Source of the DNA: Sulfurovum sp.
GTDB taxonomy: Bacteria; Campylobacterota; Campylobacteria; Campylobacterales; Sulfurovaceae
Direction of reading: 5' to 3'
NCBI GenBank assembly: GCA_027081115.1
Contig: JALWLD010000035.1
Span: 1-64,000 of the forward strand
DNA: 64,000 bases
Of this stretch, positions 1-64,000 are shown one piece after another (position 1 is the stretch's first letter; the number at the start of each line of letters is the position of its first letter). The position numbers and the translations under genes were made by a program. The notes under the pieces are model-generated. The model did no database searches, was not told the origin of the DNA, and worked only from the letters and a program-made list of their open reading frames with translations.

Positions 1-752
1 TCACTGAACTCTTCAATACGATGTTCTGTATTGTAAATATATATTTTTTTCATTCTAAAGACAATATCTTCCAACTCATACGCACCCAGTCGTTTGAGGG
101 TAATACCCATATTGGTACAGGTTGTCATAATATGCTTGGAGTCTTCTCTCTCAATCCATCTTGGCATACTGTGTATAGTTACTTTATACTCTACAACAAA
201 ATCAAAGAGAGCCTTTTTATAGATATTCTCATCATTTTTAGCCAATGCAATACCATGCTTGACATCCAAACCATTGATTTTTAATTCCTCAATGAAAGAG
301 ACTTTTCTTCGTTTATTGGAAAGATAGGTTAAAAAGACTGTATAAAACTGTCCAATATGTAAAGGTTTCGTAATGTGTGAATTTGCACCTATAAAGAACA
401 TCTCTTCTATTTCACTGCCTTGTGTAAATGCAGTAAATGTGACAATAGGCAGCGTATCGTAATTTCGGTTTTGACGTATTATCTTGGTGGCTTCATACCC
501 ATCCATTACCGGCATGGAAATATCCATGAGTATAAGGTCAATTTCTTTTCTTTTAAGAAAAAGCAGGTCAAGAGCCTCTTGACCATTATTGGCAATGATT
601 ATCTCAACACCTGATTTTTTTAAAATGTTTTGTACAATTTTCTGGTTGATTACATTGTCTTCAACAAGTAAAATATGTGACCCTTTAAATCGTAAAAAAT
701 CACCGGTTTTGATATTTTCTTTTTTCTCAAAAGGTATATTGGACGTGTACAA
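1..752 (-). CDS. Response regulator receiver (REC) protein with C-terminal HPt-like region, partial (runs off window start)
   Basis: Reverse strand reads LYTSNIPFEKKENIKTGDFLRFKGSHILLVEDNVINQKIVQNILKKSGVEIIIANNGQEALDLL...DLILMDISMPVMDGYEATKII...ITKPLHIGQF, a classic REC domain. No ATG before the domain; TTG at 752-750 is the likely start. Confidence 0.75.
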   Translation of the reverse strand, partial: MYTSNIPFEKKENIKTGDFLRFKGSHILLVEDNVINQKIVQNILKKSGVEIIIANNGQEALDLLFLKRKEIDLILMDISMPVMDGYEATKIIRQNRNYDTLPIVTFTAFTQGSEIEEMFFIGANSHITKPLHIGQFYTVFLTYLSNKRRKVSFIEELKINGLDVKHGIALAKNDENIYKKALFDFVVEYKVTIHSMPRWIEREDSKHIMTTCTNMGITLKRLGAYELEDIVFRMKKIYIYNTEHRIEEFS

Positions 753-773
753 TGTCTCTTCTCTTTCTATATC

Positions 774-2246
774 TTAATGTGACTGTGCAGTACGTACAAG
801 CTTCTCAATGAGTCTTATCATCATTCTTACCCCCGCACCAGAAGCACCATGTGGATTTTCTGCCCAGGCATGTTCAACAAAGGCTGGACCTGCTATATCT
901 ATGTGAGCCCACTTCTCTTTATGCTCTTCATCGATGAACTCTGAGAGAAACTGTCCGGCAGTAATGGCACCACCATATCGGGTATTTGAAATGTTACAAA
1001 CATCTGCAATTTCAGATTTTATGGTCTTTTTTAAGTGTCTGTTAAAATCAAGTTTTGTAGCAAGTTCTCCAGCCTGTGTGGCCATCTTAACTACCAGATC
1101 TTTGGGTTCATCTGCATTTCCCATGACACCTGAAGTATAGTGACCTACACCCACTACACAGGCACCTGTCAAGGTAGCAAAATCAAAGAGATAGTCTGCT
1201 TTGACTTCCTGTTGTGCATAACAGAGTACATCTGCAAGTACTAAACGGCCTTCTGCATCCGTATTTCTAATCTCAATGGTTTTGCCATTTTTAGCAGTTA
1301 GTACATCATCTGGTTTATAGGCATCTCCACCGATCATATTTTCCACAGCACCTATAAACCCATGCACTTCAATAGGCAGGTTCATCTCTGATATAGCTTT
1401 CATAATACCCAGTACTGCAGAACCTCCACTTTTATCTGATTTCATTGTTACCATATAATCAGCAGGCTTGAGGCTGAGACCACCTGAGTCATAAGTAAGG
1501 CCTTTTCCTACTAATGTTACTACAGCTTTGGCATTTTTAGGTTTATGTGCAAGGTGTATAACTCTTGGCTTATGTCTACTCGCACGTGCTACAGCAAGCA
1601 GTGTTTCCATCTTCTCTTTTTTAAGTGCTTTAGGCTTTAGTACTTTACATTTCAACGTAGAATTTTCTGCAAGTTCCTGGGCAATATTTGCCATGATCTC
1701 CGGGTAACAGTCATCCGGCGTTGTATTTACAATGTCTCTTGTAAAATTGGTAGCATTTGCAGAGATCTCTCCGTTATGTACTGCTCTTGCAGCGGTTTCC
1801 ATACTAAGTTCATGGGTATTGTAGCCATCTAACGAGATTTCTACATTTTTCACTGGAGATTTTACTTTAGTGCTTTTATAATTGTTGAATGTGTAAGATC
1901 CAAGTACAAGCCCTTCAACCATAGCTCTAAGAGAAGCAGAACATCTTGGATGACTCAAGTAGGTTGCAATTTTCACGGTTTTATAGGCTTTTTTACCTAA
2001 GAGCGAACGTAGCGCAGAGGCGGCTGCAGAACGTACTCCTACACCCTTAAGTGTCTCTGTTCCTACATAGAGTCTATTTTTTTCTATAAGATGACATACC
2101 TCATCCTGAGTACCTGTAAAACCTGCTTTTTTGAGCAGTTTTTTATCTTGTACAAATGTATGTTTTAAATCTTTATCATGGACAATGATAATTTCAAGGT
2201 CAGATTTTATGTTTGAGATACTTTCTGTAGTAATATTAAAATTCAC
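774..2246 (-). CDS. pepA: Leucyl aminopeptidase (M17)
   Basis: 490 aa; contains VGKGLTYDSGGLSLKP and NTDAEGRLVLADVL signatures of M17 aminopeptidases. Confidence 0.95.
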   Translation of the reverse strand: MNFNITTESISNIKSDLEIIIVHDKDLKHTFVQDKKLLKKAGFTGTQDEVCHLIEKNRLYVGTETLKGVGVRSAAASALRSLLGKKAYKTVKIATYLSHPRCSASLRAMVEGLVLGSYTFNNYKSTKVKSPVKNVEISLDGYNTHELSMETAARAVHNGEISANATNFTRDIVNTTPDDCYPEIMANIAQELAENSTLKCKVLKPKALKKEKMETLLAVARASRHKPRVIHLAHKPKNAKAVVTLVGKGLTYDSGGLSLKPADYMVTMKSDKSGGSAVLGIMKAISEMNLPIEVHGFIGAVENMIGGDAYKPDDVLTAKNGKTIEIRNTDAEGRLVLADVLCYAQQEVKADYLFDFATLTGACVVGVGHYTSGVMGNADEPKDLVVKMATQAGELATKLDFNRHLKKTIKSEIADVCNISNTRYGGAITAGQFLSEFIDEEHKEKWAHIDIAGPAFVEHAWAENPHGASGAGVRMMIRLIEKLVRTAQSH

Positions 2247-2356
2247 GAGTAGCCTTTTACTTAATTGAGTTATAGTTTATGGAGTATATCAAATAAAAGT
2301 AAAGGAATACACAAAGAGTACGTTTTTTTTGATTTTATAGAAGTAAAAAAGTGATC

Positions 2357-2770
2357 TTATGGAATGTTATCGAGTGCTGAGTGAATGGTAATCATAAAAG
2401 ATCCGGGTTTCTCATAGCCTATTTGTTCATAGATGACTTTTTTTGTTTCAGGATTTATAAAATAGAGTGAAGGCGTCTCTTGTGCTTTATATTTTTTAGA
2501 TAAATTTGAATCAAAATCTATAAGAACAATGATTGTATTGCTTAATGCCTCTTTTACTGTCTTATCTTGCATTGTTTTTTCAACCATTTTTTCGCACCAG
2601 TGACAACCATCTTTGATGACCATGAGCAAGATCATTTCTTTTTTTTCATTTTTTGCTTTGGCATAAGCATAATTCAAATTGGTAAGTGCCTTTAGTGTAG
2701 GTGCATATTTTTCGGCTGTAATGGCTAAAAGGTTCGAGATGAGAAGCAGGGATAAAAGAAGGGTTTTCAT
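2357..2770 (-). CDS. Thioredoxin-fold secreted protein
   Basis: Signal peptide and DGCHWCEKM (CxxC) motif, TPSLYFINPETKK. Confidence 0.75.
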   Translation of the reverse strand: MKTLLLSLLLISNLLAITAEKYAPTLKALTNLNYAYAKAKNEKKEMILLMVIKDGCHWCEKMVEKTMQDKTVKEALSNTIIVLIDFDSNLSKKYKAQETPSLYFINPETKKVIYEQIGYEKPGSFMITIHSALDNIP

Positions 2771-2851
2771 TGTAAATACCTTTAAAAGTTATTATAAAAG
2801 TATATCACACTATATTTGATTTAATTATTAAGGTGGAAATTCCACCTATTG

Positions 2852-4078
2852 TTATTGAAATTGTTCGGAGAGTATATCTTGTGCTTGTATCATATCTTTA
2901 TCACCACGTCCGGAGAGATTGACCAATATGGTTTTACCTTTGATATCTTCAGGTTTCATCTTTTTAAGGTATGCAATAGCATGTGAACTTTCAAATGCAG
3001 GGATGATCCCCTCAGCCTGTGACAGCCAGACAAAAGCATCCATAGCTTCATCATCGGTAATATGGTCATAGGTCACAACATTTTCCTCTTTGAGGAAGGC
3101 GTGTTCCGGACCAATGCCCGGGTAGTCAAGACCTGCTGAGATAGAGTGTGCTTCTTGAATCTGTCCGTCTTCATCTTGAAGTAGGTATGAGAGTTGTCCA
3201 TGCAGAACACCTGGGCTTCCTTTTTCAAGAGAACAGCCATGTTTAGAGTCAAGTCCAAGGCCTCCTGCTTCAATACCAATACACTCTACACTTTCATCTT
3301 GTAAGAAGTGGTTAAAGACACCCAAGGCGTTTGACCCTCCACCTATACACGCGATGACTTTATCTGGGAGAGTACCTTCTACGACATTTAGTTGTGCTTT
3401 TGCTTCCCATCCAATAATGGACTGAATGTCACGTACCATCATAGGGTAGGGATGTGGACCTGCTACAGTACCAATGAGGTAATATGTGTCCCTTGCATGT
3501 GTCACCCAGTGACGTATGGCATCATTCATGGCATCTTTAAGTGTTTTAGACCCAGACTCCACCGCATGTACTTTTGCACCAAGAAGCTTCATTCTAAAGA
3601 CATTAAGTTCTTGACGTGCTACATCTTTTGCACCCATGAAAACTTCACACTCAAGCCCAAATAGTGCTGCTACAGTTGCTGTTGCGACACCATGTTGCCC
3701 AGCACCAGTTTCTGCAATGATCTTCTTTTTGCCTAAACGCTTGGCTAAAACAGCCTGTGCTACACAGTGGTTTATCTTGTGTGCACCGGTATGGTTCAAG
3801 TCTTCACGCTTAAGGTAGATCTTTGCATCCAGCTCTTTAGAGAGGTTCTCTGCAAAGTAGAGTGCAGAAGGACGTCCCACATAGTTTTTGTAGTAGTAGT
3901 CTACTTCCGACCAGAAATCTTTGTCGAAACGTACAGCTTCGTAGTCGAGTCTGAGTTGTTCAAGTGCAGGCATGAGTGTTTCAGGTACAAAACGCCCACC
4001 AAATTTACCAAAATGTCCCAGATCGTCAGGGTCATGTGGGCTTGGCTTTGGAATGTAAATTGTTTTCGTTAAATCCAT
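2852..4078 (-). CDS. trpB: Tryptophan synthase beta chain
   Basis: [39 protein letters not shown] motifs. Confidence 0.97.
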
Positions 4079-4214
4079 AATTGTCTCTTTTGTAAATAGT
4101 GAAGAGATTATAGCAAATCACATGTTAAGAGTAGCGGGGTTATCTCAGAGTGACCTTTTAAATAAAATAGCTTATTTCAGATTGTGAGCTCTTTACTTTC
4201 TTTGATTATATCTT

Positions 4215-4742
4215 TTATAGTGCAATATGGCTTTTAAAATGTTGTTTCTTTTCTATATCTTCTCCATGCGGAGTATAGTTGTATTTTGATTTTGCTTCAG
4301 TCATAAGTTTTGCAGGCATCTCATTATAGACCGTATTCATGTCTGTATTGATGGTGCCAAGAAAGTAGCTTTTCCCAGGAAGTATTTTTGAAATACTTTT
4401 AGAACCTGAACCGTAACCTGCTTTTCCTCTACTACAGCCGTAATGACCGCTGAGTGAATACTCTTTGAGTATGATGTTGCTACTGGGAGCAGGTATTTTA
4501 ACCGCGATAAACCCTTCAGATATCTTTTTTTCATGAAAATAGAGTTCATAGTCCAAAGGTGCTTCATTGCTACCTATAACCAAATGTCGTATGGCACGTT
4601 CTTTATCTCCATCTACAGCAATGAGAACAGTTGCAATATCTTTTGCAGATGTTTTCATATCGGGGTCAGCCAATTCAACGGTGTTACTGGTACATGCAGT
4701 AAAAAAGAGTGTAACAAGTAAGAGTAAAAGCCTATGTTTCAT
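4215..4742 (-). CDS. Hypothetical lipoprotein
   Basis: MKHRLLLLLVTLFFTACTS lipobox; coherent ORF in operon orientation. Confidence 0.7.
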   Translation of the reverse strand: MKHRLLLLLVTLFFTACTSNTVELADPDMKTSAKDIATVLIAVDGDKERAIRHLVIGSNEAPLDYELYFHEKKISEGFIAVKIPAPSSNIILKEYSLSGHYGCSRGKAGYGSGSKSISKILPGKSYFLGTINTDMNTVYNEMPAKLMTEAKSKYNYTPHGEDIEKKQHFKSHIAL

Positions 4743-4796
4743 GATTAAATCCTTGTAAGACTCATTGTAATAAAAAGTATGTGTATTTACTGTGTA

Positions 4797-5051
4797 TTAT
4801 TTGATGAACTCTGTGATTTTTTCCATTTCATAAAAGCTTTGTAGTATATTTTGTCCATTCTCTTCTATTAACGATCGGGCATCTTGTAAGCCTTTGTTGT
4901 AATGGTAGTTGCCTATCTCTTTGTTAAAGAACTCCAGTAGAAACTCTGCATCGAATTGACCAATCTCTTCTGAGAGCTCAGAGTGGAAGTAAGACTGTAT
5001 CTTAGATACAAGTATTTTTTTCTCCTCCTGGGTAAATTCAATGTCAGTCAT
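4797..5051 (-). CDS. DUF2164-family small protein
   Basis: KKILVSKIQSYFHSELSEEIGQFDAEFLLEFFNKEIGNYHYNKGLQDA resembles the DUF2164 family. Confidence 0.75.
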   Translation of the reverse strand: MTDIEFTQEEKKILVSKIQSYFHSELSEEIGQFDAEFLLEFFNKEIGNYHYNKGLQDARSLIEENGQNILQSFYEMEKITEFIK

Positions 5052-5608
5052 TAGTCTATCTCAAGTACCGAATAGACGGGAGCTTGTATGCCATCTTTAC
5101 CATTGAGGAAGCCAAGCTCCATAATGAAACAGGCTTCAACACAGTGTGCACCCACTTTATCTATGAGGTTTGCTGCAGCTTTGGCTGTACCTCCTGTGGC
5201 GATCAAGTCATCAATTAGAAGTACCTGTGATGGATTGGCTTCTGTCAGACCATTTTCTCCAAAGGCATCAATGTGGATCTCTACTTCATCAAAACCATAT
5301 TCCAATGAGTATTTTTCGGCTACTGTGGTGTAGGGGAGTTTTCCTTTTTTACGTACAGGTACAAAACCTATATTCAATCTGTCTGCCAATACTGCCCCAA
5401 ATATGAATCCTCTGGCATCAATGCCTGCTACATAATCAAGATTATAGGATCTATAACGCTCTTCAAGATGAGTTAACAGTGTGTCAAAAGCTTTTGGATC
5501 TCCAAGGAGTGTGGTAATATCTTTAAACATAATACCTGGTTTTGGAAAATTTGGAATATCCCTTATACTGTTTAAAATGATCTTTTTGTCTTCTTGGCTT
5601 AGTGTCAT
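5051..5608 (-). CDS. apt: Adenine phosphoribosyltransferase
   Basis: [42 protein letters not shown] motif. Confidence 0.96.
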
Positions 5609-5645
5609 GAATAATTCCTTTATTTTAATATATAAATGTGCAATT

Positions 5646-5831
5646 CTACGGGATTCTTAGATATAGAGTGAAAGATATAATGCCGGTAACAGCATAGAAA
5701 ACTGTTCCAAAGCAAAAGAGCCTGGAAGAGTCTTCTTTTTTGTATATACCTTCCATAATAAGAGTGTCTGTAAGAAGTGCGTAGGCTGAAGTAGCAAGTA
5801 AAAAGAGACCTGGCATTACAAAACCGTTCAT
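5646..5831 (-). CDS. Small two-TM membrane protein
   Basis: [28 protein letters not shown]...; likely starts at the internal ATG (5831) rather than 5885. Confidence 0.6.
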
Positions 5832-5857
5832 ACCAACTCCTCCACAATAGACATGTT

Positions 5858-6316
5858 TTAACCTATGTCGGCACCAAAAGCACATGCTTCTATCTTGGCT
5901 ACACGTCCAGCATGTCTGCCACCTTCAAATTCAGTGTTGGCAAAGACCTCTATCATATCTTCTATAACACCTTTACCTACGACACGTTCTCCAAAACATA
6001 AGATATTTGCATCATTATGTTGTCTAGTAAGCATAGCTGTATAATGGTCATGACATAGTGCTGCTCTAATACCGGGGACTTTATTTGCTGCAATACTGAT
6101 GCCAATACCTGTACCACAAACCAAAATACCGAAGCTGCCTTCATCTGCAAGGACAGCTTGGGTACATTTTTTAGCATAGTCAGGGTAGTCTACTCTGTCT
6201 GCTGAGTCTGGACCAAGGTCAATAATTTCATGACCTAAAGAAGTGACAAACTCTTTGATGTAAGCTTTTACTGCGTAACCTGCATGATCTGTTGCTATAT
6301 AGAATTTTTTTGACAT
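5858..6316 (-). CDS. rpiB: Ribose-5-phosphate isomerase B
   Basis: IATDHAGYAVK, GILVCGTGIGISIAANKVPGIRAAL. Confidence 0.95.
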   Translation of the reverse strand: MSKKFYIATDHAGYAVKAYIKEFVTSLGHEIIDLGPDSADRVDYPDYAKKCTQAVLADEGSFGILVCGTGIGISIAANKVPGIRAALCHDHYTAMLTRQHNDANILCFGERVVGKGVIEDMIEVFANTEFEGGRHAGRVAKIEACAFGADIG

Positions 6317-6325
6317 AGTGTTCCT

Positions 6326-7297
6326 TTATTGAATAGGGTCTTCAAGCTGAAGTGATTCGATAAGTCTTCCGACACGTCCCCAACGTACGTTATAACGTTG
6401 TTTGTTCCAAAGTGTTTCACACTCTTTTGAATCTATAGTAACAGTGCCACAGACACGTTTAAGACCGGCATGATCTCTACCACCACCATATTTGTCTCCG
6501 TTAAGTACTCTTTTATAGGAGCGATGTTCAAGACTCATATAGATGAGCCAAGGTTTACCTACAATAAGTTTATATGGTACTGAACCCCAAAAACGGCTGT
6601 CATTAGAGTTGTCACGGTTGTCTCCCATCATATAGAAGTGATCTTCATCTACTTTCGTATAGAGTGCATTGATAACTTTGCCGCCTAACTCATAGACCGG
6701 TGTATTTAATCCATCGATCATAATAGGCATCATATCGATCTCTTTGTTGTATGTATAGTACTGAAGTAGTGCTTCAAAGATTGGATGTCCCTCTGGTTCA
6801 TATTGAATACCCGGGTATTTGTCCATATAAGGGTTTTCTACCCAAAGTTTTCCACGTAAAGTAAGAATCTTCTTTTCAGGATACGTTTTTTTAATATACT
6901 CATCGCCTTCGTGAAAGTGGATAAGGAGCTTTTTATCTGCATAAATAAGTTCATCTCCTCCTACTGCAACACAACGTTTTACATAGTGTATCTTCTGATT
7001 TTTTGGGTAACGGAAGATCACAATATCTTCTCTTTTTGGTCTTGGACCTTCAATGAGGTGCCCATTGTTATTAAAGTCAGGTAAAAGAGGTATTTCGAGC
7101 CACGGTAAATGAGGTGTAGGAATACCATAAGAGAATTTTTTTGCAAAAAGAAAATCTCCGATGAGTTGGGTTCTTTTCATAGAACCTGAAGGAATGACAA
7201 AAGATTGTGCTACAAAGAAAATGAGGAAAAGTACAATGATGATAGTCCCTGTCCATGAACTTGAAAATCTATATAGTGCGGATAAAAACTTCTTCAC
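6326..7297 (-). CDS. lepB: Signal peptidase I
   Basis: VIPSGSMKRTQLIGDF, YVKRCVAVGGD, MGDNRDNSNDSRFWGSVP. Confidence 0.95.
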   Translation of the reverse strand: MKKFLSALYRFSSSWTGTIIIVLFLIFFVAQSFVIPSGSMKRTQLIGDFLFAKKFSYGIPTPHLPWLEIPLLPDFNNNGHLIEGPRPKREDIVIFRYPKNQKIHYVKRCVAVGGDELIYADKKLLIHFHEGDEYIKKTYPEKKILTLRGKLWVENPYMDKYPGIQYEPEGHPIFEALLQYYTYNKEIDMMPIMIDGLNTPVYELGGKVINALYTKVDEDHFYMMGDNRDNSNDSRFWGSVPYKLIVGKPWLIYMSLEHRSYKRVLNGDKYGGGRDHAGLKRVCGTVTIDSKECETLWNKQRYNVRWGRVGRLIESLQLEDPIQ

Positions 7298-8143
7298 TTA
7301 AGCCCTTTGTTTTGCAGATTTGAGTGTATTGGAGAGTAGCATAGCAATAGTCATCGGCCCAACACCACCCGGTACGGGTGTAATGTAGGAACATTTTGGA
7401 GAGACATTTTTAAAGTCTACATCGCCAACAAGTGAACCATCTTCAATACGGTTGATTCCGATATCAATGACAATAGCACCTTCCTTAACCATATCTTCTT
7501 TAATAAGACCAGGTACACCGACACCCACAATGACAATGTCAGCTTGAGAAGTATGTGCTTTGAGGTCTTTTGTAAAGATGTGTGTGACTGTAACGGTTGC
7601 ATTTGCATTGAGAAGTAGAGCAGCCATAGGTTTTCCTACAATGTTGGAAGCACCAACGACACAAACATCTTGACCTTCAAGGTCAATGTTGTACTCTTCA
7701 AACATTTTCATAACACCAAGTGGTGTACAGGCAACGAAAGAGTCAAGGTTGGTAACCAAGCGGCCTACATTGTAGGCATGGAAACCATCTACATCTTTTT
7801 TAGGGTCTATGACCTCTAAAATTTTGTCTGTATCGACATGTTTAGGTAGAGGAAGCTGCACCAAAATACCATCAATACGAGGATTATCGTTCATCATCTC
7901 AATGGTAGCTATGATCTCATCTTGAGAGATGGTGTCAGGCATATTGTGGGTAATAGAGTAAAACCCTACATTTTCACAGGCTTTTGCTTTCATCTTTACA
8001 TAGGCATGACTTGCAGGGTCATCTCCTATGAGTATAACTGCCAGACCGGGGACAATATTTTTTTCTTGCTTGAGTTGTTCAACTTCTGCGGCGACAGAAG
8101 TCTGTACTTTGTTGGCTAAGGATTTACCATCGATGAGTTGCAT
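7298..8143 (-). CDS. folD: Methylenetetrahydrofolate dehydrogenase/cyclohydrolase
   Basis: GILVQLPLPKHV, PKKDVDGFH, GASNIVGKPMA, TPVPGGVGPMT. Confidence 0.97.
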   Translation of the reverse strand: MQLIDGKSLANKVQTSVAAEVEQLKQEKNIVPGLAVILIGDDPASHAYVKMKAKACENVGFYSITHNMPDTISQDEIIATIEMMNDNPRIDGILVQLPLPKHVDTDKILEVIDPKKDVDGFHAYNVGRLVTNLDSFVACTPLGVMKMFEEYNIDLEGQDVCVVGASNIVGKPMAALLLNANATVTVTHIFTKDLKAHTSQADIVIVGVGVPGLIKEDMVKEGAIVIDIGINRIEDGSLVGDVDFKNVSPKCSYITPVPGGVGPMTIAMLLSNTLKSAKQRA

Positions 8144-8204
8144 AGAGTGCCTCTTAGAATTTTTAATGTATTATATCGAAAATAGTTTAGGGGAAATCTC
8201 GGAG

Positions 8205-8570
8205 ATGAAAAGATTGATTTTTTTATTGCCATTGTTATTGAGTGCCAGTGAAGATTTCATCTCTCATTATGAATATGGAGAGATGCTCTACAATAATCCT
8301 CGTGGTGTCTCTTGTGCGCAGTGTCATGGAAAGCAAGGCGAAGGCAAGGTCATAGTGAAGTACCTTGAAGGTAAGGAAGAGAAAGTCATCCAGGGCTCAG
8401 ACATACGTAGGAAACCTCTTCCTCAAATGGTTCATACGCTTAACAGTTTTCATGAAATTATGCCTAGATATTATTTAACCGATGAAGAGGTTAAGGCTAT
8501 CTATGACTATATACAAGAAAAAAATGAAGACTATCTTTCTCAAGAACAAGATTCCAATAGTACAAAATAA
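8205..8570 (+). CDS. Small secreted c-type cytochrome
   Basis: MKRLIFLLPLLLSASEDF signal, GVSCAQCHGKQGEG heme c motif; ATG 8205 preferred over the 8028 start that overlaps folD. Confidence 0.8.
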   Translation: MKRLIFLLPLLLSASEDFISHYEYGEMLYNNPRGVSCAQCHGKQGEGKVIVKYLEGKEEKVIQGSDIRRKPLPQMVHTLNSFHEIMPRYYLTDEEVKAIYDYIQEKNEDYLSQEQDSNSTK

Positions 8571-8607
8571 GATATAATAATCCTAAGATACTTACTAAGG
8601 ATTATAG

Positions 8608-10041
8608 ATGAAACGATTTTTACCTTCTTTAGGTTTGTTACTCCTAGGCTCTGGCTTGGGGTATACCTCTACACTGACTGTCTATCAAGATAAAACACTT
8701 TACACTTATACTGCAAACAAGACATACCTTGGTATGACAAAAAATGTAAGTGCCAAATGTGATGGAGAAACAGTTGAAACCCTCTCCATCTTACGTTGTC
8801 CAAAAGATGAGCGTCTATGTAAAGAAGCTACAGCAGTTGAAAAAGCACAAATTACTGTAAATACCATACAGCAGACCAGTGAAACACTTGAAAAGCTTCT
8901 TACTTTGGCTCAACCAGATAAAATAGATGCTTCTGCATGGATAGATGCAGCTGAGCGTATTGGAGAAGCAAAAGCAACACTGCAAAGTAAAGACCTTATA
9001 GCCAATGATGAACTAAAGATGAAGCGTCAACAGTTCAATAAACAGGCACCTTCAAGCAAAGCTCTATTGAGTCAAAAAGTATGTGCTTCAGAGTTGGAGC
9101 TTACGCTTCCTTATGGATATGTGAACTTTTCTACTTTGTACGAAGCAGAATTGCAAAATAATAAAGAGATCAAAGTCACACAAAAACTCTCCATACTTAA
9201 CAGAAGTGGTATTGATATAGAGGCTGATGAAGCCATTTTTTATTATCGTAATGCCAATCAGTATATTTCTGTGATCAATTTTACTCCCTGGATCGTCAGC
9301 AAGTACGAACCACGTCCTAAAAGAAGAATGGTAAAGAAAAAAGCAATGTCCAATCGTGCAATGGATGAAGAGCTCTTAATGATGTCTGCTGTACCATCGC
9401 CTGCACCTGTCAGACAGATGAGAGCAACGTATGTGGATGCTCGAGAATATAGTATAACCAATCTGGAACTACCCTCTACAGGTGTGCCATTGGATGTTGA
9501 GATTGACTCTTGGAGTACTCCTGTCAGTTGCCGATTAAAAGTGTATCCTTATATGAATACCAATGCATTTACCGTCTGTAGTTTTACCCCGAAACATCAG
9601 ATAGAATCCAATCAGTGGAAAATTAAATCAGGAAAAGTAACAGTAAACGATAGGGGTGTAGGACAGTACAATGATGGTAAATATGATCTTTATACGAAAA
9701 AAGATGAAGATATAAAGATTGTACGTGAATCTATTGTAAGGAATGAACGTGAAACTGGTATCTTTGGTACTACTGTACGAAAAAAGGATGGTTATATACT
9801 TAGTGTAACCAATAAATCGGATAAAAAGAAAACACTCACTCTTATAGATCGCATACCAACATCAACCAATGAAGCTATTAAGGTAAAACTTTTAGCTGTA
9901 AAATCAAAAGAGAAGATTGATTATAAGATAAGTAAAGAGGGTAAAATAGAGTTTGTACTACAGTTTTCTGCAAAAGAGAGTAGGAAAATAGAGATATTGT
10001 TTGAGATTTCTTATGATAAAGATTTAAAAGTTAGGTATTAG
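8608..10041 (+). CDS. DUF4139-like domain-containing secreted protein
   Basis: Signal peptide; LSILNRSGIDIEADEA..., YSITNLELPSTGVPLDVEIDSW..., C-terminal immunoglobulin-like region. Confidence 0.6.
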   Translation: MKRFLPSLGLLLLGSGLGYTSTLTVYQDKTLYTYTANKTYLGMTKNVSAKCDGETVETLSILRCPKDERLCKEATAVEKAQITVNTIQQTSETLEKLLTLAQPDKIDASAWIDAAERIGEAKATLQSKDLIANDELKMKRQQFNKQAPSSKALLSQKVCASELELTLPYGYVNFSTLYEAELQNNKEIKVTQKLSILNRSGIDIEADEAIFYYRNANQYISVINFTPWIVSKYEPRPKRRMVKKKAMSNRAMDEELLMMSAVPSPAPVRQMRATYVDAREYSITNLELPSTGVPLDVEIDSWSTPVSCRLKVYPYMNTNAFTVCSFTPKHQIESNQWKIKSGKVTVNDRGVGQYNDGKYDLYTKKDEDIKIVRESIVRNERETGIFGTTVRKKDGYILSVTNKSDKKKTLTLIDRIPTSTNEAIKVKLLAVKSKEKIDYKISKEGKIEFVLQFSAKESRKIEILFEISYDKDLKVRY

Positions 10042-10063
10042 GAAGTTTGAATGAGGGGATAGC

Positions 10064-10084
10064 TTGCAGGCGAGATGCCTGCAA
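10064..10084 (-). terminator. Hairpin TTGCAGGC-GAGAT-GCCTGCAA between converging genes
   Basis: 8-bp perfect stem; no strong T-tract on either side. Confidence 0.5.
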
Positions 10085-10092
10085 AGTCACTA

Positions 10093-10311
10093 CTAGAGTG
10101 GAGTTACGTTTTCAGCTTGTGGGCCTTTTTGACCTTCACCAACTTCAAATGTTACTGCTTGACCTTCAGCCAAAGTAACACGTCCTCCACCATCGTTGTT
10201 TACTTGACGGAAATGTACGAATACATCGCTTCCACCATCGTTCTGTTGGATAAATCCATAACCTTTTTCATCGTTGAACCATTTTACAGTTCCGTTTACT
10301 AATTCTGCCAT
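10093..10311 (-). CDS. Cold-shock protein (CspA family)
   Basis: [32 protein letters not shown]. Confidence 0.95.
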
Positions 10312-10524
10312 TGTTGTACCTTTTGGTAATAATTTTCACTTATGGGGTATCCCTAAATATAAGCGGAATCCAAATTGGTGAGAGTCTTTCGGGGTTAGCA
10401 GGATAGATATACATACTGAACACACGGAAGATGAACTCGAACCTCATCTTTCATCGCAATTATTGTACCTACTTTTTTCAACACTTAACCTTAGTAAATA
10501 TAAAATAAGCTTATAAAATTGAAT

Positions 10525-11475
10525 TTAATCCAATTTCCAGAAGAAAATCTTTGCTTCATCACCCGAAGAGATAACAGAACTTTCATTGATAAAGAGTATT
10601 TTATTGGGAATAGCATAGTGCCCAACAAGTCTGTTGCCTTTTATTTTTGTTTGGGTATCGAAGAGTTGTAAATAGTGTTCGAACCCGCTTGAGTAGGCTG
10701 CTGTACTTCCACTTGGACTTAAACCTACTGCATAGACAAGAAAATCACTCTTGAGGTGGTAGGCTTTACCTTTTTTGTTATAGATTCCCACTCGTCTGTC
10801 CTGCCCAGCCGTGACAATGGTTCCATTGGCATAAGCTACTTTATATATATTGTCTACATGCTCGGAGGTAAAGATTTGAAGAATTTTGGATGAGTTTACT
10901 TCAATAAGTGTGACTTTTCCACTCTCATCGGAAATGATCATATTTTTTTTATCGGCACTGAGGGCCATATCTCCCATAGTACTCTCTGAAACATGCCTCT
11001 CATAGAGTTTTGCATTTTCTGATTTGTCGTATAAAACAACATCAGAACCAAAAGAGCCAAAGATAAGCTTATTCTCTTCTGTAAAAAGTACCTTTTTGGG
11101 CATGAGCTTTTTTGTTTCATCAATGATCTTTATAAGCTCTTTTCCGTCATCGATCCAGATATTTCGGTAAGCACTCATACCGGAAGAGACCAAAACTGTT
11201 TTCCCATGGCTTCTATCTATAGAGTGTACTCGAGCAGGTATGGTTTCGCCTTTTATTGTATAAAGGGAAGGAAGGTGTATTTTTCGTACAATTTTTTGTT
11301 TTACCAGATCAATAATATCTACAACACCTTCATCTGTTGCTACATATAGGTAGCCATTGTCTTCTACAAAATCGCTGACCAATCCAGATGTCTCAACTGT
11401 CGCTATAGGCGTAATGTCCCGTGCATACAGGATATTTGAAAGCAGTATGATGAGCATAGTAATTAGTTTGGGCAT
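10525..11475 (-). CDS. Periplasmic WD40/beta-propeller repeat protein (possibly NapL-like)
   Basis: Signal peptide and repeated blade-like segments (GKVTLIEVNSSKILQIF, DRRVGIYNKKGK, AKIFFWKLD). Confidence 0.6.
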   Translation of the reverse strand: MPKLITMLIILLSNILYARDITPIATVETSGLVSDFVEDNGYLYVATDEGVVDIIDLVKQKIVRKIHLPSLYTIKGETIPARVHSIDRSHGKTVLVSSGMSAYRNIWIDDGKELIKIIDETKKLMPKKVLFTEENKLIFGSFGSDVVLYDKSENAKLYERHVSESTMGDMALSADKKNMIISDESGKVTLIEVNSSKILQIFTSEHVDNIYKVAYANGTIVTAGQDRRVGIYNKKGKAYHLKSDFLVYAVGLSPSGSTAAYSSGFEHYLQLFDTQTKIKGNRLVGHYAIPNKILFINESSVISSGDEAKIFFWKLD

Positions 11476-11518
11476 AAAGATCCGTTGTGTGTTGTGATGG
11501 TATTATAGCTAAATTGAA

Positions 11519-12022
11519 TTATTGTATTTTTTTGATCATAGATTTTAAGTAAGATTCTCTCTTTTCAATACCCAGCAGTCTTTTCCGTGTAAGGTCAGGG
11601 TAGGTACCATGGAGTCCTTTCCCATCTTCTCCATGACAACCTGCACAGTTACTGGTATAGAACATGACAGCATTCTTTTCATAAGGCTTTTCACATTTTT
11701 TTCCTGAAAGCTCCATCACATAGCAGGCAATTTTATCTGCATCTTCTGGAGAAGCAAAGCCTCCTTCCATCACACCGCCTTTAAAGTTAAACTGCTCTGA
11801 ACCGTGGTTAATCACATATATGATGTATGCTTTGGTGTAGGCATTTGTATGTAATTTCTGGAGTTCTTTTTTAAAAGGATCATTTTGTTTTTTTTCTATA
11901 GATACTTGTTCCACAGATTTTACTTTTTTGTGCTGCTGTGTATACTTTTTGTTAAGACCATTATAGAGAGCATACAGGAGTACAAAAAGTATGACAAGAT
12001 AGGAGAGATATTTTTCAAACAA
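11519..12022 (-). CDS. Membrane-anchored c-type cytochrome
   Basis: N-terminal TM; NCAGCHGEDGKGLHGTYPDL heme c motif. Confidence 0.85.
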   Translation of the reverse strand: MFEKYLSYLVILFVLLYALYNGLNKKYTQQHKKVKSVEQVSIEKKQNDPFKKELQKLHTNAYTKAYIIYVINHGSEQFNFKGGVMEGGFASPEDADKIACYVMELSGKKCEKPYEKNAVMFYTSNCAGCHGEDGKGLHGTYPDLTRKRLLGIEKRESYLKSMIKKIQ

Positions 12023-12028
12023 GAAAGT

Positions 12029-12628
12029 TTACCAAAGAAAACGGGTTGAGAATGGTTTTACCAGTGGCAGGAAATCTACTTTCATTGTAGTCCAACGTGT
12101 CAGTAGAGATTGCTTTTGATGATGCAGTGTTATGACATTTTTGTATGGTGCCAAACGAGCAGTTGCATCAAGATGTTTAAGCATACGGTTCAGCTGATTG
12201 GTACTCATACCATATACAAAACGTAAACGCTGACTTTCATCTTGTTGTGCCAATACATTAAGGATCTGACCGTTTAACAGAATCACCTGAAAGGCATACA
12301 TATTATTTTTTGCATAAACTCTCAGCACAGATCTTGCATCAAATACAGAACGTATAATATGGATTGTAGCCGGAGAAAATTCATACGAGATATCTGTATG
12401 TGCATCTTCATAAACGACAAAGTTACCTGATTTTAGTTTTAGGATCTTTTGGTCAACAATCAGTGTTCTAAAGTATTCTCTCTCTTTTTGAACCAGGATA
12501 GTATCGAGTAGTACATGATTTTCTTCTACTTGAAATATAAGGCTGTTAGGCTGATATTCTATATTGGATGATGTACAGCCATTTATTATGAAAATAGCTG
12601 TAAGCGTAAGAGAGAGTTTTTTGAACAT
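12029..12628 (-). CDS. Hypothetical lipoprotein
   Basis: MFKKLSLTLTAIFIINGCTSS lipobox. Confidence 0.65.
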   Translation of the reverse strand: MFKKLSLTLTAIFIINGCTSSNIEYQPNSLIFQVEENHVLLDTILVQKEREYFRTLIVDQKILKLKSGNFVVYEDAHTDISYEFSPATIHIIRSVFDARSVLRVYAKNNMYAFQVILLNGQILNVLAQQDESQRLRFVYGMSTNQLNRMLKHLDATARLAPYKNVITLHHQKQSLLTRWTTMKVDFLPLVKPFSTRFLW

Positions 12629-12629
12629 T

Positions 12630-13106
12630 TTATACTATATCTGTCAATTTGAGGAAGATCTCGTTAAACTCTTTAGCTGCTTTTTGTGCAAGCCTTTCTA
12701 CTTCCAGTTTAGATTTACTGTAAAGATGTGAGAGCTCCTTTTGTTTCTCTTCCCAAAGGTCTTCACCTTCTTTTTTTGCAAGATGTGCTTTTAATGCTAC
12801 GATATCAAACTCTTCTGACGTGTTCTTGGAAGCTTGATGTACAAAGGTATCGAGGGTATCTTGGATAGTTTCAAGTTTCTCACGTGCTTCCATCATGCCT
12901 AAATGGGCTTTGAGTTCAGTTTCTCCCTCTAGGTTATTGTAGGATTCTGTGAGTTTATTTTGAATATCTGATAAATACTTTTTTAAATCTCCCCAGAATG
13001 CTGCTGCATCTTCGGGGAAATCTTTACTGAGAGTTTCTATCTTCTCTTCAGCTTTCTCAAGTGCTTCTTTTGATTGTTTCAAAAGTGCTTTGAGTTCTTT
13101 TTCCAT
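12630..13106 (-). CDS. Coiled-coil hypothetical protein
   Basis: MEKELKALLKQSKEALEKAEEKIETL... heptad-rich. The ORF-track start at 13115 overlaps the SQR stop; the internal M (MEKELK) is the likely start. Confidence 0.6.
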   Translation of the reverse strand: MEKELKALLKQSKEALEKAEEKIETLSKDFPEDAAAFWGDLKKYLSDIQNKLTESYNNLEGETELKAHLGMMEAREKLETIQDTLDTFVHQASKNTSEEFDIVALKAHLAKKEGEDLWEEKQKELSHLYSKSKLEVERLAQKAAKEFNEIFLKLTDIV

Positions 13107-14560
13107 TAAAACCATCCTCTTAACATAAGATTCCAGTACATAGGTTTCAACATGTAGAGATCAAACGCCCACCAGAACCATCTTGGTGTAGCAGGATCAA
13201 GGAATGGCATAGTTGGTGCAAGACCATCATAGTTGAATTCAGCCATGATGATCTTACCATATTCAGTTTTTAATGGACAAACGGTATAGCCATCAAATAC
13301 TTCAGTCAATGGATCTCCATTTACTTGAGAAACAAGGTTCCCCACTGTAATAGGACCATGGTGTCTTGCAGAACCACCTGTCTTACCTTTAGGGATACCA
13401 CATACATCACCAATACCAAACACATTTGGGTACCTTCTATGTTGCAGTGTTTTCTGATCTACTTCCAGCCAACCTTTAGCTGTACCTTTTTGCCAACCAA
13501 GAGGAGAATCAACAAGTGCCTGTGGTGGTCCCATTGGTGGTACTACATGAATAAAGTCATACTTCAGATCAACCATACGCTTTTTTTGGATCATATCGAA
13601 CTCTTTAAGATCCTCATCATATTCACCTTTTACTTCGTATCTCTCTTCAAAAGTAGCAATTTTGTTTTTAACATCCATAGCAACAAGATTATGCTTAAAC
13701 TTGTTGCTAATAGTGTCATATCCACTCTGTACTTCTTTAAGTGAAGCTGCAATAGTTGGGAGACCAAAGAGTTTTCCACCATTGGTAGCAAAGATGAAGT
13801 TTGCTCCTAAGTTCTCTTTTCTTAAGTGATCAGCAGAGAGGTAAAGAATTTTTTGTGGTGCACCACCACACTTAATAGGTGTATTTGGCTGTGTATAGAT
13901 GGCTGTAGGTTTTTTACCACCTGCGGCTGCATCTTTAAGCGCATTAAACCATTCCCAAGTTACATCTGCACCATGTGCCGTACCTTTTTCAAGGTTATTT
14001 AGATATACAGAGGCAATACCATTGGTACCGATATCCTCTTCTTTTAACCCTTTTATCCAATCATAATGGTAGACAATACCAGTAGCAACTACCATATAGT
14101 CATAAGCCACTTCTGTACCAGCTCTTGTAACTACCTTATTGTTGTCCGGGTCAAATGTTTTTACTTCATCTTTGATCCAATTCACATCTGAAGGGATAAA
14201 GTCTTTATTGTGTTTTACCAAGTCATCATGCACATAAAGTCCCGCAGCAACAAACACTTGTCCTGGTTGATAGAGGTGAGTTTCATTTGGTGCGATGATT
14301 GTGATGTCCGCATTTGGCATGGCAGAGTGGATTCTTGCCAGTGCCATAATACCACCTGCACCACCACCAACGACAAGAATCTTGACATTCTTGTCGGAGC
14401 TAGGTCCTGCTTCAGCTTTTGTAGGTGCCCCCACCATCATGGCTGATCCACCAGTAAGCCCCATAATCTTTAGAGCATCTCTTCTACTCATACCGTTTGC
14501 TGTTTTATCTCCATGAAGAAGTTCAACCAAAGGTTTGCTGTGCGAAATCTTTTTTGACAT
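13106..14560 (-). CDS. Sulfide:quinone oxidoreductase family flavoprotein with Tat signal
   Basis: SRRDALKIMGLTGGSAMMVGAP Tat-type signal; VKILVVGGGAGGIMALARI FAD motif; IKCGGAPQK, FGIGDVCGIPKGKTGGSARHHGPI. Confidence 0.88.
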   Translation of the reverse strand: MSKKISHSKPLVELLHGDKTANGMSRRDALKIMGLTGGSAMMVGAPTKAEAGPSSDKNVKILVVGGGAGGIMALARIHSAMPNADITIIAPNETHLYQPGQVFVAAGLYVHDDLVKHNKDFIPSDVNWIKDEVKTFDPDNNKVVTRAGTEVAYDYMVVATGIVYHYDWIKGLKEEDIGTNGIASVYLNNLEKGTAHGADVTWEWFNALKDAAAGGKKPTAIYTQPNTPIKCGGAPQKILYLSADHLRKENLGANFIFATNGGKLFGLPTIAASLKEVQSGYDTISNKFKHNLVAMDVKNKIATFEERYEVKGEYDEDLKEFDMIQKKRMVDLKYDFIHVVPPMGPPQALVDSPLGWQKGTAKGWLEVDQKTLQHRRYPNVFGIGDVCGIPKGKTGGSARHHGPITVGNLVSQVNGDPLTEVFDGYTVCPLKTEYGKIIMAEFNYDGLAPTMPFLDPATPRWFWWAFDLYMLKPMYWNLMLRGWF

Positions 14561-14863
14561 TCCTAAGTCCTTTTTTACTATTTGATATTTTGACCGATCA
14601 TATAAACAATGTATTTATTTTTAGAGGTAAATAATTGTCTCAAACCTATTTTAATTAGTTATATCTAGAAAAAAGCTTAAAAGTCTATTTTGATCTTAAT
14701 AAGGTATAGCCGTATTAATATGCTATTTACTATTGATTAATAAATATATAGATTTAGATGAATAATATAACTATAGATTATGTATTTGGATATTTTATTT
14801 TTGAATAAAGGTGTAGATAGCAGAGTCACAAACAGAGTTTTTGTATCTCAAGTTTTATCGTAA

Positions 14864-15972
14864 CGCCAATTCTAACAATAAACGCAATTTCTGAGAAGTG
14901 AGGTGAAAGAGCGGGTTAATCGAGATTCGGTTATCCTTTTTCACCACAAAAGAGGAAATAACATGCGAATAACACAATTAACCCAGAAAGAAAGATACCA
15001 TATTTGGGCTTCATTAAAGCGTGGAGTAAGTCAAAAAAATATTGCAGAGACTATTGGTGTGCATCCATCAACAATATGTAGAGAGATTCAAAGAAACAAA
15101 GATGCAGACACTTAAGAATACCATTATGCTTTTGCCCAAACAAAATCACAACGAAGACAAAAGTCTAAACGTAAACATACAGTGCTCACATCTAAGATAA
15201 AAACCTACATAAAGTCCAAACTCAAAGAAGACTGGTCTCCAGAACAGATCTCTGGGAGAATGAAGGTAGACCATGGATTCACAATCTGCCATGAGACGAT
15301 CTATCGTTATATTTACTACAACAAATCAAGAGGTGGCAGGCTCTATAAGTACTTGCGTCACAAGAACAAGAAGTATCATAGTAGAAGTAACAGTTATCAA
15401 CGCAGAGGTATCATTATTGACAGGATCTCAATTGATAAAAGACCGAAGATCGTAGAGAAGAAGAACCGTATAGGTGACTTTGAAATAGATACGGTCATTG
15501 GCAGACATCATGTTGGAGCACTCGTTACTGTAGTGGATAGAAAGTCAAAGTTCACACTAATCAAGAAAGTGGAATCCAAGAAAGCAGAGGAAGTGACCAA
15601 AGCTTTAATCTCAATGCTTACACCTCTCAAACCTATTACCAAGACCATTACAAGCGATAACGGTAAAGAGTTCGCCTATCATAAGGAAGTCTCTACAACA
15701 CTTGATACAGACTTCTACTTTGCACATCCATATTCATCCTGGGAGAGAGGATTGAATGAGCATACCAATGGATTGATCAGGCAATATCTGCCTAAGAAAA
15801 CAGACTTAACACAGGTTTGTAAGGAGGAAATTATTACCATACAAGATAAGCTAAATCACAGACCGAGAAAAGTACTGAATTACAGAACACCTTATGAGGT
15901 ATTTTTCAAAGAATTCGCTAAACAGATAGCTGCGTGATTGAGGTGGAATTGCGTTAGTGATTAGAATTGGCG
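14864..15972 (+). mobile_element. IS30-like insertion sequence with ~28-bp imperfect terminal inverted repeats and TAA target duplication
   Basis: Left end CGCCAATTCTAACAATAAACGCAATT; reverse complement of right end CGCCAATTCTAATCACTAACGCAATT; TAA at 14861-14863 and 15973-15975. Confidence 0.88.
14963..15937 (+). pseudogene. IS30-family transposase interrupted by one in-frame TAA (15113-15115)
   Basis: MRITQLTQKERYHIWASLKRGVSQKNIAETIGVHPSTICREIQRNKDADT*EYHYAFAQTKSQRRQKSKRKHTVL...GDFEIDTVIG...ITSDNGKEF...YFAHPYSSWERGLNEHTNGLIRQYLPK; both halves in the same frame. Confidence 0.85.
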
Positions 15973-16044
15973 TAATGTTAGGGGTAGTTTTTAATAGATG
16001 GTATAATGAAGTATTTATTGATTATGTGTAATTGAAGCTTTATT

Positions 16045-16121
<77 letters not shown>

Positions 16122-16199
16122 ACAGGAATTTTATAAGTCATCTGACTTAATGGAGTGAGATTATAGCTTGAATAAATATATTCAAACTTAAAATCTTTA

Positions 16200-16274
16200 T
16201 GGATGGGGTAGAGGGATTCGAACCCCCGAATACCAGTACCAAAAACTGGTGCCTTACCGCTTGGCGATACCCCA
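16200..16274 (-). tRNA. tRNA-Gln (TTG), CCA encoded
   Basis: TGGGGTATCGCCAAGCGGTAAGGCACCAGTTTTTGGTACTGGTATTCGGGGGTTCGAATCCCTCTACCCCATCCA. Confidence 0.94.
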
Positions 16275-16427
16275 ATATCCACAAGCTTATTGCTTATGTG
16301 GACGGCATTATAGCACCAAAACTCTTTCATGTCAAGAGTTTTCTAAAAAAATGTAAAAAATCTTATATTTGAGGTATAATTACAAAAATCATATTCAAAT
16401 ATAGATATAAACTTACAGGAATAACCA

Positions 16428-17462
16428 ATGTTAAACGATGCAATAAGTAGAGTTGAAAAAGCAATTGAAGATATAAAACATGGAAAAATGGTCATCATGA
16501 TGGATGATGAAGATAGAGAAAATGAGGGAGATCTTGTCTATGCAGCAACATTCTCTACACCAGACATGGTCAACTTTATGGCAAAAGAGGCTAGAGGGCT
16601 TATTTGTACACCTATTACAAAAGAGATCGCTTCAAAACTTGACCTTCTTCCTATGGTAAGCAATAATGTTTCCAATCATGAAACAGCATTTACCGTTTCT
16701 ATAGACTCTGCAAATGCGACAACGGGTATCTCAGCAGCGGAGAGAGATGATTGTATCTCTAAACTTGCTAATCCTTTGACCGTGGCAGAAGACTTTGTAC
16801 GACCTGGCCATATTTTCCCACTTATCGCTAAAGATGGTGGTGTTTTGGTAAGAACTGGACATACAGAAGGATCAGTTGATCTTTGCAAACTAGCGGGACT
16901 TGCACCTGCTGCTGTGATTTGTGAGATCATTAAAGATGATGGAAAAATGGCACGTATGGATGACCTTGAAGTTTTTTCAAAAGAGCATGATATGACCATT
17001 GTTTACATTTCAGACATTGTGGCATATCGTTTAGCCAATGAAAAGCTTGTGCATCGCACAGAAGTAGAAGAAGTAATATTTAGAGAGACTAAAGTAGAGA
17101 AATTTACCTACTCAGACCATATGGACAGAACACATACTGTTATTCGTTTCTACAAGGGGCATGAGACTGCCAATGTAAAATTTCATAACATAGGCCCAGA
17201 TATAGACATTATCTTGGACTGTAAACGTTTTGCAGCACTCAATCATTCTATTGATTACCTAAAACAAAATGGTGGTGTGTTGATCTTCCTTGATACGAAG
17301 ACCATTTCAAAAGAACAGGCAAAAGAGTTTGGTGTGGGTGCACAGATATTGAAAGATCTTGGTATTAAGAACATTAACCTGCTTACTTCCAATAAAGAAA
17401 CAGAGTTTGTGGGGCTTGCAGGTTTTGGTCTTGATGTTGTAGAGAAAATAGAAGTGGTTTAA
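16428..17462 (+). CDS. ribB: 3,4-dihydroxy-2-butanone 4-phosphate synthase with C-terminal degenerate GTP cyclohydrolase II-like domain
   Basis: IEDIKHGKMVIMMDDEDRENEGDLVYAA; RTGHTEGSVDLCKLAGL; the C-terminal domain lacks the CxC zinc cluster of RibA. Confidence 0.93.
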   Translation: MLNDAISRVEKAIEDIKHGKMVIMMDDEDRENEGDLVYAATFSTPDMVNFMAKEARGLICTPITKEIASKLDLLPMVSNNVSNHETAFTVSIDSANATTGISAAERDDCISKLANPLTVAEDFVRPGHIFPLIAKDGGVLVRTGHTEGSVDLCKLAGLAPAAVICEIIKDDGKMARMDDLEVFSKEHDMTIVYISDIVAYRLANEKLVHRTEVEEVIFRETKVEKFTYSDHMDRTHTVIRFYKGHETANVKFHNIGPDIDIILDCKRFAALNHSIDYLKQNGGVLIFLDTKTISKEQAKEFGVGAQILKDLGIKNINLLTSNKETEFVGLAGFGLDVVEKIEVV

Positions 17463-17682
17463 AATACTTTCATGATCTTCGGGTTATGAGCAGTACAAAA
17501 TTCAATTACAACATTATATAGTTATTTCTTTTTGATTAATTTTTTCTGGGGCTATGAATTTCTTTAAATCGTATTTATATATTTGAGATTCAAAAAAAAG
17601 GTTAAGGGCAAACGCCGATGACGACGCTTCAGGAGGAAGAGAGCGCAGTCCTCCTTGTCAATTTAACAAAAGTTGTTGGGGT

Positions 17683-18201
17683 TTAAAAACTCATTTGTTT
17701 TTTTAAATTTTCTTTTGCATTCTTTTTTTGCATTTTATGATAATTTATAATATTCTGCTTTTCTATTTCTTTTTTTCTTATCTTATTTTTTCTTTCTCTT
17801 TCTTGTTTTTGGTATTCTGGTTCTTTAAATTCAAATTTTGGTATTTTTATTTCACTTATTATTTTATTACTTTGTTTATTTATTGTTTCTATTGAGCTTC
17901 CCAGTATTATTATTCCTATACTTGCTAGTATTATGTCAATTATAACTATTGTTATTATAACTATTGCTAATATTTTTATTATTTTCCAGAATAGATTTTT
18001 ACTTTTTATGTCTCCACAGTGTGGGCAGCTTGTTGCTTTTACTGCAATGTTGTTATCACATACTTTGCATTTTGTCATATATTTTTTATTGCTTATTGTT
18101 TTTTGTTCTTTGTAGTGATCTTCTTCTATATGTCCACATTTTGGGCATTTTTGTTCTTTTTTTTTATTATATTGGCATTTAGGACACCATATTGATGACA
18201 T
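17683..18201 (-). CDS. Double zinc-ribbon membrane protein
   Basis: WCPKCQYNKKKEQKCPKCG and CKVCDNNIAVKATSCPHCG ribbons followed by a TM segment. Confidence 0.65.
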   Translation of the reverse strand: MSSIWCPKCQYNKKKEQKCPKCGHIEEDHYKEQKTISNKKYMTKCKVCDNNIAVKATSCPHCGDIKSKNLFWKIIKILAIVIITIVIIDIILASIGIIILGSSIETINKQSNKIISEIKIPKFEFKEPEYQKQERERKNKIRKKEIEKQNIINYHKMQKKNAKENLKKQMSF

Positions 18202-18211
18202 ATTTAATCCT

Positions 18212-18412
18212 TTATTTTAATTCAAATTTACCGCTACTGGCTTTTTTTTCAATTTCTTCTAATTTTTCAAGCAATCTTCTTGTTTCTGATATTTGCACAT
18301 CTGTTTGAAGTCCTAAATTAATTAATCTTACTAGTTCAGGTTTTTCTTTTTCCCATCTATTTAGGGTATTTCTACTTACTCCTATCATGTCTGCAAGTTC
18401 TTGCCTTGTCAT
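18212..18412 (-). CDS. Helix-turn-helix DNA-binding protein
   Basis: MTRQELADMIGVSRNTLNRWEKEKPELVRLINLG. Confidence 0.75.
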   Translation of the reverse strand: MTRQELADMIGVSRNTLNRWEKEKPELVRLINLGLQTDVQISETRRLLEKLEEIEKKASSGKFELK

Positions 18413-18438
18413 AATATATTACCTTTTTTGTTATTTTG

Positions 18439-18525
18439 CACAGTATTTGAATATTTTTCTATATAATCAATAATTCATTAAGTTTAAATACGATACATTT
18501 TTAGAATAAATACACAGTATTTGAA
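18439..18525. promoter_or_regulatory. 13-bp direct repeat CACAGTATTTGAA (18439-18451, 18513-18525) in divergent HTH/integrase promoter region
   Basis: Two exact copies between an HTH gene and an integrase remnant. Confidence 0.5.
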
Positions 18526-18539
18526 CATAAGGAGCTAAT

Positions 18540-19250
18540 ATGACAATAGATACAATCTATCAACACTACATAAATCTAAATCAATTACTTTAGATTCTCA
18601 TACAGTCAAGTCTTATATCTCCGCTTATGAAAAACACATACTTCCCACTTTTGGCTATAGAGAAATTGACACTATTAATTACATAGATTATCAAAAATTC
18701 TCTAATAATCTCCTCGTTTCGGGTAAAAAACCAAAAACAGTTAGAAATATTCTTCGTGTAATTTCTGGTACTTATAAATATGCAATTAAAAATATTTGGT
18801 ATACGGGGGAAATCTTTTCTGATCTGGTTGATCTTCCAAAATATGACAATAAGTTCTATGTTACCATATCTCCAGATATGCAAAAAAGATATCTTTCTCT
18901 TTCTACTGGATGGTAGAAGATTGGGAGAAGTTTTCAACTTGAAGTGGGAATACTTAGACCTCAATCAGGGGATTGTCTATTATCCTGCAACTCATAATAA
19001 ATCAAGAAAACACTTATCTTATGAACTAACTACTGATCTGGTAAATGTTTTAAAGGAATATCAGTTAAAAGCTATCAATCTTCAAGGAACTGTTTTTATA
19101 AATCCTAATACCAATAATAAGTTACAGATATTAGGGGAGCTTGGAAGTGTTTACTTATTGATAATAATCTTTCTTATACGAAACTTCATTCTATCCGACA
19201 TATCTGTTTTAAGAGCCCCACAAACCACTACCTGTTATAATTGGCTATAG
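18540..19250 (+). pseudogene. Tyrosine recombinase/integrase remnant (multiple frameshifts)
   Basis: Frames together read KSITLDSHTVKSYISAYEKHILPTFGYREIDTI...KPKTVRNILRVISGTYKYAI...DMQKRYLSL / LLDGRRLGEVFNLKWEYLDLNQGIVYYPATHNKSRKHLSYELT / NNLSYTKLHSIRHI. Confidence 0.8.
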
Positions 19251-19296
19251 TATAGTCTCTGTATTAAAAATAAATTTTCTAAGGTTTCTTCTAACG

Positions 19297-20922
19297 ATGC
19301 TACTCAATATCTTCAAAGACAGAAAGATAACTACCATCTATGCATGGGGGATGGTTGCCATTTTGGTGTTTGTAGTACTCTTTGCGTTTTTGGTTATTTA
19401 TGAAGAGTATAATGATTTTGATAAAGAGGTAGTCTCTATACGTAAAACATATATAGAGGAACAAAAAAAGATCATCTCGTTTGATACCAATAGAGTTGTT
19501 CAGTATATTAAGTATGTCTATAAAAATAGACGAGACCACTTACCCGAAAAAGGGTTACAAGAAGAAGTTCTAAATACCATTGCACATTTGTATGGTCGTC
19601 CAGATGGTACGGGGTATATATTTATCTACGATTTTAACGGTACCAATCTTTCTGATCCTCTGCATCTTGATAATATAGGGAAGAATCTCTTTGATTTTCA
19701 AGACCCTAACGGTGTCTATGTTATTCGTGATCTTATAGAAGTATCACAAAACAAAGAGGGTGGTTTTGTCAAGTATATGTGGAAAAAACCCGTAACGGGA
19801 GTACCTACACCAAAGATCTCTTATGCAAAAGCTTTTATGCCCTGGGGATGGATGGTTGGTACGGGTGTCTATTTGGATGAAGTAGAAAAACTAATCTCTG
19901 TTGAAAAGGCTGCACTTAAAAAAAGACTGGTCAAGTATATGATGGAGATATTTTCTCTTACTGTCATCTTGTTTGGTATAGGTATTATCGGTCTGGGACT
20001 CATCAACTACCTTATAGGTAAAGAGATCAATGCTTTTAGTCAATTCTTTAAAACGGCTGCTAGTACACATACAACAATTGATGAGAACCAGATACATATT
20101 TCAGAATTTAAGAAAATGGTCAAATATATCAATGAAATGGTCAGTACTATTCATAAAAGAAAAGAAAAACTCGCAGAGAGTAACTTAAGTCTTGAAAAGA
20201 GGGTGGAACAGAAGACAAGAGATCTTAGTGAACAAAATAGACTTCTGGCAAAAGAGAAAGAGTTTAATGAGTCTTTGGTTAAAGCTCAGGATTCTTTTAT
20301 CAAACACTCCATTCACGAGATTAATACACCTCTTGCTGTCATTATGATGCATATAGATATACGTAAAATGAAATTTGGAGAAGACCCTTACCTCTCCAAG
20401 ATTGAAGCAGCAAGTAAAATGATCTCAAATATCTATGATGACTTGAGCTATATGGTTAAAAAAGACCGTTTCGAATACGAGAAACAGTGGATATTTTTCT
20501 CTATGTTCTTACAAAACCGTATAAATTTCTTTGAAGATATCGCTAAAGGGAACCAACACAAGATCATTGCTGAAATAAAAGATGATATCAAAATCTTTTT
20601 TTCCGATATTGAACTACAAAGGGTTGTAGATAATAATCTTTCGAATGCTATTAAGTATGCCAAGAAGAATAGTGATATTTATGTACGTTTATATCAAGAG
20701 AAGCATTTTGTTGTTTTGGAGTTTGTAACACATTCCAAGCAGATTGAAAATGTTGACCGTATTTTTGAGCCTTTTCATCAAGAGGAGGACCATCAGGGCG
20801 GTTTTGGTTTAGGGCTTGAGATCGTACATTCCATTTGTACAAAAGAGAATGTACGTGTAACAGTAAGCTCTGACGAGGAAGTTACAATATTTAGATATAA
20901 TTTTCTTACTACCATAAGATAA
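19297..20922 (+). CDS. Cache-domain sensor histidine kinase
   Basis: Cache-like YGRPDGTGYIFIYDFNGTNLSDP...MPWGWMVGTGVYLDE; H-box HSIHEINTPLAVI; ATPase GGFGLGLEIV. Confidence 0.9.
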   Translation: MLLNIFKDRKITTIYAWGMVAILVFVVLFAFLVIYEEYNDFDKEVVSIRKTYIEEQKKIISFDTNRVVQYIKYVYKNRRDHLPEKGLQEEVLNTIAHLYGRPDGTGYIFIYDFNGTNLSDPLHLDNIGKNLFDFQDPNGVYVIRDLIEVSQNKEGGFVKYMWKKPVTGVPTPKISYAKAFMPWGWMVGTGVYLDEVEKLISVEKAALKKRLVKYMMEIFSLTVILFGIGIIGLGLINYLIGKEINAFSQFFKTAASTHTTIDENQIHISEFKKMVKYINEMVSTIHKRKEKLAESNLSLEKRVEQKTRDLSEQNRLLAKEKEFNESLVKAQDSFIKHSIHEINTPLAVIMMHIDIRKMKFGEDPYLSKIEAASKMISNIYDDLSYMVKKDRFEYEKQWIFFSMFLQNRINFFEDIAKGNQHKIIAEIKDDIKIFFSDIELQRVVDNNLSNAIKYAKKNSDIYVRLYQEKHFVVLEFVTHSKQIENVDRIFEPFHQEEDHQGGFGLGLEIVHSICTKENVRVTVSSDEEVTIFRYNFLTTIR

Positions 20923-20934
20923 GGCAGGAATAAA

Positions 20935-21597
20935 GTGAAGATCTTGTTACTTGAAGATGAATTGATGTTGCAAAGTGCTATTGTCGAGTATCTAACTGAT
21001 ACGGGTTATGAAGTAGATGCATATGAAGATGGTCAGGAGGCATTTGATGCTACAAAAAAGAGTAGCTATGATCTTTTTATCTTCGATATCAATACGCCTA
21101 CTATTGATGGGCTTACTCTTTTAGAGAATCTTCAAAAAGAGAAGGTTTTTGTACCTACTATATTTATATCTGCAATAACACAGATAGAACAAATTTCCAA
21201 AGCGTACGAATTGGGTTGTTACGACTACCTCAAAAAACCTTTCCATTTAAAAGAACTTACTTTACATATGGAACGACTGCTTAAAATGGCCAATGTCGAG
21301 TCTAAAAGTATTGTAAAAATTTCCAAGATGTATACTTACGATCTTGAAAAATGCCGTTTAATGTTTGATAATGTAGAGCAGTCACTTACACCTAAGCAGG
21401 CACAGATCATGAATCTGTTTGCCAGTAATATAAATAAGATCGTTGACTTTGATATGCTTCGTTACTATGTATGGGATAATACACCAGTAGATAATGCAAC
21501 GATCAGAGCAGAAGTACATAGAGTACGTCAAATACTTAAAGAGGATCTTATTGAGAGTCTTAAAGGTATAGGATACAAAATTACCAAACACTACTAA
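20935..21597 (+). CDS. OmpR-family response regulator (GTG start)
   Basis: MKILLLEDELMLQSAIVEYL REC domain and C-terminal winged helix DNATIRAEVHRVRQILKEDLIESLKGIGYKI. Confidence 0.92.
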   Translation: MKILLLEDELMLQSAIVEYLTDTGYEVDAYEDGQEAFDATKKSSYDLFIFDINTPTIDGLTLLENLQKEKVFVPTIFISAITQIEQISKAYELGCYDYLKKPFHLKELTLHMERLLKMANVESKSIVKISKMYTYDLEKCRLMFDNVEQSLTPKQAQIMNLFASNINKIVDFDMLRYYVWDNTPVDNATIRAEVHRVRQILKEDLIESLKGIGYKITKHY

Positions 21598-21752
21598 CTC
21601 TTGTACAATTATCTATTTTATTTAGAAAAAGTGTAACTAAACGATACAACTCTTCATTTAAATCATCTAATTTTACCTAAAAAGACCATTGCTATTTTAA
21701 TGCTATTTTTCTATTTCATACTAAACTTGTAAAAAATCACAAGGAGAGATGA

Positions 21753-23099
21753 ATGAAAAAGGCATTATTGCTATCAGTAGTAGCATCAACAATGATCATG
21801 GCAGGGGGAGATATTGCTCCGGCGCCTGTAGTGGAAGTAGAAAAAGATTGGGGAGAAATTTTTGGACAATCCAGAACATTTTATGTAGATAGAACATATA
21901 CAGGATTAAGTAATAACAATCGTAATTCATTGGCAACAGGTGGTTATATCGGTTATAAAACACCTGATTTTAATGGATTAACTGCAACAGTAGCAGTGTA
22001 TGGGACATTAAGTCTTGACATCCATGATATATCACCAACAGATGATGCCGGTACATGGGCAAAATATGATCCATCTTTATATGGATTGGATGGTGAAAAC
22101 TATGCATTTATAGGACAGGCATACTTGAATTACGCATTTGGCAATACCAATATTAAAGCTGGTCGTCAAAGACTTGATACACCATTAGCTGGTGCAGATG
22201 ATGCTAGAATGTTACCAAACCTTTTTGAAGCAATTGTTGTAAGTAATACGGATATTGAAAATACAACATTGATCGGTGCACACGTCTTTAGAGAAACTGT
22301 TGGTACATTTGGCAATATTTATCATGGTTCTGCTCTTGGACTTACCTCAGGTTATGGTTTGGGTATGAATTCAGCACTGAGTGGAAAATTTGTTAATATG
22401 GGTACTGTAGCACTGGGTGAAGCAGGTATAGATGGAAAAGACAATGAAACAGCCGGTGTATCTGCAATTGCTGCTGTATATACAGGTATTGAAGGTCTTA
22501 AAGTACAAGTTTGGGATTATATTGCATGGGATATTTTGAATGCAGTTTATATAGATGGAGATTATACTATTGGTATTAATGATGCCACAAAAATAAAACT
22601 TTCAGCACAGTACATCAATGAAACAGATATTGGTGATGCCTTTGCAGGTTCTGTAGATACAAATTATTTTGCAGGTAAGATCACAGGTATCTATAACGAT
22701 TTCTCTGCGTACGTGGCATTGTCAACTACGGGTGACAGCAATACCGATACTGGTGGAAATGTGATCACTCCATGGGGTGGTATGCCGGCATATACACAAG
22801 GTATGGTAACCAGACACCAATTCTTTGCCAACACAGATACATGGAAAGTAGCGGCAACATACAATCTTAAAGATTATGGTGTAAAAGCCTCGGTCTATTA
22901 TACAGAGTTTGATGTAGGGTTAGGAAATATTTATGATCCAAGCAATGCATGGACAGCTTCTGAATCTGGCTGGGATGTTACGTATAAGGTAGCACAGGTT
23001 GATGGTTTAAGCCTTAGAGCAAGAGCAAATTACCCAAGAGACTTTAAAGAAGGTCTAGACTGGGATGAGTATAGACTTATCGTAAATTACAATTTTTAA
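21753..23099 (+). CDS. Outer-membrane porin (OprD-like/epsilonproteobacterial Opr family)
   Basis: Signal peptide MKKALLLSVVASTMIMAGG; beta-rich; terminal YRLIVNYNF ending in aromatic F. Confidence 0.8.
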   Translation: MKKALLLSVVASTMIMAGGDIAPAPVVEVEKDWGEIFGQSRTFYVDRTYTGLSNNNRNSLATGGYIGYKTPDFNGLTATVAVYGTLSLDIHDISPTDDAGTWAKYDPSLYGLDGENYAFIGQAYLNYAFGNTNIKAGRQRLDTPLAGADDARMLPNLFEAIVVSNTDIENTTLIGAHVFRETVGTFGNIYHGSALGLTSGYGLGMNSALSGKFVNMGTVALGEAGIDGKDNETAGVSAIAAVYTGIEGLKVQVWDYIAWDILNAVYIDGDYTIGINDATKIKLSAQYINETDIGDAFAGSVDTNYFAGKITGIYNDFSAYVALSTTGDSNTDTGGNVITPWGGMPAYTQGMVTRHQFFANTDTWKVAATYNLKDYGVKASVYYTEFDVGLGNIYDPSNAWTASESGWDVTYKVAQVDGLSLRARANYPRDFKEGLDWDEYRLIVNYNF

Positions 23100-23110
23100 T
23101 TTAAGGAGAA

Positions 23111-23428
23111 TTGATGACACCAGAACAAATAGAACAGGTTAAAAATAACCCGAAATATCAAAAGCTCGTAAAAGAGAGAAGCAAGTTTGCTTGGACACTC
23201 TCTATCATTATGTTAGTTGTCTACTATGCATTTATTATGACAATCGCATTTAATCCGTCATTCCTTGGAACGAAAATAGGGGATGGTGTTATGACGATTG
23301 GTATACCAACAGGTATCGCCATTATCTTCATTGCATTTGCATTGGCAGGTATTTATGTAAAAAGAGCAAATGGTGAGTTTGATGAATTGACTAAAGAAGT
23401 TAGAGAAGAATTAGGAGATATTGCATAA
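23111..23428 (+). CDS. DUF485 family membrane protein (YjcH-like)
   Basis: [43 protein letters not shown], immediately upstream of actP. Confidence 0.92.
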
Positions 23429-25107
23429 TGAAAAAAGTATTATTGATCGTTTTACCATTATTGTTAAGTGTTGCAGCAGTTGCTTCGGGGACTATTGAAG
23501 GTGAGGTAGAAAAGCAACCACTCAATGTATCTGCCATTATCATGTTCCTTCTTTTTGTTTCTGGGACACTAGGTATTACATACTGGGCAGCTAAAAGAAC
23601 AAAGACGGCAAAAGATTTCTACACCGCAGGTGGAGGAATTACAGGTTTCCAAAATGGTATGGCTATTGCGGGTGACTATATGTCCGCAGCGTCTTTCCTT
23701 GGTATTTCCGGGCTAGTATATCTTGCTGGTTATGATGGTTTAATTTACTCTATTGGTTTTCTTGTTGGTTGGCCGGTTATATTGTTCCTGATTTCTGAAA
23801 GATTAAGAAACCTTGGTAAATATACTTTTGCAGATGTTGCAGCGTACAGACTTAAGCAGACCCCAATCAGAACATTGGCAGCACTTGGGTCTATTGCAAC
23901 GGTTATCTTGTACCTGATCGCACAGATGGTTGGTGCAGGTAAACTGATTCAACTTCTCTTTGGTCTTCCTTATGAGTTGGCAGTTGTACTTGTTGGTGCA
24001 TTAATGATCTTGTATGTCACATTTGGTGGTATGCTTGCAACAACCTGGGTACAGATCATTAAAGCGATCCTGTTGCTTTCTGGTGCTACATTTATGGCAT
24101 TGGCAGTAATGAGCCACTTTGGGTTTTCTCTTGAGGCAATGTTTGCTGCAGCGGTGAAAGTACACCCTAAACATGAGGCTATTATGGCACCGGGTGGATT
24201 GGTGTCTGATCCTATATCAGCGATCTCTTTGGGTATTGCCCTTATGTTTGGTACTGCTGGTCTTCCTCATATTCTTATGAGATTTTTTACCGTTTCTGAT
24301 GCAAAAGAAGCTAGAAAATCTGTATTTTATGCAACAGGTTTCATTGGTTACTTCTACATCTTGACATTTATTATCGGTTTTGGTGCGATCATTATGGTAC
24401 TTAATAATCCTGAATATCTTGATCTTGCAAAACAAGCAATCAGTGGCGGTTCTCCGATACTCGGTGGGAAGAACATGGCAGCGATTCACTTGTCTCATGC
24501 TGTAGGAGGTAACTTCTTCTTAGGATTTATTTCAGCCGTTGCTTTTGCAACCATTCTTGCGGTGGTTTCCGGCCTTACCTTAGCCGGTGCATCTGCTATT
24601 TCACATGATTTGTATGCAAACGTATTTAACCAACATGGTGAAGTTGATGAAGCTAAAGAGATGAAAGTTTCAAAATATGCTACTATTGGTCTTGGTATAG
24701 TTGCCATTATTCTTGGTATTGCATTTGAGAAACAGAACATTGCGTTTGTGGTTGGTCTTGCGTTTGCGATTGCAGCATCTGCAAACTTTCCTGTATTGTT
24801 CCTTTCTATGTTCTGGAGTAAATTGACTACCAGAGGTGCAGTGATCGGTGGGAGCCTTGGTCTTGCAACAGCAGTACTGCTAGTGATACTCGGACCAATT
24901 GTATGGGTGCAGATCTTTGGTAATGAAACAGCGATCTTCCCTTACAAGTATCCGGCACTCTTTTCTGTAACAGTAGCCTTCATTGGTATCTATTTCTTCT
25001 CTATCACTGATAACAGTGAAGATGCTAAGAGAGAAAGAGCATTGTTCGAAGCACAGGATATTCGTTCTCAAACTGGTATTGGTGCAGAAGGTGCATCAGA
25101 GCACTAA
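23428..25107 (+). CDS. actP: Cation/acetate symporter
   Basis: [42 protein letters not shown]; sodium:solute symporter. Confidence 0.94.
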
Positions 25108-25116
25108 GTATATCTA

Positions 25117-25135
25117 CAGAGCCTTTTTGGCTCTG
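25117..25135 (+). terminator. Rho-independent terminator CAGAGCC-TTTTT-GGCTCTG then TATTTTT
   Basis: 7-bp GC-containing stem plus T-tract directly after actP. Confidence 0.75.
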
Positions 25136-25148
25136 TATTTTTGAATCA

Positions 25149-25180
25149 TTTGACCAGACCACTGCTCTGGTTTGGTCAAA
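25149..25180 (+). terminator. Second hairpin TTTGACCAGACC-ACTGCTCT-GGTTTGGTCAAA
   Basis: 12-bp stem with one G-T pair, AT-rich tail. Confidence 0.55.
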
Positions 25181-25222
25181 TAATTTATTTTATTTAAGCG
25201 TTGAATTTGTAGAGGACATAAC

Positions 25223-27049
25223 ATGATAGCACTACTTGATAATTTAAAAGATCATTTGCCATTCTCACTTTTAGATGAAAAGATATTAAAACGTATAGAA
25301 GAGTCCTCTCAAATAGCCTATTATGCACAAGATACTGTTCTTATTGAAGAAGAGGGATTACCTGAGTCTGTTTTTGTCATCATTAAAGGTGTTGTAAAAG
25401 CTATGGCTGGAGAGGAGCTTACAGATCTTTATCATGCAAACGATACTTTTGCTGCGATCGAGCTGATTCGTCAAAAAGGTGCAAAAGACAGATATGTTGT
25501 CTCTGAAGAGCTGATATGTTTTGAAATTCCTAAAGATATTTTTTTAACTATTACAGAAGAGAACAAAGCATTCAAAACCTATTTTCTTTCTACGCTTATG
25601 GAGCGTATGGAGATGATGAAAGAGAAGAAAGAGAATATTAAAGCCTCTGAAATGATGTTGGCTAGAGCAGATGACCATCTGCTCCATGCGGTCTGTATTG
25701 TACAAGCAAATACGCCTATAGTAGATGCGCTTAAAAAGCTTGAGAGTAGCCGGTCTGCTGCCTTGATTGTAGAAAATGAATTTGGATACGGTATTGTAAC
25801 CGATGCTGATTTACGGTACTACATTTTGCATAAAGAAGAAGATGATCTCACAGAGATCTCACAGCTACAGTCTTATCCTATAATCGCCATAGAAGAGGGA
25901 GAACTTCTTTTTAATGTACTTCTTGTCATGACAGAACACAATATCAAACACTTACCTGTTAAAGATGCACAAGAACATATTATTGGTGTTCTCGAGTTGA
26001 CAGATTTACTCTCTTACCTCTCCAACCAAACCCATCTCATTGCTGTGCAGATGCAAAGAGCCAAGACAGTAGATGAAGTTATTGCAGCTTCAAAACGTAT
26101 TGAAATAATGGTAGAGGTTTTACACTCAAAAGGTGTAAAGAGTCGTTATATTGCAAAAATGGTTTCTGAAATACATAAAAAAATGTATATGAAACTTTTT
26201 GAATTTATTTTTCCTAAAGAGTGGCATGCAAAGTCTACACTCTTACTGCTTGGCAGTGAAGGAAGAGGAGAGCAGATACTCCGTACCGATCAGGACAATG
26301 CTATTATTTTTGAAAATGGTTTTGTACCTGAAAATAGAGAAACTTTACTATTAAACTTCATAGAGACACTTGATAAGATCGGTTTTCCAAGATGTTCAGG
26401 TAATGTCATGGTTATCAATACTAAGTGGGCAAAAGATGTGGATAGTTATAAAAACGACATACGTAACTGGGTAAGGACTCCTGATGCTCAGGGCTTACTC
26501 GATATGGCTATTTTCTATGATACTTATGCTGTGGCTGGGAATATTGCATTATTTAAAGAGTTACGTAGTTTTTTATTTGAAAAGGTACAAAGTCATAAGG
26601 AGTATTTGAGTTATTTTGCCAAATCCATCGAGAGTTTTGAATCTCCTTTGGGACTTTTCTCACGATTTATCAATACAGACAAGAATCATAAAAATGAGAT
26701 AGATATTAAAAAAGGTGCACTCTTTTCTCTTATTCATGGTGTACGTGCTTTATCATTGGAACATAAGATTACAAAAACCAACACAACAGAGCGTATTAAA
26801 GAGTTAAATAATGTTGGTTATATGACTAAAAAAGATGCACAAGATCTGCTTGAGACTCTTGAAGTGATCAATACATTAAGACTGAGTGCACAACTCTCCA
26901 AACTCCAAGATGAAAAAAAGATTGACAATTACATTTGTTTAACAACCTTGGGTAAACTAGAACGTGATATCTTGAAAGAAGCACTAAAAAGTGTTGAACA
27001 CTTTAAAAAAAGAGTGAGTTATCACTTTCATCTCTCTATAGTAGGTTAG
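25223..27049 (+). CDS. DUF294 nucleotidyltransferase-like protein with cNMP-binding and CBS domains
   Basis: cNMP-like N-terminus; CBS pair; LLLGSEGRGEQILRTDQDNAIIFE nucleotidyltransferase-like motif. Confidence 0.9.
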   Translation: MIALLDNLKDHLPFSLLDEKILKRIEESSQIAYYAQDTVLIEEEGLPESVFVIIKGVVKAMAGEELTDLYHANDTFAAIELIRQKGAKDRYVVSEELICFEIPKDIFLTITEENKAFKTYFLSTLMERMEMMKEKKENIKASEMMLARADDHLLHAVCIVQANTPIVDALKKLESSRSAALIVENEFGYGIVTDADLRYYILHKEEDDLTEISQLQSYPIIAIEEGELLFNVLLVMTEHNIKHLPVKDAQEHIIGVLELTDLLSYLSNQTHLIAVQMQRAKTVDEVIAASKRIEIMVEVLHSKGVKSRYIAKMVSEIHKKMYMKLFEFIFPKEWHAKSTLLLLGSEGRGEQILRTDQDNAIIFENGFVPENRETLLLNFIETLDKIGFPRCSGNVMVINTKWAKDVDSYKNDIRNWVRTPDAQGLLDMAIFYDTYAVAGNIALFKELRSFLFEKVQSHKEYLSYFAKSIESFESPLGLFSRFINTDKNHKNEIDIKKGALFSLIHGVRALSLEHKITKTNTTERIKELNNVGYMTKKDAQDLLETLEVINTLRLSAQLSKLQDEKKIDNYICLTTLGKLERDILKEALKSVEHFKKRVSYHFHLSIVG

Positions 27050-27056
27050 GACTGTT

Positions 27057-27686
27057 ATGTTTGCTGTGTTAAAGAAAAAATGGAATCGTAAACATCTTTT
27101 GGATGAACGTTTTTCTTTTTTGTTTGATGAAGCGCAAAATGATGAAGTCATTGTTTTTGATTGTGAAACTACAGGTTTAAATCCTAAGAAAGATGACATT
27201 GTCTCTATAGGTGCAGTCAGAGTAAAAGCTAACAAGATCTTTACCAATGAAGCACTGCATCTCTATGTTAAACAAGCAAAACAGATAAGCCCTGAGAGTA
27301 TTGCAATACATCAAATCAGGCATTGTGATCTTGATGATGCCGTAAGTATAGACGAGGCTATTGAAAAGTTTTTACATTTTATTGGGAACAGAACACTTGT
27401 AGGTTATTTTCTTGAGTTTGATGTAGCAATGATAAACAAGTATATAAAACCTATGTATGGTATTACTCTACCCAACAAGCAAGAAGAGGTTTCTGCGATC
27501 TATTATGATAAAAAGATTGCCAGGATACCTCAGGGAAATGTTGATTTGCGGTTTAATACTATTATTAAAAACCTTGATTTACCAATATTTAAGGCTCATG
27601 ATGCACTTAATGATGCGGTTATGACCGCCATGATGTATGTAAAATTGAAACAACGCAATCCTGTAAAAAAAATGAGGAGTGGATAA
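27057..27686 (+). CDS. DnaQ-like 3'-5' exonuclease
   Basis: VIVFDCETTGLNPKKDDIVSIGAVRV; VGYFLEFDVAMINKY; KAHDALNDAVMTAMM. Confidence 0.92.
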   Translation: MFAVLKKKWNRKHLLDERFSFLFDEAQNDEVIVFDCETTGLNPKKDDIVSIGAVRVKANKIFTNEALHLYVKQAKQISPESIAIHQIRHCDLDDAVSIDEAIEKFLHFIGNRTLVGYFLEFDVAMINKYIKPMYGITLPNKQEEVSAIYYDKKIARIPQGNVDLRFNTIIKNLDLPIFKAHDALNDAVMTAMMYVKLKQRNPVKKMRSG

Positions 27687-27862
27687 TGTCAGAAATATGT
27701 TTTTAAAGAATTGTAACGGACTGTTTAGTGGTCTTTGTATAGAGAGTGTAACAAATAAGATAAATTTACTCTTATTTAAATAACTCTTTACTAAAACTAC
27801 TTTTTTCTCATATAAATATGTTAGACTTATTGTAATAAAATAGAATACGTAAAAGGAATAAA

Positions 27863-29821
27863 ATGTTAAAAGATATGTATCAACCAAACCCTGAATTTGC
27901 TAAAAATGCCAATATTGGCAGTATGGAACAGTACTGGGAGCTTCAAAATAGAGCAACAGAAGATTATGAGGGATTTTGGAAATCATTTGCAGAAGAGAAA
28001 ATCGACTGGTTTGCACCCTTTACTTCAGTATTGGATGAGTTCAATGCACCTTTTGTAAAGTGGTTTGACGGTGGTAAACTTAACGTTGCCCATCAGTGTA
28101 TTGATCGTCATTTGGATACAAAGAAAAATAAAGCTGCCATCATTTTTGAAGGGGACAGAGGAGATAAAGAGGTTATTACTTACCTTGATCTCTATTACAA
28201 TGTAAACAAGTTTGCCAATCTGCTCAAAGAAGACTTTGGTGTAAAAAAAGGTGATAGAGTTGTTATCTATATGCCTATGATCCCTGAAGCTGCGTATGCA
28301 ATGCTCGCATGTGCACGTATTGGGGCTATTCACTCTATTGTTTTTGGAGGTTTTTCATCAGAAGCACTCCGTGACAGAATAGAAGATGCAGATGCAAAAG
28401 TGGTTATTACAGCTGATGGTGCCTATAGAAAAACAAAGCCATATATGTTGAAACCTGTAGTTGATGAGGCATTAAAAGGTGAGACTCCGGTTAAAAAAGT
28501 ACTGGTAGTTGAACGTAACAATGAGGAAGTGACTTGGGTTGCAGGACGTGACTATTCATACAATGAGTTGATACAAGATAAGTCTGCTACTTGTGATGCT
28601 GAGCCTATGGATAGTGAAGATCCGCTTTTTCTTCTTTATACTTCAGGAAGTACAGGAAAGCCCAAAGGTGTACAGCATAATACTGCTGGGTATATCCTAT
28701 GGGCACAAATGACAATGGAGTGGGTATTTGATGTAAAAGATAATGATACATACTGGTGTACCGCTGATATTGGCTGGATCACAGGACATACATACATTGT
28801 CTATGGTCCACTTGCGATGGGTGCAACAACAGTGATGTTTGAAGGTGTTATTACTTTCCCTGATGCTGGACGTCCGTGGAAAATGGTACAAGAACATAGA
28901 ATCAACCAGTTCTATACGGCACCAACTGCTATTCGTGTACTACATAAAATGGGAGAAGGTGAACCTGCCAAATATGATCTTTCAAGCCTAAAAGTATTAG
29001 GAACAGTGGGAGAACCAATAGATCCTCCTGCATGGAAATGGTACTATGAAGAAGTAGGTCAGAGTAAGTGTGCAATTGTAGATACATACTGGCAGACTGA
29101 GACAGGGGGACATATTGTCTCTCCGCTTCCAGGTGCTACTCCAATTAAACCGGCATGTGCTACCTTGCCATTGCCAGGGATTATGGCTGAAATTCTTGAC
29201 CCGGAAACGGGAGAAAAAGTAGGAGAGGGTGAGAGTGGATATATGTGTATCACACGTCCTTGGCCATCACAGATACGTGGTGTATGGGGAGATGAAGAAC
29301 GTTATAAATCATCTTACTTTGGAGATGTAAAGAAAGATGGGAAACCGGTATACTTTACAGGAGACGGTGCTGTTTACAGTGGAGATGGATACATTACCAT
29401 TACCGGTAGAACAGATGATGTTATCAATGTATCAGGCCACAGAATGGGAACGGCAGAAGTTGAAGCTGCTATCAAGAAGCATGACAATGTTGCTGCTGTT
29501 GCTGTTGTGGGTAAGCCGCATGAGCTTAAAGGTGAAGGTATCTTCGCTTATGTAGTACTTAAGAGTGCTGAAGGTTTTGCTGACGAAGTTGAAGAAGTCA
29601 AAGCAATCAATACTGTTATTAAGCAAGAGATCGGAAACATTGCACTCTGTGATGATATGATCTTTGTTCCGGATCTTCCAAAAACAAGATCTGGTAAGAT
29701 TATGAGACGTATTTTGAGATCTATTGCCAAAGGTGAGAAGATTACTCAAGATATCTCTACACTTGAAGATCCTTCTATTGTTGCAAAAATTGAAGCAATG
29801 GTAAACTGCGCAACCTGCTAA
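27863..29821 (+). CDS. acs: Acetyl-CoA synthetase
   Basis: [70 protein letters not shown]. Confidence 0.97.
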
Positions 29822-29831
29822 GCGTCAATCC

Positions 29832-29860
29832 TACGTGAGTATCAACCTGATACTTACGTA
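29832..29860. terminator. Hairpin TACGTGAGTATCA-ACC-TGATACTTACGTA between convergent acs and UDG genes
   Basis: 13-bp stem with one G-T pair, followed by CCTTTT. Confidence 0.65.
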
Positions 29861-29864
29861 CCTT

Positions 29865-30524
29865 TTACATCAACCCTTTTACTATTTTTAGATCTTCCAA
29901 AACATCTTTTTTTGCAGAGGGATTTCTAAGTAGATAGCTTGGATGGTACGTAGGCATGAGTTTATATCTATGTTGTTCTTGTATATTACCACGTACTTTT
30001 GATATTGGAGAATCATCTCCACTTAAATAATGGTAGGCTGTAGCACCCAATGCTACAATGATTTTAGGCTTGATTAGCTCTATTTGCTTCAGTAAGTAGG
30101 GATGACAACTGTGTGCCTCTGAGGGACTGGGTTCAGCATTGTTTGCAGGTCTACATTTTACGATATTGGTAATATAGGTTTCTGTTCTTGGTATTAACAA
30201 TACATTTTCTATCATTTTTGTGAGCATATCTCCAGATTTACCTATAAAAGGTTTACCTGAGCTGTCTTCACTCATACCAGGTGCTTCTCCTACAAACATG
30301 ATTTCTGCATCTTCATTTCCCTCTCCAAATACTACTTGGGTACGACTTTTACTTAAATCACAGAGGTGACACTCTCGTGACTGTTTACGAAGTTTTTCAA
30401 GTGTATTTGGCAGTGTTAAGTCAGGTTCATCTTCTTTAAATGCTGTGACTGAAGTATAGTTATATCCTAACTGTTTAAGTAGATAAAGTTGTTTTAGAAG
30501 GAGGGCATTTTTGAGGTTTTTCAT
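29865..30524 (-). CDS. Family 4/5-type uracil-DNA glycosylase (Fe-S)
   Basis: CHLCDLSKSRTQVVFGEGNEDAEIMFVGEAPG; TNIVKCRPANNAEPSPSEAHSCHPYL; PTYHPSYLLRNP. Confidence 0.92.
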   Translation of the reverse strand: MKNLKNALLLKQLYLLKQLGYNYTSVTAFKEDEPDLTLPNTLEKLRKQSRECHLCDLSKSRTQVVFGEGNEDAEIMFVGEAPGMSEDSSGKPFIGKSGDMLTKMIENVLLIPRTETYITNIVKCRPANNAEPSPSEAHSCHPYLLKQIELIKPKIIVALGATAYHYLSGDDSPISKVRGNIQEQHRYKLMPTYHPSYLLRNPSAKKDVLEDLKIVKGLM

Positions 30525-30548
30525 AGAGGCATTATAGCCTCTATGCTC

Positions 30549-31715
30549 TTAAGGGCATGTGTAACCATTTGCAATGTATGATAATGCTGTTGCCAACATG
30601 GTCTCTTGAGGATCACCCATTAAATGTGTCAGGTCATCCGCTGCTTGACAGGTTGGTGGTATACCCGTAAGATCCGTACTTATACCATCATTGTTTTTAA
30701 TATAGAAGTTAATAAGAAAGTAGTAATTATCTCCATATGTTCTACCACTCATACCGACAGGTTTCCCATGGGTATAATCACCGATGGTAACAACATTTGC
30801 ATTACCAAGGTATGGCATTAATGCAGAGATGACAAGTTCGGAAGCAGAAGCAGAATTTTGAGTGACTAAAAAGATAACACGCTGCATATTAAGGTCATTA
30901 GGTTCATCTTCATCAAAATAATAGGTGGAGTTAAGACTTTTATAGTTGATATTCCAGTCCAGATAAACTTGTCTCTGTCCTACATGGTTTCTTACTAAAT
31001 TATCAAGCAAGATACTTGCTACATCTACAGAACCTCCACCGTTATAGCGTAGGTCAATAATAATATCTGTTATACCGCCAAATTTACTAAATTCAGCTTC
31101 AAATTCAGCAACGGAAGTACTGGTAAAAGAGTCATAGCGGAGATAACCTATATTCCCTGAAAGTATCTTACCTTCTGTGACTTTAAAGGTATATTCTCTT
31201 GGTGTTACTACAATGTCTTCTTGTATACCTTGACGATCTACCCTAAAAGTTGTTGCAATATTGAGATTTTGACTTGCAGCAGAGAGATTATCATGAGTCA
31301 CAGGTTCACCATTTATCAGTAAGATCTTATCACCCCGATAGAGTTTATAATATGCAGGTGATTCAATAAGAACCTGCATGATAGTAAAATCTTCCTGGTA
31401 TCTAAACCCAAAACCGGCAGTTGTTTGATTGATATAGTCATCATACTCCTGTGCTGTCATAGAGAAGCTCCAAAGGTCTTGTGAAACTTTGAGTGCATCT
31501 ATAAGCAATTGAGGTGTTTCATATATAGAATAATCGATGTCAATCACTTCGTCAAACCAGAGATATTCTGTATGAAAGAGATCATTTACAAACGCCTTTT
31601 CACTTGAGGAGAAAATTTGGGTTTCATTGACGACACTTGTTCCACTACCTCCGCCACAAGAGATAAACAGTAAAGAAACAGAGAGTAGAAAAGGGAAGAG
31701 AAATGATTTTTTCAT
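30549..31715 (-). CDS. S41-family peptidase lipoprotein
   Basis: Lipobox LLFISCGGG; DIIIDLRYNGGGSV; TQNSASASELVISAL (S41 serine motif). Confidence 0.85.
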   Translation of the reverse strand: MKKSFLFPFLLSVSLLFISCGGGSGTSVVNETQIFSSSEKAFVNDLFHTEYLWFDEVIDIDYSIYETPQLLIDALKVSQDLWSFSMTAQEYDDYINQTTAGFGFRYQEDFTIMQVLIESPAYYKLYRGDKILLINGEPVTHDNLSAASQNLNIATTFRVDRQGIQEDIVVTPREYTFKVTEGKILSGNIGYLRYDSFTSTSVAEFEAEFSKFGGITDIIIDLRYNGGGSVDVASILLDNLVRNHVGQRQVYLDWNINYKSLNSTYYFDEDEPNDLNMQRVIFLVTQNSASASELVISALMPYLGNANVVTIGDYTHGKPVGMSGRTYGDNYYFLINFYIKNNDGISTDLTGIPPTCQAADDLTHLMGDPQETMLATALSYIANGYTCP

Positions 31716-31758
31716 AAAATAATCCTTTTATGTATAGACATATGGTGTGGATGCAGTA

Positions 31759-32568
31759 TTACTCTACATCCTCCAAAAGCATAGGTGTTCCTATGGCTTT
31801 AAGTCTAGCATTGCTGGCTTGAAAGTATGCTGTCCAGAAGTCAGTTAGTGCTTTAAGTGTTTTAGAGTCTCTATAGCTATTCTTTCCTACCATCCCTGTA
31901 CCAATGACATAAACTCTTGCTCCGGCAAAGTTTGTAAGATAGTTGCCTTTTTTCACTTTAGACAATTCAGCTTTAGTGTTGACTTTTTTGAGGGAACCTT
32001 TTGAGTAAAATGAAGTAATGGAAGAGTGTTCAATCATATCTGAAACTAACAGTACCACTTTCTCTTTGGCAGATGAGGGTTTAATAATATGATCTGAAAT
32101 ATCATCTAGTGATTTGATGATGTCAGAGTGAGGAAGTTTTTTATTGGCACCTTTGAGTGTATGAACCAATGCTTTTGTTGCTTTTTTCTTTGCAAATTTA
32201 TATTGACCATTCATACAGCCTTCATATTTACGTAGTGATTTCTTGGCAATATCATGTTTTGCATCATCTGGAAGAAGAACTTCAAGTTTACCAGAGTAAG
32301 CAACGTCAGTATATTTACCATTTGCATTGGAAGAGAAAGAAGCAATGGTAATCGCATAGCCATTCTTAACGAACTTCATCATATTTTTATAGGTATAGAT
32401 CATCATGTTTTTATCTATAGGTGTAGTCTGGTCTATTAAAATGAATAGCTCCTTTTCACTGCCAGGGTTGGGATTGTTCATCTTTAAAGCTTTATAGCAG
32501 CTTGGTACATCATTTCTTGCAACAAGCAGTGCTGAGAGTGCAAACAGTGTTAAAAGTATTTTTCTCAT
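31759..32568 (-). CDS. Secreted VWA-like hypothetical protein
   Basis: Signal peptide; FILIDQTTPIDKNM..., VVLLVSDMIEHSS, VYVIGTGMVG resemble strands of a VWA fold. Confidence 0.6.
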   Translation of the reverse strand: MRKILLTLFALSALLVARNDVPSCYKALKMNNPNPGSEKELFILIDQTTPIDKNMMIYTYKNMMKFVKNGYAITIASFSSNANGKYTDVAYSGKLEVLLPDDAKHDIAKKSLRKYEGCMNGQYKFAKKKATKALVHTLKGANKKLPHSDIIKSLDDISDHIIKPSSAKEKVVLLVSDMIEHSSITSFYSKGSLKKVNTKAELSKVKKGNYLTNFAGARVYVIGTGMVGKNSYRDSKTLKALTDFWTAYFQASNARLKAIGTPMLLEDVE

Positions 32569-33918
32569 CTATTTGTCCTCAAAGGTAAGGTATTGCTGAA
32601 ACGTTCTGTCTTTGTTATTTCTCAACAGGGCTGTTGTCTCTGCATCTGTACCGGAGTTATCATTGATGATATTCATAGCATGTTGTAACTTTTGTAACTG
32701 TCTTTGTGCTGTTCGTGCGATATGCGTTTTCATTCTCTCATAATACGCAAGGAATGCCTTCTTCGTACTAAAGCCTTTGAGACATTCATAGGCCTCTTTT
32801 GACTCACGTCCGGCAAAGTCCCAGTGCATACCAAAGAAGATACCCAATATCTGTATAAATACAAACATGAGACCTAATATAAGGAAGGTAGCCTCACCAC
32901 CTTTGAGGTTTGTCTCATCAATAATTGAGTTATTGTTAGAATCAGGTTTTTCACTGTTGAGTGTTTCTCCGCCAAAAAGTGCACCAAGATCTTCTTTTAC
33001 ATCTTCTGCGGATGTATCTCCAAAGAGTGCACCAATATCTTCATCGCTTGAAGCATCTGCACTAGCAAAAGGAGAAGCATCATCATTAAAAATATTTACG
33101 GCATTCTCATGTGAAGAAGCAATCTCTTGTTTCAATACCTGATCTCTAATATATGTAGCTCCTACAGCCACTGCAATAATAAAGATGATTGTCAGTATTG
33201 TTTTAGTATAGGTTGTTTTGACTTTATCATTGACATCAATTCTGTTAAGCATTCGAATATAATTTGGTGATTTTTCATCATCAAAGGTATTGTCGATAGT
33301 AATGAGTTGTTCATCAGGTTTCAGGTCTCTCCAGTTTGAGCCACCTGCATTGTCATTTTTATACCAACGTCTGATTTTTTTGATAAGAGTGTTTTTATGA
33401 AGTTCCTGTCCTGTCATATGTGTCAGCCAAACCAATAAAATTGCAAGCATCATTGCGACACCTACTGCACCTTTTTGCTGTGTTGCCTCTGAAGCACCAG
33501 GAATGGTAAATCCTGCCAATACATAGGCAAAACCAAAGGCTTCAACTACTACAAGTATAAAGATCATAACCCAGATGAAAGTCGGTGTTGGTTTACGTCC
33601 AAGCTCTCCAGCTGCATGCAAATAGGCTTTTGCTTCATCAAAAGATTCAGAATCTTTGTCTACTTTCTCATAAAAATTATAGTAGTCTCTACAGAGTCTC
33701 TCTTCTGAATAGAACCATTTGTGGTTTTCATCAAACCCTTCTATATCTTTTGCTAATCTAGATGTTTTCCCGATAAATGGAAAGTTATAGGTCAAATTTA
33801 ACCACCAAAATTTTACTTCCTGCCAATGTGTAATAACAAATGCCAAAATAATTATTGCAAAAGCAATCAGTAGTGTTTCAATTTTATGCAGCATAATATA
33901 TGCCAAAATTTCTTCCAT
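32569..33918 (-). CDS. Multi-TM hypothetical membrane protein paired with the VWA-like gene
   Basis: Several TM segments; internal repeat DIGALFGDTS / DLGALFGGET; abuts the 31759-32568 gene. Confidence 0.7.
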   Translation of the reverse strand: MEEILAYIMLHKIETLLIAFAIIILAFVITHWQEVKFWWLNLTYNFPFIGKTSRLAKDIEGFDENHKWFYSEERLCRDYYNFYEKVDKDSESFDEAKAYLHAAGELGRKPTPTFIWVMIFILVVVEAFGFAYVLAGFTIPGASEATQQKGAVGVAMMLAILLVWLTHMTGQELHKNTLIKKIRRWYKNDNAGGSNWRDLKPDEQLITIDNTFDDEKSPNYIRMLNRIDVNDKVKTTYTKTILTIIFIIAVAVGATYIRDQVLKQEIASSHENAVNIFNDDASPFASADASSDEDIGALFGDTSAEDVKEDLGALFGGETLNSEKPDSNNNSIIDETNLKGGEATFLILGLMFVFIQILGIFFGMHWDFAGRESKEAYECLKGFSTKKAFLAYYERMKTHIARTAQRQLQKLQHAMNIINDNSGTDAETTALLRNNKDRTFQQYLTFEDK

Positions 33919-33979
33919 TTTTACTCCTTGATAAATAATATGTTAATTATATCTAAAAATATTTTGCTATAGTTATAGT

Positions 33980-34135
33980 ATGAATAAAGCATTACTAATA
34001 TTTATTTTTTTGGCACTTCTTATTGTCTCGGCTGCGATTGTATACAAACAATATTGCGCATCAAAAACGTATGGATGTAAACAAGAAAAATTTGAGGACA
34101 ATGATTTTGGGCCGGAAGAAGGAACAGATTGGTAG
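33980..34135 (+). CDS. 51-aa single-TM small protein
   Basis: MNKALLIFIFLALLIVSAAIVYKQYCASKTYGCKQEKFEDNDFGPEEGTDW; below the 60-aa ORF cutoff; no clear Shine-Dalgarno. Confidence 0.45.
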   Translation: MNKALLIFIFLALLIVSAAIVYKQYCASKTYGCKQEKFEDNDFGPEEGTDW

Positions 34136-34239
34136 TATTTGACTCTATTTAAGTTTTAAACAGTTTTGTTATTGTTGATTAACATTCTTTGCGATTTCCT
34201 ATGATAAAATGATGTTTATATTAAAAATAAGGAGTCAGT

Positions 34240-34437
34240 ATGGCAAATGGACCAACGCAGATGACAATTACATTTACGGCAGAGCAGATAGAACAAATTG
34301 AAACAATTACAAAGCTAACAGGCGATGATATAACCAATGTCCTTAGAAAAGCTATCACAGAACTTCATAAAAAAGTTATAGCAGATGAAGATGGCAAACA
34401 ATTGGCAAAAATAAACTCTATGCTTGATGTACAATAG
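34240..34437 (+). CDS. Small ribbon-helix-helix-like protein
   Basis: QMTITFTAEQIEQIETITKLTGDDITNVLRKAITELHKKV; AAGGAG upstream. Confidence 0.6.
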   Translation: MANGPTQMTITFTAEQIEQIETITKLTGDDITNVLRKAITELHKKVIADEDGKQLAKINSMLDVQ

Positions 34438-34440
34438 GAC

Positions 34441-34719
34441 ATGTCTGTAACTATGGAAAAGAAAAAGATCTTTCTCTTAATACTTATTCTTATCATAGTT
34501 ATAGGTATTTTAATGGTTTCTACAACAAAAAGAAAAGCGTATAGAGAAGATCAGGTAGAAAAGTTTGAAAAGTATTATCTTCCAAAGAAAATGAAAGAGT
34601 GTCTGAGTAAACATGACTATTCTATTGAAAATTCAAGTGCTAAAGTAAAACAAAAGTGTGAAGATTATGTAAAACAGATATGGGAAGAACAAAAAGTTCT
34701 AAATAATGTAGAAGAGTAA
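34441..34719 (+). CDS. Small single-TM hypothetical protein
   Basis: Coherent ORF 3 nt after the preceding gene. Confidence 0.6.
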   Translation: MSVTMEKKKIFLLILILIIVIGILMVSTTKRKAYREDQVEKFEKYYLPKKMKECLSKHDYSIENSSAKVKQKCEDYVKQIWEEQKVLNNVEE

Positions 34720-34766
34720 AAGAGGGGGGTACTAGATGTAAATGCCAGAAGGCATTTACTTTGAAG

Positions 34767-35150
34767 TTAGTTAACTGTTACTTCAACTTCAGTACCTTCC
34801 CAGATACCGTGTTTTGTACAGTAACCATGTGCAACAAGCTTCAATTTTTTTCCTGTTGGGATGATTGTAAATGTAGTTGTGTTATGTGCTTTTACATTTC
34901 CAAGTGTTCCTGGGATGTAAGTAGCTTGTGCTAGTTTAGTTTCACCGTTGAAAAGAGTGACTGACTCGATGTAGTGGTCAAAATCATCAGGGTGAGTATA
35001 TTCGTTACCCATTTTAACTGTTACTTCAAATGGCTCTCCCGCAGTTGCTGTGTCAGCACAAGTAATGAATGGTGAGTGTCTGTCAATAAGGTCTTTTTTC
35101 GCTTCTCTATCTACTTCTGAGATATCTACGTATTTGTTTATTTTTGGCAT
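34767..35150 (-). CDS. Superoxide reductase (desulfoferrodoxin/neelaredoxin-type)
   Basis: HSPFITCADTATAGEPFEVTVKMGNEYTHPDDFDHYI; HGYCTKHGIWEG metal-ligand motif. Confidence 0.9.
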   Translation of the reverse strand: MPKINKYVDISEVDREAKKDLIDRHSPFITCADTATAGEPFEVTVKMGNEYTHPDDFDHYIESVTLFNGETKLAQATYIPGTLGNVKAHNTTTFTIIPTGKKLKLVAHGYCTKHGIWEGTEVEVTVN

Positions 35151-35402
35151 GTTAAATCCTTTTATTTAATTTTTGTAAAGTCATTATAGCATAAATAAAA
35201 TTAAATAGGATAATTTTAGTCTTATTTAACCGTTATGGCTGAATCTAAAAGGGTTATCTTGCAAGAGTGGTAACAGCAGTGTGCTGAAATTCTCACCTTG
35301 TTCAACATCGAAAAGCGTATCTCTTACCCCATTAGTGTTGTTTACATATATCTTCATATTCTGCATTGAATTTTGTATGATAGATTAATTATAGAGTATA
35401 TA

Positions 35403-35429
35403 TTTTCTCCCTTACGATAAGGGAGAAAA
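35403..35429 (-). terminator. Hairpin TTTTCTCCCTTA-CGA-TAAGGGAGAAAA after the reductase operon
   Basis: 12-bp perfect stem. Confidence 0.6.
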
Positions 35430-35441
35430 AAGAGTAGAAAA

Positions 35442-36338
35442 CTATGCGCTTGCTTCAACCTGTAAATGTGTTGCTTTTTGAACGTGGAAATTAAGACCAA
35501 TCTCTTTTTCTGTACATCCAAGTGCAAGTGCAACCATCTGAGGCATATGTAGTACTGGAAGTTCTACATCTCTGTTCATTACTTTGGCTACATCATCCTG
35601 ATAGGTATCCATTTTTAGGTGACAGAGTGGGCATGGTGTGACCATCATATCTGCATTGTTGTCAATGGCATCTAAAAGAGCATTTCCCGTAAGAAGTTCA
35701 GAGGTATGGTTAGCCTGAAGTTCTACGTGAAAACCACAACATTTGTTTTTATGGTCATAGTCTACAGGGTGACCCTCAAGTGCATCAATGAGTTGGTCAA
35801 GTGAAGTAGGGTTGTATGGATTTTCTCCATTGTTACTTCCGTGGTGTAACTCAGATGGTCTAATGTTATGACATCCATAGAATGGTGCAATATTCAAGTG
35901 TGAAAGTGGTACAGTGACTTTATCTTTGATATTTTCAAGTCCATACTCATCGATGAGTGTATAGAGGAAATGCTTGATCTCAGAGGTACCTTTGTACTCA
36001 AGTCCCACTTCTGCCAGTTTTTCATTGACACGTGCTTTAAGTTCTGGGTCTGTATCTAATGCATGTTTAGTCATGGCAGAGTTCAGCTGGCAGGTGTTAC
36101 AGATAGTGATCATGGTAAGACCAAGCTTTTCTGCATAACAGATGTTTCTGGCATTCAGTACATGCGCCAGGAATTCATCAAAGTCCTGAAGATGGGAAGC
36201 ACCACAGCATGATGCCTCTTCAAGTATAGTAATTTCAATACCAAGTTTTTCAGCTACTGCAAGTGTAGATGAAAGTAGTTCCGGTGTAGATTGTTTTGCT
36301 GTACAACCTGTAAACAGTGCGTAATGTAATTTGCTCAT
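35442..36338 (-). CDS. CCG-domain (heterodisulfide reductase B-like) subunit, SdhE/MfrE type
   Basis: Two cysteine-rich CCG modules: LEEASCCGASHL and KNKCCGFH, plus TPCPLCHLKM. Confidence 0.9.
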   Translation of the reverse strand: MSKLHYALFTGCTAKQSTPELLSSTLAVAEKLGIEITILEEASCCGASHLQDFDEFLAHVLNARNICYAEKLGLTMITICNTCQLNSAMTKHALDTDPELKARVNEKLAEVGLEYKGTSEIKHFLYTLIDEYGLENIKDKVTVPLSHLNIAPFYGCHNIRPSELHHGSNNGENPYNPTSLDQLIDALEGHPVDYDHKNKCCGFHVELQANHTSELLTGNALLDAIDNNADMMVTPCPLCHLKMDTYQDDVAKVMNRDVELPVLHMPQMVALALGCTEKEIGLNFHVQKATHLQVEASA

Positions 36339-36347
36339 CTTTTCTCC

Positions 36348-37340
36348 TTACAGCTTGTTTGTCATTGAAATATCAATGAGTTTCTGGACTTCGTCAAGAT
36401 TTTTTATCTTTGGCATATTGTCAATAAACGGTATGCCATCCTGCCAGTGTATCTTACCGGCTTTCATCATCTTTACAGCAGTTTTTAGGTGTTTGTACAT
36501 ACCTAAGTAGCCTTCTGAATAGACTACAATATCTGCTTCATCAAGGAAACCGTGTTTTCTAATGCTTCTTACAAAACCTTCAGCGTGACGTGTTGCCACA
36601 TTGGAGACGGCAACTCCCTGTTCAAACTGCATGTTGTGAAGTTTGGTGATCTTCTCAATTGGGTTGATCTCTTTTGGACAGGCTTCTGCACATTCAAAAC
36701 ACTTTACACAGTCCCAAACACCTACACCAGGCTGAGAAGTCAATTCAAGTCTTTCTGTGCCGGCATTGTCTCTTGTATCTACTGTAAACCTGTACGCAGC
36801 ATTGAGTGCTGCAGGCCCAAGATAGTCAGGGTTGACTTCAAGCGCAGGACAAGAGTAGTGACAGGCACCACATTGGATACAAAGGTCTGAGTCCAAGAAC
36901 TTGTCAAACTCTGCGATACTTTGTTTTGTTTCATGCTCAGGTCTTGGGTCTACATCTGCAACGACAAAAGGAGTTACTGCTGCATGTTTGTCCCAGAAAT
37001 CTTTTTTGTCGATGATCATATCTTTAACTACACGTTTTTTGCTTGAAGGTTCAAAGACAAGTTCATTATCAAAAAGGTCAAGAAGCTCCATAGCATTTTG
37101 TTTACAGGCAAGTGTTGCTTTTCCGTTGACTTTAATGGCACAGGCACCACAAATACCGTGACGGCAAGAACGTCTGTAAGAGAATGAACCATCATGTTCC
37201 CACTTTATTTTGTTCATAAGGTCAAGGATCAACTCATCTTTTCCTACTTCCATTTCGTACTGTTTATAGTATGGAAGGTAGTCAGTCTCAGCATTGAATC
37301 TGAATGCTTTTATAGTTACTTTTCTAGTATCGTTATTCAT
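36348..37340 (-). CDS. sdhB: Succinate dehydrogenase/fumarate reductase iron-sulfur subunit
   Basis: YRRSCRHGICGACAIKVNG; CIQCGACHYSCPA; CVKCFECAEACPKEI; AAGGAGG SD at 37347-37353 supports start 37340. Confidence 0.94.
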   Translation of the reverse strand: MNNDTRKVTIKAFRFNAETDYLPYYKQYEMEVGKDELILDLMNKIKWEHDGSFSYRRSCRHGICGACAIKVNGKATLACKQNAMELLDLFDNELVFEPSSKKRVVKDMIIDKKDFWDKHAAVTPFVVADVDPRPEHETKQSIAEFDKFLDSDLCIQCGACHYSCPALEVNPDYLGPAALNAAYRFTVDTRDNAGTERLELTSQPGVGVWDCVKCFECAEACPKEINPIEKITKLHNMQFEQGVAVSNVATRHAEGFVRSIRKHGFLDEADIVVYSEGYLGMYKHLKTAVKMMKAGKIHWQDGIPFIDNMPKIKNLDEVQKLIDISMTNKL

Positions 37341-37350
37341 CATGACCTCC

Positions 37351-39078
37351 TTAATATGTTCTTTCTTTAGGCTCAAACTTACCAAGTACAACATCTCCCC
37401 ACTCAAGTGAAATGTTGAAATCTTTATCCATATAGGCGTAAGTATGTTTCAAGAACTTCTCATCATCACGAGTAGGAAAGTCTTCTCTATAGTGTCCACC
37501 ACGGCTCTCTTCTCTGTTGAGTGCACCTACTACGATAAACTTTGAAAACTCTAACATGTGTCCAAGTTCAATAGCTTCTTGGAGGTCTGTGTTAAACGTA
37601 TTTGACTTGTCATCAATACGAATATTTTTAAATCTCTCTAAAAGTTCATCAATGAGTTTAATTTGTCTCTCAAGAGATTCTTTTGTTCTAAATACACCAG
37701 CGTCTGCGGTCATCCCTACTTGAAGTTCCTCTCTCAGTTTCGGTACAGTTTCCATACCGTTTGAAGTCTTAAGTCTACTCATCTCTTCTAGCATGGTTTT
37801 AGCATCTTCAACAGATGCTTTTCTAAGCTCAATACCGTTATCAAGCTCTTTTACCATGTTTTCTCCTGCATGACGTCCAAAAAGTAGGGCTTCAAGCACT
37901 GAATTGGCTCCGAGTCTGTTTGCCCCGTGTACAGATACACAAGAACACTCACCCGCAGCGTAGAAACCTTCTACCATCTCTGTAGGGCTCTTACGTACCT
38001 GACAGTTGATATTGGTTGGAATACCACCCATAGAATAGTGTGCCGTAGCAGAAATGTGGATAGGCTCTTTAAGCATATCTTGCCCTTGGAATGCAATAGC
38101 AAGTTCACGAAGTTCTGGCAAACGTGTCAGAATGATCTCTGGGTCCAGGTGTGTGAGGTCAATATTGACAGACTGACCATCTTTGCCTACACCTCTACCT
38201 TGACGTACCTCTTCCATAATAGCTCGGCTTACAACATCACGAGAAGCAAGCTCCATAGCATTTGGTGCATACTTGGTCATAAATCTTTCACCTTCTGAAT
38301 TAAAGAGTCTGCCTCCTTCACCACGTGCTGCTTCAGAGATGAGTACTCCTGAGCCACCAAGTCCACTTGGATGGAACTGTACAAATTCCATATCTTCGAG
38401 TGGAAGACCGTGACGTGCAACAATAGAGAGTGAATCTCCTGTATTGGCATGTGCATTAGAGTTAAATCTGTATGCTCTACCATGTCCACCAGTTGCAAAC
38501 ATCGTTACCTTCGCATTGAAGATTGCAGGTTCAGAGTTTCTAATGTCATAAGCTGCTACACCGGAAACTTTACCGTCTTTGTAGATAAGATCAGCAGCAT
38601 ACCACTCATCGAAAATTTCAACACCGGCACGAAATGCCTGTTCATAGATCGCCTGAAGTAGTGCCAGTCCAGTCCTGTCTTTTGCATAACAAGCGCGTGG
38701 CTTAGATTGCCCACCAAAAGGACGGATAGCAATATCTCCCTCTTCATCTCTTGAAAATACACATCCCATTCTTTCTGCCCAACGGATTGTCTCTGGTGCT
38801 TTTGTACACATGAGCTCCACGCAGTCCTGATCTGCCAGGTAGTCTGAACCCTTTACTGTGTCGAACTCATGAAGTTCTGTTGAATCTTCTGCACCAAGGG
38901 CAGCATTGATACCACCTTGTGCAGCACCTGAGTGAGATCTGAGTGGGTGGAGCTTTGTAATAACAGCAGTTCTCTTCCCCGCTTCAGTCAGCTCTTTGGC
39001 TGCCGCCAAACCAGCCAAACCTGAACCGACAATCACTGCGTCATATTCGTAGATTTTAACATCTGAAGAGTTATTCAT
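37351..39078 (-). CDS. sdhA: Succinate dehydrogenase/fumarate reductase flavoprotein subunit
   Basis: [45 protein letters not shown]; no Tat signal. Confidence 0.95.
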
Positions 39079-39256
39079 GATATTTTTATCCTTTTGTTAA
39101 AGTGCATATATTATATCTTCAGTTTAATTTCAACTTGATTAATGAAGGCTAAATAAGGGGAGTAAAGAAGGGCTCGTTACGAAGCTTCCCCCTAAAAAGG
39201 GAGAAGAAAATATCTACTTATGAGAGAGATAAATCTATCTAATCAAATCTATTTTT

Positions 39257-40324
39257 TTATGCAACTTCTTCAGCGTTACATAGTGCATTGAATGCAGACT
39301 TTGAGATTAGTGGAAGTGGTATTTCTCTACCGATACGCTTTTGAAGGGAAGCAAAATTTTTATTGAACATCTCAAAGTCTGATTCTTTTGCAACGACTAA
39401 AAGTTCTGCACCTGTATCTAAAGCATCAAGAAGTGTCGTAGCTGCTTTCAAAAAGGCAAGGTTATCTTGCTTTCCAAGGAGTGAAGTACCGGCAAGTTTG
39501 TTTGCACGAGAGAATGAGATGACGTTACCACCATTTTGTGTTATGTTTGTTTCTATTTCTTGGCTAAGTCCGCTATCGCCAGCATAACAGGCAACATTGA
39601 CACCTTCAATAGAGGTTTTTTCAAAACTGTAGAGAGCTTTTTTAGAAAACTTCTCTGTCATTTCACTCATTTTGTCCATAAATGGATTTTCAAGTAACGG
39701 GTTTCTTTTTGCAGGAGGATATACCATAGTATTGAGTGCTTCTATCTCTTGTGTACAATCAATTTCATTAAAGAGATTATTTTCGTACTCACAGGCAGCT
39801 AAACCATCATAGGGATCAGAGATAGCCTCAAGGATAGCCTCTGTATGTTCTGAACCGTTCTCTATCATTCTATGTGCAAGAAGGAGTACTGCATCGCCTA
39901 TATAATCATGAGAGAACTTAAAGGTTTCAGAAGCGTAGTGCTGTGCATAAAGTGACTCATAGTACACTTTGTCTTCATCACTGGCATATGCAGCAAGCAG
40001 GTCAAATCTTTTCATAAAGTCACTGTCATCCATAATCAGACAGTGGTTTGAACGGTAGGAAAGAGCAGGGTCTATCTGAAGATCCATACCCAGTTTCTCT
40101 ACTACGGCCCCAACGGTTTCTTCTGCTGTGACAAGCAGGTCATTGATCTTAAATATCAATTTTTCATCAGGGTAGGCAAAATTTTCATTGGCCGCCTGGA
40201 TGTTTGCAAGTATGGTTTGAACCTTGTCACCAGCATTGAGTGTCATGGAAAAGTTTTTGTAATATGGCAGGTAGTCTGTCTTCGCATTAAAAAAGAATGC
40301 TCTTACTTCTAAAGTATGTTGCAT
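39257..40324 (-). CDS. SdhB/SdhE-like protein lacking Fe-S cysteines (possibly DUF5644-type)
   Basis: N-terminus VRAFFFNAKTDYLPYYKNFSMTLNAGDKV parallels SdhB IKAFRFNAETDYLPYYKQYEMEVGKDEL; start 40324 supported by AAGGA SD. Confidence 0.75.
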   Translation of the reverse strand: MQHTLEVRAFFFNAKTDYLPYYKNFSMTLNAGDKVQTILANIQAANENFAYPDEKLIFKINDLLVTAEETVGAVVEKLGMDLQIDPALSYRSNHCLIMDDSDFMKRFDLLAAYASDEDKVYYESLYAQHYASETFKFSHDYIGDAVLLLAHRMIENGSEHTEAILEAISDPYDGLAACEYENNLFNEIDCTQEIEALNTMVYPPAKRNPLLENPFMDKMSEMTEKFSKKALYSFEKTSIEGVNVACYAGDSGLSQEIETNITQNGGNVISFSRANKLAGTSLLGKQDNLAFLKAATTLLDALDTGAELLVVAKESDFEMFNKNFASLQKRIGREIPLPLISKSAFNALCNAEEVA

Positions 40325-40503
40325 GTGTATCCTTGTATATGGCATTTGCATTACACTGTAAATGCTTGCATGATAATTTCATTGATTATATCTTTTTATA
40401 TTGCCAATTACTATTGTATCGAGTATACAAACCAAAAAATGTTTAAAGTATGTTACAATTTTGCCAATTTTATAGAAGGTTTTTTACCTTAAAGAGGATT
40501 TTT

Positions 40504-41325
40504 ATGGATAAAGAGCATTATCTTATTTCTAAACTAAGTTCTAAATACATAGGCGATGATGCTGCTGTCATTGGCAATACACTTTACAGTATGGATGCCT
40601 TTTTTGAAGATGTACATTTTAAGCGTGAATGGATGTCTATGGCACAAATAGGACGTAAAGCAATGCTCATAAATCTTTCTGACGCTATAGCAATGAATGC
40701 AAAACCCCAATATGCACTTGTGACTGTTGCCTTACCTTCAGAGTTGACAAATCAAGATATAGACCAGCTTACTCAAAGTATGGAAAGTACGGCAAAGGAG
40801 TATGGCTGTGAGATCATTGGCGGAGATACGGTAGGAGGAGACAAACTTCATATTTCCATTACGATCGTCTCCAAGAGTAATACCCCACTTTTACGTCAAG
40901 GTCTGGAAGAGGGCAATCTACTTGCATTTACCGGTTTGTTGGGAGAAAGTAAACGTGACCTTTCTAAACTTTTTGAAGGTAAAAAAATTGATATAAATTC
41001 ACGTTTTTTTGAACCGATTTTAAGGGCTGATTTTATTGAAAAAGCAAGACCTTTTTTACAGGTTGGAATGGATATTTCAGATGGACTCTATTGCGATACG
41101 AACAAACTTCTAGATATTAATAAATATGGATTTAAGATATTGAAAAATATCAACGATGATATAGGCTTTTCAGGAGAAGAGTATGAAATGCTCATAGGGT
41201 TTAAAAAAGAGGATTTGGAGAGTGTAAAAGAGGCAGCAGACTCTTTAAACTTACCACTGACAGTGTTTGCAGAAGTAGTCCAAAATGAAGAGCGTTTCCC
41301 TTGCCGGAGTCATCACTTTTTATAG
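40504..41325 (+). CDS. thiL: Thiamine-monophosphate kinase
   Basis: YIGDDAAVIG; MDAFFEDVHFKREW; GGDTVGGDKLHISITI; start at internal ATG 40504. Confidence 0.88.
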   Translation: MDKEHYLISKLSSKYIGDDAAVIGNTLYSMDAFFEDVHFKREWMSMAQIGRKAMLINLSDAIAMNAKPQYALVTVALPSELTNQDIDQLTQSMESTAKEYGCEIIGGDTVGGDKLHISITIVSKSNTPLLRQGLEEGNLLAFTGLLGESKRDLSKLFEGKKIDINSRFFEPILRADFIEKARPFLQVGMDISDGLYCDTNKLLDINKYGFKILKNINDDIGFSGEEYEMLIGFKKEDLESVKEAADSLNLPLTVFAEVVQNEERFPCRSHHFL

Positions 41326-41335
41326 TTTTAGACTA

Positions 41336-42778
41336 TTAGGTATCAGCTACACTTCTATGTGCCAATAAAGTAGGGTAATCACGTTCTTTACAAAGTTTTT
41401 CCCCATAATCAGTTATAGTACTATCCATTAAGTTCTGAAGTGCCTTTATCTCTCGTTTCCCTCTTGCAGTTTCATTCAAATACCCAAGTCCAATAAGCTG
41501 TTCTGTAATAGCATCAAGCATATCAAGAGTAGAAGAGACTTTTACAATTTCACAACGTGCATATTGTTCTGTGGGGAAAGAGACTTCTGCTACACGGAGT
41601 GTAGGATCATCTCCTGGTATCTGTTGTGCACCAAAAAGAGGTTTTGACCCAACTGTGGCTTCTTTAAAAGGAGGAATAAACTGTGCAAGGTGTTTGATTG
41701 CAGACGTAGTACGTTGTATAGTCTCTTCTTTACTCCAGGATTTCTCTATTTTTTCCATAAAATTTTGTTTTAAGTGTGGTTGGCAACTTACTTGTGAGTT
41801 GGCTACCAGACCATCTTCATAGAGTGTAATATCTTTAGTCATTCCATGAAGCTGAAAATAACCTCCGGGATAGGGGGTAAACTGTCCCATACCGCGTGGT
41901 GTTCCTCGTTCTCCATGAAAGATAACCTCTGGCCAAAGTGTATCAGTGCTATTTTCCCATTTGGAGATATAAGCGGCTTTGAATTCCACCATACTTTTAC
42001 ATGATACACCTACAAGATCATCTATCTTTCCTGCTCTGAAGCCTGCTGCATTAATAAGATAATCAAACTGTGATTCTTCTGTTCTATCTTCTTTAACATA
42101 GGTAAGTTGCCATTTACCGCTGTGACAATTCTTTTGTATATTACTTACTACAGTATGTGTATGGAGGGTAAGATTTGAGATCTTCTCTAGTGCAAGTGTG
42201 AGTCCTGAAGCCAAACGAAAAAGGTTAAGACCATACTCTTGTACCAAGATAAGTGGGAACTGTACTTTTCCAAAATCCATGTTTTTAGCTACGGGTATCA
42301 TCCACTCATCGGATGTTTGGGGTGTTTGTACAAGATCTTTTTCTTTTAGCGCAAGAAGTTCTTCTTTACTATAACATTTAAAGTATTCACCGCTTCTGCC
42401 TAAAACTTTGTTGTATGGATCCGCCTGGATAAGCAACTCATACTCCTTGGTAAGCAAGTTTAAACGAGGAAAGAGTGCATCAGGTGTACTGGGATCTGTA
42501 GTTGGCAGTGCTATAACAGTAGGCCGATAGTCTATAATAAAAGGATAAAAGCGTAAAAAATCAATAGATTGTTTGAGCAACTTCAGACATTGTGCATCGG
42601 AGATCTCACGGTAGAGATTTCCTCCTGCATGCAAATGACAAAAAGGAGGACCGTTTACAAGGGAAGTCTCTTTTTCAAAAAGTGTGACATTCAAACCAAG
42701 GTCTGCAAAGTAGAGTGCAGCACTTGCACCTGCTACACCACCACCGACAACTCCTAGGTTTACTTTATTCTTTTCCAT
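41336..42778 (-). CDS. FAD-dependent oxidoreductase (DAO-like)
   Basis: LGVVGGGVAGASAALYFADLGLNVTLFEKE dinucleotide-binding motif. Confidence 0.85.
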   Translation of the reverse strand: MEKNKVNLGVVGGGVAGASAALYFADLGLNVTLFEKETSLVNGPPFCHLHAGGNLYREISDAQCLKLLKQSIDFLRFYPFIIDYRPTVIALPTTDPSTPDALFPRLNLLTKEYELLIQADPYNKVLGRSGEYFKCYSKEELLALKEKDLVQTPQTSDEWMIPVAKNMDFGKVQFPLILVQEYGLNLFRLASGLTLALEKISNLTLHTHTVVSNIQKNCHSGKWQLTYVKEDRTEESQFDYLINAAGFRAGKIDDLVGVSCKSMVEFKAAYISKWENSTDTLWPEVIFHGERGTPRGMGQFTPYPGGYFQLHGMTKDITLYEDGLVANSQVSCQPHLKQNFMEKIEKSWSKEETIQRTTSAIKHLAQFIPPFKEATVGSKPLFGAQQIPGDDPTLRVAEVSFPTEQYARCEIVKVSSTLDMLDAITEQLIGLGYLNETARGKREIKALQNLMDSTITDYGEKLCKERDYPTLLAHRSVADT

Positions 42779-42780
42779 TT

Positions 42781-43452
42781 TTATACATATCCCAATAGTT
42801 CTGAAAAGTCATGAATGATGACTGTCGGCTTATGTAGAGCAATATCTTCTCCATAATTATATCCGTATGTTACACCTACAGAATCCATACCACATGCATT
42901 TGCAGCTAAAATATCATTTTTGGAGTCACCTATCATAAGTGTGTTGTTCATAGGTACATTGAGTGTTTCACATACGTGTAAAAGTGGTAGTGGGTCTGGT
43001 TTTTTCTTCTTAAGTGAGTCCCCACCCAGGATACATTCAAAAAGGTTGTCCATTTCTAAGCCTTTGAGAATAGGCTCTACAAAAGCAAACGGTTTGTTAG
43101 TAACGATCGCTAGTGTGTAGTTCTCTTTTAGGCTTTTAAGCGTAGAAATAACATGTGGATATGCTACTGTAGCATTACAGAGATTTTTTTCATAATAGTC
43201 TAGAAATATTATGAGTGCTTTTTCTACAAAGGCTTTATCTAGCATATCGTTGACGATTCTACTGCCGCTTAGTGCACGTTTTACAAGAGTTAAGGCACCA
43301 TTGCCTACCCATCCGTGGATGATCTCTTCTTCAAATGTTTCTTTTTCTAAAGATTTTAACATGTAGTTGACAGCCAGTGCCAAGTCCAAAGCAGAGTTGA
43401 TGAGTGTACCATCCAAGTCAAATATGAGAAGTGTTTTGTTTTCAAATTTCAA
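42781..43452 (-). CDS. gph: HAD phosphatase, phosphoglycolate phosphatase-like
   Basis: LLIFDLDGTLINSALDL; MIGDSKNDILAANACGM. Confidence 0.88.
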   Translation of the reverse strand: MKFENKTLLIFDLDGTLINSALDLALAVNYMLKSLEKETFEEEIIHGWVGNGALTLVKRALSGSRIVNDMLDKAFVEKALIIFLDYYEKNLCNATVAYPHVISTLKSLKENYTLAIVTNKPFAFVEPILKGLEMDNLFECILGGDSLKKKKPDPLPLLHVCETLNVPMNNTLMIGDSKNDILAANACGMDSVGVTYGYNYGEDIALHKPTVIIHDFSELLGYV

Positions 43453-43566
43453 AGTAAATGCCTTTGCTTATGCTTCATATACTTTGCGATTATACATAGT
43501 TAAGATAAACAATGTCTTTAATAAGCTTTCAGCTAAAATATCAAGATATAAAACTGAAAGATTCTT

Positions 43567-44637
43567 ATGAAACTAATTTACCCCTTAAATGTTAAAAATG
43601 ACTTTGTTTTCAACTCTTCTCCCCGTGATTTTACCGTAGAAGAGATACCATTGTACGAATTTACAGGGCAGGGGGAACACCTTGTACTGAAAGTACGTAA
43701 AAAAGAGATGACGACTTGGGAGATGCTCGATGCCATCTCTAACCATGTGGGTATTCGTCGAAGAGATATGGGCTATGCCGGTCTCAAAGACAAACACGCC
43801 ATGACCATACAGTACATATCAGTGATGGCAATACATGAGGAGAAACTTAAAGCTTTTTCACATGACAAAATTAAAATTTTAGAAACAGTCAGACATAACA
43901 ATAAAATACGTGTAGGGCACTTAAAAGGGAATCGTTTCAATATACGTCTTAAAAAAGTACTTGGGGTACAGAAAGATAAACTTGACTCTGTACTTAAATG
44001 GATAAAAAACAATGGAGTACCGAACTATTTTGGTAATCAGCGTTTTGGTACCGATGGAAATAATTGGGAAGATGGTAAAAAACTCATTGAAGGCAAGCTC
44101 AAAATTCGTGATAGAAAAACCAAAGAGTTTTTGATGGGGTCTTACCAGTCTTACCTCTTTAATGGCTGGCTCTCGAAACGTATGGAGTTGAATCATCTAC
44201 TTGAAAAGTTTAGTGAAACCCAGACAGAACAGCTCATGGGCCTTCCTGCAGGCTCTCTTACTGGTACAAAAGAACAATCAAACTTCTTTAAAGTTGTAGA
44301 AGGGGACGTCATGATGCACTATCCTTACGGAAGACTCTTCAATGTAGAGAATTTAGAAGAAGAAGCCAAACGTTTTACAGAAAAAGATATTGCACCTGCG
44401 GGACTTTTGTCTGGAAAGAAAACCAAGTTGGCACAAGGTGTGGCTGGAGTAATAGAAACACCTTTTGCTCAAGAGATGCATCTTAATGGCACCAGACGTT
44501 ATGCCTGGATACAAGTTACAGAAGTCAAGAAAAATTATGTAGAGGAAAAAGCCCACTATGAATTGAGCTTTGTTTTGCCAAAAGGGTGTTATGCGACCAA
44601 TGTGCTAGATGTACTTCGTGGAAGTAATGAAGTATAA
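43567..44637 (+). CDS. truD: tRNA pseudouridine(13) synthase
   Basis: RRDMGYAGLKDKHAMTIQYIS; NYFGNQRFG; GSYQSYLFNGWLSKR. Confidence 0.95.
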   Translation: MKLIYPLNVKNDFVFNSSPRDFTVEEIPLYEFTGQGEHLVLKVRKKEMTTWEMLDAISNHVGIRRRDMGYAGLKDKHAMTIQYISVMAIHEEKLKAFSHDKIKILETVRHNNKIRVGHLKGNRFNIRLKKVLGVQKDKLDSVLKWIKNNGVPNYFGNQRFGTDGNNWEDGKKLIEGKLKIRDRKTKEFLMGSYQSYLFNGWLSKRMELNHLLEKFSETQTEQLMGLPAGSLTGTKEQSNFFKVVEGDVMMHYPYGRLFNVENLEEEAKRFTEKDIAPAGLLSGKKTKLAQGVAGVIETPFAQEMHLNGTRRYAWIQVTEVKKNYVEEKAHYELSFVLPKGCYATNVLDVLRGSNEV

Positions 44638-44708
44638 GCGGATAAGGCTTTTATATATTTTTTAGTTATATCTCGCTAAAATAAATGCAATATATAAATC
44701 GGAGAGTT

Positions 44709-46625
44709 ATGAAATATAAAATTTTTACAATATCTTTAGTAACAGCAGTGCTATTATTGAATGGTTGTGGTGGAGGCGGTACATCAGATGTAGATTCAGG
44801 AGCAACCGTTTCTGAGGAGTCATTACCGACAAGTACATTGTCTGTCATACCTTCCACTGAATCCAATACTGAACCTGTGGCAGATGAAAAATCTGTGACA
44901 GTGGCTAGTGGTTCAAGTGTTAGCTTTACTTTATCAGGTACGGATGCAGATGGTGATGCCCTCACATATCATGTTGTTACCAACCCAATTTTTGGTACAT
45001 TAAGTGGTATAGCCCCCAATTTAACGTATACACCAGGTACAAACTATGTTGGTACCGATAGCTTAACATATGTAGTTAATGATGGAAAGGTAGATTCTCA
45101 AGCTGTAGCAGTCAATATTGACGTAACTCCCAATAGCCAGATAACTACGGTTACTGTTTCAGGTAAAGTTACCTATGACCGTGTCCCTTCAAACAGTAAT
45201 TATGTTGGTCTGAATTATGGGGCTACAAGTGCTGAACCTACCCCTTATGTAGTAGTAGAAGCTGTAGATGGGAGTAACAATACACTTGTCTCTACAGTAA
45301 CTGATAATAACGGAAATTATACATTGGATGTTCCCCAGAATACTACGATAAAAATAAGAGTTCGGGCACAAATGCTTCGAAGTGATACTGTAATTTGGGA
45401 TGTTAAAGTGGTAGATAATACAAACAGTGATGCACTTTATGTGATGGAAGGAAGCTATGCAACTTCCGGAACCAGTGACAGTACACGTGATCTTCGTGCT
45501 GATTCCGGTTGGGGAATAAGTAGTTATACATCTGAACGTACAGCAGCACCTTTTGCCATGCTGGATTCTGTCTATCGATCTATGGAAAAGATCTTGAGCG
45601 CAGAAAGTAATGCTGTTTTTGAGCCACTTCAGGTAAATTGGTCTATTAATAATAAAGCAGCCTCTGGTGATCCTGCAAATGGAGACATTGGTACAAGTTA
45701 CTATACAAATCAGAATCTCTTCATCCTGGGAGATGAAGATTCAGATACCGATGAGTATGATGATCATGTCATTGCACATGAGTGGGCACACTATTATGAA
45801 GATACTTTTTCTCGTTCAGACAGTGTAGGTGGATCGCACAGTGATGGGGACAGGTTAGATATACGTGTAGCTTTTGGGGAAGGTTGGGGAAATGCTTTCT
45901 CTGCTATAGCACTGGACCATCCGGTTTATTTTGACACCTTTGGACTTCGACAGAACGATGGATTTAATTTCAATATGGAAACAGAAGTTCAAACGAACCC
46001 TGGCTGGTACAGTGAAGGTTCTATCCAACGTATTGTGTATGACTTATTTGACAGTACAAATGATGGAGATGACATATTGAGCCTTGGCTTTGGTCCCATA
46101 CACCAAGTCTTTACAGGTGCACAAAAAAATACTTCTGTTTTTACATCACTGTTTAGCTTTATTACCTATATGAAAGATGAAAATCCTACAGAGGTTACTG
46201 CTATAGAAAACATTGTAGCAAGTGAAAATATTGCGACGATTACCGATATTTATGGAAATGGCCGAAGTAATTTGGCAGAAGAGACACCTTTGTATGTTGA
46301 TCTGACTTTAGGATCATCACTCACTTTTTGTCCAACATATACCTATGGTAGTTATAATAAATTAGGAAACAGGAAATATATACGTTTTAATGTCAATGAT
46401 ACCGCTACACATACAATATCTGTGCAGAAGAGTAATGCAGCAGGTGCTACAGATCCTGATTTTTATCTTCATGATGTATCTAGTCATACACTTGTCTATG
46501 TAGGAGAAAATGCTACGAGTGACCAGGAACAGGTGAGCCTAAATTTACAAACAGCAAGTTATTTGTTGGATGTATATGATTATGCAGGAACATCCGGTGC
46601 ATGTTTCTCTGTCTCTGTAAATTAA
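44709..46625 (+). CDS. Secreted lipoprotein with cadherin-like repeat and HEXXH metalloprotease motif
   Basis: Lipobox LLLNGCGGG; DADGDALTYHVVTNPIFGTLSG...; HVIAHEWAHYYEDTFSR. Confidence 0.8.
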   Translation: MKYKIFTISLVTAVLLLNGCGGGGTSDVDSGATVSEESLPTSTLSVIPSTESNTEPVADEKSVTVASGSSVSFTLSGTDADGDALTYHVVTNPIFGTLSGIAPNLTYTPGTNYVGTDSLTYVVNDGKVDSQAVAVNIDVTPNSQITTVTVSGKVTYDRVPSNSNYVGLNYGATSAEPTPYVVVEAVDGSNNTLVSTVTDNNGNYTLDVPQNTTIKIRVRAQMLRSDTVIWDVKVVDNTNSDALYVMEGSYATSGTSDSTRDLRADSGWGISSYTSERTAAPFAMLDSVYRSMEKILSAESNAVFEPLQVNWSINNKAASGDPANGDIGTSYYTNQNLFILGDEDSDTDEYDDHVIAHEWAHYYEDTFSRSDSVGGSHSDGDRLDIRVAFGEGWGNAFSAIALDHPVYFDTFGLRQNDGFNFNMETEVQTNPGWYSEGSIQRIVYDLFDSTNDGDDILSLGFGPIHQVFTGAQKNTSVFTSLFSFITYMKDENPTEVTAIENIVASENIATITDIYGNGRSNLAEETPLYVDLTLGSSLTFCPTYTYGSYNKLGNRKYIRFNVNDTATHTISVQKSNAAGATDPDFYLHDVSSHTLVYVGENATSDQEQVSLNLQTASYLLDVYDYAGTSGACFSVSVN

Positions 46626-46637
46626 GAAGGATAAAAA

Positions 46638-47159
46638 ATGAATAAATTTAAAAAACTTTGTATTACCTCTACACTATTATTGTTAGGCTCAAATATCTTT
46701 TTACATGCAGTAGAACAGAAAGTAACACAAGGAAGTAGTGTTGGGGAATATGCCAAACCAGGTGCCCCTGTAGATATACACTTCACTAGTCAGAATGTTG
46801 AGAGTGGAGAAAGCAGTGAAGTAAAGATAGATCTAATAACTTCTGTAGCAAAGGGCCGTATGGATGTTTCATTTAAACTTGATCCTGCAATACGTGCTAC
46901 TGAGACCATGAAAAAGAAAATATCATTTGATTTAACTACAAAGAAGAAAACATATCCTATTATATTACATTTGACTGCTGAGGCTGATGGTGTTTATTAT
47001 GTTAGGTTGATGGTCCGCATAGAGGGGAAAGGATCTCGTGCTTTTGCTGTACCACTGTTTATAGGAGAGGGGAGAAGCAAGAAAGTCAAACCTGCAGCAG
47101 TTAAATCAGCTTCAGGAGTGAACCTTTCAGTCTCTAAAGCAGTAGAACACATAGAGTAA
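46638..47159 (+). CDS. Secreted hypothetical protein
   Basis: Signal peptide; same orientation 12 nt after the metalloprotease gene. Confidence 0.65.
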   Translation: MNKFKKLCITSTLLLLGSNIFLHAVEQKVTQGSSVGEYAKPGAPVDIHFTSQNVESGESSEVKIDLITSVAKGRMDVSFKLDPAIRATETMKKKISFDLTTKKKTYPIILHLTAEADGVYYVRLMVRIEGKGSRAFAVPLFIGEGRSKKVKPAAVKSASGVNLSVSKAVEHIE

Positions 47160-47164
47160 AGAGC

Positions 47165-48430
47165 TTAAGCCTCTTTCTTTCTTCTAATATCTGCACCGAG
47201 TGCAGTTAATTTTCCTTCAAGGTTATCATAGCCACGATCCAAATGATAAATACGTCTTATATTTGTAGTGCCTTCTGCTACCAGTGCTGCAAGTACCAAA
47301 GCAGATGAGGCTCGCAGGTCTGTAGCCATTACATCTGCTGCATTAAATGCTTCTACACCTTTGACTGCAGCGATACTTCCTTTTAACCATATATCTGCAC
47401 CCAGACGGTTCAGTTCACTCACATGCATAAAACGGTTTTCAAAAAGGCGCTCTTCAATAATGCTTTCACCTTCTGCTCTTGCTGCAACTGCCATAAACTG
47501 TGCTTGCATATCGGTAGGGAAGCCAGGGTATTCAATAGTTATTAGGTTTACAGGTTTAAGTTTCTCTGCCGGGTAAATGGTAATACTCTCTTCTTTAATG
47601 TTAAAACTACATCCCATAGATTCCAATTTATCTATAGAGGCTCTAATGTGATTGGGATTTACTTTATCAAGAGTGATGGTTGAGTCTGTAATAGCTCCGG
47701 CACACAGGTAGGTTCCTGCTTCAATACGGTCCGGTATAATCTCTACATTTTTAAACTCAAGTGCCTTACCATCAGTACCTTCTATGGTAAGCTCACTGCT
47801 ACCGATACCTTCTATTTTGACACCTGCACTTGCGATCATTTCACAAAGTTGTACAATTTCCGGCTCTTTTGCTGCATTGATGATGGTTGTAGTCCCTTTT
47901 GCCAGGGCAGCCGCCATTACAATATTTTCTGTACCCCCTACAGTAATCTTGTCAAAAATAATTCTTGTCCCTATCAGACCATTTGGTGCCATGGCATGTA
48001 CGTATCCACTTTTTATTTCTATTTTTGCACCCATAGCTTCGAGAGCTTTGAGGTGTAGGTCAATGGGCCGTTGTCCTATGGCACATCCACCAGGCAAAGA
48101 GACTTCACACTCTCCAAATCTTGCAAGTAGGGGACCTAGTACCAAAATAGAAGCTCTCATTTGAGAAACAATCTCATAGACTGCTTTGGTTGAAGTGATA
48201 GAACCGTTATCGATAAGGGCAACCGTATTTTCATGATCTACCTTGCCACCTAACATGGTTAAAAGTTTAAGAAGGGTACGTATATCGACTACATTAGGCA
48301 GGTTTGTCAAGGTGACAGGTTTATCACTTAATATTGTTGCTGCGATAATTGGCAGTGCTGCATTCTTCGCACCAGAGATCGTTACAGTTCCACTCAATTT
48401 TTTCCCACCGGTTATTTCCAAATAATCCAT
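47165..48430 (-). CDS. murA: UDP-N-acetylglucosamine 1-carboxyvinyltransferase
   Basis: [52 protein letters not shown]. Confidence 0.97.
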
Positions 48431-48631
48431 ACGTTTCTTCCCTCTTTTAATATATAGACAGATTTTATCTAAAGATTGATTAAGTAGAAGTAAGGACAGG
48501 GTTGCATATATTAAATAATATTATACATAATGGCTTTTTACATTAAAAAATAGAAAAAATTAATATTAATCACTATAATTTAAAGTTAATGTTAGTTAAT
48601 GTTAGTTAATATGTGAATCAATATTATCTAA

Positions 48632-48709
48632 TATATGCCAAACCTGTTGTGAAGCAGGGACGGAAAGCCATGGGTCTCAGCTCCTTTGAGATCGCCAGGT
48701 TGCCATATT
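48632..48709 (+). ncRNA. Cyclic-di-GMP-I (GEMM) riboswitch-like element
   Basis: ATATGCCAAACCTGTTGTGAAGCAGGGACGGAAAGCCATGGGTCTCAGCTCCTTTGAGATCGCCAGGTTGCCATAT: AAACC + GNRA-capped stem (CCTGTT-GTGA-AGCAGG) + GGGACGnAAAGCC + second stem + GCCaGGTTGCC. Confidence 0.85.
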
Positions 48710-48757
48710 TTTACTATGAATTAAATATTTTATGTATAAAAAAAAGGGGTGACTCGA

Positions 48758-49324
48758 ATGTCAAGTAGTTTAGATAAACTCAGGGCACTTACCAGTCGTT
48801 TAGAAGAGAAGTTAGAAGAAAAAGAGAGTAGCTCTGTAACTGCATCTGAAGAACCAAAGGTAAGTGTTGAAAAGCCTATTGTAAAAACTGTAGTAAAACC
48901 CGTTAAAGCAGATAAGAACAGAGACAGTTTTGAAAGTGTACGTGCTAACAATAGCAAAAGAGTAAAAGAGCTATATGAAAAATTAAAGATTTTTGAAAAG
49001 TCTCCGGATTTTGACAATATCTTTATCTATAAAGCAATGAACCTTTCGGGTATTGGTCTCAAAGAAGAAGATTTTGGGGAAGTACGTGAGGGGAAATATA
49101 TCCAGATTATTGCCATTACCTATGAACCAGATAAAAACGGAAAGAAAAAAGCTAAAAACATTTCTTTGGGTTATTTTGGAAAAGCTGAAACATTGGATGT
49201 AGGATTGAAAAATGAAATCATTGAATTTGTTTTACGCTGGCGTTATGAAAAAGCTTTTCAAAATGTTGAACACTATAAAGATCTTATTGAAAGGGTAGAA
49301 GTACCCTCTACGACACTCTTTTAA
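48758..49324 (+). CDS. Uncharacterised protein downstream of riboswitch
   Basis: MSSSLDKLRALTSRLEEKLEEKESS...; ATG 48758 with GGGGTG upstream. Confidence 0.75.
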   Translation: MSSSLDKLRALTSRLEEKLEEKESSSVTASEEPKVSVEKPIVKTVVKPVKADKNRDSFESVRANNSKRVKELYEKLKIFEKSPDFDNIFIYKAMNLSGIGLKEEDFGEVREGKYIQIIAITYEPDKNGKKKAKNISLGYFGKAETLDVGLKNEIIEFVLRWRYEKAFQNVEHYKDLIERVEVPSTTLF

Positions 49325-49442
49325 AACTTACGCTATATATTATGGGAAAACTTCTTGTTTTCCTTGCTCCCATTACGCCTTTACCTAATAAAACATTTGT
49401 TACAATCGACTTCTAAAATTTTAAACTTATACAGGACAATAT

Positions 49443-49781
49443 ATGCATCTTGATCTTACCCCCGAAGCACTTTTGGCGCAACTTGGATACACAAGAAATG
49501 AACAAACTTTAGAGCAAATGAACAACATTATTGAGAATACTAAAGATTTTGATAAATTCTCCCAACATATTCCTTCATTCAATGATGCATTGGCTGTAGA
49601 AAAAGGCTTTATTGCGATGTCTAATTCTGAAAATCATTTGAAGATCAAGTGTGATGAAGACAGTAACGCAGATAATCTTTCTGCTTTTAATGCGCTTGTG
49701 CTACACTGGGCAGATAAATATAAACTTCACTTACAAAAAGTGGATGGGAAAAACACTTACTACATTATTGGGCATATCTAA
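49443..49781 (+). CDS. Hypothetical protein
   Basis: 112-aa ORF abutting the helicase gene. Confidence 0.65.
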   Translation: MHLDLTPEALLAQLGYTRNEQTLEQMNNIIENTKDFDKFSQHIPSFNDALAVEKGFIAMSNSENHLKIKCDEDSNADNLSAFNALVLHWADKYKLHLQKVDGKNTYYIIGHI

Positions 49782-51866
49782 TTGCCATTAACCGCACTAA
49801 ATGCAGAGCAGCTTGCTGCTGCTACTGCACCTCTTGGACATAATCTTATTATCGCTTCTGCGGGTACAGGTAAAACTTCTACAATCGTAGGACGTATAGC
49901 GCATCTTTTACAATCAGGAGTAGAACCTTCTAAAATATTACTACTTACATTTACCAATAAAGCTGCTGGAGAGATGATAGCCAGACTTCTACGTTACTTT
50001 CCCAAAAAGATAGTCTCAAAGATTGAATCAGGCACATTTCATGCAGTTTCCTATCGATGGCTTAAAGAACTCCATCCAAATCTTGCACTAAAGCAGCCTT
50101 CTGAGCTTAAAACACTTTTTCGAAGTATTTATGAAAAACGTAATTTTGAGCGTATGAATCTTTCTGTATCTCCTTTTTCAGCTACATACCTTTATGAGAT
50201 GTATTCACTCTATCAAAATGCTTCTTTAGAGGGATTTGATGTATGGTTTTTAGAAAAATATCCTGACCATGAAGTACTTATGGATGCTTATATGGACATT
50301 GCCAGAGAGTTTGAACAAGAGAAAATCGAATATGGTTTTGCCTCATTCAATGATCTGCTTTTACGTATGAAAAGTCACTTGGAAGAGCATACCATTCATT
50401 ATGAAGAAGTTTTAGTAGATGAGTATCAAGATACCAATACACTTCAAGGGGCACTTATTGATACACTTAAACCTCGTTCTCTGTTTTGTGTAGGTGATTA
50501 TGATCAGAGTATTTATGCTTTTAATGGAGCAAATATTGAGAATATTGCAACCTATTCAAAACGTTACCCTGATGCAGAAGTTTTTACGCTAAAGACTAAC
50601 TATCGTTCTACTGCTCCCATACTCTCTTTGGCAAACCGTGTTATTGAGAGAAATGAACGTATTTATCCTAAAAAGCTTGAAGTCGGGAGACATGGAAAAA
50701 CACATCCTCCTCGTCTGTTGATGTATAATGATCTATTTGAACAGTACAAATCCATTGCAGACAATATTAAACATACCCATGTCCCCAATGATCAGATTGC
50801 GGTTATTTTTAGAAACAACTCTTCTGCGGATGGTATAGAAGCATGTCTACGTGAAGTGGGCATCCCTTGTAAGCGTAAAGGGGGTACCAGCTTTTTTGAT
50901 GCAAAAGAGATTAAATTTTTGCTTGATCTTCTCTCTTTGATGGTCAATCCTAAAGATATGATGGCCTTTATTCATGTTTTTGAGTATGCTTCAGGGGTAG
51001 GCTCTGCACTTTCCAAAGAGTTTTTTCAATGTTTTTTGCATTTTGGGAATGGCAGTTTTATGCAGGGTGTTTTGTACCCTCAAGTACATGACCTGCCAAA
51101 GTTAAATCCCAATAAGAATACACAACTTGGCCTTTTTGATGATGATCATGAAATTGGCTCAGCAGCCCGTTTTAAACATTTGGATCTGCATCAAAATATT
51201 TATGGACATCCTTTGCTTAAACACCCAAAAATCATACAAGACGGTGTAAAGTTCTTTAAAGACTTCCATGTACTAATGAGTGCAGTAAGACCCATGCAAA
51301 ATCCTGCAGAGATCTTAAAAACAATGATACGCTCAAATCTTTATGGGGGTATTGTAGAGATGCTCTCAACACAAAGAGGACGCTTGAAGTCCGGAGAGTT
51401 AGATGAAGAGAAAAAGAAACTCTCCAAAGAGCGTATAGAGCGTAAGGCAAAACTTCTTTTAGAACTGTCGGGTCAATATAAAGAGTTAAGACGTTTTGTC
51501 AATGCCATGGTTTTGGGTGGAGGAGAGTTAAGTGAGGGAGAAGGTGTAAATCTTCTTACTGTACATGCGAGTAAAGGTCTTGAATTCCCTGAAGTTTTTG
51601 TTGTTGATCTCGTTGATGGCCGTTTCCCAAATAGAAAGATGATGAGTAGTATAGAAGAAGAACGTAGACTCTTTTATGTTGCTGTAACCCGCGCGATGGA
51701 TAAGCTCTACCTCTCTTTGGCAAAATTTGACAGAGTCAAGAAAATAGACTATAAACCTTCACAGTTTCTACATGAAGCAGGACTAATCAAAGGGGAATTT
51801 ATAGAACCTGAGCCAAAAGAGAAGAAAAAGAAAAAAGTATCAAACCCAGAGGACTTAGCCTCTTAA
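49782..51866 (+). CDS. UvrD/Rep-family ATP-dependent helicase (TTG start)
   Basis: IIASAGTGKTSTIVGRI Walker A; VDEYQDTNTLQG; VGDYDQSIYAFNGA; LLTVHASKGLEF; VAVTRAM. Confidence 0.95.
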   Translation: MPLTALNAEQLAAATAPLGHNLIIASAGTGKTSTIVGRIAHLLQSGVEPSKILLLTFTNKAAGEMIARLLRYFPKKIVSKIESGTFHAVSYRWLKELHPNLALKQPSELKTLFRSIYEKRNFERMNLSVSPFSATYLYEMYSLYQNASLEGFDVWFLEKYPDHEVLMDAYMDIAREFEQEKIEYGFASFNDLLLRMKSHLEEHTIHYEEVLVDEYQDTNTLQGALIDTLKPRSLFCVGDYDQSIYAFNGANIENIATYSKRYPDAEVFTLKTNYRSTAPILSLANRVIERNERIYPKKLEVGRHGKTHPPRLLMYNDLFEQYKSIADNIKHTHVPNDQIAVIFRNNSSADGIEACLREVGIPCKRKGGTSFFDAKEIKFLLDLLSLMVNPKDMMAFIHVFEYASGVGSALSKEFFQCFLHFGNGSFMQGVLYPQVHDLPKLNPNKNTQLGLFDDDHEIGSAARFKHLDLHQNIYGHPLLKHPKIIQDGVKFFKDFHVLMSAVRPMQNPAEILKTMIRSNLYGGIVEMLSTQRGRLKSGELDEEKKKLSKERIERKAKLLLELSGQYKELRRFVNAMVLGGGELSEGEGVNLLTVHASKGLEFPEVFVVDLVDGRFPNRKMMSSIEEERRLFYVAVTRAMDKLYLSLAKFDRVKKIDYKPSQFLHEAGLIKGEFIEPEPKEKKKKKVSNPEDLAS

Positions 51867-52601
51867 ACGTTTATCCTTAATGCGCATTTGTTTGCTGTTT
51901 TTATCAAACTCTATATCAAACAGATCTATCTCTTTTATGAGATTACTTAGTTTCTTGTATCCAAAGTTGATGGGAGAAAAAGAGGTTGAATTGTTGATGT
52001 AGGTACCTATGTCTGCAAGGTTTGCCCAGCCATATTCATCCATAGTCTGATCTACAGCATTTCTAAGTACATTAACAAGCCATGTGTCTTGTCTCATCTC
52101 TTTGGAGCTTTTACGTAAAGGTGTAGCTTCTACTATCTCTTCGTCATTGTCTTTGATGGCAGTATGCATTAGTTTTTCAGTAAAAATAAATTGTGAACAT
52201 GCTGCCATGAAAGGCTTAGGTGTTTTTTTCTCTCCAAAACCAAAGACTTTAATACCTTCAGCCTGTACACGCATGACCACCGGAGTAAAGTCAGAGTCAG
52301 AGGTGGCAAATGCAAAAGCATCGATGTCCTTGGTATGCAGTAAGTCTATGGCATCAATGGTCATAAGTATATCGGTTGCATTTTTGTTTCGAGAATAGTC
52401 AAACTGTTGAATAGGTTTAATGGCAAACTCAAGGAGTTTATCTTCCCAATTCTTCAAATTGTCTTTGGTCCAGTTCCCGTAAGCCTGACGTATATTGACG
52501 ATACCGTATTTACTGAGTTCGTTAATAATACCTTCTATTGCCTTATGTGATATATTGTCACAGTCTATAAAGAGTGCAATGTGGTCTTCTTTTTTAGCCA
52601 T
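51855..52601 (-). CDS. NYN-domain nuclease-like protein with C-terminal LOTUS/OST-HTH-like domain
   Basis: ALFIDCDNISHKAIEGII; ATDILMTIDAIDLL; FAFATSDSDFTPVV. Confidence 0.88.
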   Translation of the reverse strand: MAKKEDHIALFIDCDNISHKAIEGIINELSKYGIVNIRQAYGNWTKDNLKNWEDKLLEFAIKPIQQFDYSRNKNATDILMTIDAIDLLHTKDIDAFAFATSDSDFTPVVMRVQAEGIKVFGFGEKKTPKPFMAACSQFIFTEKLMHTAIKDNDEEIVEATPLRKSSKEMRQDTWLVNVLRNAVDQTMDEYGWANLADIGTYINNSTSFSPINFGYKKLSNLIKEIDLFDIEFDKNSKQMRIKDKRLRG

Positions 52602-52618
52602 TTTATTGTTTTCCTTTT

Positions 52619-54514
52619 TTATTCAAGTTCTTTGAGCCAAATTTCTACATCTGCATCACTTGGCATCTTCCAGTCTGCTCGGGGAGAGAGTGAGATGGTA
52701 CCCACTTTTGGTCCATCTGGCATACAACTACGCTTAAACTGTTGTGTAAAGAAACGTTTTAAAAAGAGTTTTAACCACTTCTTTATAGTCTTTTTATCAT
52801 ATTTTACATCAAATGCCATTGTTGCCAAGTGTAAAATCTTGGATGGTTTTGCTCCATACTTGATAAAGTGGTATAAAAAGAAATCATGTAACTCATAAGG
52901 TCCTACAATCTCCTCTGTTTCCTGCATAATTTCATCATTGGTATGAGGAAGTAGCTCAGGGCTTATTGGTGTGTCCAGAATATCATCTATGATCTCTGCA
53001 ATGGCTTTATTTGATTTATAATACTCAATAACATATTTGATAAGTGTCTTTGGTATACCGGAGTTAAGCGCATACATAGACATATGATCACCATTGTATG
53101 TAGACCACCCCAGGGCTATTTCACTCAAATCTCCTGTTCCTATAACCAGTCCAGCTTCTTTGTTTGCCATATTCATCAGTATGGAAGTTCTAGCACGTGC
53201 CTGTACATTTTCATAGGTTACAGAGTGTTCCTGCTTGTTATGCTCAATAGCTTCAAACTCTTTAAGTGAGATATCCGTAATATTTATCTCCTTAAGTGTC
53301 ACACCCAATGTTTCGCAAAGTTTTATGGCATTGGACTTGGTTCTAGTGGTTGTTCCAAAGCCTGGCATCGTCACAGCAATAATATTTTTTACATTCCAGT
53401 CCATTATTTCAAAGGCTTTATAGGTAGAAAGGAGGGCAAGGGTAGAGTCAAGTCCACCGCTTATCCCTATGAGAGCTTTTTTGATGTGTGCATGGCTCAT
53501 ACGTTTTATGAGTCCGTGTGCTTGGATATGGACTATTTCGTCACATCTGTGTTTTTTATCTGCGTAACGAGAGGGTACAAAAGGGTTAGGGTTGATGGTG
53601 CGTTCTATTTTACTTATGTTTTGTAGCGCATCTACTTTGATAACTTTAGTCTTTTTACGTCTAGCATCACCATAGCTCGACTCATTAAGTCTAAGCCATC
53701 TTAAACGCTCTAGGTCTACGTCAGCAGTTATCATATGGCTTGTCAGTTGAAAACGCTTATTTTGAACCAAAGTAGAGCCATATTCGCTGATGATGGTATG
53801 CCCTCCAAAGACTGTGTCAGTTGTACTCTCACCTACCCCAGCTGAGCTATAGACATACGCAGACATACAACGTCCACTCTGTGTACGAACCAACTCTTCA
53901 CGGTACTCATGCTTACCTATGAGTTCATTACTTGCACTTAGATTAAAGATAAGGTTTGCCCCATTACTAGCCATATGGTTGCTTGGAGGAGTGACTGCCC
54001 AGAGGTCTTCGCAGATCTCTACCCCAAAAGTCATATCGGCTTTGTCTGTAAAGAGCAGGTCAACTCCGAAAGGTATTTCCTCTCCAAGTAGTTCAGTTGT
54101 TGTTCTGACAATGTCACGACCACTGTTAAACTGACGTTTTTCATAGAATTCTTTTTTGTTTGGTAGATAAGATTTTGGTACGACCCCAAGTATTTTTCCA
54201 TTTTGGATGACTACTGCACAGTTATAGAGCCTGTCAGCTTCAAGTATGGCTATACCGACAATAGCAATAGTATTTATGTTTTCTATATTTTTTATTATAT
54301 ACATCAAGGCTTCATCTTGTGAAGCAATAAGTGTCTGATTAAGAAGGAGGTCACTGGCAGTGTATCCTGTAAGCGTAAGCTCTGGAAATACAATGACAGA
54401 AACCTCTTTAGCGTGAGCTTCTTTGATAAGTGTTAAAACTTCTTCAGCATTTTTTGTAGGGTTGCCTACGATGGTTTTATTGACTGCTGATGCGACACGA
54501 TAGAATCCAAACAT
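52619..54514 (-). CDS. nadE: Glutamine-dependent NAD+ synthetase
   Basis: N-terminal nitrilase domain (VFPELTLTGY, GVEICEDLW); LIGISGGLDSTLALL; GTGDLSEIALGW. Confidence 0.95.
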   Translation of the reverse strand: MFGFYRVASAVNKTIVGNPTKNAEEVLTLIKEAHAKEVSVIVFPELTLTGYTASDLLLNQTLIASQDEALMYIIKNIENINTIAIVGIAILEADRLYNCAVVIQNGKILGVVPKSYLPNKKEFYEKRQFNSGRDIVRTTTELLGEEIPFGVDLLFTDKADMTFGVEICEDLWAVTPPSNHMASNGANLIFNLSASNELIGKHEYREELVRTQSGRCMSAYVYSSAGVGESTTDTVFGGHTIISEYGSTLVQNKRFQLTSHMITADVDLERLRWLRLNESSYGDARRKKTKVIKVDALQNISKIERTINPNPFVPSRYADKKHRCDEIVHIQAHGLIKRMSHAHIKKALIGISGGLDSTLALLSTYKAFEIMDWNVKNIIAVTMPGFGTTTRTKSNAIKLCETLGVTLKEINITDISLKEFEAIEHNKQEHSVTYENVQARARTSILMNMANKEAGLVIGTGDLSEIALGWSTYNGDHMSMYALNSGIPKTLIKYVIEYYKSNKAIAEIIDDILDTPISPELLPHTNDEIMQETEEIVGPYELHDFFLYHFIKYGAKPSKILHLATMAFDVKYDKKTIKKWLKLFLKRFFTQQFKRSCMPDGPKVGTISLSPRADWKMPSDADVEIWLKELE

Positions 54515-54526
54515 ATTTGTCCTTTG

Positions 54527-54592
54527 TAGGGTGCGGTTGCCACCGTACCTTGAAATAAATATCCATAAAAGTGCGGTGACAACCGCACTCTA
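54527..54592. repeat. REPIN/MITE-like pair of inverted hairpins
   Basis: TAGGGTGCGGTTG ... CAACCGCACTCTA outer inverted repeat; each arm is itself a hairpin (GGTGCGGT-TGCC-ACCGTACC and AGTGCGGT-GACA-ACCGCACT). Confidence 0.6.
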
Positions 54593-54597
54593 TGGAA

Positions 54598-55125
54598 TTA
54601 TGCCTTAGAAGCTACTACTTCAATAGACTCAATATCATCATTCTGTTCAATATTATCAAGTACCATAAAGCTCTCTGTATCATCTTCTTCAATAGCACCA
54701 AATACTGTGTGAACTCCATCTAGGTGTGGTGTTGGGACAAAAGTAATGAAGAACTGGCTTCCACCTGTGTTTGGTCCAGCGTGTGCCATAGAGAGAGTTC
54801 CTCTTCTATGTGGTTCTGTACTTGTGTCCGTTTCACAGTCAATTGCCCAGTCTGGCCCACCAGTTCCAGCCATTGCAGGGTTACCGGATGGTCCTGAGTG
54901 AGGACAGCCACCTTGTGCCATAAATCCGGGGATCACTCTGTGGAATTTTAGATTGTTATAGAAACCTTCTTTTGCCAGGTGTGCAAAGTTTGCTACTGTG
55001 TTGGGTGCATCATCCGGGTATAGTTTTGCCCAGATCGTACCTTTTGATGTATTAAATTTAGCGTATTGGTATGTTTCCATTACATCTTGAGGGATGTCAT
55101 ATCTTTTTGTCTTTTTTCCAAACAT
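54598..55125 (-). CDS. Cyclophilin-type peptidyl-prolyl isomerase
   Basis: GFYNNLKFHRVIPGFMAQGGCP; MAHAGPNTGGSQFFITF. Confidence 0.95.
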   Translation of the reverse strand: MFGKKTKRYDIPQDVMETYQYAKFNTSKGTIWAKLYPDDAPNTVANFAHLAKEGFYNNLKFHRVIPGFMAQGGCPHSGPSGNPAMAGTGGPDWAIDCETDTSTEPHRRGTLSMAHAGPNTGGSQFFITFVPTPHLDGVHTVFGAIEEDDTESFMVLDNIEQNDDIESIEVVASKA

Positions 55126-55193
55126 GTGTGTTTAGTCCTTATATATTAAAATTAGGTTATTATTATACCACTAATTACTAAGAGGTATTCACT

Positions 55194-55886
55194 ATGGAAC
55201 TATGTGTAGCACTCGATCTACCGTCTGCTGAAGAAAATTTAGCGCTTGCCACATCACTTAAAAGTTATGACGTCTGGATGAAAGTAGGTTTCCGTACTTA
55301 CATCCGTGACGGCAAATCTTTTATAGAAGCACTCAAAGAGATCAATCCTGACTTTAAGATCTTTTTAGATTTGAAACTTTATGATATTCCTAACACTATG
55401 GCAGATGCAGCAGAAGAGATAGCCAAACTGGGTGTCAGTATGTTTAATATACATGCTTCAGCAGGTGCTGTAGCTATGAAAACAGTGATGGAACGACTCT
55501 CGACTTATAATAATCGTCCTTTGGTCTTGGCTGTTACGGCTTTAACCTCTTTTGATGAATCAAACTTTCAGGCTGTTTATGAAAAAAGTATTGATGAAAA
55601 AGCAGAACAATTCGCAAAGATGTCTTATGAGAATGGTTTGGATGGTGTGGTCTGTTCCACCTTTGAGAGCAGGGCAATTAAGCATGCTACTTCTGATACA
55701 TTTTTAACACTTTGTCCGGGAATTCGCCCATTTGGTGAAGATGCTGGAGATCAGCAGCGTGTGGCAACATTGGAACTGGCAGCAAAAGAGGGTGTGGATT
55801 ACCCTGTAGTGGGAAGACCTATTTATAAAGACCAAGACCCTAAAGCAAAAGTAGAAAAGATATTGAAAGTAATATCTACATTGTAG
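55194..55886 (+). CDS. pyrF: Orotidine 5'-phosphate decarboxylase
   Basis: [40 protein letters not shown]. Confidence 0.95.
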
Positions 55887-55892
55887 ATATGT

Positions 55893-56030
55893 TTATCTAT
55901 TCTCTTCCTGCTTTGCCTTTACTTTCTTATGGTCTGCCATATCCATGGCACCTTGCATACCTTGCAGCATAAAGTAAACACCTGCAGCAAACAGTGCCAG
56001 AACAATAAGTGGAGCATATTTTTGAAACAT
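55893..56030 (-). CDS. 45-aa single-TM small protein
   Basis: MFQKYAPLIVLALFAAGVYFMLQGMQGAMDMADHKKVKAKQEENR; GAGGAA SD upstream; below the ORF-track cutoff. Confidence 0.6.
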   Translation of the reverse strand: MFQKYAPLIVLALFAAGVYFMLQGMQGAMDMADHKKVKAKQEENR

Positions 56031-56125
56031 TCTATCTATTCCTCATTATTTTTTAAAATCATACAGTAAAGTCCCGTTTTTTAAGCTTTAGTTTAAGGCA
56101 AATCCATTATAATTTCAGCCAACCT

Positions 56126-56216
56126 GGACGAGTGGGAGAGTTGGCTGAATCCGCGCCCCTGCTAAGGGCGTGTAGGCGCAAGCTTACCGAGGGTTCGAAT
56201 CCCTCCTCGTCCGCCA
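56126..56216 (+). tRNA. tRNA-Ser (GCT), CCA encoded
   Basis: GGACGAGTGGGAGAGTTGGCTGAATCCGCGCCCCTGCTAAGGGCGTGTAGGCGCAAGCTTACCGAGGGTTCGAATCCCTCCTCGTCCGCCA; long variable arm. Confidence 0.95.
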
Positions 56217-56222
56217 CCAATA
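56194..56222 (+). repeat. att site (tRNA-proximal copy)
   Basis: Overlaps the tRNA-Ser 3' end; identical to 59971-59999. Confidence 0.92.
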
Positions 56223-56247
56223 ACCCCCTATATAGCATCATTCTAAG

Positions 56248-57306
56248 CTATCCAATTTTTAACTCTGCCAAAACTCTGCCAATTTTTGATAAATCAGGCT
56301 TTATTTTTCCTGTGTAATGTTCACGATTGACACCATCTTCAACATGACCTAGTTGATCCAATATCCAATCTTGAGGCATGCCATACTGTTTAAGTAAAGT
56401 ATTACAAGATTTTCTTATTGTATGCATTGTTCCAACTTTTATTCCACATTCAATACAATGTTTTTTTAACAAAACTGTTAAAACATCTGGTGTATTGTAT
56501 GATTTTCCATGTTGAGTCACAAAAACATAATTATTTTTTAGTCCAGTAAGAAGTCTTTGCTTTTTTAAAGCTTTTTTAGCTTGTGGAAGCATATCTATAA
56601 TTCTTACTCTTTTGGATTTTGTCACATCTTCTATGCCATCACGTATACGTGTAGCTATTCTAATTGTTTCAGAGTCAAAGTCAATATCATTCCACCGCAA
56701 TGCTATGAGTTCGCTACCTCTTAATCCAGCAAAGAAATTAAACATAAGTATATTTCTAAACTGTCCTTCACTTTTTTCTACTAAAAGCTTCATATCTTCT
56801 TTACTAAAGACATATACTTCTTTATAGACCTTTTTAGGAGGCTTTACAAACTTTAGAGGGTTTTTAGTTATAATCTCATCATAGTGAGCCATTTCTAAAA
56901 TGAGATTGAAGATTGACCTATAGTTCCTAACTGTTTTAGGTGCAAGTCCACAATCATTTTGCCACTTTGTTACATGCGAGGCTTTTATTTCAGCGAGTTT
57001 CATATCACCAAAAGTCTTGCATAATCTATTAAATCTTTGAGTTTCTTCTTTTTGTGTGAAGGCATTACGATTATTTTTCGTAATCTCCAAAACAATCAAG
57101 CCATACTCTCGAAAAGTAGGTGACTCTTTTTGTGCTGCACCAAATTTATGCTCATATAATTTAAAGAACTCGGTATCTATATGTCTTTTATACCATGCCA
57201 ATAGACGCTTATCTGCTTTTTTACCAGTTGTTAGTCTATGTCTTTTACCATCTACTGTACCATCAAGTATGATGATATTGTAGTTATTTACTGTTACTTT
57301 AGCCAC
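56248..57306 (-). CDS. Tyrosine recombinase/integrase
   Basis: NILMFNFFAGLRGSELIALRWNDID; GTMHTIRKSCNTLLKQYG; LDQLGHVEDGVNREHY. Confidence 0.93.
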   Translation of the reverse strand: MAKVTVNNYNIIILDGTVDGKRHRLTTGKKADKRLLAWYKRHIDTEFFKLYEHKFGAAQKESPTFREYGLIVLEITKNNRNAFTQKEETQRFNRLCKTFGDMKLAEIKASHVTKWQNDCGLAPKTVRNYRSIFNLILEMAHYDEIITKNPLKFVKPPKKVYKEVYVFSKEDMKLLVEKSEGQFRNILMFNFFAGLRGSELIALRWNDIDFDSETIRIATRIRDGIEDVTKSKRVRIIDMLPQAKKALKKQRLLTGLKNNYVFVTQHGKSYNTPDVLTVLLKKHCIECGIKVGTMHTIRKSCNTLLKQYGMPQDWILDQLGHVEDGVNREHYTGKIKPDLSKIGRVLAELKIG

Positions 57307-57340
57307 GTTAGTTTCCTTCCGTTAGCTGTTGGCATTTTCA

Positions 57341-57574
57341 TTATACTAGCTTTCTCTTTACTCTATGAATAACAGATATATGGATATACCAACCTTTACC
57401 AATCTTTTTAAAGTTATCAGGATTGATATTGTTATAACACCATTTACGTAAACCATCTATAGATTTGTATCCACATTCAGTTGCATACTGTTTTGTAAGC
57501 GGTATCCATTTTGGTAAAGCATCATGTATCTTTAGGATCTCATCAAGTTTATTATTAATCTCATCAAATATCAT
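57341..57574 (-). CDS. Small DNA-binding/excisionase-like protein
   Basis: PLTKQYATECGYKSIDGLRKWCYNNINPDNFKKIGKGWYIHISVI resembles an excisionase-like winged HTH; ATGA overlap with rep. Confidence 0.55.
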   Translation of the reverse strand: MIFDEINNKLDEILKIHDALPKWIPLTKQYATECGYKSIDGLRKWCYNNINPDNFKKIGKGWYIHISVIHRVKRKLV

Positions 57575-58701
57575 GCAGCACCTCTATGCTTTTCTAAAGT
57601 ATAGTTATCGTTCTTCATATAGATTAACTCTTCACCCTCAAATATCTCTACAATCTTGTTAAGATCATCTACTGGGCTAAATACTCTTAATCGTCCATCT
57701 TTGCGAAGCTTTGTTAATGCTCTTAATGAATATCTATGATGTAGTAATCTGTAAAGATAGAGAGGGGCAAGTGTTCGGCTACTGCTAAAACGTGTAACAC
57801 GATGATGTGAGTACCATGCATTGAGGTATCTATCTTTTTTACTTAGCTTGTCACTCTTGGACTTTGGAAGTGTTTTGTTAATGTACTTCATTACATATGC
57901 AACAGCATTACGCAAATTACTTTGTATGTCGTTACCTTTTTGAGGGAATAATCTTCTAAATGCAGAGATAACACGCTTTATGCTGTCTTTTGGTACATAG
58001 TAAAGTATATGTGTATGTGGTGTACCACTTTGATGTGGCTCATTCACTCTAAAATACATACGATTGTCTTTTTCAATGTCACGTAAGGCTCTATCGTTCC
58101 TAAGACGTGCAAAGCGTTTTGTGAGTGCTTTCACCGCTTCCCTTGGTGGTGTACCATCAAACTTAGGGTTAATGACTAACTTTTTATTACGCAGCATAAA
58201 TGGGTGATATTCACTAGGAAGTGTGATAGTCATAAAGATGGGTACGAGCCCTTTACGTTCTGCTTCACCAGTAAGTGTGTTTACTCTGTTTTGTACCTCA
58301 GAGTAATATCTGTGTGGAGAATGATTAGCAGAGATGATTAAATCTCTAAGAGGTATCATATTGCTAGTTTGTTTGTCATACAAGACAGAGAGATTTAAAA
58401 ATCTTCTTTGTAGCATGAGTTTAGTTTCGTTTACGTCTAACTGTTTTTTTGTTAGACCGTAGTAGATTATCTTTTTTTCTGAATGATTATTCCAAATTTG
58501 TCTTTTAAACGCAATGCGATTAATGTTGCTTTGGATTTGTGCATAATCTTTCTGATATTCTGCGAAGTTGTACACAACTTCTTTATAAGTAGTCAAGGAG
58601 GAGGTAAAACCTCCTCTAAGAGCATGTTTGCTAGTAGCGTCCTCCCTGAAGCGGTCGTCCTCATAACGCAAATTGCTCTTATCTGTTTTCTTTTCTTGCA
58701 T
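57571..58701 (-). CDS. HUH-family replication initiation protein (phage gpA-like)
   Basis: PIFMTITLPSEYHPF; EPHQSGTPHTHILYYV (HUH); NAVAYVMKYINKTL (Tyr motif). Confidence 0.85.
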   Translation of the reverse strand: MQEKKTDKSNLRYEDDRFREDATSKHALRGGFTSSLTTYKEVVYNFAEYQKDYAQIQSNINRIAFKRQIWNNHSEKKIIYYGLTKKQLDVNETKLMLQRRFLNLSVLYDKQTSNMIPLRDLIISANHSPHRYYSEVQNRVNTLTGEAERKGLVPIFMTITLPSEYHPFMLRNKKLVINPKFDGTPPREAVKALTKRFARLRNDRALRDIEKDNRMYFRVNEPHQSGTPHTHILYYVPKDSIKRVISAFRRLFPQKGNDIQSNLRNAVAYVMKYINKTLPKSKSDKLSKKDRYLNAWYSHHRVTRFSSSRTLAPLYLYRLLHHRYSLRALTKLRKDGRLRVFSPVDDLNKIVEIFEGEELIYMKNDNYTLEKHRGAA

Positions 58702-58703
58702 GA

Positions 58704-58925
58704 TTAGTCCTTTTCGACATAATCAGTAGCTACTTTGCATTCAATAGCATCAAGTTCTTCTATTGCTTGATAAACTACTTTTTGAATACTGTGACCTAAA
58801 TTATTACCTATTGCATCCATATTTAATACTGTTAAAACTTGCAATGTTGTTTTAACTTCATAAAAAGCATCGGATAGATGCTGTATCTCTTTGGCTTTGT
58901 TTTGTGTTTTTTGGCTATAATTCAT
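58704..58925 (-). CDS. Small hypothetical protein of the element
   Basis: MNYSQKTQNKAKEIQHLSDAFYEVK...; GGAGGT SD supports start 58925. Confidence 0.6.
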   Translation of the reverse strand: MNYSQKTQNKAKEIQHLSDAFYEVKTTLQVLTVLNMDAIGNNLGHSIQKVVYQAIEELDAIECKVATDYVEKD

Positions 58926-59035
58926 TTTGTTACCTCCGTGGTAATAGGGGTTTAGGGAGACTCGCCAAAGCACTCTCTAAACTCTAATTCTAATAACGTA
59001 CCTGACGCACTATCGTTTGTCTACGTTTAGTTTGC

Positions 59036-59049
59036 CTTGCTATCGCAAG
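59036..59049. promoter_or_regulatory. Candidate origin hairpin CTTGC-TATC-GCAAG flanked by AGTTTGCC repeats
   Basis: Sits in the only long intergenic region of the element; AGTTTGCC at both flanks. Confidence 0.4.
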
Positions 59050-59115
59050 TTTGCCTAATCCGTCCATGTACTTGTTACAACAACTATCAACATTATCAAT
59101 ATTTCTACAATATAA

Positions 59116-59385
59116 CTATACAACTCCATAGAACGTGACTTTTTCTTTAGACATATAGTTACATTTGATTTGCACTACTTGACCTTCTTTGCCTTTATAC
59201 TTTGAAATAATCTCCGTAGGCACACTTACATCTAGCAACTCATTTTTAATCTCATCATTTTTGAGTTTCTGCTCAACCATAAGTTGCACCACAAATTTAC
59301 CTTTGGTTACCTCTCCAGTCTCTTTACTGGTAAAGTCTGGCTTTAGATAACCACCGAACATTTTTCCTTCAATTGTTACTGTCAT
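59116..59385 (-). CDS. Small protein, possible ssDNA-binding (OB-fold-like)
   Basis: MTVTIEGKMFGGYLKPDFTSKETGEVTKGKFVVQLMVE...; position in a Rep operon. Confidence 0.5.
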   Translation of the reverse strand: MTVTIEGKMFGGYLKPDFTSKETGEVTKGKFVVQLMVEQKLKNDEIKNELLDVSVPTEIISKYKGKEGQVVQIKCNYMSKEKVTFYGVV

Positions 59386-59762
59386 TTTGCACCTCTTCTT
59401 TTAAGTTCTGCAGTAATTGCATTAACTTTTACAGACATAATTTCCTCTTCAATAGTCAAATCATATCTTACACCATTCGTAGCATCAACTACATCTACAC
59501 CCTTTGCAATCGTTTCTCTAATACTGTCAAGAGACTTTTTAGCAAGTGTTAGCTCTTCCACCAATTTCATAGTTCCTTGTTCATCTAATTCACCGTCAAG
59601 TACACTCTCTAAAATAGAGGCACAAAGATTATTTAGTGAAACATTACTGTCATCAGCAATTTTTTGAAGTTTCATTTTAATATCAGATGATACTTTAAGA
59701 CTAATTGCCACTTTTTCAGCTTCCTGTTCTTTTGCTTTTTTAATAGCACTTTGTATTAACAT
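59382..59762 (-). CDS. Ribbon-helix-helix-like regulator
   Basis: EKVAISLKVSSDIKMKLQKIADDSNVSLNNLCASILESVL; ATGA overlap with next gene. Confidence 0.6.
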   Translation of the reverse strand: MLIQSAIKKAKEQEAEKVAISLKVSSDIKMKLQKIADDSNVSLNNLCASILESVLDGELDEQGTMKLVEELTLAKKSLDSIRETIAKGVDVVDATNGVRYDLTIEEEIMSVKVNAITAELKRRGAK

Positions 59763-59791
59763 AGTTAATCCTTTAATTTTTTTATTGATGC

Positions 59792-59840
59792 ATATAATAA
59801 ATACATCATCTAACTATATCATAATTTATATAATAAATAC
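59792..59840. promoter_or_regulatory. Direct repeats ATATAATAAATAC (59792-59804, 59828-59840) upstream of the RHH gene
   Basis: Two exact 13-bp copies in the element promoter region. Confidence 0.45.
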
Positions 59841-59866
59841 GATTATAATTTATTTTATAATTTTTT

Positions 59867-59889
59867 TATTTGGCAGAGTCTGCCAAATA
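59867..59889. repeat. Perfect 23-bp palindrome TATTTGGCAGA-G-TCTGCCAAATA near attR
   Basis: 11-bp arms, 1-nt centre. Confidence 0.7.
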
Positions 59890-59970
59890 TGTAGTATTTT
59901 GTTTGCCAACAACTAACTTTTATTTGATTTAAATGCCTATATATAGGGCTTTAGTAGATTTCTTGAAGTA

Positions 59971-59999
59971 TTCGAATCCCTCCTCGTCCGCCACCAATA
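59971..59999 (+). repeat. att site (distal copy)
   Basis: 29-bp identity to the tRNA-Ser 3' end. Confidence 0.92.
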
Positions 60000-60515
60000 C
60001 TACAGAATAATATATCCAATAATTTTTAACAACTATCAGAAGTTTATTTTTTTTGACTGGTTCACATTTACTACATACTTCTTTATTATACTTTAACTGC
60101 ACCTTCCAAGACAGTGTTTACTCCTTGTCCAAAACATGTAGACATTCTTTCTTCCTTAAATTTGGAAGGCGCAAAAATTAAAAAATATTTACATTTCTAT
60201 CTATCTATCTCTATGATACGTGTAGACAGACTTTTGAGACATTAGTTATTTAACTGTTAATCTTTTATTTTCCAACCGTTGTTTTTCATCCTTTATACTT
60301 TCTATTAAGAAAGAAGTTAATCTTTCAAAACGATGTTGAGAGTTTGTTTTACTCCTTGTTTGTAAACTTCCTTGTTTACTCCCAACAATCGTCCTTTCCT
60401 TAATTGGAGCGATTTTTCATATAACTTCCTTGTTTTTAATATGATTTCCTTATTTGTCGCTTCAATTATACATTATGAATTTCCCTAAAAAGTATACGTA
60501 TAAAGGTAATGGTGT

Positions 60516-60534
60516 TTAGTGATTAGAATTGGCG
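60516..60534 (+). mobile_element. Orphan terminal fragment of the IS30-like element
   Basis: TTAGTGATTAGAATTGGCG identical to the outer 19 bp of the right end at 15954-15972. Confidence 0.75.
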
Positions 60535-60649
60535 ATCTAAAAAGAGTAGATTTTGGTGTGAACTATCTCATACAATAGTATGACAATTTGACAGATTATA
60601 GTGACTATGCCTTTTTTTACATTATAGTAGAATAAAAAAGGTGTAGGGT

Positions 60650-61918
60650 ATGTTTCTTCATATAGATATTGATAGTTTTTTTGCTTCTGCAGAACGTTCT
60701 GTCGACCCTACTCTCAAACATATACCCATGGCCGTGGGAAGTCGAAGTAACCTTGAGATATTCAATAAAAAACGTACCAATATACGGTTGATGAATGAGA
60801 ACAGTGGTGCCTTTGTGACACCGGTATTTTACTCCGATAAGAAAAAGAGTTTTGAGTCCTATTTTGTAGATACTATAGAGGGGCATCGAAAAATACGGGG
60901 TATTATTACGACAGCAAGCTATGAAGCCAGGAAATATGGTGTTAAAACAGCTATGCCTATAGCACAGGCTCTACAACTCTGCCCTCATATGGTTGTAGTA
61001 CCTTCTCACTATACCCTCTACCATAAACTTTCTCATCAAATACACGTTTTTGTCCAGTCAAAGATCCCCAAAGTTGAACAATACAGTATCGATGAGTTTT
61101 TTGGAGATCTCAGCGGATGGATAGAGGAGGATGATGTCTATGATTTTGCAAAGTCATTGCAAAATGAGTTGCTTGAAAAATTTGATATTCCAGTATCTAT
61201 AGGCATATCACACTCAAAATGGATAGCAAAACTTGCTACTGAATCTGCTAAACCTTTAGGTGTGTTTGAGGTTAAAGATATTGACAGCTATATTGAAGAT
61301 ATTCCCATTAAAGCATTTCCCGGTATTGGAAAAGGTTTTCAGGAACGTTTAGGAAAGTATTATATCTCCACATTAGGAGAGTTAAAACGGCATAAATCTC
61401 TTTTATATACATGGAAAAAACCGGGAATACAACTTTATCATAGAGCTACAGGCACAGACAACGAAGGTATTCAAAGTAGGGGAGAACGAAAATCCATAGG
61501 TATTTCACGTACTTTTGATGCCATTGAACAGAGTAGTGAAATAAAAAGGCGCATTATGATCATGGCACGTCATATCGTCTATATGGTTATGGCAATTGAA
61601 GTCAATCCAACTACGTATTATTTGAAGATAAATTATGAATATGGTGTCAAAGTAAAAAAAACAGAAACAGTACACAGGCTCTTTTCTGAGACACTGTTTA
61701 AAAAAATACTTTTTGATATGTATGATGAAATAGTACACCCTGAAAAAAGTGCTGTCAAGATTTCACTAAGTGTTTCCAACTTTACTCAACAGCAGATAAA
61801 AACCCTTTCTTTACTTGATATAGAAGAAGATATGAACCATAAAGATTTGAGTAAAGAGATACAAAAGTTACGTGATCGCTTTGGACTTGATATTATAAAG
61901 ACAGGATCAGAACTATAG
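60650..61918 (+). CDS. dinB: Y-family DNA polymerase (Pol IV-like)
   Basis: MFLHIDIDSFFASAERSVDP; ITTASYEARKYGVKTAMPIAQA; QYSIDEFFGDLSG; FPGIGKGFQERL. Confidence 0.93.
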   Translation: MFLHIDIDSFFASAERSVDPTLKHIPMAVGSRSNLEIFNKKRTNIRLMNENSGAFVTPVFYSDKKKSFESYFVDTIEGHRKIRGIITTASYEARKYGVKTAMPIAQALQLCPHMVVVPSHYTLYHKLSHQIHVFVQSKIPKVEQYSIDEFFGDLSGWIEEDDVYDFAKSLQNELLEKFDIPVSIGISHSKWIAKLATESAKPLGVFEVKDIDSYIEDIPIKAFPGIGKGFQERLGKYYISTLGELKRHKSLLYTWKKPGIQLYHRATGTDNEGIQSRGERKSIGISRTFDAIEQSSEIKRRIMIMARHIVYMVMAIEVNPTTYYLKINYEYGVKVKKTETVHRLFSETLFKKILFDMYDEIVHPEKSAVKISLSVSNFTQQQIKTLSLLDIEEDMNHKDLSKEIQKLRDRFGLDIIKTGSEL

Positions 61919-61958
61919 TTTAATATAACAATAAAGAGAACTTTATGTATAATGTTTT

Positions 61959-64000
61959 ATGAATTATCTTAAAGCATTATCGAATATATTTCACTATAAG
62001 CATATTGATGAGTCCATGGTAACACGTCTGTATGGTCTTTCCAAAAAGAGTATAGTAGCTGTTTTGATTTTTTCTTTGCTTTTAAGTTATAGTCTTTATG
62101 ATTCACTTTCTGATTCAATTATAATATGGGAAAGTATCATTGTTGTACTCTCAATATTTCGAATATATCTAGCATATGTAGAGCAGAAAAATCCACATAA
62201 ATTTGCTATTTTGACCTGGTATAAAATTTTTGTTTTTCTGGCATTCACAACTGCGACTATGTTTGCGTTGATAGGTAGTTTCGGTATGTTTTACCTCTCA
62301 GAGGTAGAGCAGATTTTTGTGGTTGCCACACTGATAGGTATGTCCGGTGGTGCCATGTCCTCTCTTTTCCCTGATATCCGTATTGTTATTGGATATATAT
62401 CTATTATTATTATCCCTTTGATTGCTTCACTTCTTTTTGTGAAAAATGATATGCATACGATCTTATCTATCTTACTCTTGATCTATTATATTGCACAGAT
62501 CATTATTATTATCAATACCTACAAACAAAATAAGGAATTGGAAAAAAGAAAAGAGGAAATACATAATGAACAACTTGAATTACTTAAAAAAGAAGAAGCT
62601 TTGGACTATTTCTTTGAGCAAGCACCTATAGGTATCTTCTCTTATGATCTGGATTTGATCGTAACTGATTGTAATCAGGCATTTTTAGATTTATTTGCAT
62701 TAAAAAAAGAAGAGATGATTGGAAAAAGTTTATATGAACTACCCGACAATAGACCTTTAAATGCTTTGGAAAAAGCCTTGTCTTCTCCTCAGACATATTC
62801 AGGTCCCTATAGATCGATAAAGGGGCATAATCTTTGGGTCGAAGCACAATGTTTCCCTGTACATAACTACTACAATGATATTGTCGGGGGAATTTGTCTT
62901 ATTGAAAATAAAACCAAAGAGCATAAAGCACTTGAAGAGGTACATCATCTTGCCCTACATGACCCACTGACATCACTCTTAAACAGAAGAGGATTAAAAG
63001 AGTATATTAACACCTTTATGTCCAGTGAAGAGCATAAAACTATGTATTCTCTGCTCATTTATCTGGATCTTAATAAATTTAAACATATAAATGATTCACT
63101 GGGACATAAAGCAGGAGACAAATTACTGATTTCTATCTCTCAACGACTACAAATATTTGTAGATAACTCTTGTTTGGTAAGTCGTTTTGGTGGAGATGAA
63201 TTTATTGTTGTTTCCCCATTTGTGGCAGATAACATCAAAGATGCCGAGTATGAATCAAAAATATGTATTGATAATATAAAGAAAGCTTTTGTGGACACTT
63301 TTAATATCGATGAGATGAAACTTTCTATCTCTACAAGTATGGGAGTTGTTATTATTCAACCAAACAGTAGCAATATTGATGAGATCATACGTTATGCAGA
63401 TATTGCTATGTATCAGGCGAAAAAGAGTGTAGGCACTACAATCTCCTATTATGATACCAAGTTGGATAAAGAGCGTAAGAAGCTTTTTACACTTCAACAT
63501 GACCTACTCTATGCTGCACAGAACAACGAGTTAAAAGTCTACCTTCAGCCCATTGTCAAGATGCAAAATGATGCACTCTATGCAGCAGAAGTGCTCCTAC
63601 GTTGGGAACACCCACATATGGGGTACCTTTCTCCCGAAGAGTTTATCCCTATAGCTATTGAAACGGGACAGATCTCAGATATTACATGGTGGCTTCTTGA
63701 AGAACTCTGTCAATATATACAGATGCTAAAAAACAATGATTTATGGAAACTGGCATACATTTCCATCAATATCAATGCTAAACAGCTTTTATTGAAACAC
63801 TTTGTAGATGAATTTTTACAAATGCTTCATACTTATGGACTGCATACATCAGACATAGTTATAGAGATTACAGAACGTTCCTTGATCGATAACTTTAAAG
63901 ATACACAAGATGTCATCTCAACTTTACGTGCAAAAGGAATAAAATGTGCGATCGATGATTTTGGTATTGGCTACTCTTCACTCTCTTATCTTAAAAAACT
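61959..64000 (+). CDS. Membrane PAS-GGDEF-EAL protein, partial (runs off window end)
   Basis: N-terminal TMs; HDPLTSLLNRRGL; RFGGDEF; AAEVLLRW and ERSLIDNF...IDDFGIGYSSLSYLKKL. Confidence 0.92.
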   Translation, partial: MNYLKALSNIFHYKHIDESMVTRLYGLSKKSIVAVLIFSLLLSYSLYDSLSDSIIIWESIIVVLSIFRIYLAYVEQKNPHKFAILTWYKIFVFLAFTTATMFALIGSFGMFYLSEVEQIFVVATLIGMSGGAMSSLFPDIRIVIGYISIIIIPLIASLLFVKNDMHTILSILLLIYYIAQIIIIINTYKQNKELEKRKEEIHNEQLELLKKEEALDYFFEQAPIGIFSYDLDLIVTDCNQAFLDLFALKKEEMIGKSLYELPDNRPLNALEKALSSPQTYSGPYRSIKGHNLWVEAQCFPVHNYYNDIVGGICLIENKTKEHKALEEVHHLALHDPLTSLLNRRGLKEYINTFMSSEEHKTMYSLLIYLDLNKFKHINDSLGHKAGDKLLISISQRLQIFVDNSCLVSRFGGDEFIVVSPFVADNIKDAEYESKICIDNIKKAFVDTFNIDEMKLSISTSMGVVIIQPNSSNIDEIIRYADIAMYQAKKSVGTTISYYDTKLDKERKKLFTLQHDLLYAAQNNELKVYLQPIVKMQNDALYAAEVLLRWEHPHMGYLSPEEFIPIAIETGQISDITWWLLEELCQYIQMLKNNDLWKLAYISININAKQLLLKHFVDEFLQMLHTYGLHTSDIVIEITERSLIDNFKDTQDVISTLRAKGIKCAIDDFGIGYSSLSYLKK

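What the first reader, a model, noticed from the sequence alone, without database searches (positions are those of the whole stretch)
56194..59999. Compact ~3.8 kb tRNA-Ser-integrated element built around a phage gpA-like HUH Rep and a tyrosine integrase, with no virion or transfer genes
Seen: exact 29-bp direct repeats at both ends, one being the 3' end of tRNA-Ser(GCT). All six genes lie on one strand with ATGA overlaps. The Rep has MTITLPSEYHPF, the HUH motif EPHQSGTPHTHILYYV and YVMKYINK. No capsid, terminase, Zot-like ATPase, relaxase or toxin is visible. Knowledge: the GTPHxH and Y-x-x-K-Y pattern is characteristic of P2-gpA/filamentous-phage-type replication initiators. Inference: it could be a rolling-circle satellite that borrows a helper's packaging, or a minimal integrative plasmid.
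Basis: partly seen in the sequence, partly recalled or inferred. Interest (0 to 1): 0.85.

Follow-up and report, generated by a model that had tools for sequence, protein, structure and literature searches.

The report
Coat-less filamentous-phage satellite in tRNA-Ser
A 3.8-kb piece of mobile DNA sits in a tRNA gene of a Campylobacterota bacterium; it has the regulation, DNA-copying and integration genes of a filamentous virus but none of its coat genes, and it belongs to a widespread family, often carrying anti-virus defence genes, that probably travels inside the coats of other filamentous viruses.

Summary
The element is real. It spans 56194-59999, has exact 29-bp repeats, one at the 3' end of tRNA-Ser(GCT), and is 3,777 bp as a circle. 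Relatives show the site empty. It belongs to a family assembled here: 33 loci, nearly all Campylobacterota, with the same core, none with a Zot ATPase, in tRNA-Ser, -Leu, -Pro and -Asn genes and intergenic sites. One genome carries two 99.5%-identical copies. Several carry restriction, NACHT, AAA/DUF4276 or toxin genes. Kinship to inoviruses is direct. Rep and SSB are homologous to theirs; XIS-INT is 73% identical in DNA to one inovirus; all 26 inovirus loci checked are colinear (SSB - Zot - Rep), so the element equals an inovirus minus its virion block. One family member carries a 1.67-kb Rep segment 90% identical to the inovirus in the same genome. A second class uses a Rep_trans (RstA-type) initiator. 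Best reading: integrative inovirus satellites. That a filamentous helper packages them is inferred, not shown: only a third of carrier genomes hold a detectable inovirus.

The parts
56126..56216 (+). tRNA-Ser(GCT), integration target; intact
   Evidence: ARAGORN; Rfam
56194..56222 (+). att repeat (tRNA side)
   Evidence: the repeat finder
59971..59999 (+). att repeat (distal end), exact 29-bp copy
   Evidence: the repeat finder
56263..56282 (.). putative integrase arm sites: two copies of CTCTGCCAA; inverted partner near the other end at 59870-59886
   Evidence: sequence, (inference); G040 and L034 elements have 23-25-bp repeats at the matching places
59870..59886 (.). putative integrase arm sites TTGGCAGAGTCTGCCAA
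   Evidence: sequence, (inference)
56248..57306 (-). INT, tyrosine integrase, 352 aa (GTG start)
   Evidence: PF00589 1.7e-18, phrog_1 3.4e-49; 66-68% aa to the integrase of inovirus L110
57341..57574 (-). XIS, 77-aa excisionase-like HTH protein
   Evidence: phrog_2655 excisionase E 0.04; 6 of 11 homologues match HTH_17; 70% aa to the protein next to INT in inovirus L110
57571..58701 (-). REP, HUH rolling-circle initiator, 376 aa
   Evidence: PF05840 3.6e-20; tree
58704..58925 (-). p73, small conserved protein of unknown role
   Evidence: 49-66% to L062/L061
58950..58982 (-). hairpin with TTGGCG in the loop; candidate double-strand origin (Rep nick site)
   Evidence: present between SSB and REP in 22 aligned elements; 83% of the outer 9 stem positions paired against 54% when 3' arms are dealt anew, 0 of 5000 as high
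59001..59020 (-). cis motif ACAAACGATAGTGCGTCAGG, same family as AACAACGAG-N-GAGGCGTTAG; candidate single-strand origin
   Evidence: only site in the window, 0 expected by shuffling; exact copy in inovirus L040
59055..59129 (-). possible 24-aa membrane peptide MELYSYIVEILIMLIVVVTSTWTD overlapping the SSB stop; similar peptides in about half of the elements examined
   Evidence: weak
59116..59385 (-). SSB, 89-aa OB-fold ssDNA-binding protein
   Evidence: AlphaFold pLDDT 79, best Foldseek hits are SSB/PriB; hhalign to inovirus SSB prob 94.4
59382..59762 (-). ARC, 126-aa Arc/RHH-like repressor
   Evidence: phrog_582 9.2e-5; RHH Pfam hits among homologues

Best explanation
The element is an integrative satellite of filamentous phages (inoviruses). 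It looks like an inovirus that keeps its repressor, ssDNA-binding protein, replication initiator and integration module but lacks the whole coat/assembly block. In the integrated state the Arc-like protein represses it. On derepression XIS and INT excise a 3.78-kb circle; REP nicks a hairpin upstream of its own gene and starts rolling-circle replication; SSB coats the displaced strand; a helper inovirus in the same cell supplies coat, Zot-like ATPase and secretin to package and export it; the circle integrates in a tRNA gene of the next host. Several relatives carry an anti-phage cargo module upstream of the repressor. Shown by sequence: family, gene content, empty site, homologies, module exchange with inoviruses. 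Inferred: excision, origin positions, packaging by a filamentous helper.
For: (1) REP is in the PF05840 family and its more distant relatives in the order are inovirus Reps; mini-element Reps form one side of a branch beside 62 inovirus/phage Reps. (2) SSB has an OB fold and aligns with inovirus SSBs; in several elements the inovirus SSB profile itself hits. (3) Inoviruses are colinear, SSB - Zot - REP, in 26 of 26 loci, with an integrase after REP in 15; the element is the same order without the virion block. (4) Window XIS-INT is 72.6% identical in DNA over 1,396 bp to inovirus L110, whose genome also holds a 95-98%-identical relative of this element (L063); L061 INT is 72% identical to inovirus L112 and both sit in tRNA-Pro(GGG). 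(5) Element L101 has a 1.67-kb REP segment 90% identical to inovirus L102 of the same genome and has lost most of its SSB gene. (6) None of the class I loci has a Zot gene in its flanks. (7) Recent mobility: two 99.5%-identical copies in different tRNA-Leu genes of one genome. (8) The window's own genome carries an inovirus with Zot, SSB and Rep, L049. (9) Satellite-like defence cargo.
Against: Only 10 of 30 class I carrier genomes have a detectable Zot, against 53 of 294 others (Fisher p 0.04); with class II it is 11 of 41 (p 0.14). No packaging signal was identified. The hairpin and motif can be explained by replication alone, and the motif also occurs downstream of gpA in P2-like phages. 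No class I element appeared in IMG/VR viral contigs. Rep divergence from the co-resident inovirus is large (31-44% aa).
Confidence: 0.6

Rival explanations
1. Integrative rolling-circle plasmid of inovirus ancestry: it excises, replicates and reintegrates, but moves by natural transformation or chance mobilisation and is never packaged.
For: Self-sufficient replication and integration; no inovirus detected in two thirds of carrier genomes; no packaging signal found; SSB and the sso-like motif suit plasmid replication as well.
Against: Repeated exchange of Rep or XIS-INT modules with inoviruses, once within the same genome; a repressor and defence cargo as in phage satellites; free plasmids of this kind were not found (only partial, distant GPA matches).
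Confidence: 0.25
2. Satellite of a tailed phage (for instance P2-like), packaged as double-stranded DNA.
For: PF05840 is also the P2 gpA family; the AACAACGAG motif is shared with P2-like phages; PICMIs are comparably small satellites of tailed phages (PMC10803314).
Against: Rep, SSB, XIS-INT and gene order match local inoviruses, not P2; no terminase or capsid-remodelling gene seen; own ssDNA-binding protein.
Confidence: 0.08
3. Degenerate inovirus prophage remnant without function.
For: It is an inovirus minus virion genes.
Against: All ORFs intact and conserved across the family, att repeats exact, two near-identical copies in one genome, one clade rather than scattered decay products.
Confidence: 0.07

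Closest known systems
RS1 satellite of CTXphi (Vibrio cholerae)
   Same: Filamentous-phage-type repressor, initiator and small ssDNA-binding gene without the virion core; integrative (gene content from general knowledge; RS1 as satellite: PMC4439123, PMC11389934)
   Different: RS1 uses host XerCD at dif, has the antirepressor RstC and is nearly identical to part of its helper; this element has its own integrase and excisionase, a tRNA site, a GPA-type Rep and only distant identity to the resident inovirus
Inoviruses of Campylobacterota (e.g. L049, L102, L110, L112)
   Same: Homologous Rep, SSB, XIS-INT, colinear order, overlapping tRNA sites
   Different: Lacks coat, pIII-like, pVI-like, Zot and secretin genes; Rep forms its own group in the tree
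PICMI (Vibrionaceae satellites of virulent tailed phages)
   Same: Very small, no capsid genes, integrase plus small HTH protein, defence cargo (PMC10803314)
   Different: No DUF3987/DUF5906 primase, not in fis; HUH initiator and ssDNA-binding protein instead
Autonomous plasmid as inovirus satellite (Schmid et al. 2024, cited in PMC11389934; not readable here)
   Same: Plasmid-like replicon that is an inovirus satellite (from its title)
   Different: Not integrative as titled; details could not be checked
P2 gpA replication module
   Same: PF05840 initiator; shared AACAACGAG...GAGGCGTTAG motif downstream
   Different: Only about 26-30% Rep identity over part of the protein; no virion genes in the element

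Membership tests
PF05840 Phage_GPA HUH initiators | HUH motif and downstream Tyr-x-x-x-Lys-Tyr motif, score over the gathering cut-off | tested here: met
   72.7 bits against cut-off 31.4; GTPHxH and MKYINK invariant in alignment A1
Inoviridae (complete filamentous phage) | Zot-type morphogenesis ATPase and major coat protein | tested here: not met
   No hit in the window or any class I locus with a Zot profile that finds local inoviruses; no coat hit by Pfam/PHROGs
Filamentous-phage satellite (RS1-like) | Filamentous-phage replication genes without virion genes | tested here: met
Filamentous-phage satellite (RS1-like) | DNA packaged and transferred by a helper inovirus | not testable with these tools
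   Needs induction and particle sequencing; a candidate helper is in the genome (L049)
Filamentous-phage satellite (RS1-like) | Integration by host XerCD at dif (true of RS1; not necessarily of every filamentous satellite) | tested here: not met
   Own tyrosine integrase, tRNA-Ser site
Filamentous-phage satellite (RS1-like) | RstC-type antirepressor | not tested
   No RstC search was run; p73 is unassigned by Pfam/PHROGs
PICMI | DUF3987/DUF5906 primase and fis integration site | tested here: not met
   No such domain; tRNA-Ser site; definition from PMC10803314
P4-like / PICI satellites | Primase-helicase replication gene, capsid-redirecting genes | tested here: not met
   No such domains in Pfam/PHROGs scans
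Integrative mobilizable/conjugative element | Relaxase or conjugation gene | tested here: not met
   the HUH protein is of initiator, not relaxase, type

The most novel reading that the evidence does not exclude
A superfamily of integrative filamentous-phage satellites, widespread in Campylobacterota, with interchangeable replication modules (GPA-type or Rep_trans/RstA-type) around a constant ssDNA-binding protein, excisionase and integrase, which steal single-strand packaging from inoviruses and spread anti-phage defence genes.
Probability: 0.5. Interest if true: 0.85.

Novelty: new variant of a known kind. Interest (0 to 1): 0.72.

Why it matters
Satellites of filamentous phages are known from only a few cases, chiefly RS1 and TLC in Vibrio cholerae. 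A large self-integrating family with defence cargo would make inovirus parasitism a general phenomenon. It would suggest that ssDNA virions can move defence islands, and it gives ready test systems: genomes with an element and an inovirus side by side, and one chimera that took over its neighbour's Rep.

Tried and rejected
PF05155 search of the genome rang nowhere, even in controls. The generic Pfam Zot model missed the genome's own inovirus; a profile from local inoviruses found it (that inovirus was one of the profile's rows). SSB by plain phmmer against the PDB gave nothing; structure was needed. An inovirus packaging signal shared with the co-resident inovirus was sought by blastn and nhmmer: only short matches in coding parts of Rep and INT. 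A 24-aa membrane peptide after SSB was considered as a gpVII/gpIX analogue, but it is missing from about half of the elements, and shuffled inovirus sequence yields such ORFs in about a fifth of cases, so it is not relied on. Rfam found only tRNAs at gathering score in ten related loci, and in the window region nothing credible besides the tRNA. Class I elements were not found in IMG/VR. No paper describing this family was found in the open library; a subscription paper could have been missed.
Full report
OBSERVATION. The excised circle would be 3,777 bp. In relatives of the same genus the locus reads pyrF - tRNA-Ser(GCT) - dinB without the element, for example L124, where dinB starts 230 bp after the tRNA. 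The tRNA-Ser in the window stays intact.

GENES. From the distal end toward the tRNA, all on the minus strand: ARC (59382-59762; phrog_582 Arc-like repressor, 9.2e-5; ribbon-helix-helix hits among homologues), an 89-aa protein (59116-59385), p73 (58704-58925), REP (57571-58701; PF05840), a 77-aa excisionase-like protein (57341-57574; homologues match HTH_17), and the integrase (56248-57306; PF00589). The 89-aa protein has no family hit. Its AlphaFold model (pLDDT 79) matches single-strand-binding and PriB OB folds as the best PDB hits, though at modest E-values of about 0.003 to 0.03, and its profile aligns with the SSBs of local inoviruses (hhalign probability 94.4). I call it SSB.

THE FAMILY. 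A search of 300 genomes of the order found Rep homologues in 70. They fall into two groups. Relatives at 50-58% identity are the same kind of element. More distant ones (about 26-44%), where I looked at their surroundings, mostly belong to inoviruses with coat, pIII-like, Zot and secretin genes. A scan of GTDB genomes added more. In all I count 33 class I loci: the window, seven loci from the order search (L031-L037, two of them in one genome), and 25 further loci among L061-L089. A few of the MAGs are labelled with other phyla (L062 Thermotogota, L067 Labilibaculum); these could be binning errors. The core ARC-SSB-REP-XIS-INT recurs. SSB was found beside REP in all but three loci (L063, L079, L080), at least two of which lie at contig starts. 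Some lack an integrase (L036 is a 2.3-kb element with exact 26-bp repeats at tRNA-Leu and no INT) or use an unrelated one. Sites are tRNA-Ser, -Leu, -Pro, -Asn and intergenic places; repeat-defined sizes run from 2.3 to 9.1 kb. None has Zot in its flanks. Genome G040 holds two copies, 99.5% identical over 3.87 kb, in two tRNA-Leu genes. Extra modules lie upstream of ARC in several: AAA ATPase + DUF4276 (L066, L067), two C5 methyltransferases with a GmrSD-type gene (L068), a NACHT protein (L088), BrnT toxin (L074).

KINSHIP WITH INOVIRUSES. (i) In a tree of 94 Reps the 32 mini-element rows are one side of one branch (support 79, so only moderate) and the remaining phage Reps are on the other. 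(ii) All 26 inovirus loci with the three markers are colinear, SSB - Zot - REP, and 15 have a recognisable integrase right after REP; the element has the same order without the block between SSB and REP. (iii) Integration modules are exchanged: the window XIS-INT and its att-side flank are 72.6% identical in DNA over 1,396 bp to inovirus L110, although L110 sits in tRNA-Met. L110 lies in the same MAG as L063, a near-identical relative of the window element. L061 shares 93% of REP and 97% of SSB with the window, but its INT is of another type, 72% identical to that of inovirus L112, and both L061 and L112 sit in tRNA-Pro(GGG). L070 and L071 show similar matches to other inovirus-type loci. (iv) L101 is a chimera: ARC, p63 and hairpin of the mini type, an SSB gene reduced to its start and last 19 codons, then 1,671 bp with REP that are 90% identical to inovirus L102 of the same genome, then XIS-INT 86% identical to element L089. 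This points to recombination between such an element and an inovirus in one cell. (v) The window's own genome holds an inovirus on another contig (L049).

CIS ELEMENTS. Between SSB and REP nearly all elements have a hairpin whose stem covaries: 83% of outer stem positions pair, against 54% when 3' arms are dealt anew, 0 of 5,000 reaching the observed value (I chose the arm ends by eye, which favours pairing of the observed set). The loop mostly carries TTGGCG or a close variant, or its reverse complement. Inoviruses often have a different hairpin at the matching place; L045/L046 share the loop motif. By analogy with CTXphi, whose initiator nicks in the apical loop of an ori(+) hairpin (PMC4439123), I read it as the double-strand origin. 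Further upstream lies a motif of the type AACAACGAG-N-GAGGCGTTAG (window: 59001-59020). It recurs in class II elements, in inoviruses L040/L092 and L059, and on the gpA strand 0.1-2.2 kb downstream of gpA in 65 of 65 viral contigs where both could be placed. A single-strand origin would suit all of these; this is inference.

CLASS II. Searching with the SSB profile found elements with the same SSB, XIS and INT kinds but a different ~440-aa protein in place of REP. Four of 12 members hit Rep_trans weakly, and the AlphaFold model matches RepDE (4cwc, 3.4e-10) and predicted Inoviridae proteins. CTXphi's initiator is of the Rep_trans family (PMC4439123). So replication modules of two filamentous-phage kinds alternate around a constant SSB-integration frame; L072 has both kinds in tandem.

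MECHANISM AND DOUBTS. I infer a satellite cycle: repression by ARC, excision by XIS/INT, rolling-circle replication by REP, coating by SSB, packaging by an inovirus helper, reintegration. Packaging is the unproven step. Inoviruses were detected in 10 of 30 class I carrier genomes against 53 of 294 others (p 0.04), and adding class II weakens it (11 of 41, p 0.14). The two sets were drawn differently (carriers partly from named GTDB records, the rest from the order sample), many carriers are incomplete MAGs, and satellites need a helper only at transfer, so this is weak support. A non-packaged integrative plasmid remains the main rival.

NOVELTY. Filamentous satellites exist (RS1, TLC; PMC4439123, PMC11389934), so the kind is known. 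A self-integrating, tRNA-using, cargo-bearing family of this breadth was not found in the library searched, hence 'new variant of a known kind'.

Noticed in passing
L137-L147 (e.g. L138:6783-9886, L145:3623-6827): Second class of small tRNA-integrated elements: same SSB, XIS and INT kinds but a Rep_trans-type initiator, often with a GGGTATTAGTAACACCC-like hairpin before it; L145 sits in a pyrF-linked tRNA-Ser(GCT) as in the window.
   Followed up: partly
L101:7882-11740 and L102:2457-7149: Chimeric element whose Rep segment is 90% identical to the co-resident inovirus and whose SSB gene is mostly deleted.
   Followed up: yes
window 59001-59020; L116:4541-4582; L153-L232: Motif AACAACGAG-N-GAGGCGTTAG shared by P2-like phages (same strand, downstream of gpA, 65 of 65), some inoviruses and these elements; looks a little like an integron attC site. 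Possible single-strand origin.
   Followed up: partly
hairpins between SSB and REP, e.g. L033 vs L078, L082 vs L083: The loop motif TTGGCG occurs in either orientation on nearly the same stem; cause unknown.
   Followed up: no
L095, L111: Loci with inovirus-type Rep next to an integrase but no Zot in the stretch held; L095 XIS/INT are about 80% identical to the window's. Possibly further chimeric satellites.
   Followed up: partly
L044, L047, L039: Called Rep ORFs of some inovirus prophages run antisense across a tRNA-Gln/tRNA-Met pair at the integration site.
   Followed up: no
L036:6605-8948: 2.3-kb element with exact 26-bp att repeats in tRNA-Leu and no integrase; it probably depends on an integrase in trans.
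   Followed up: no
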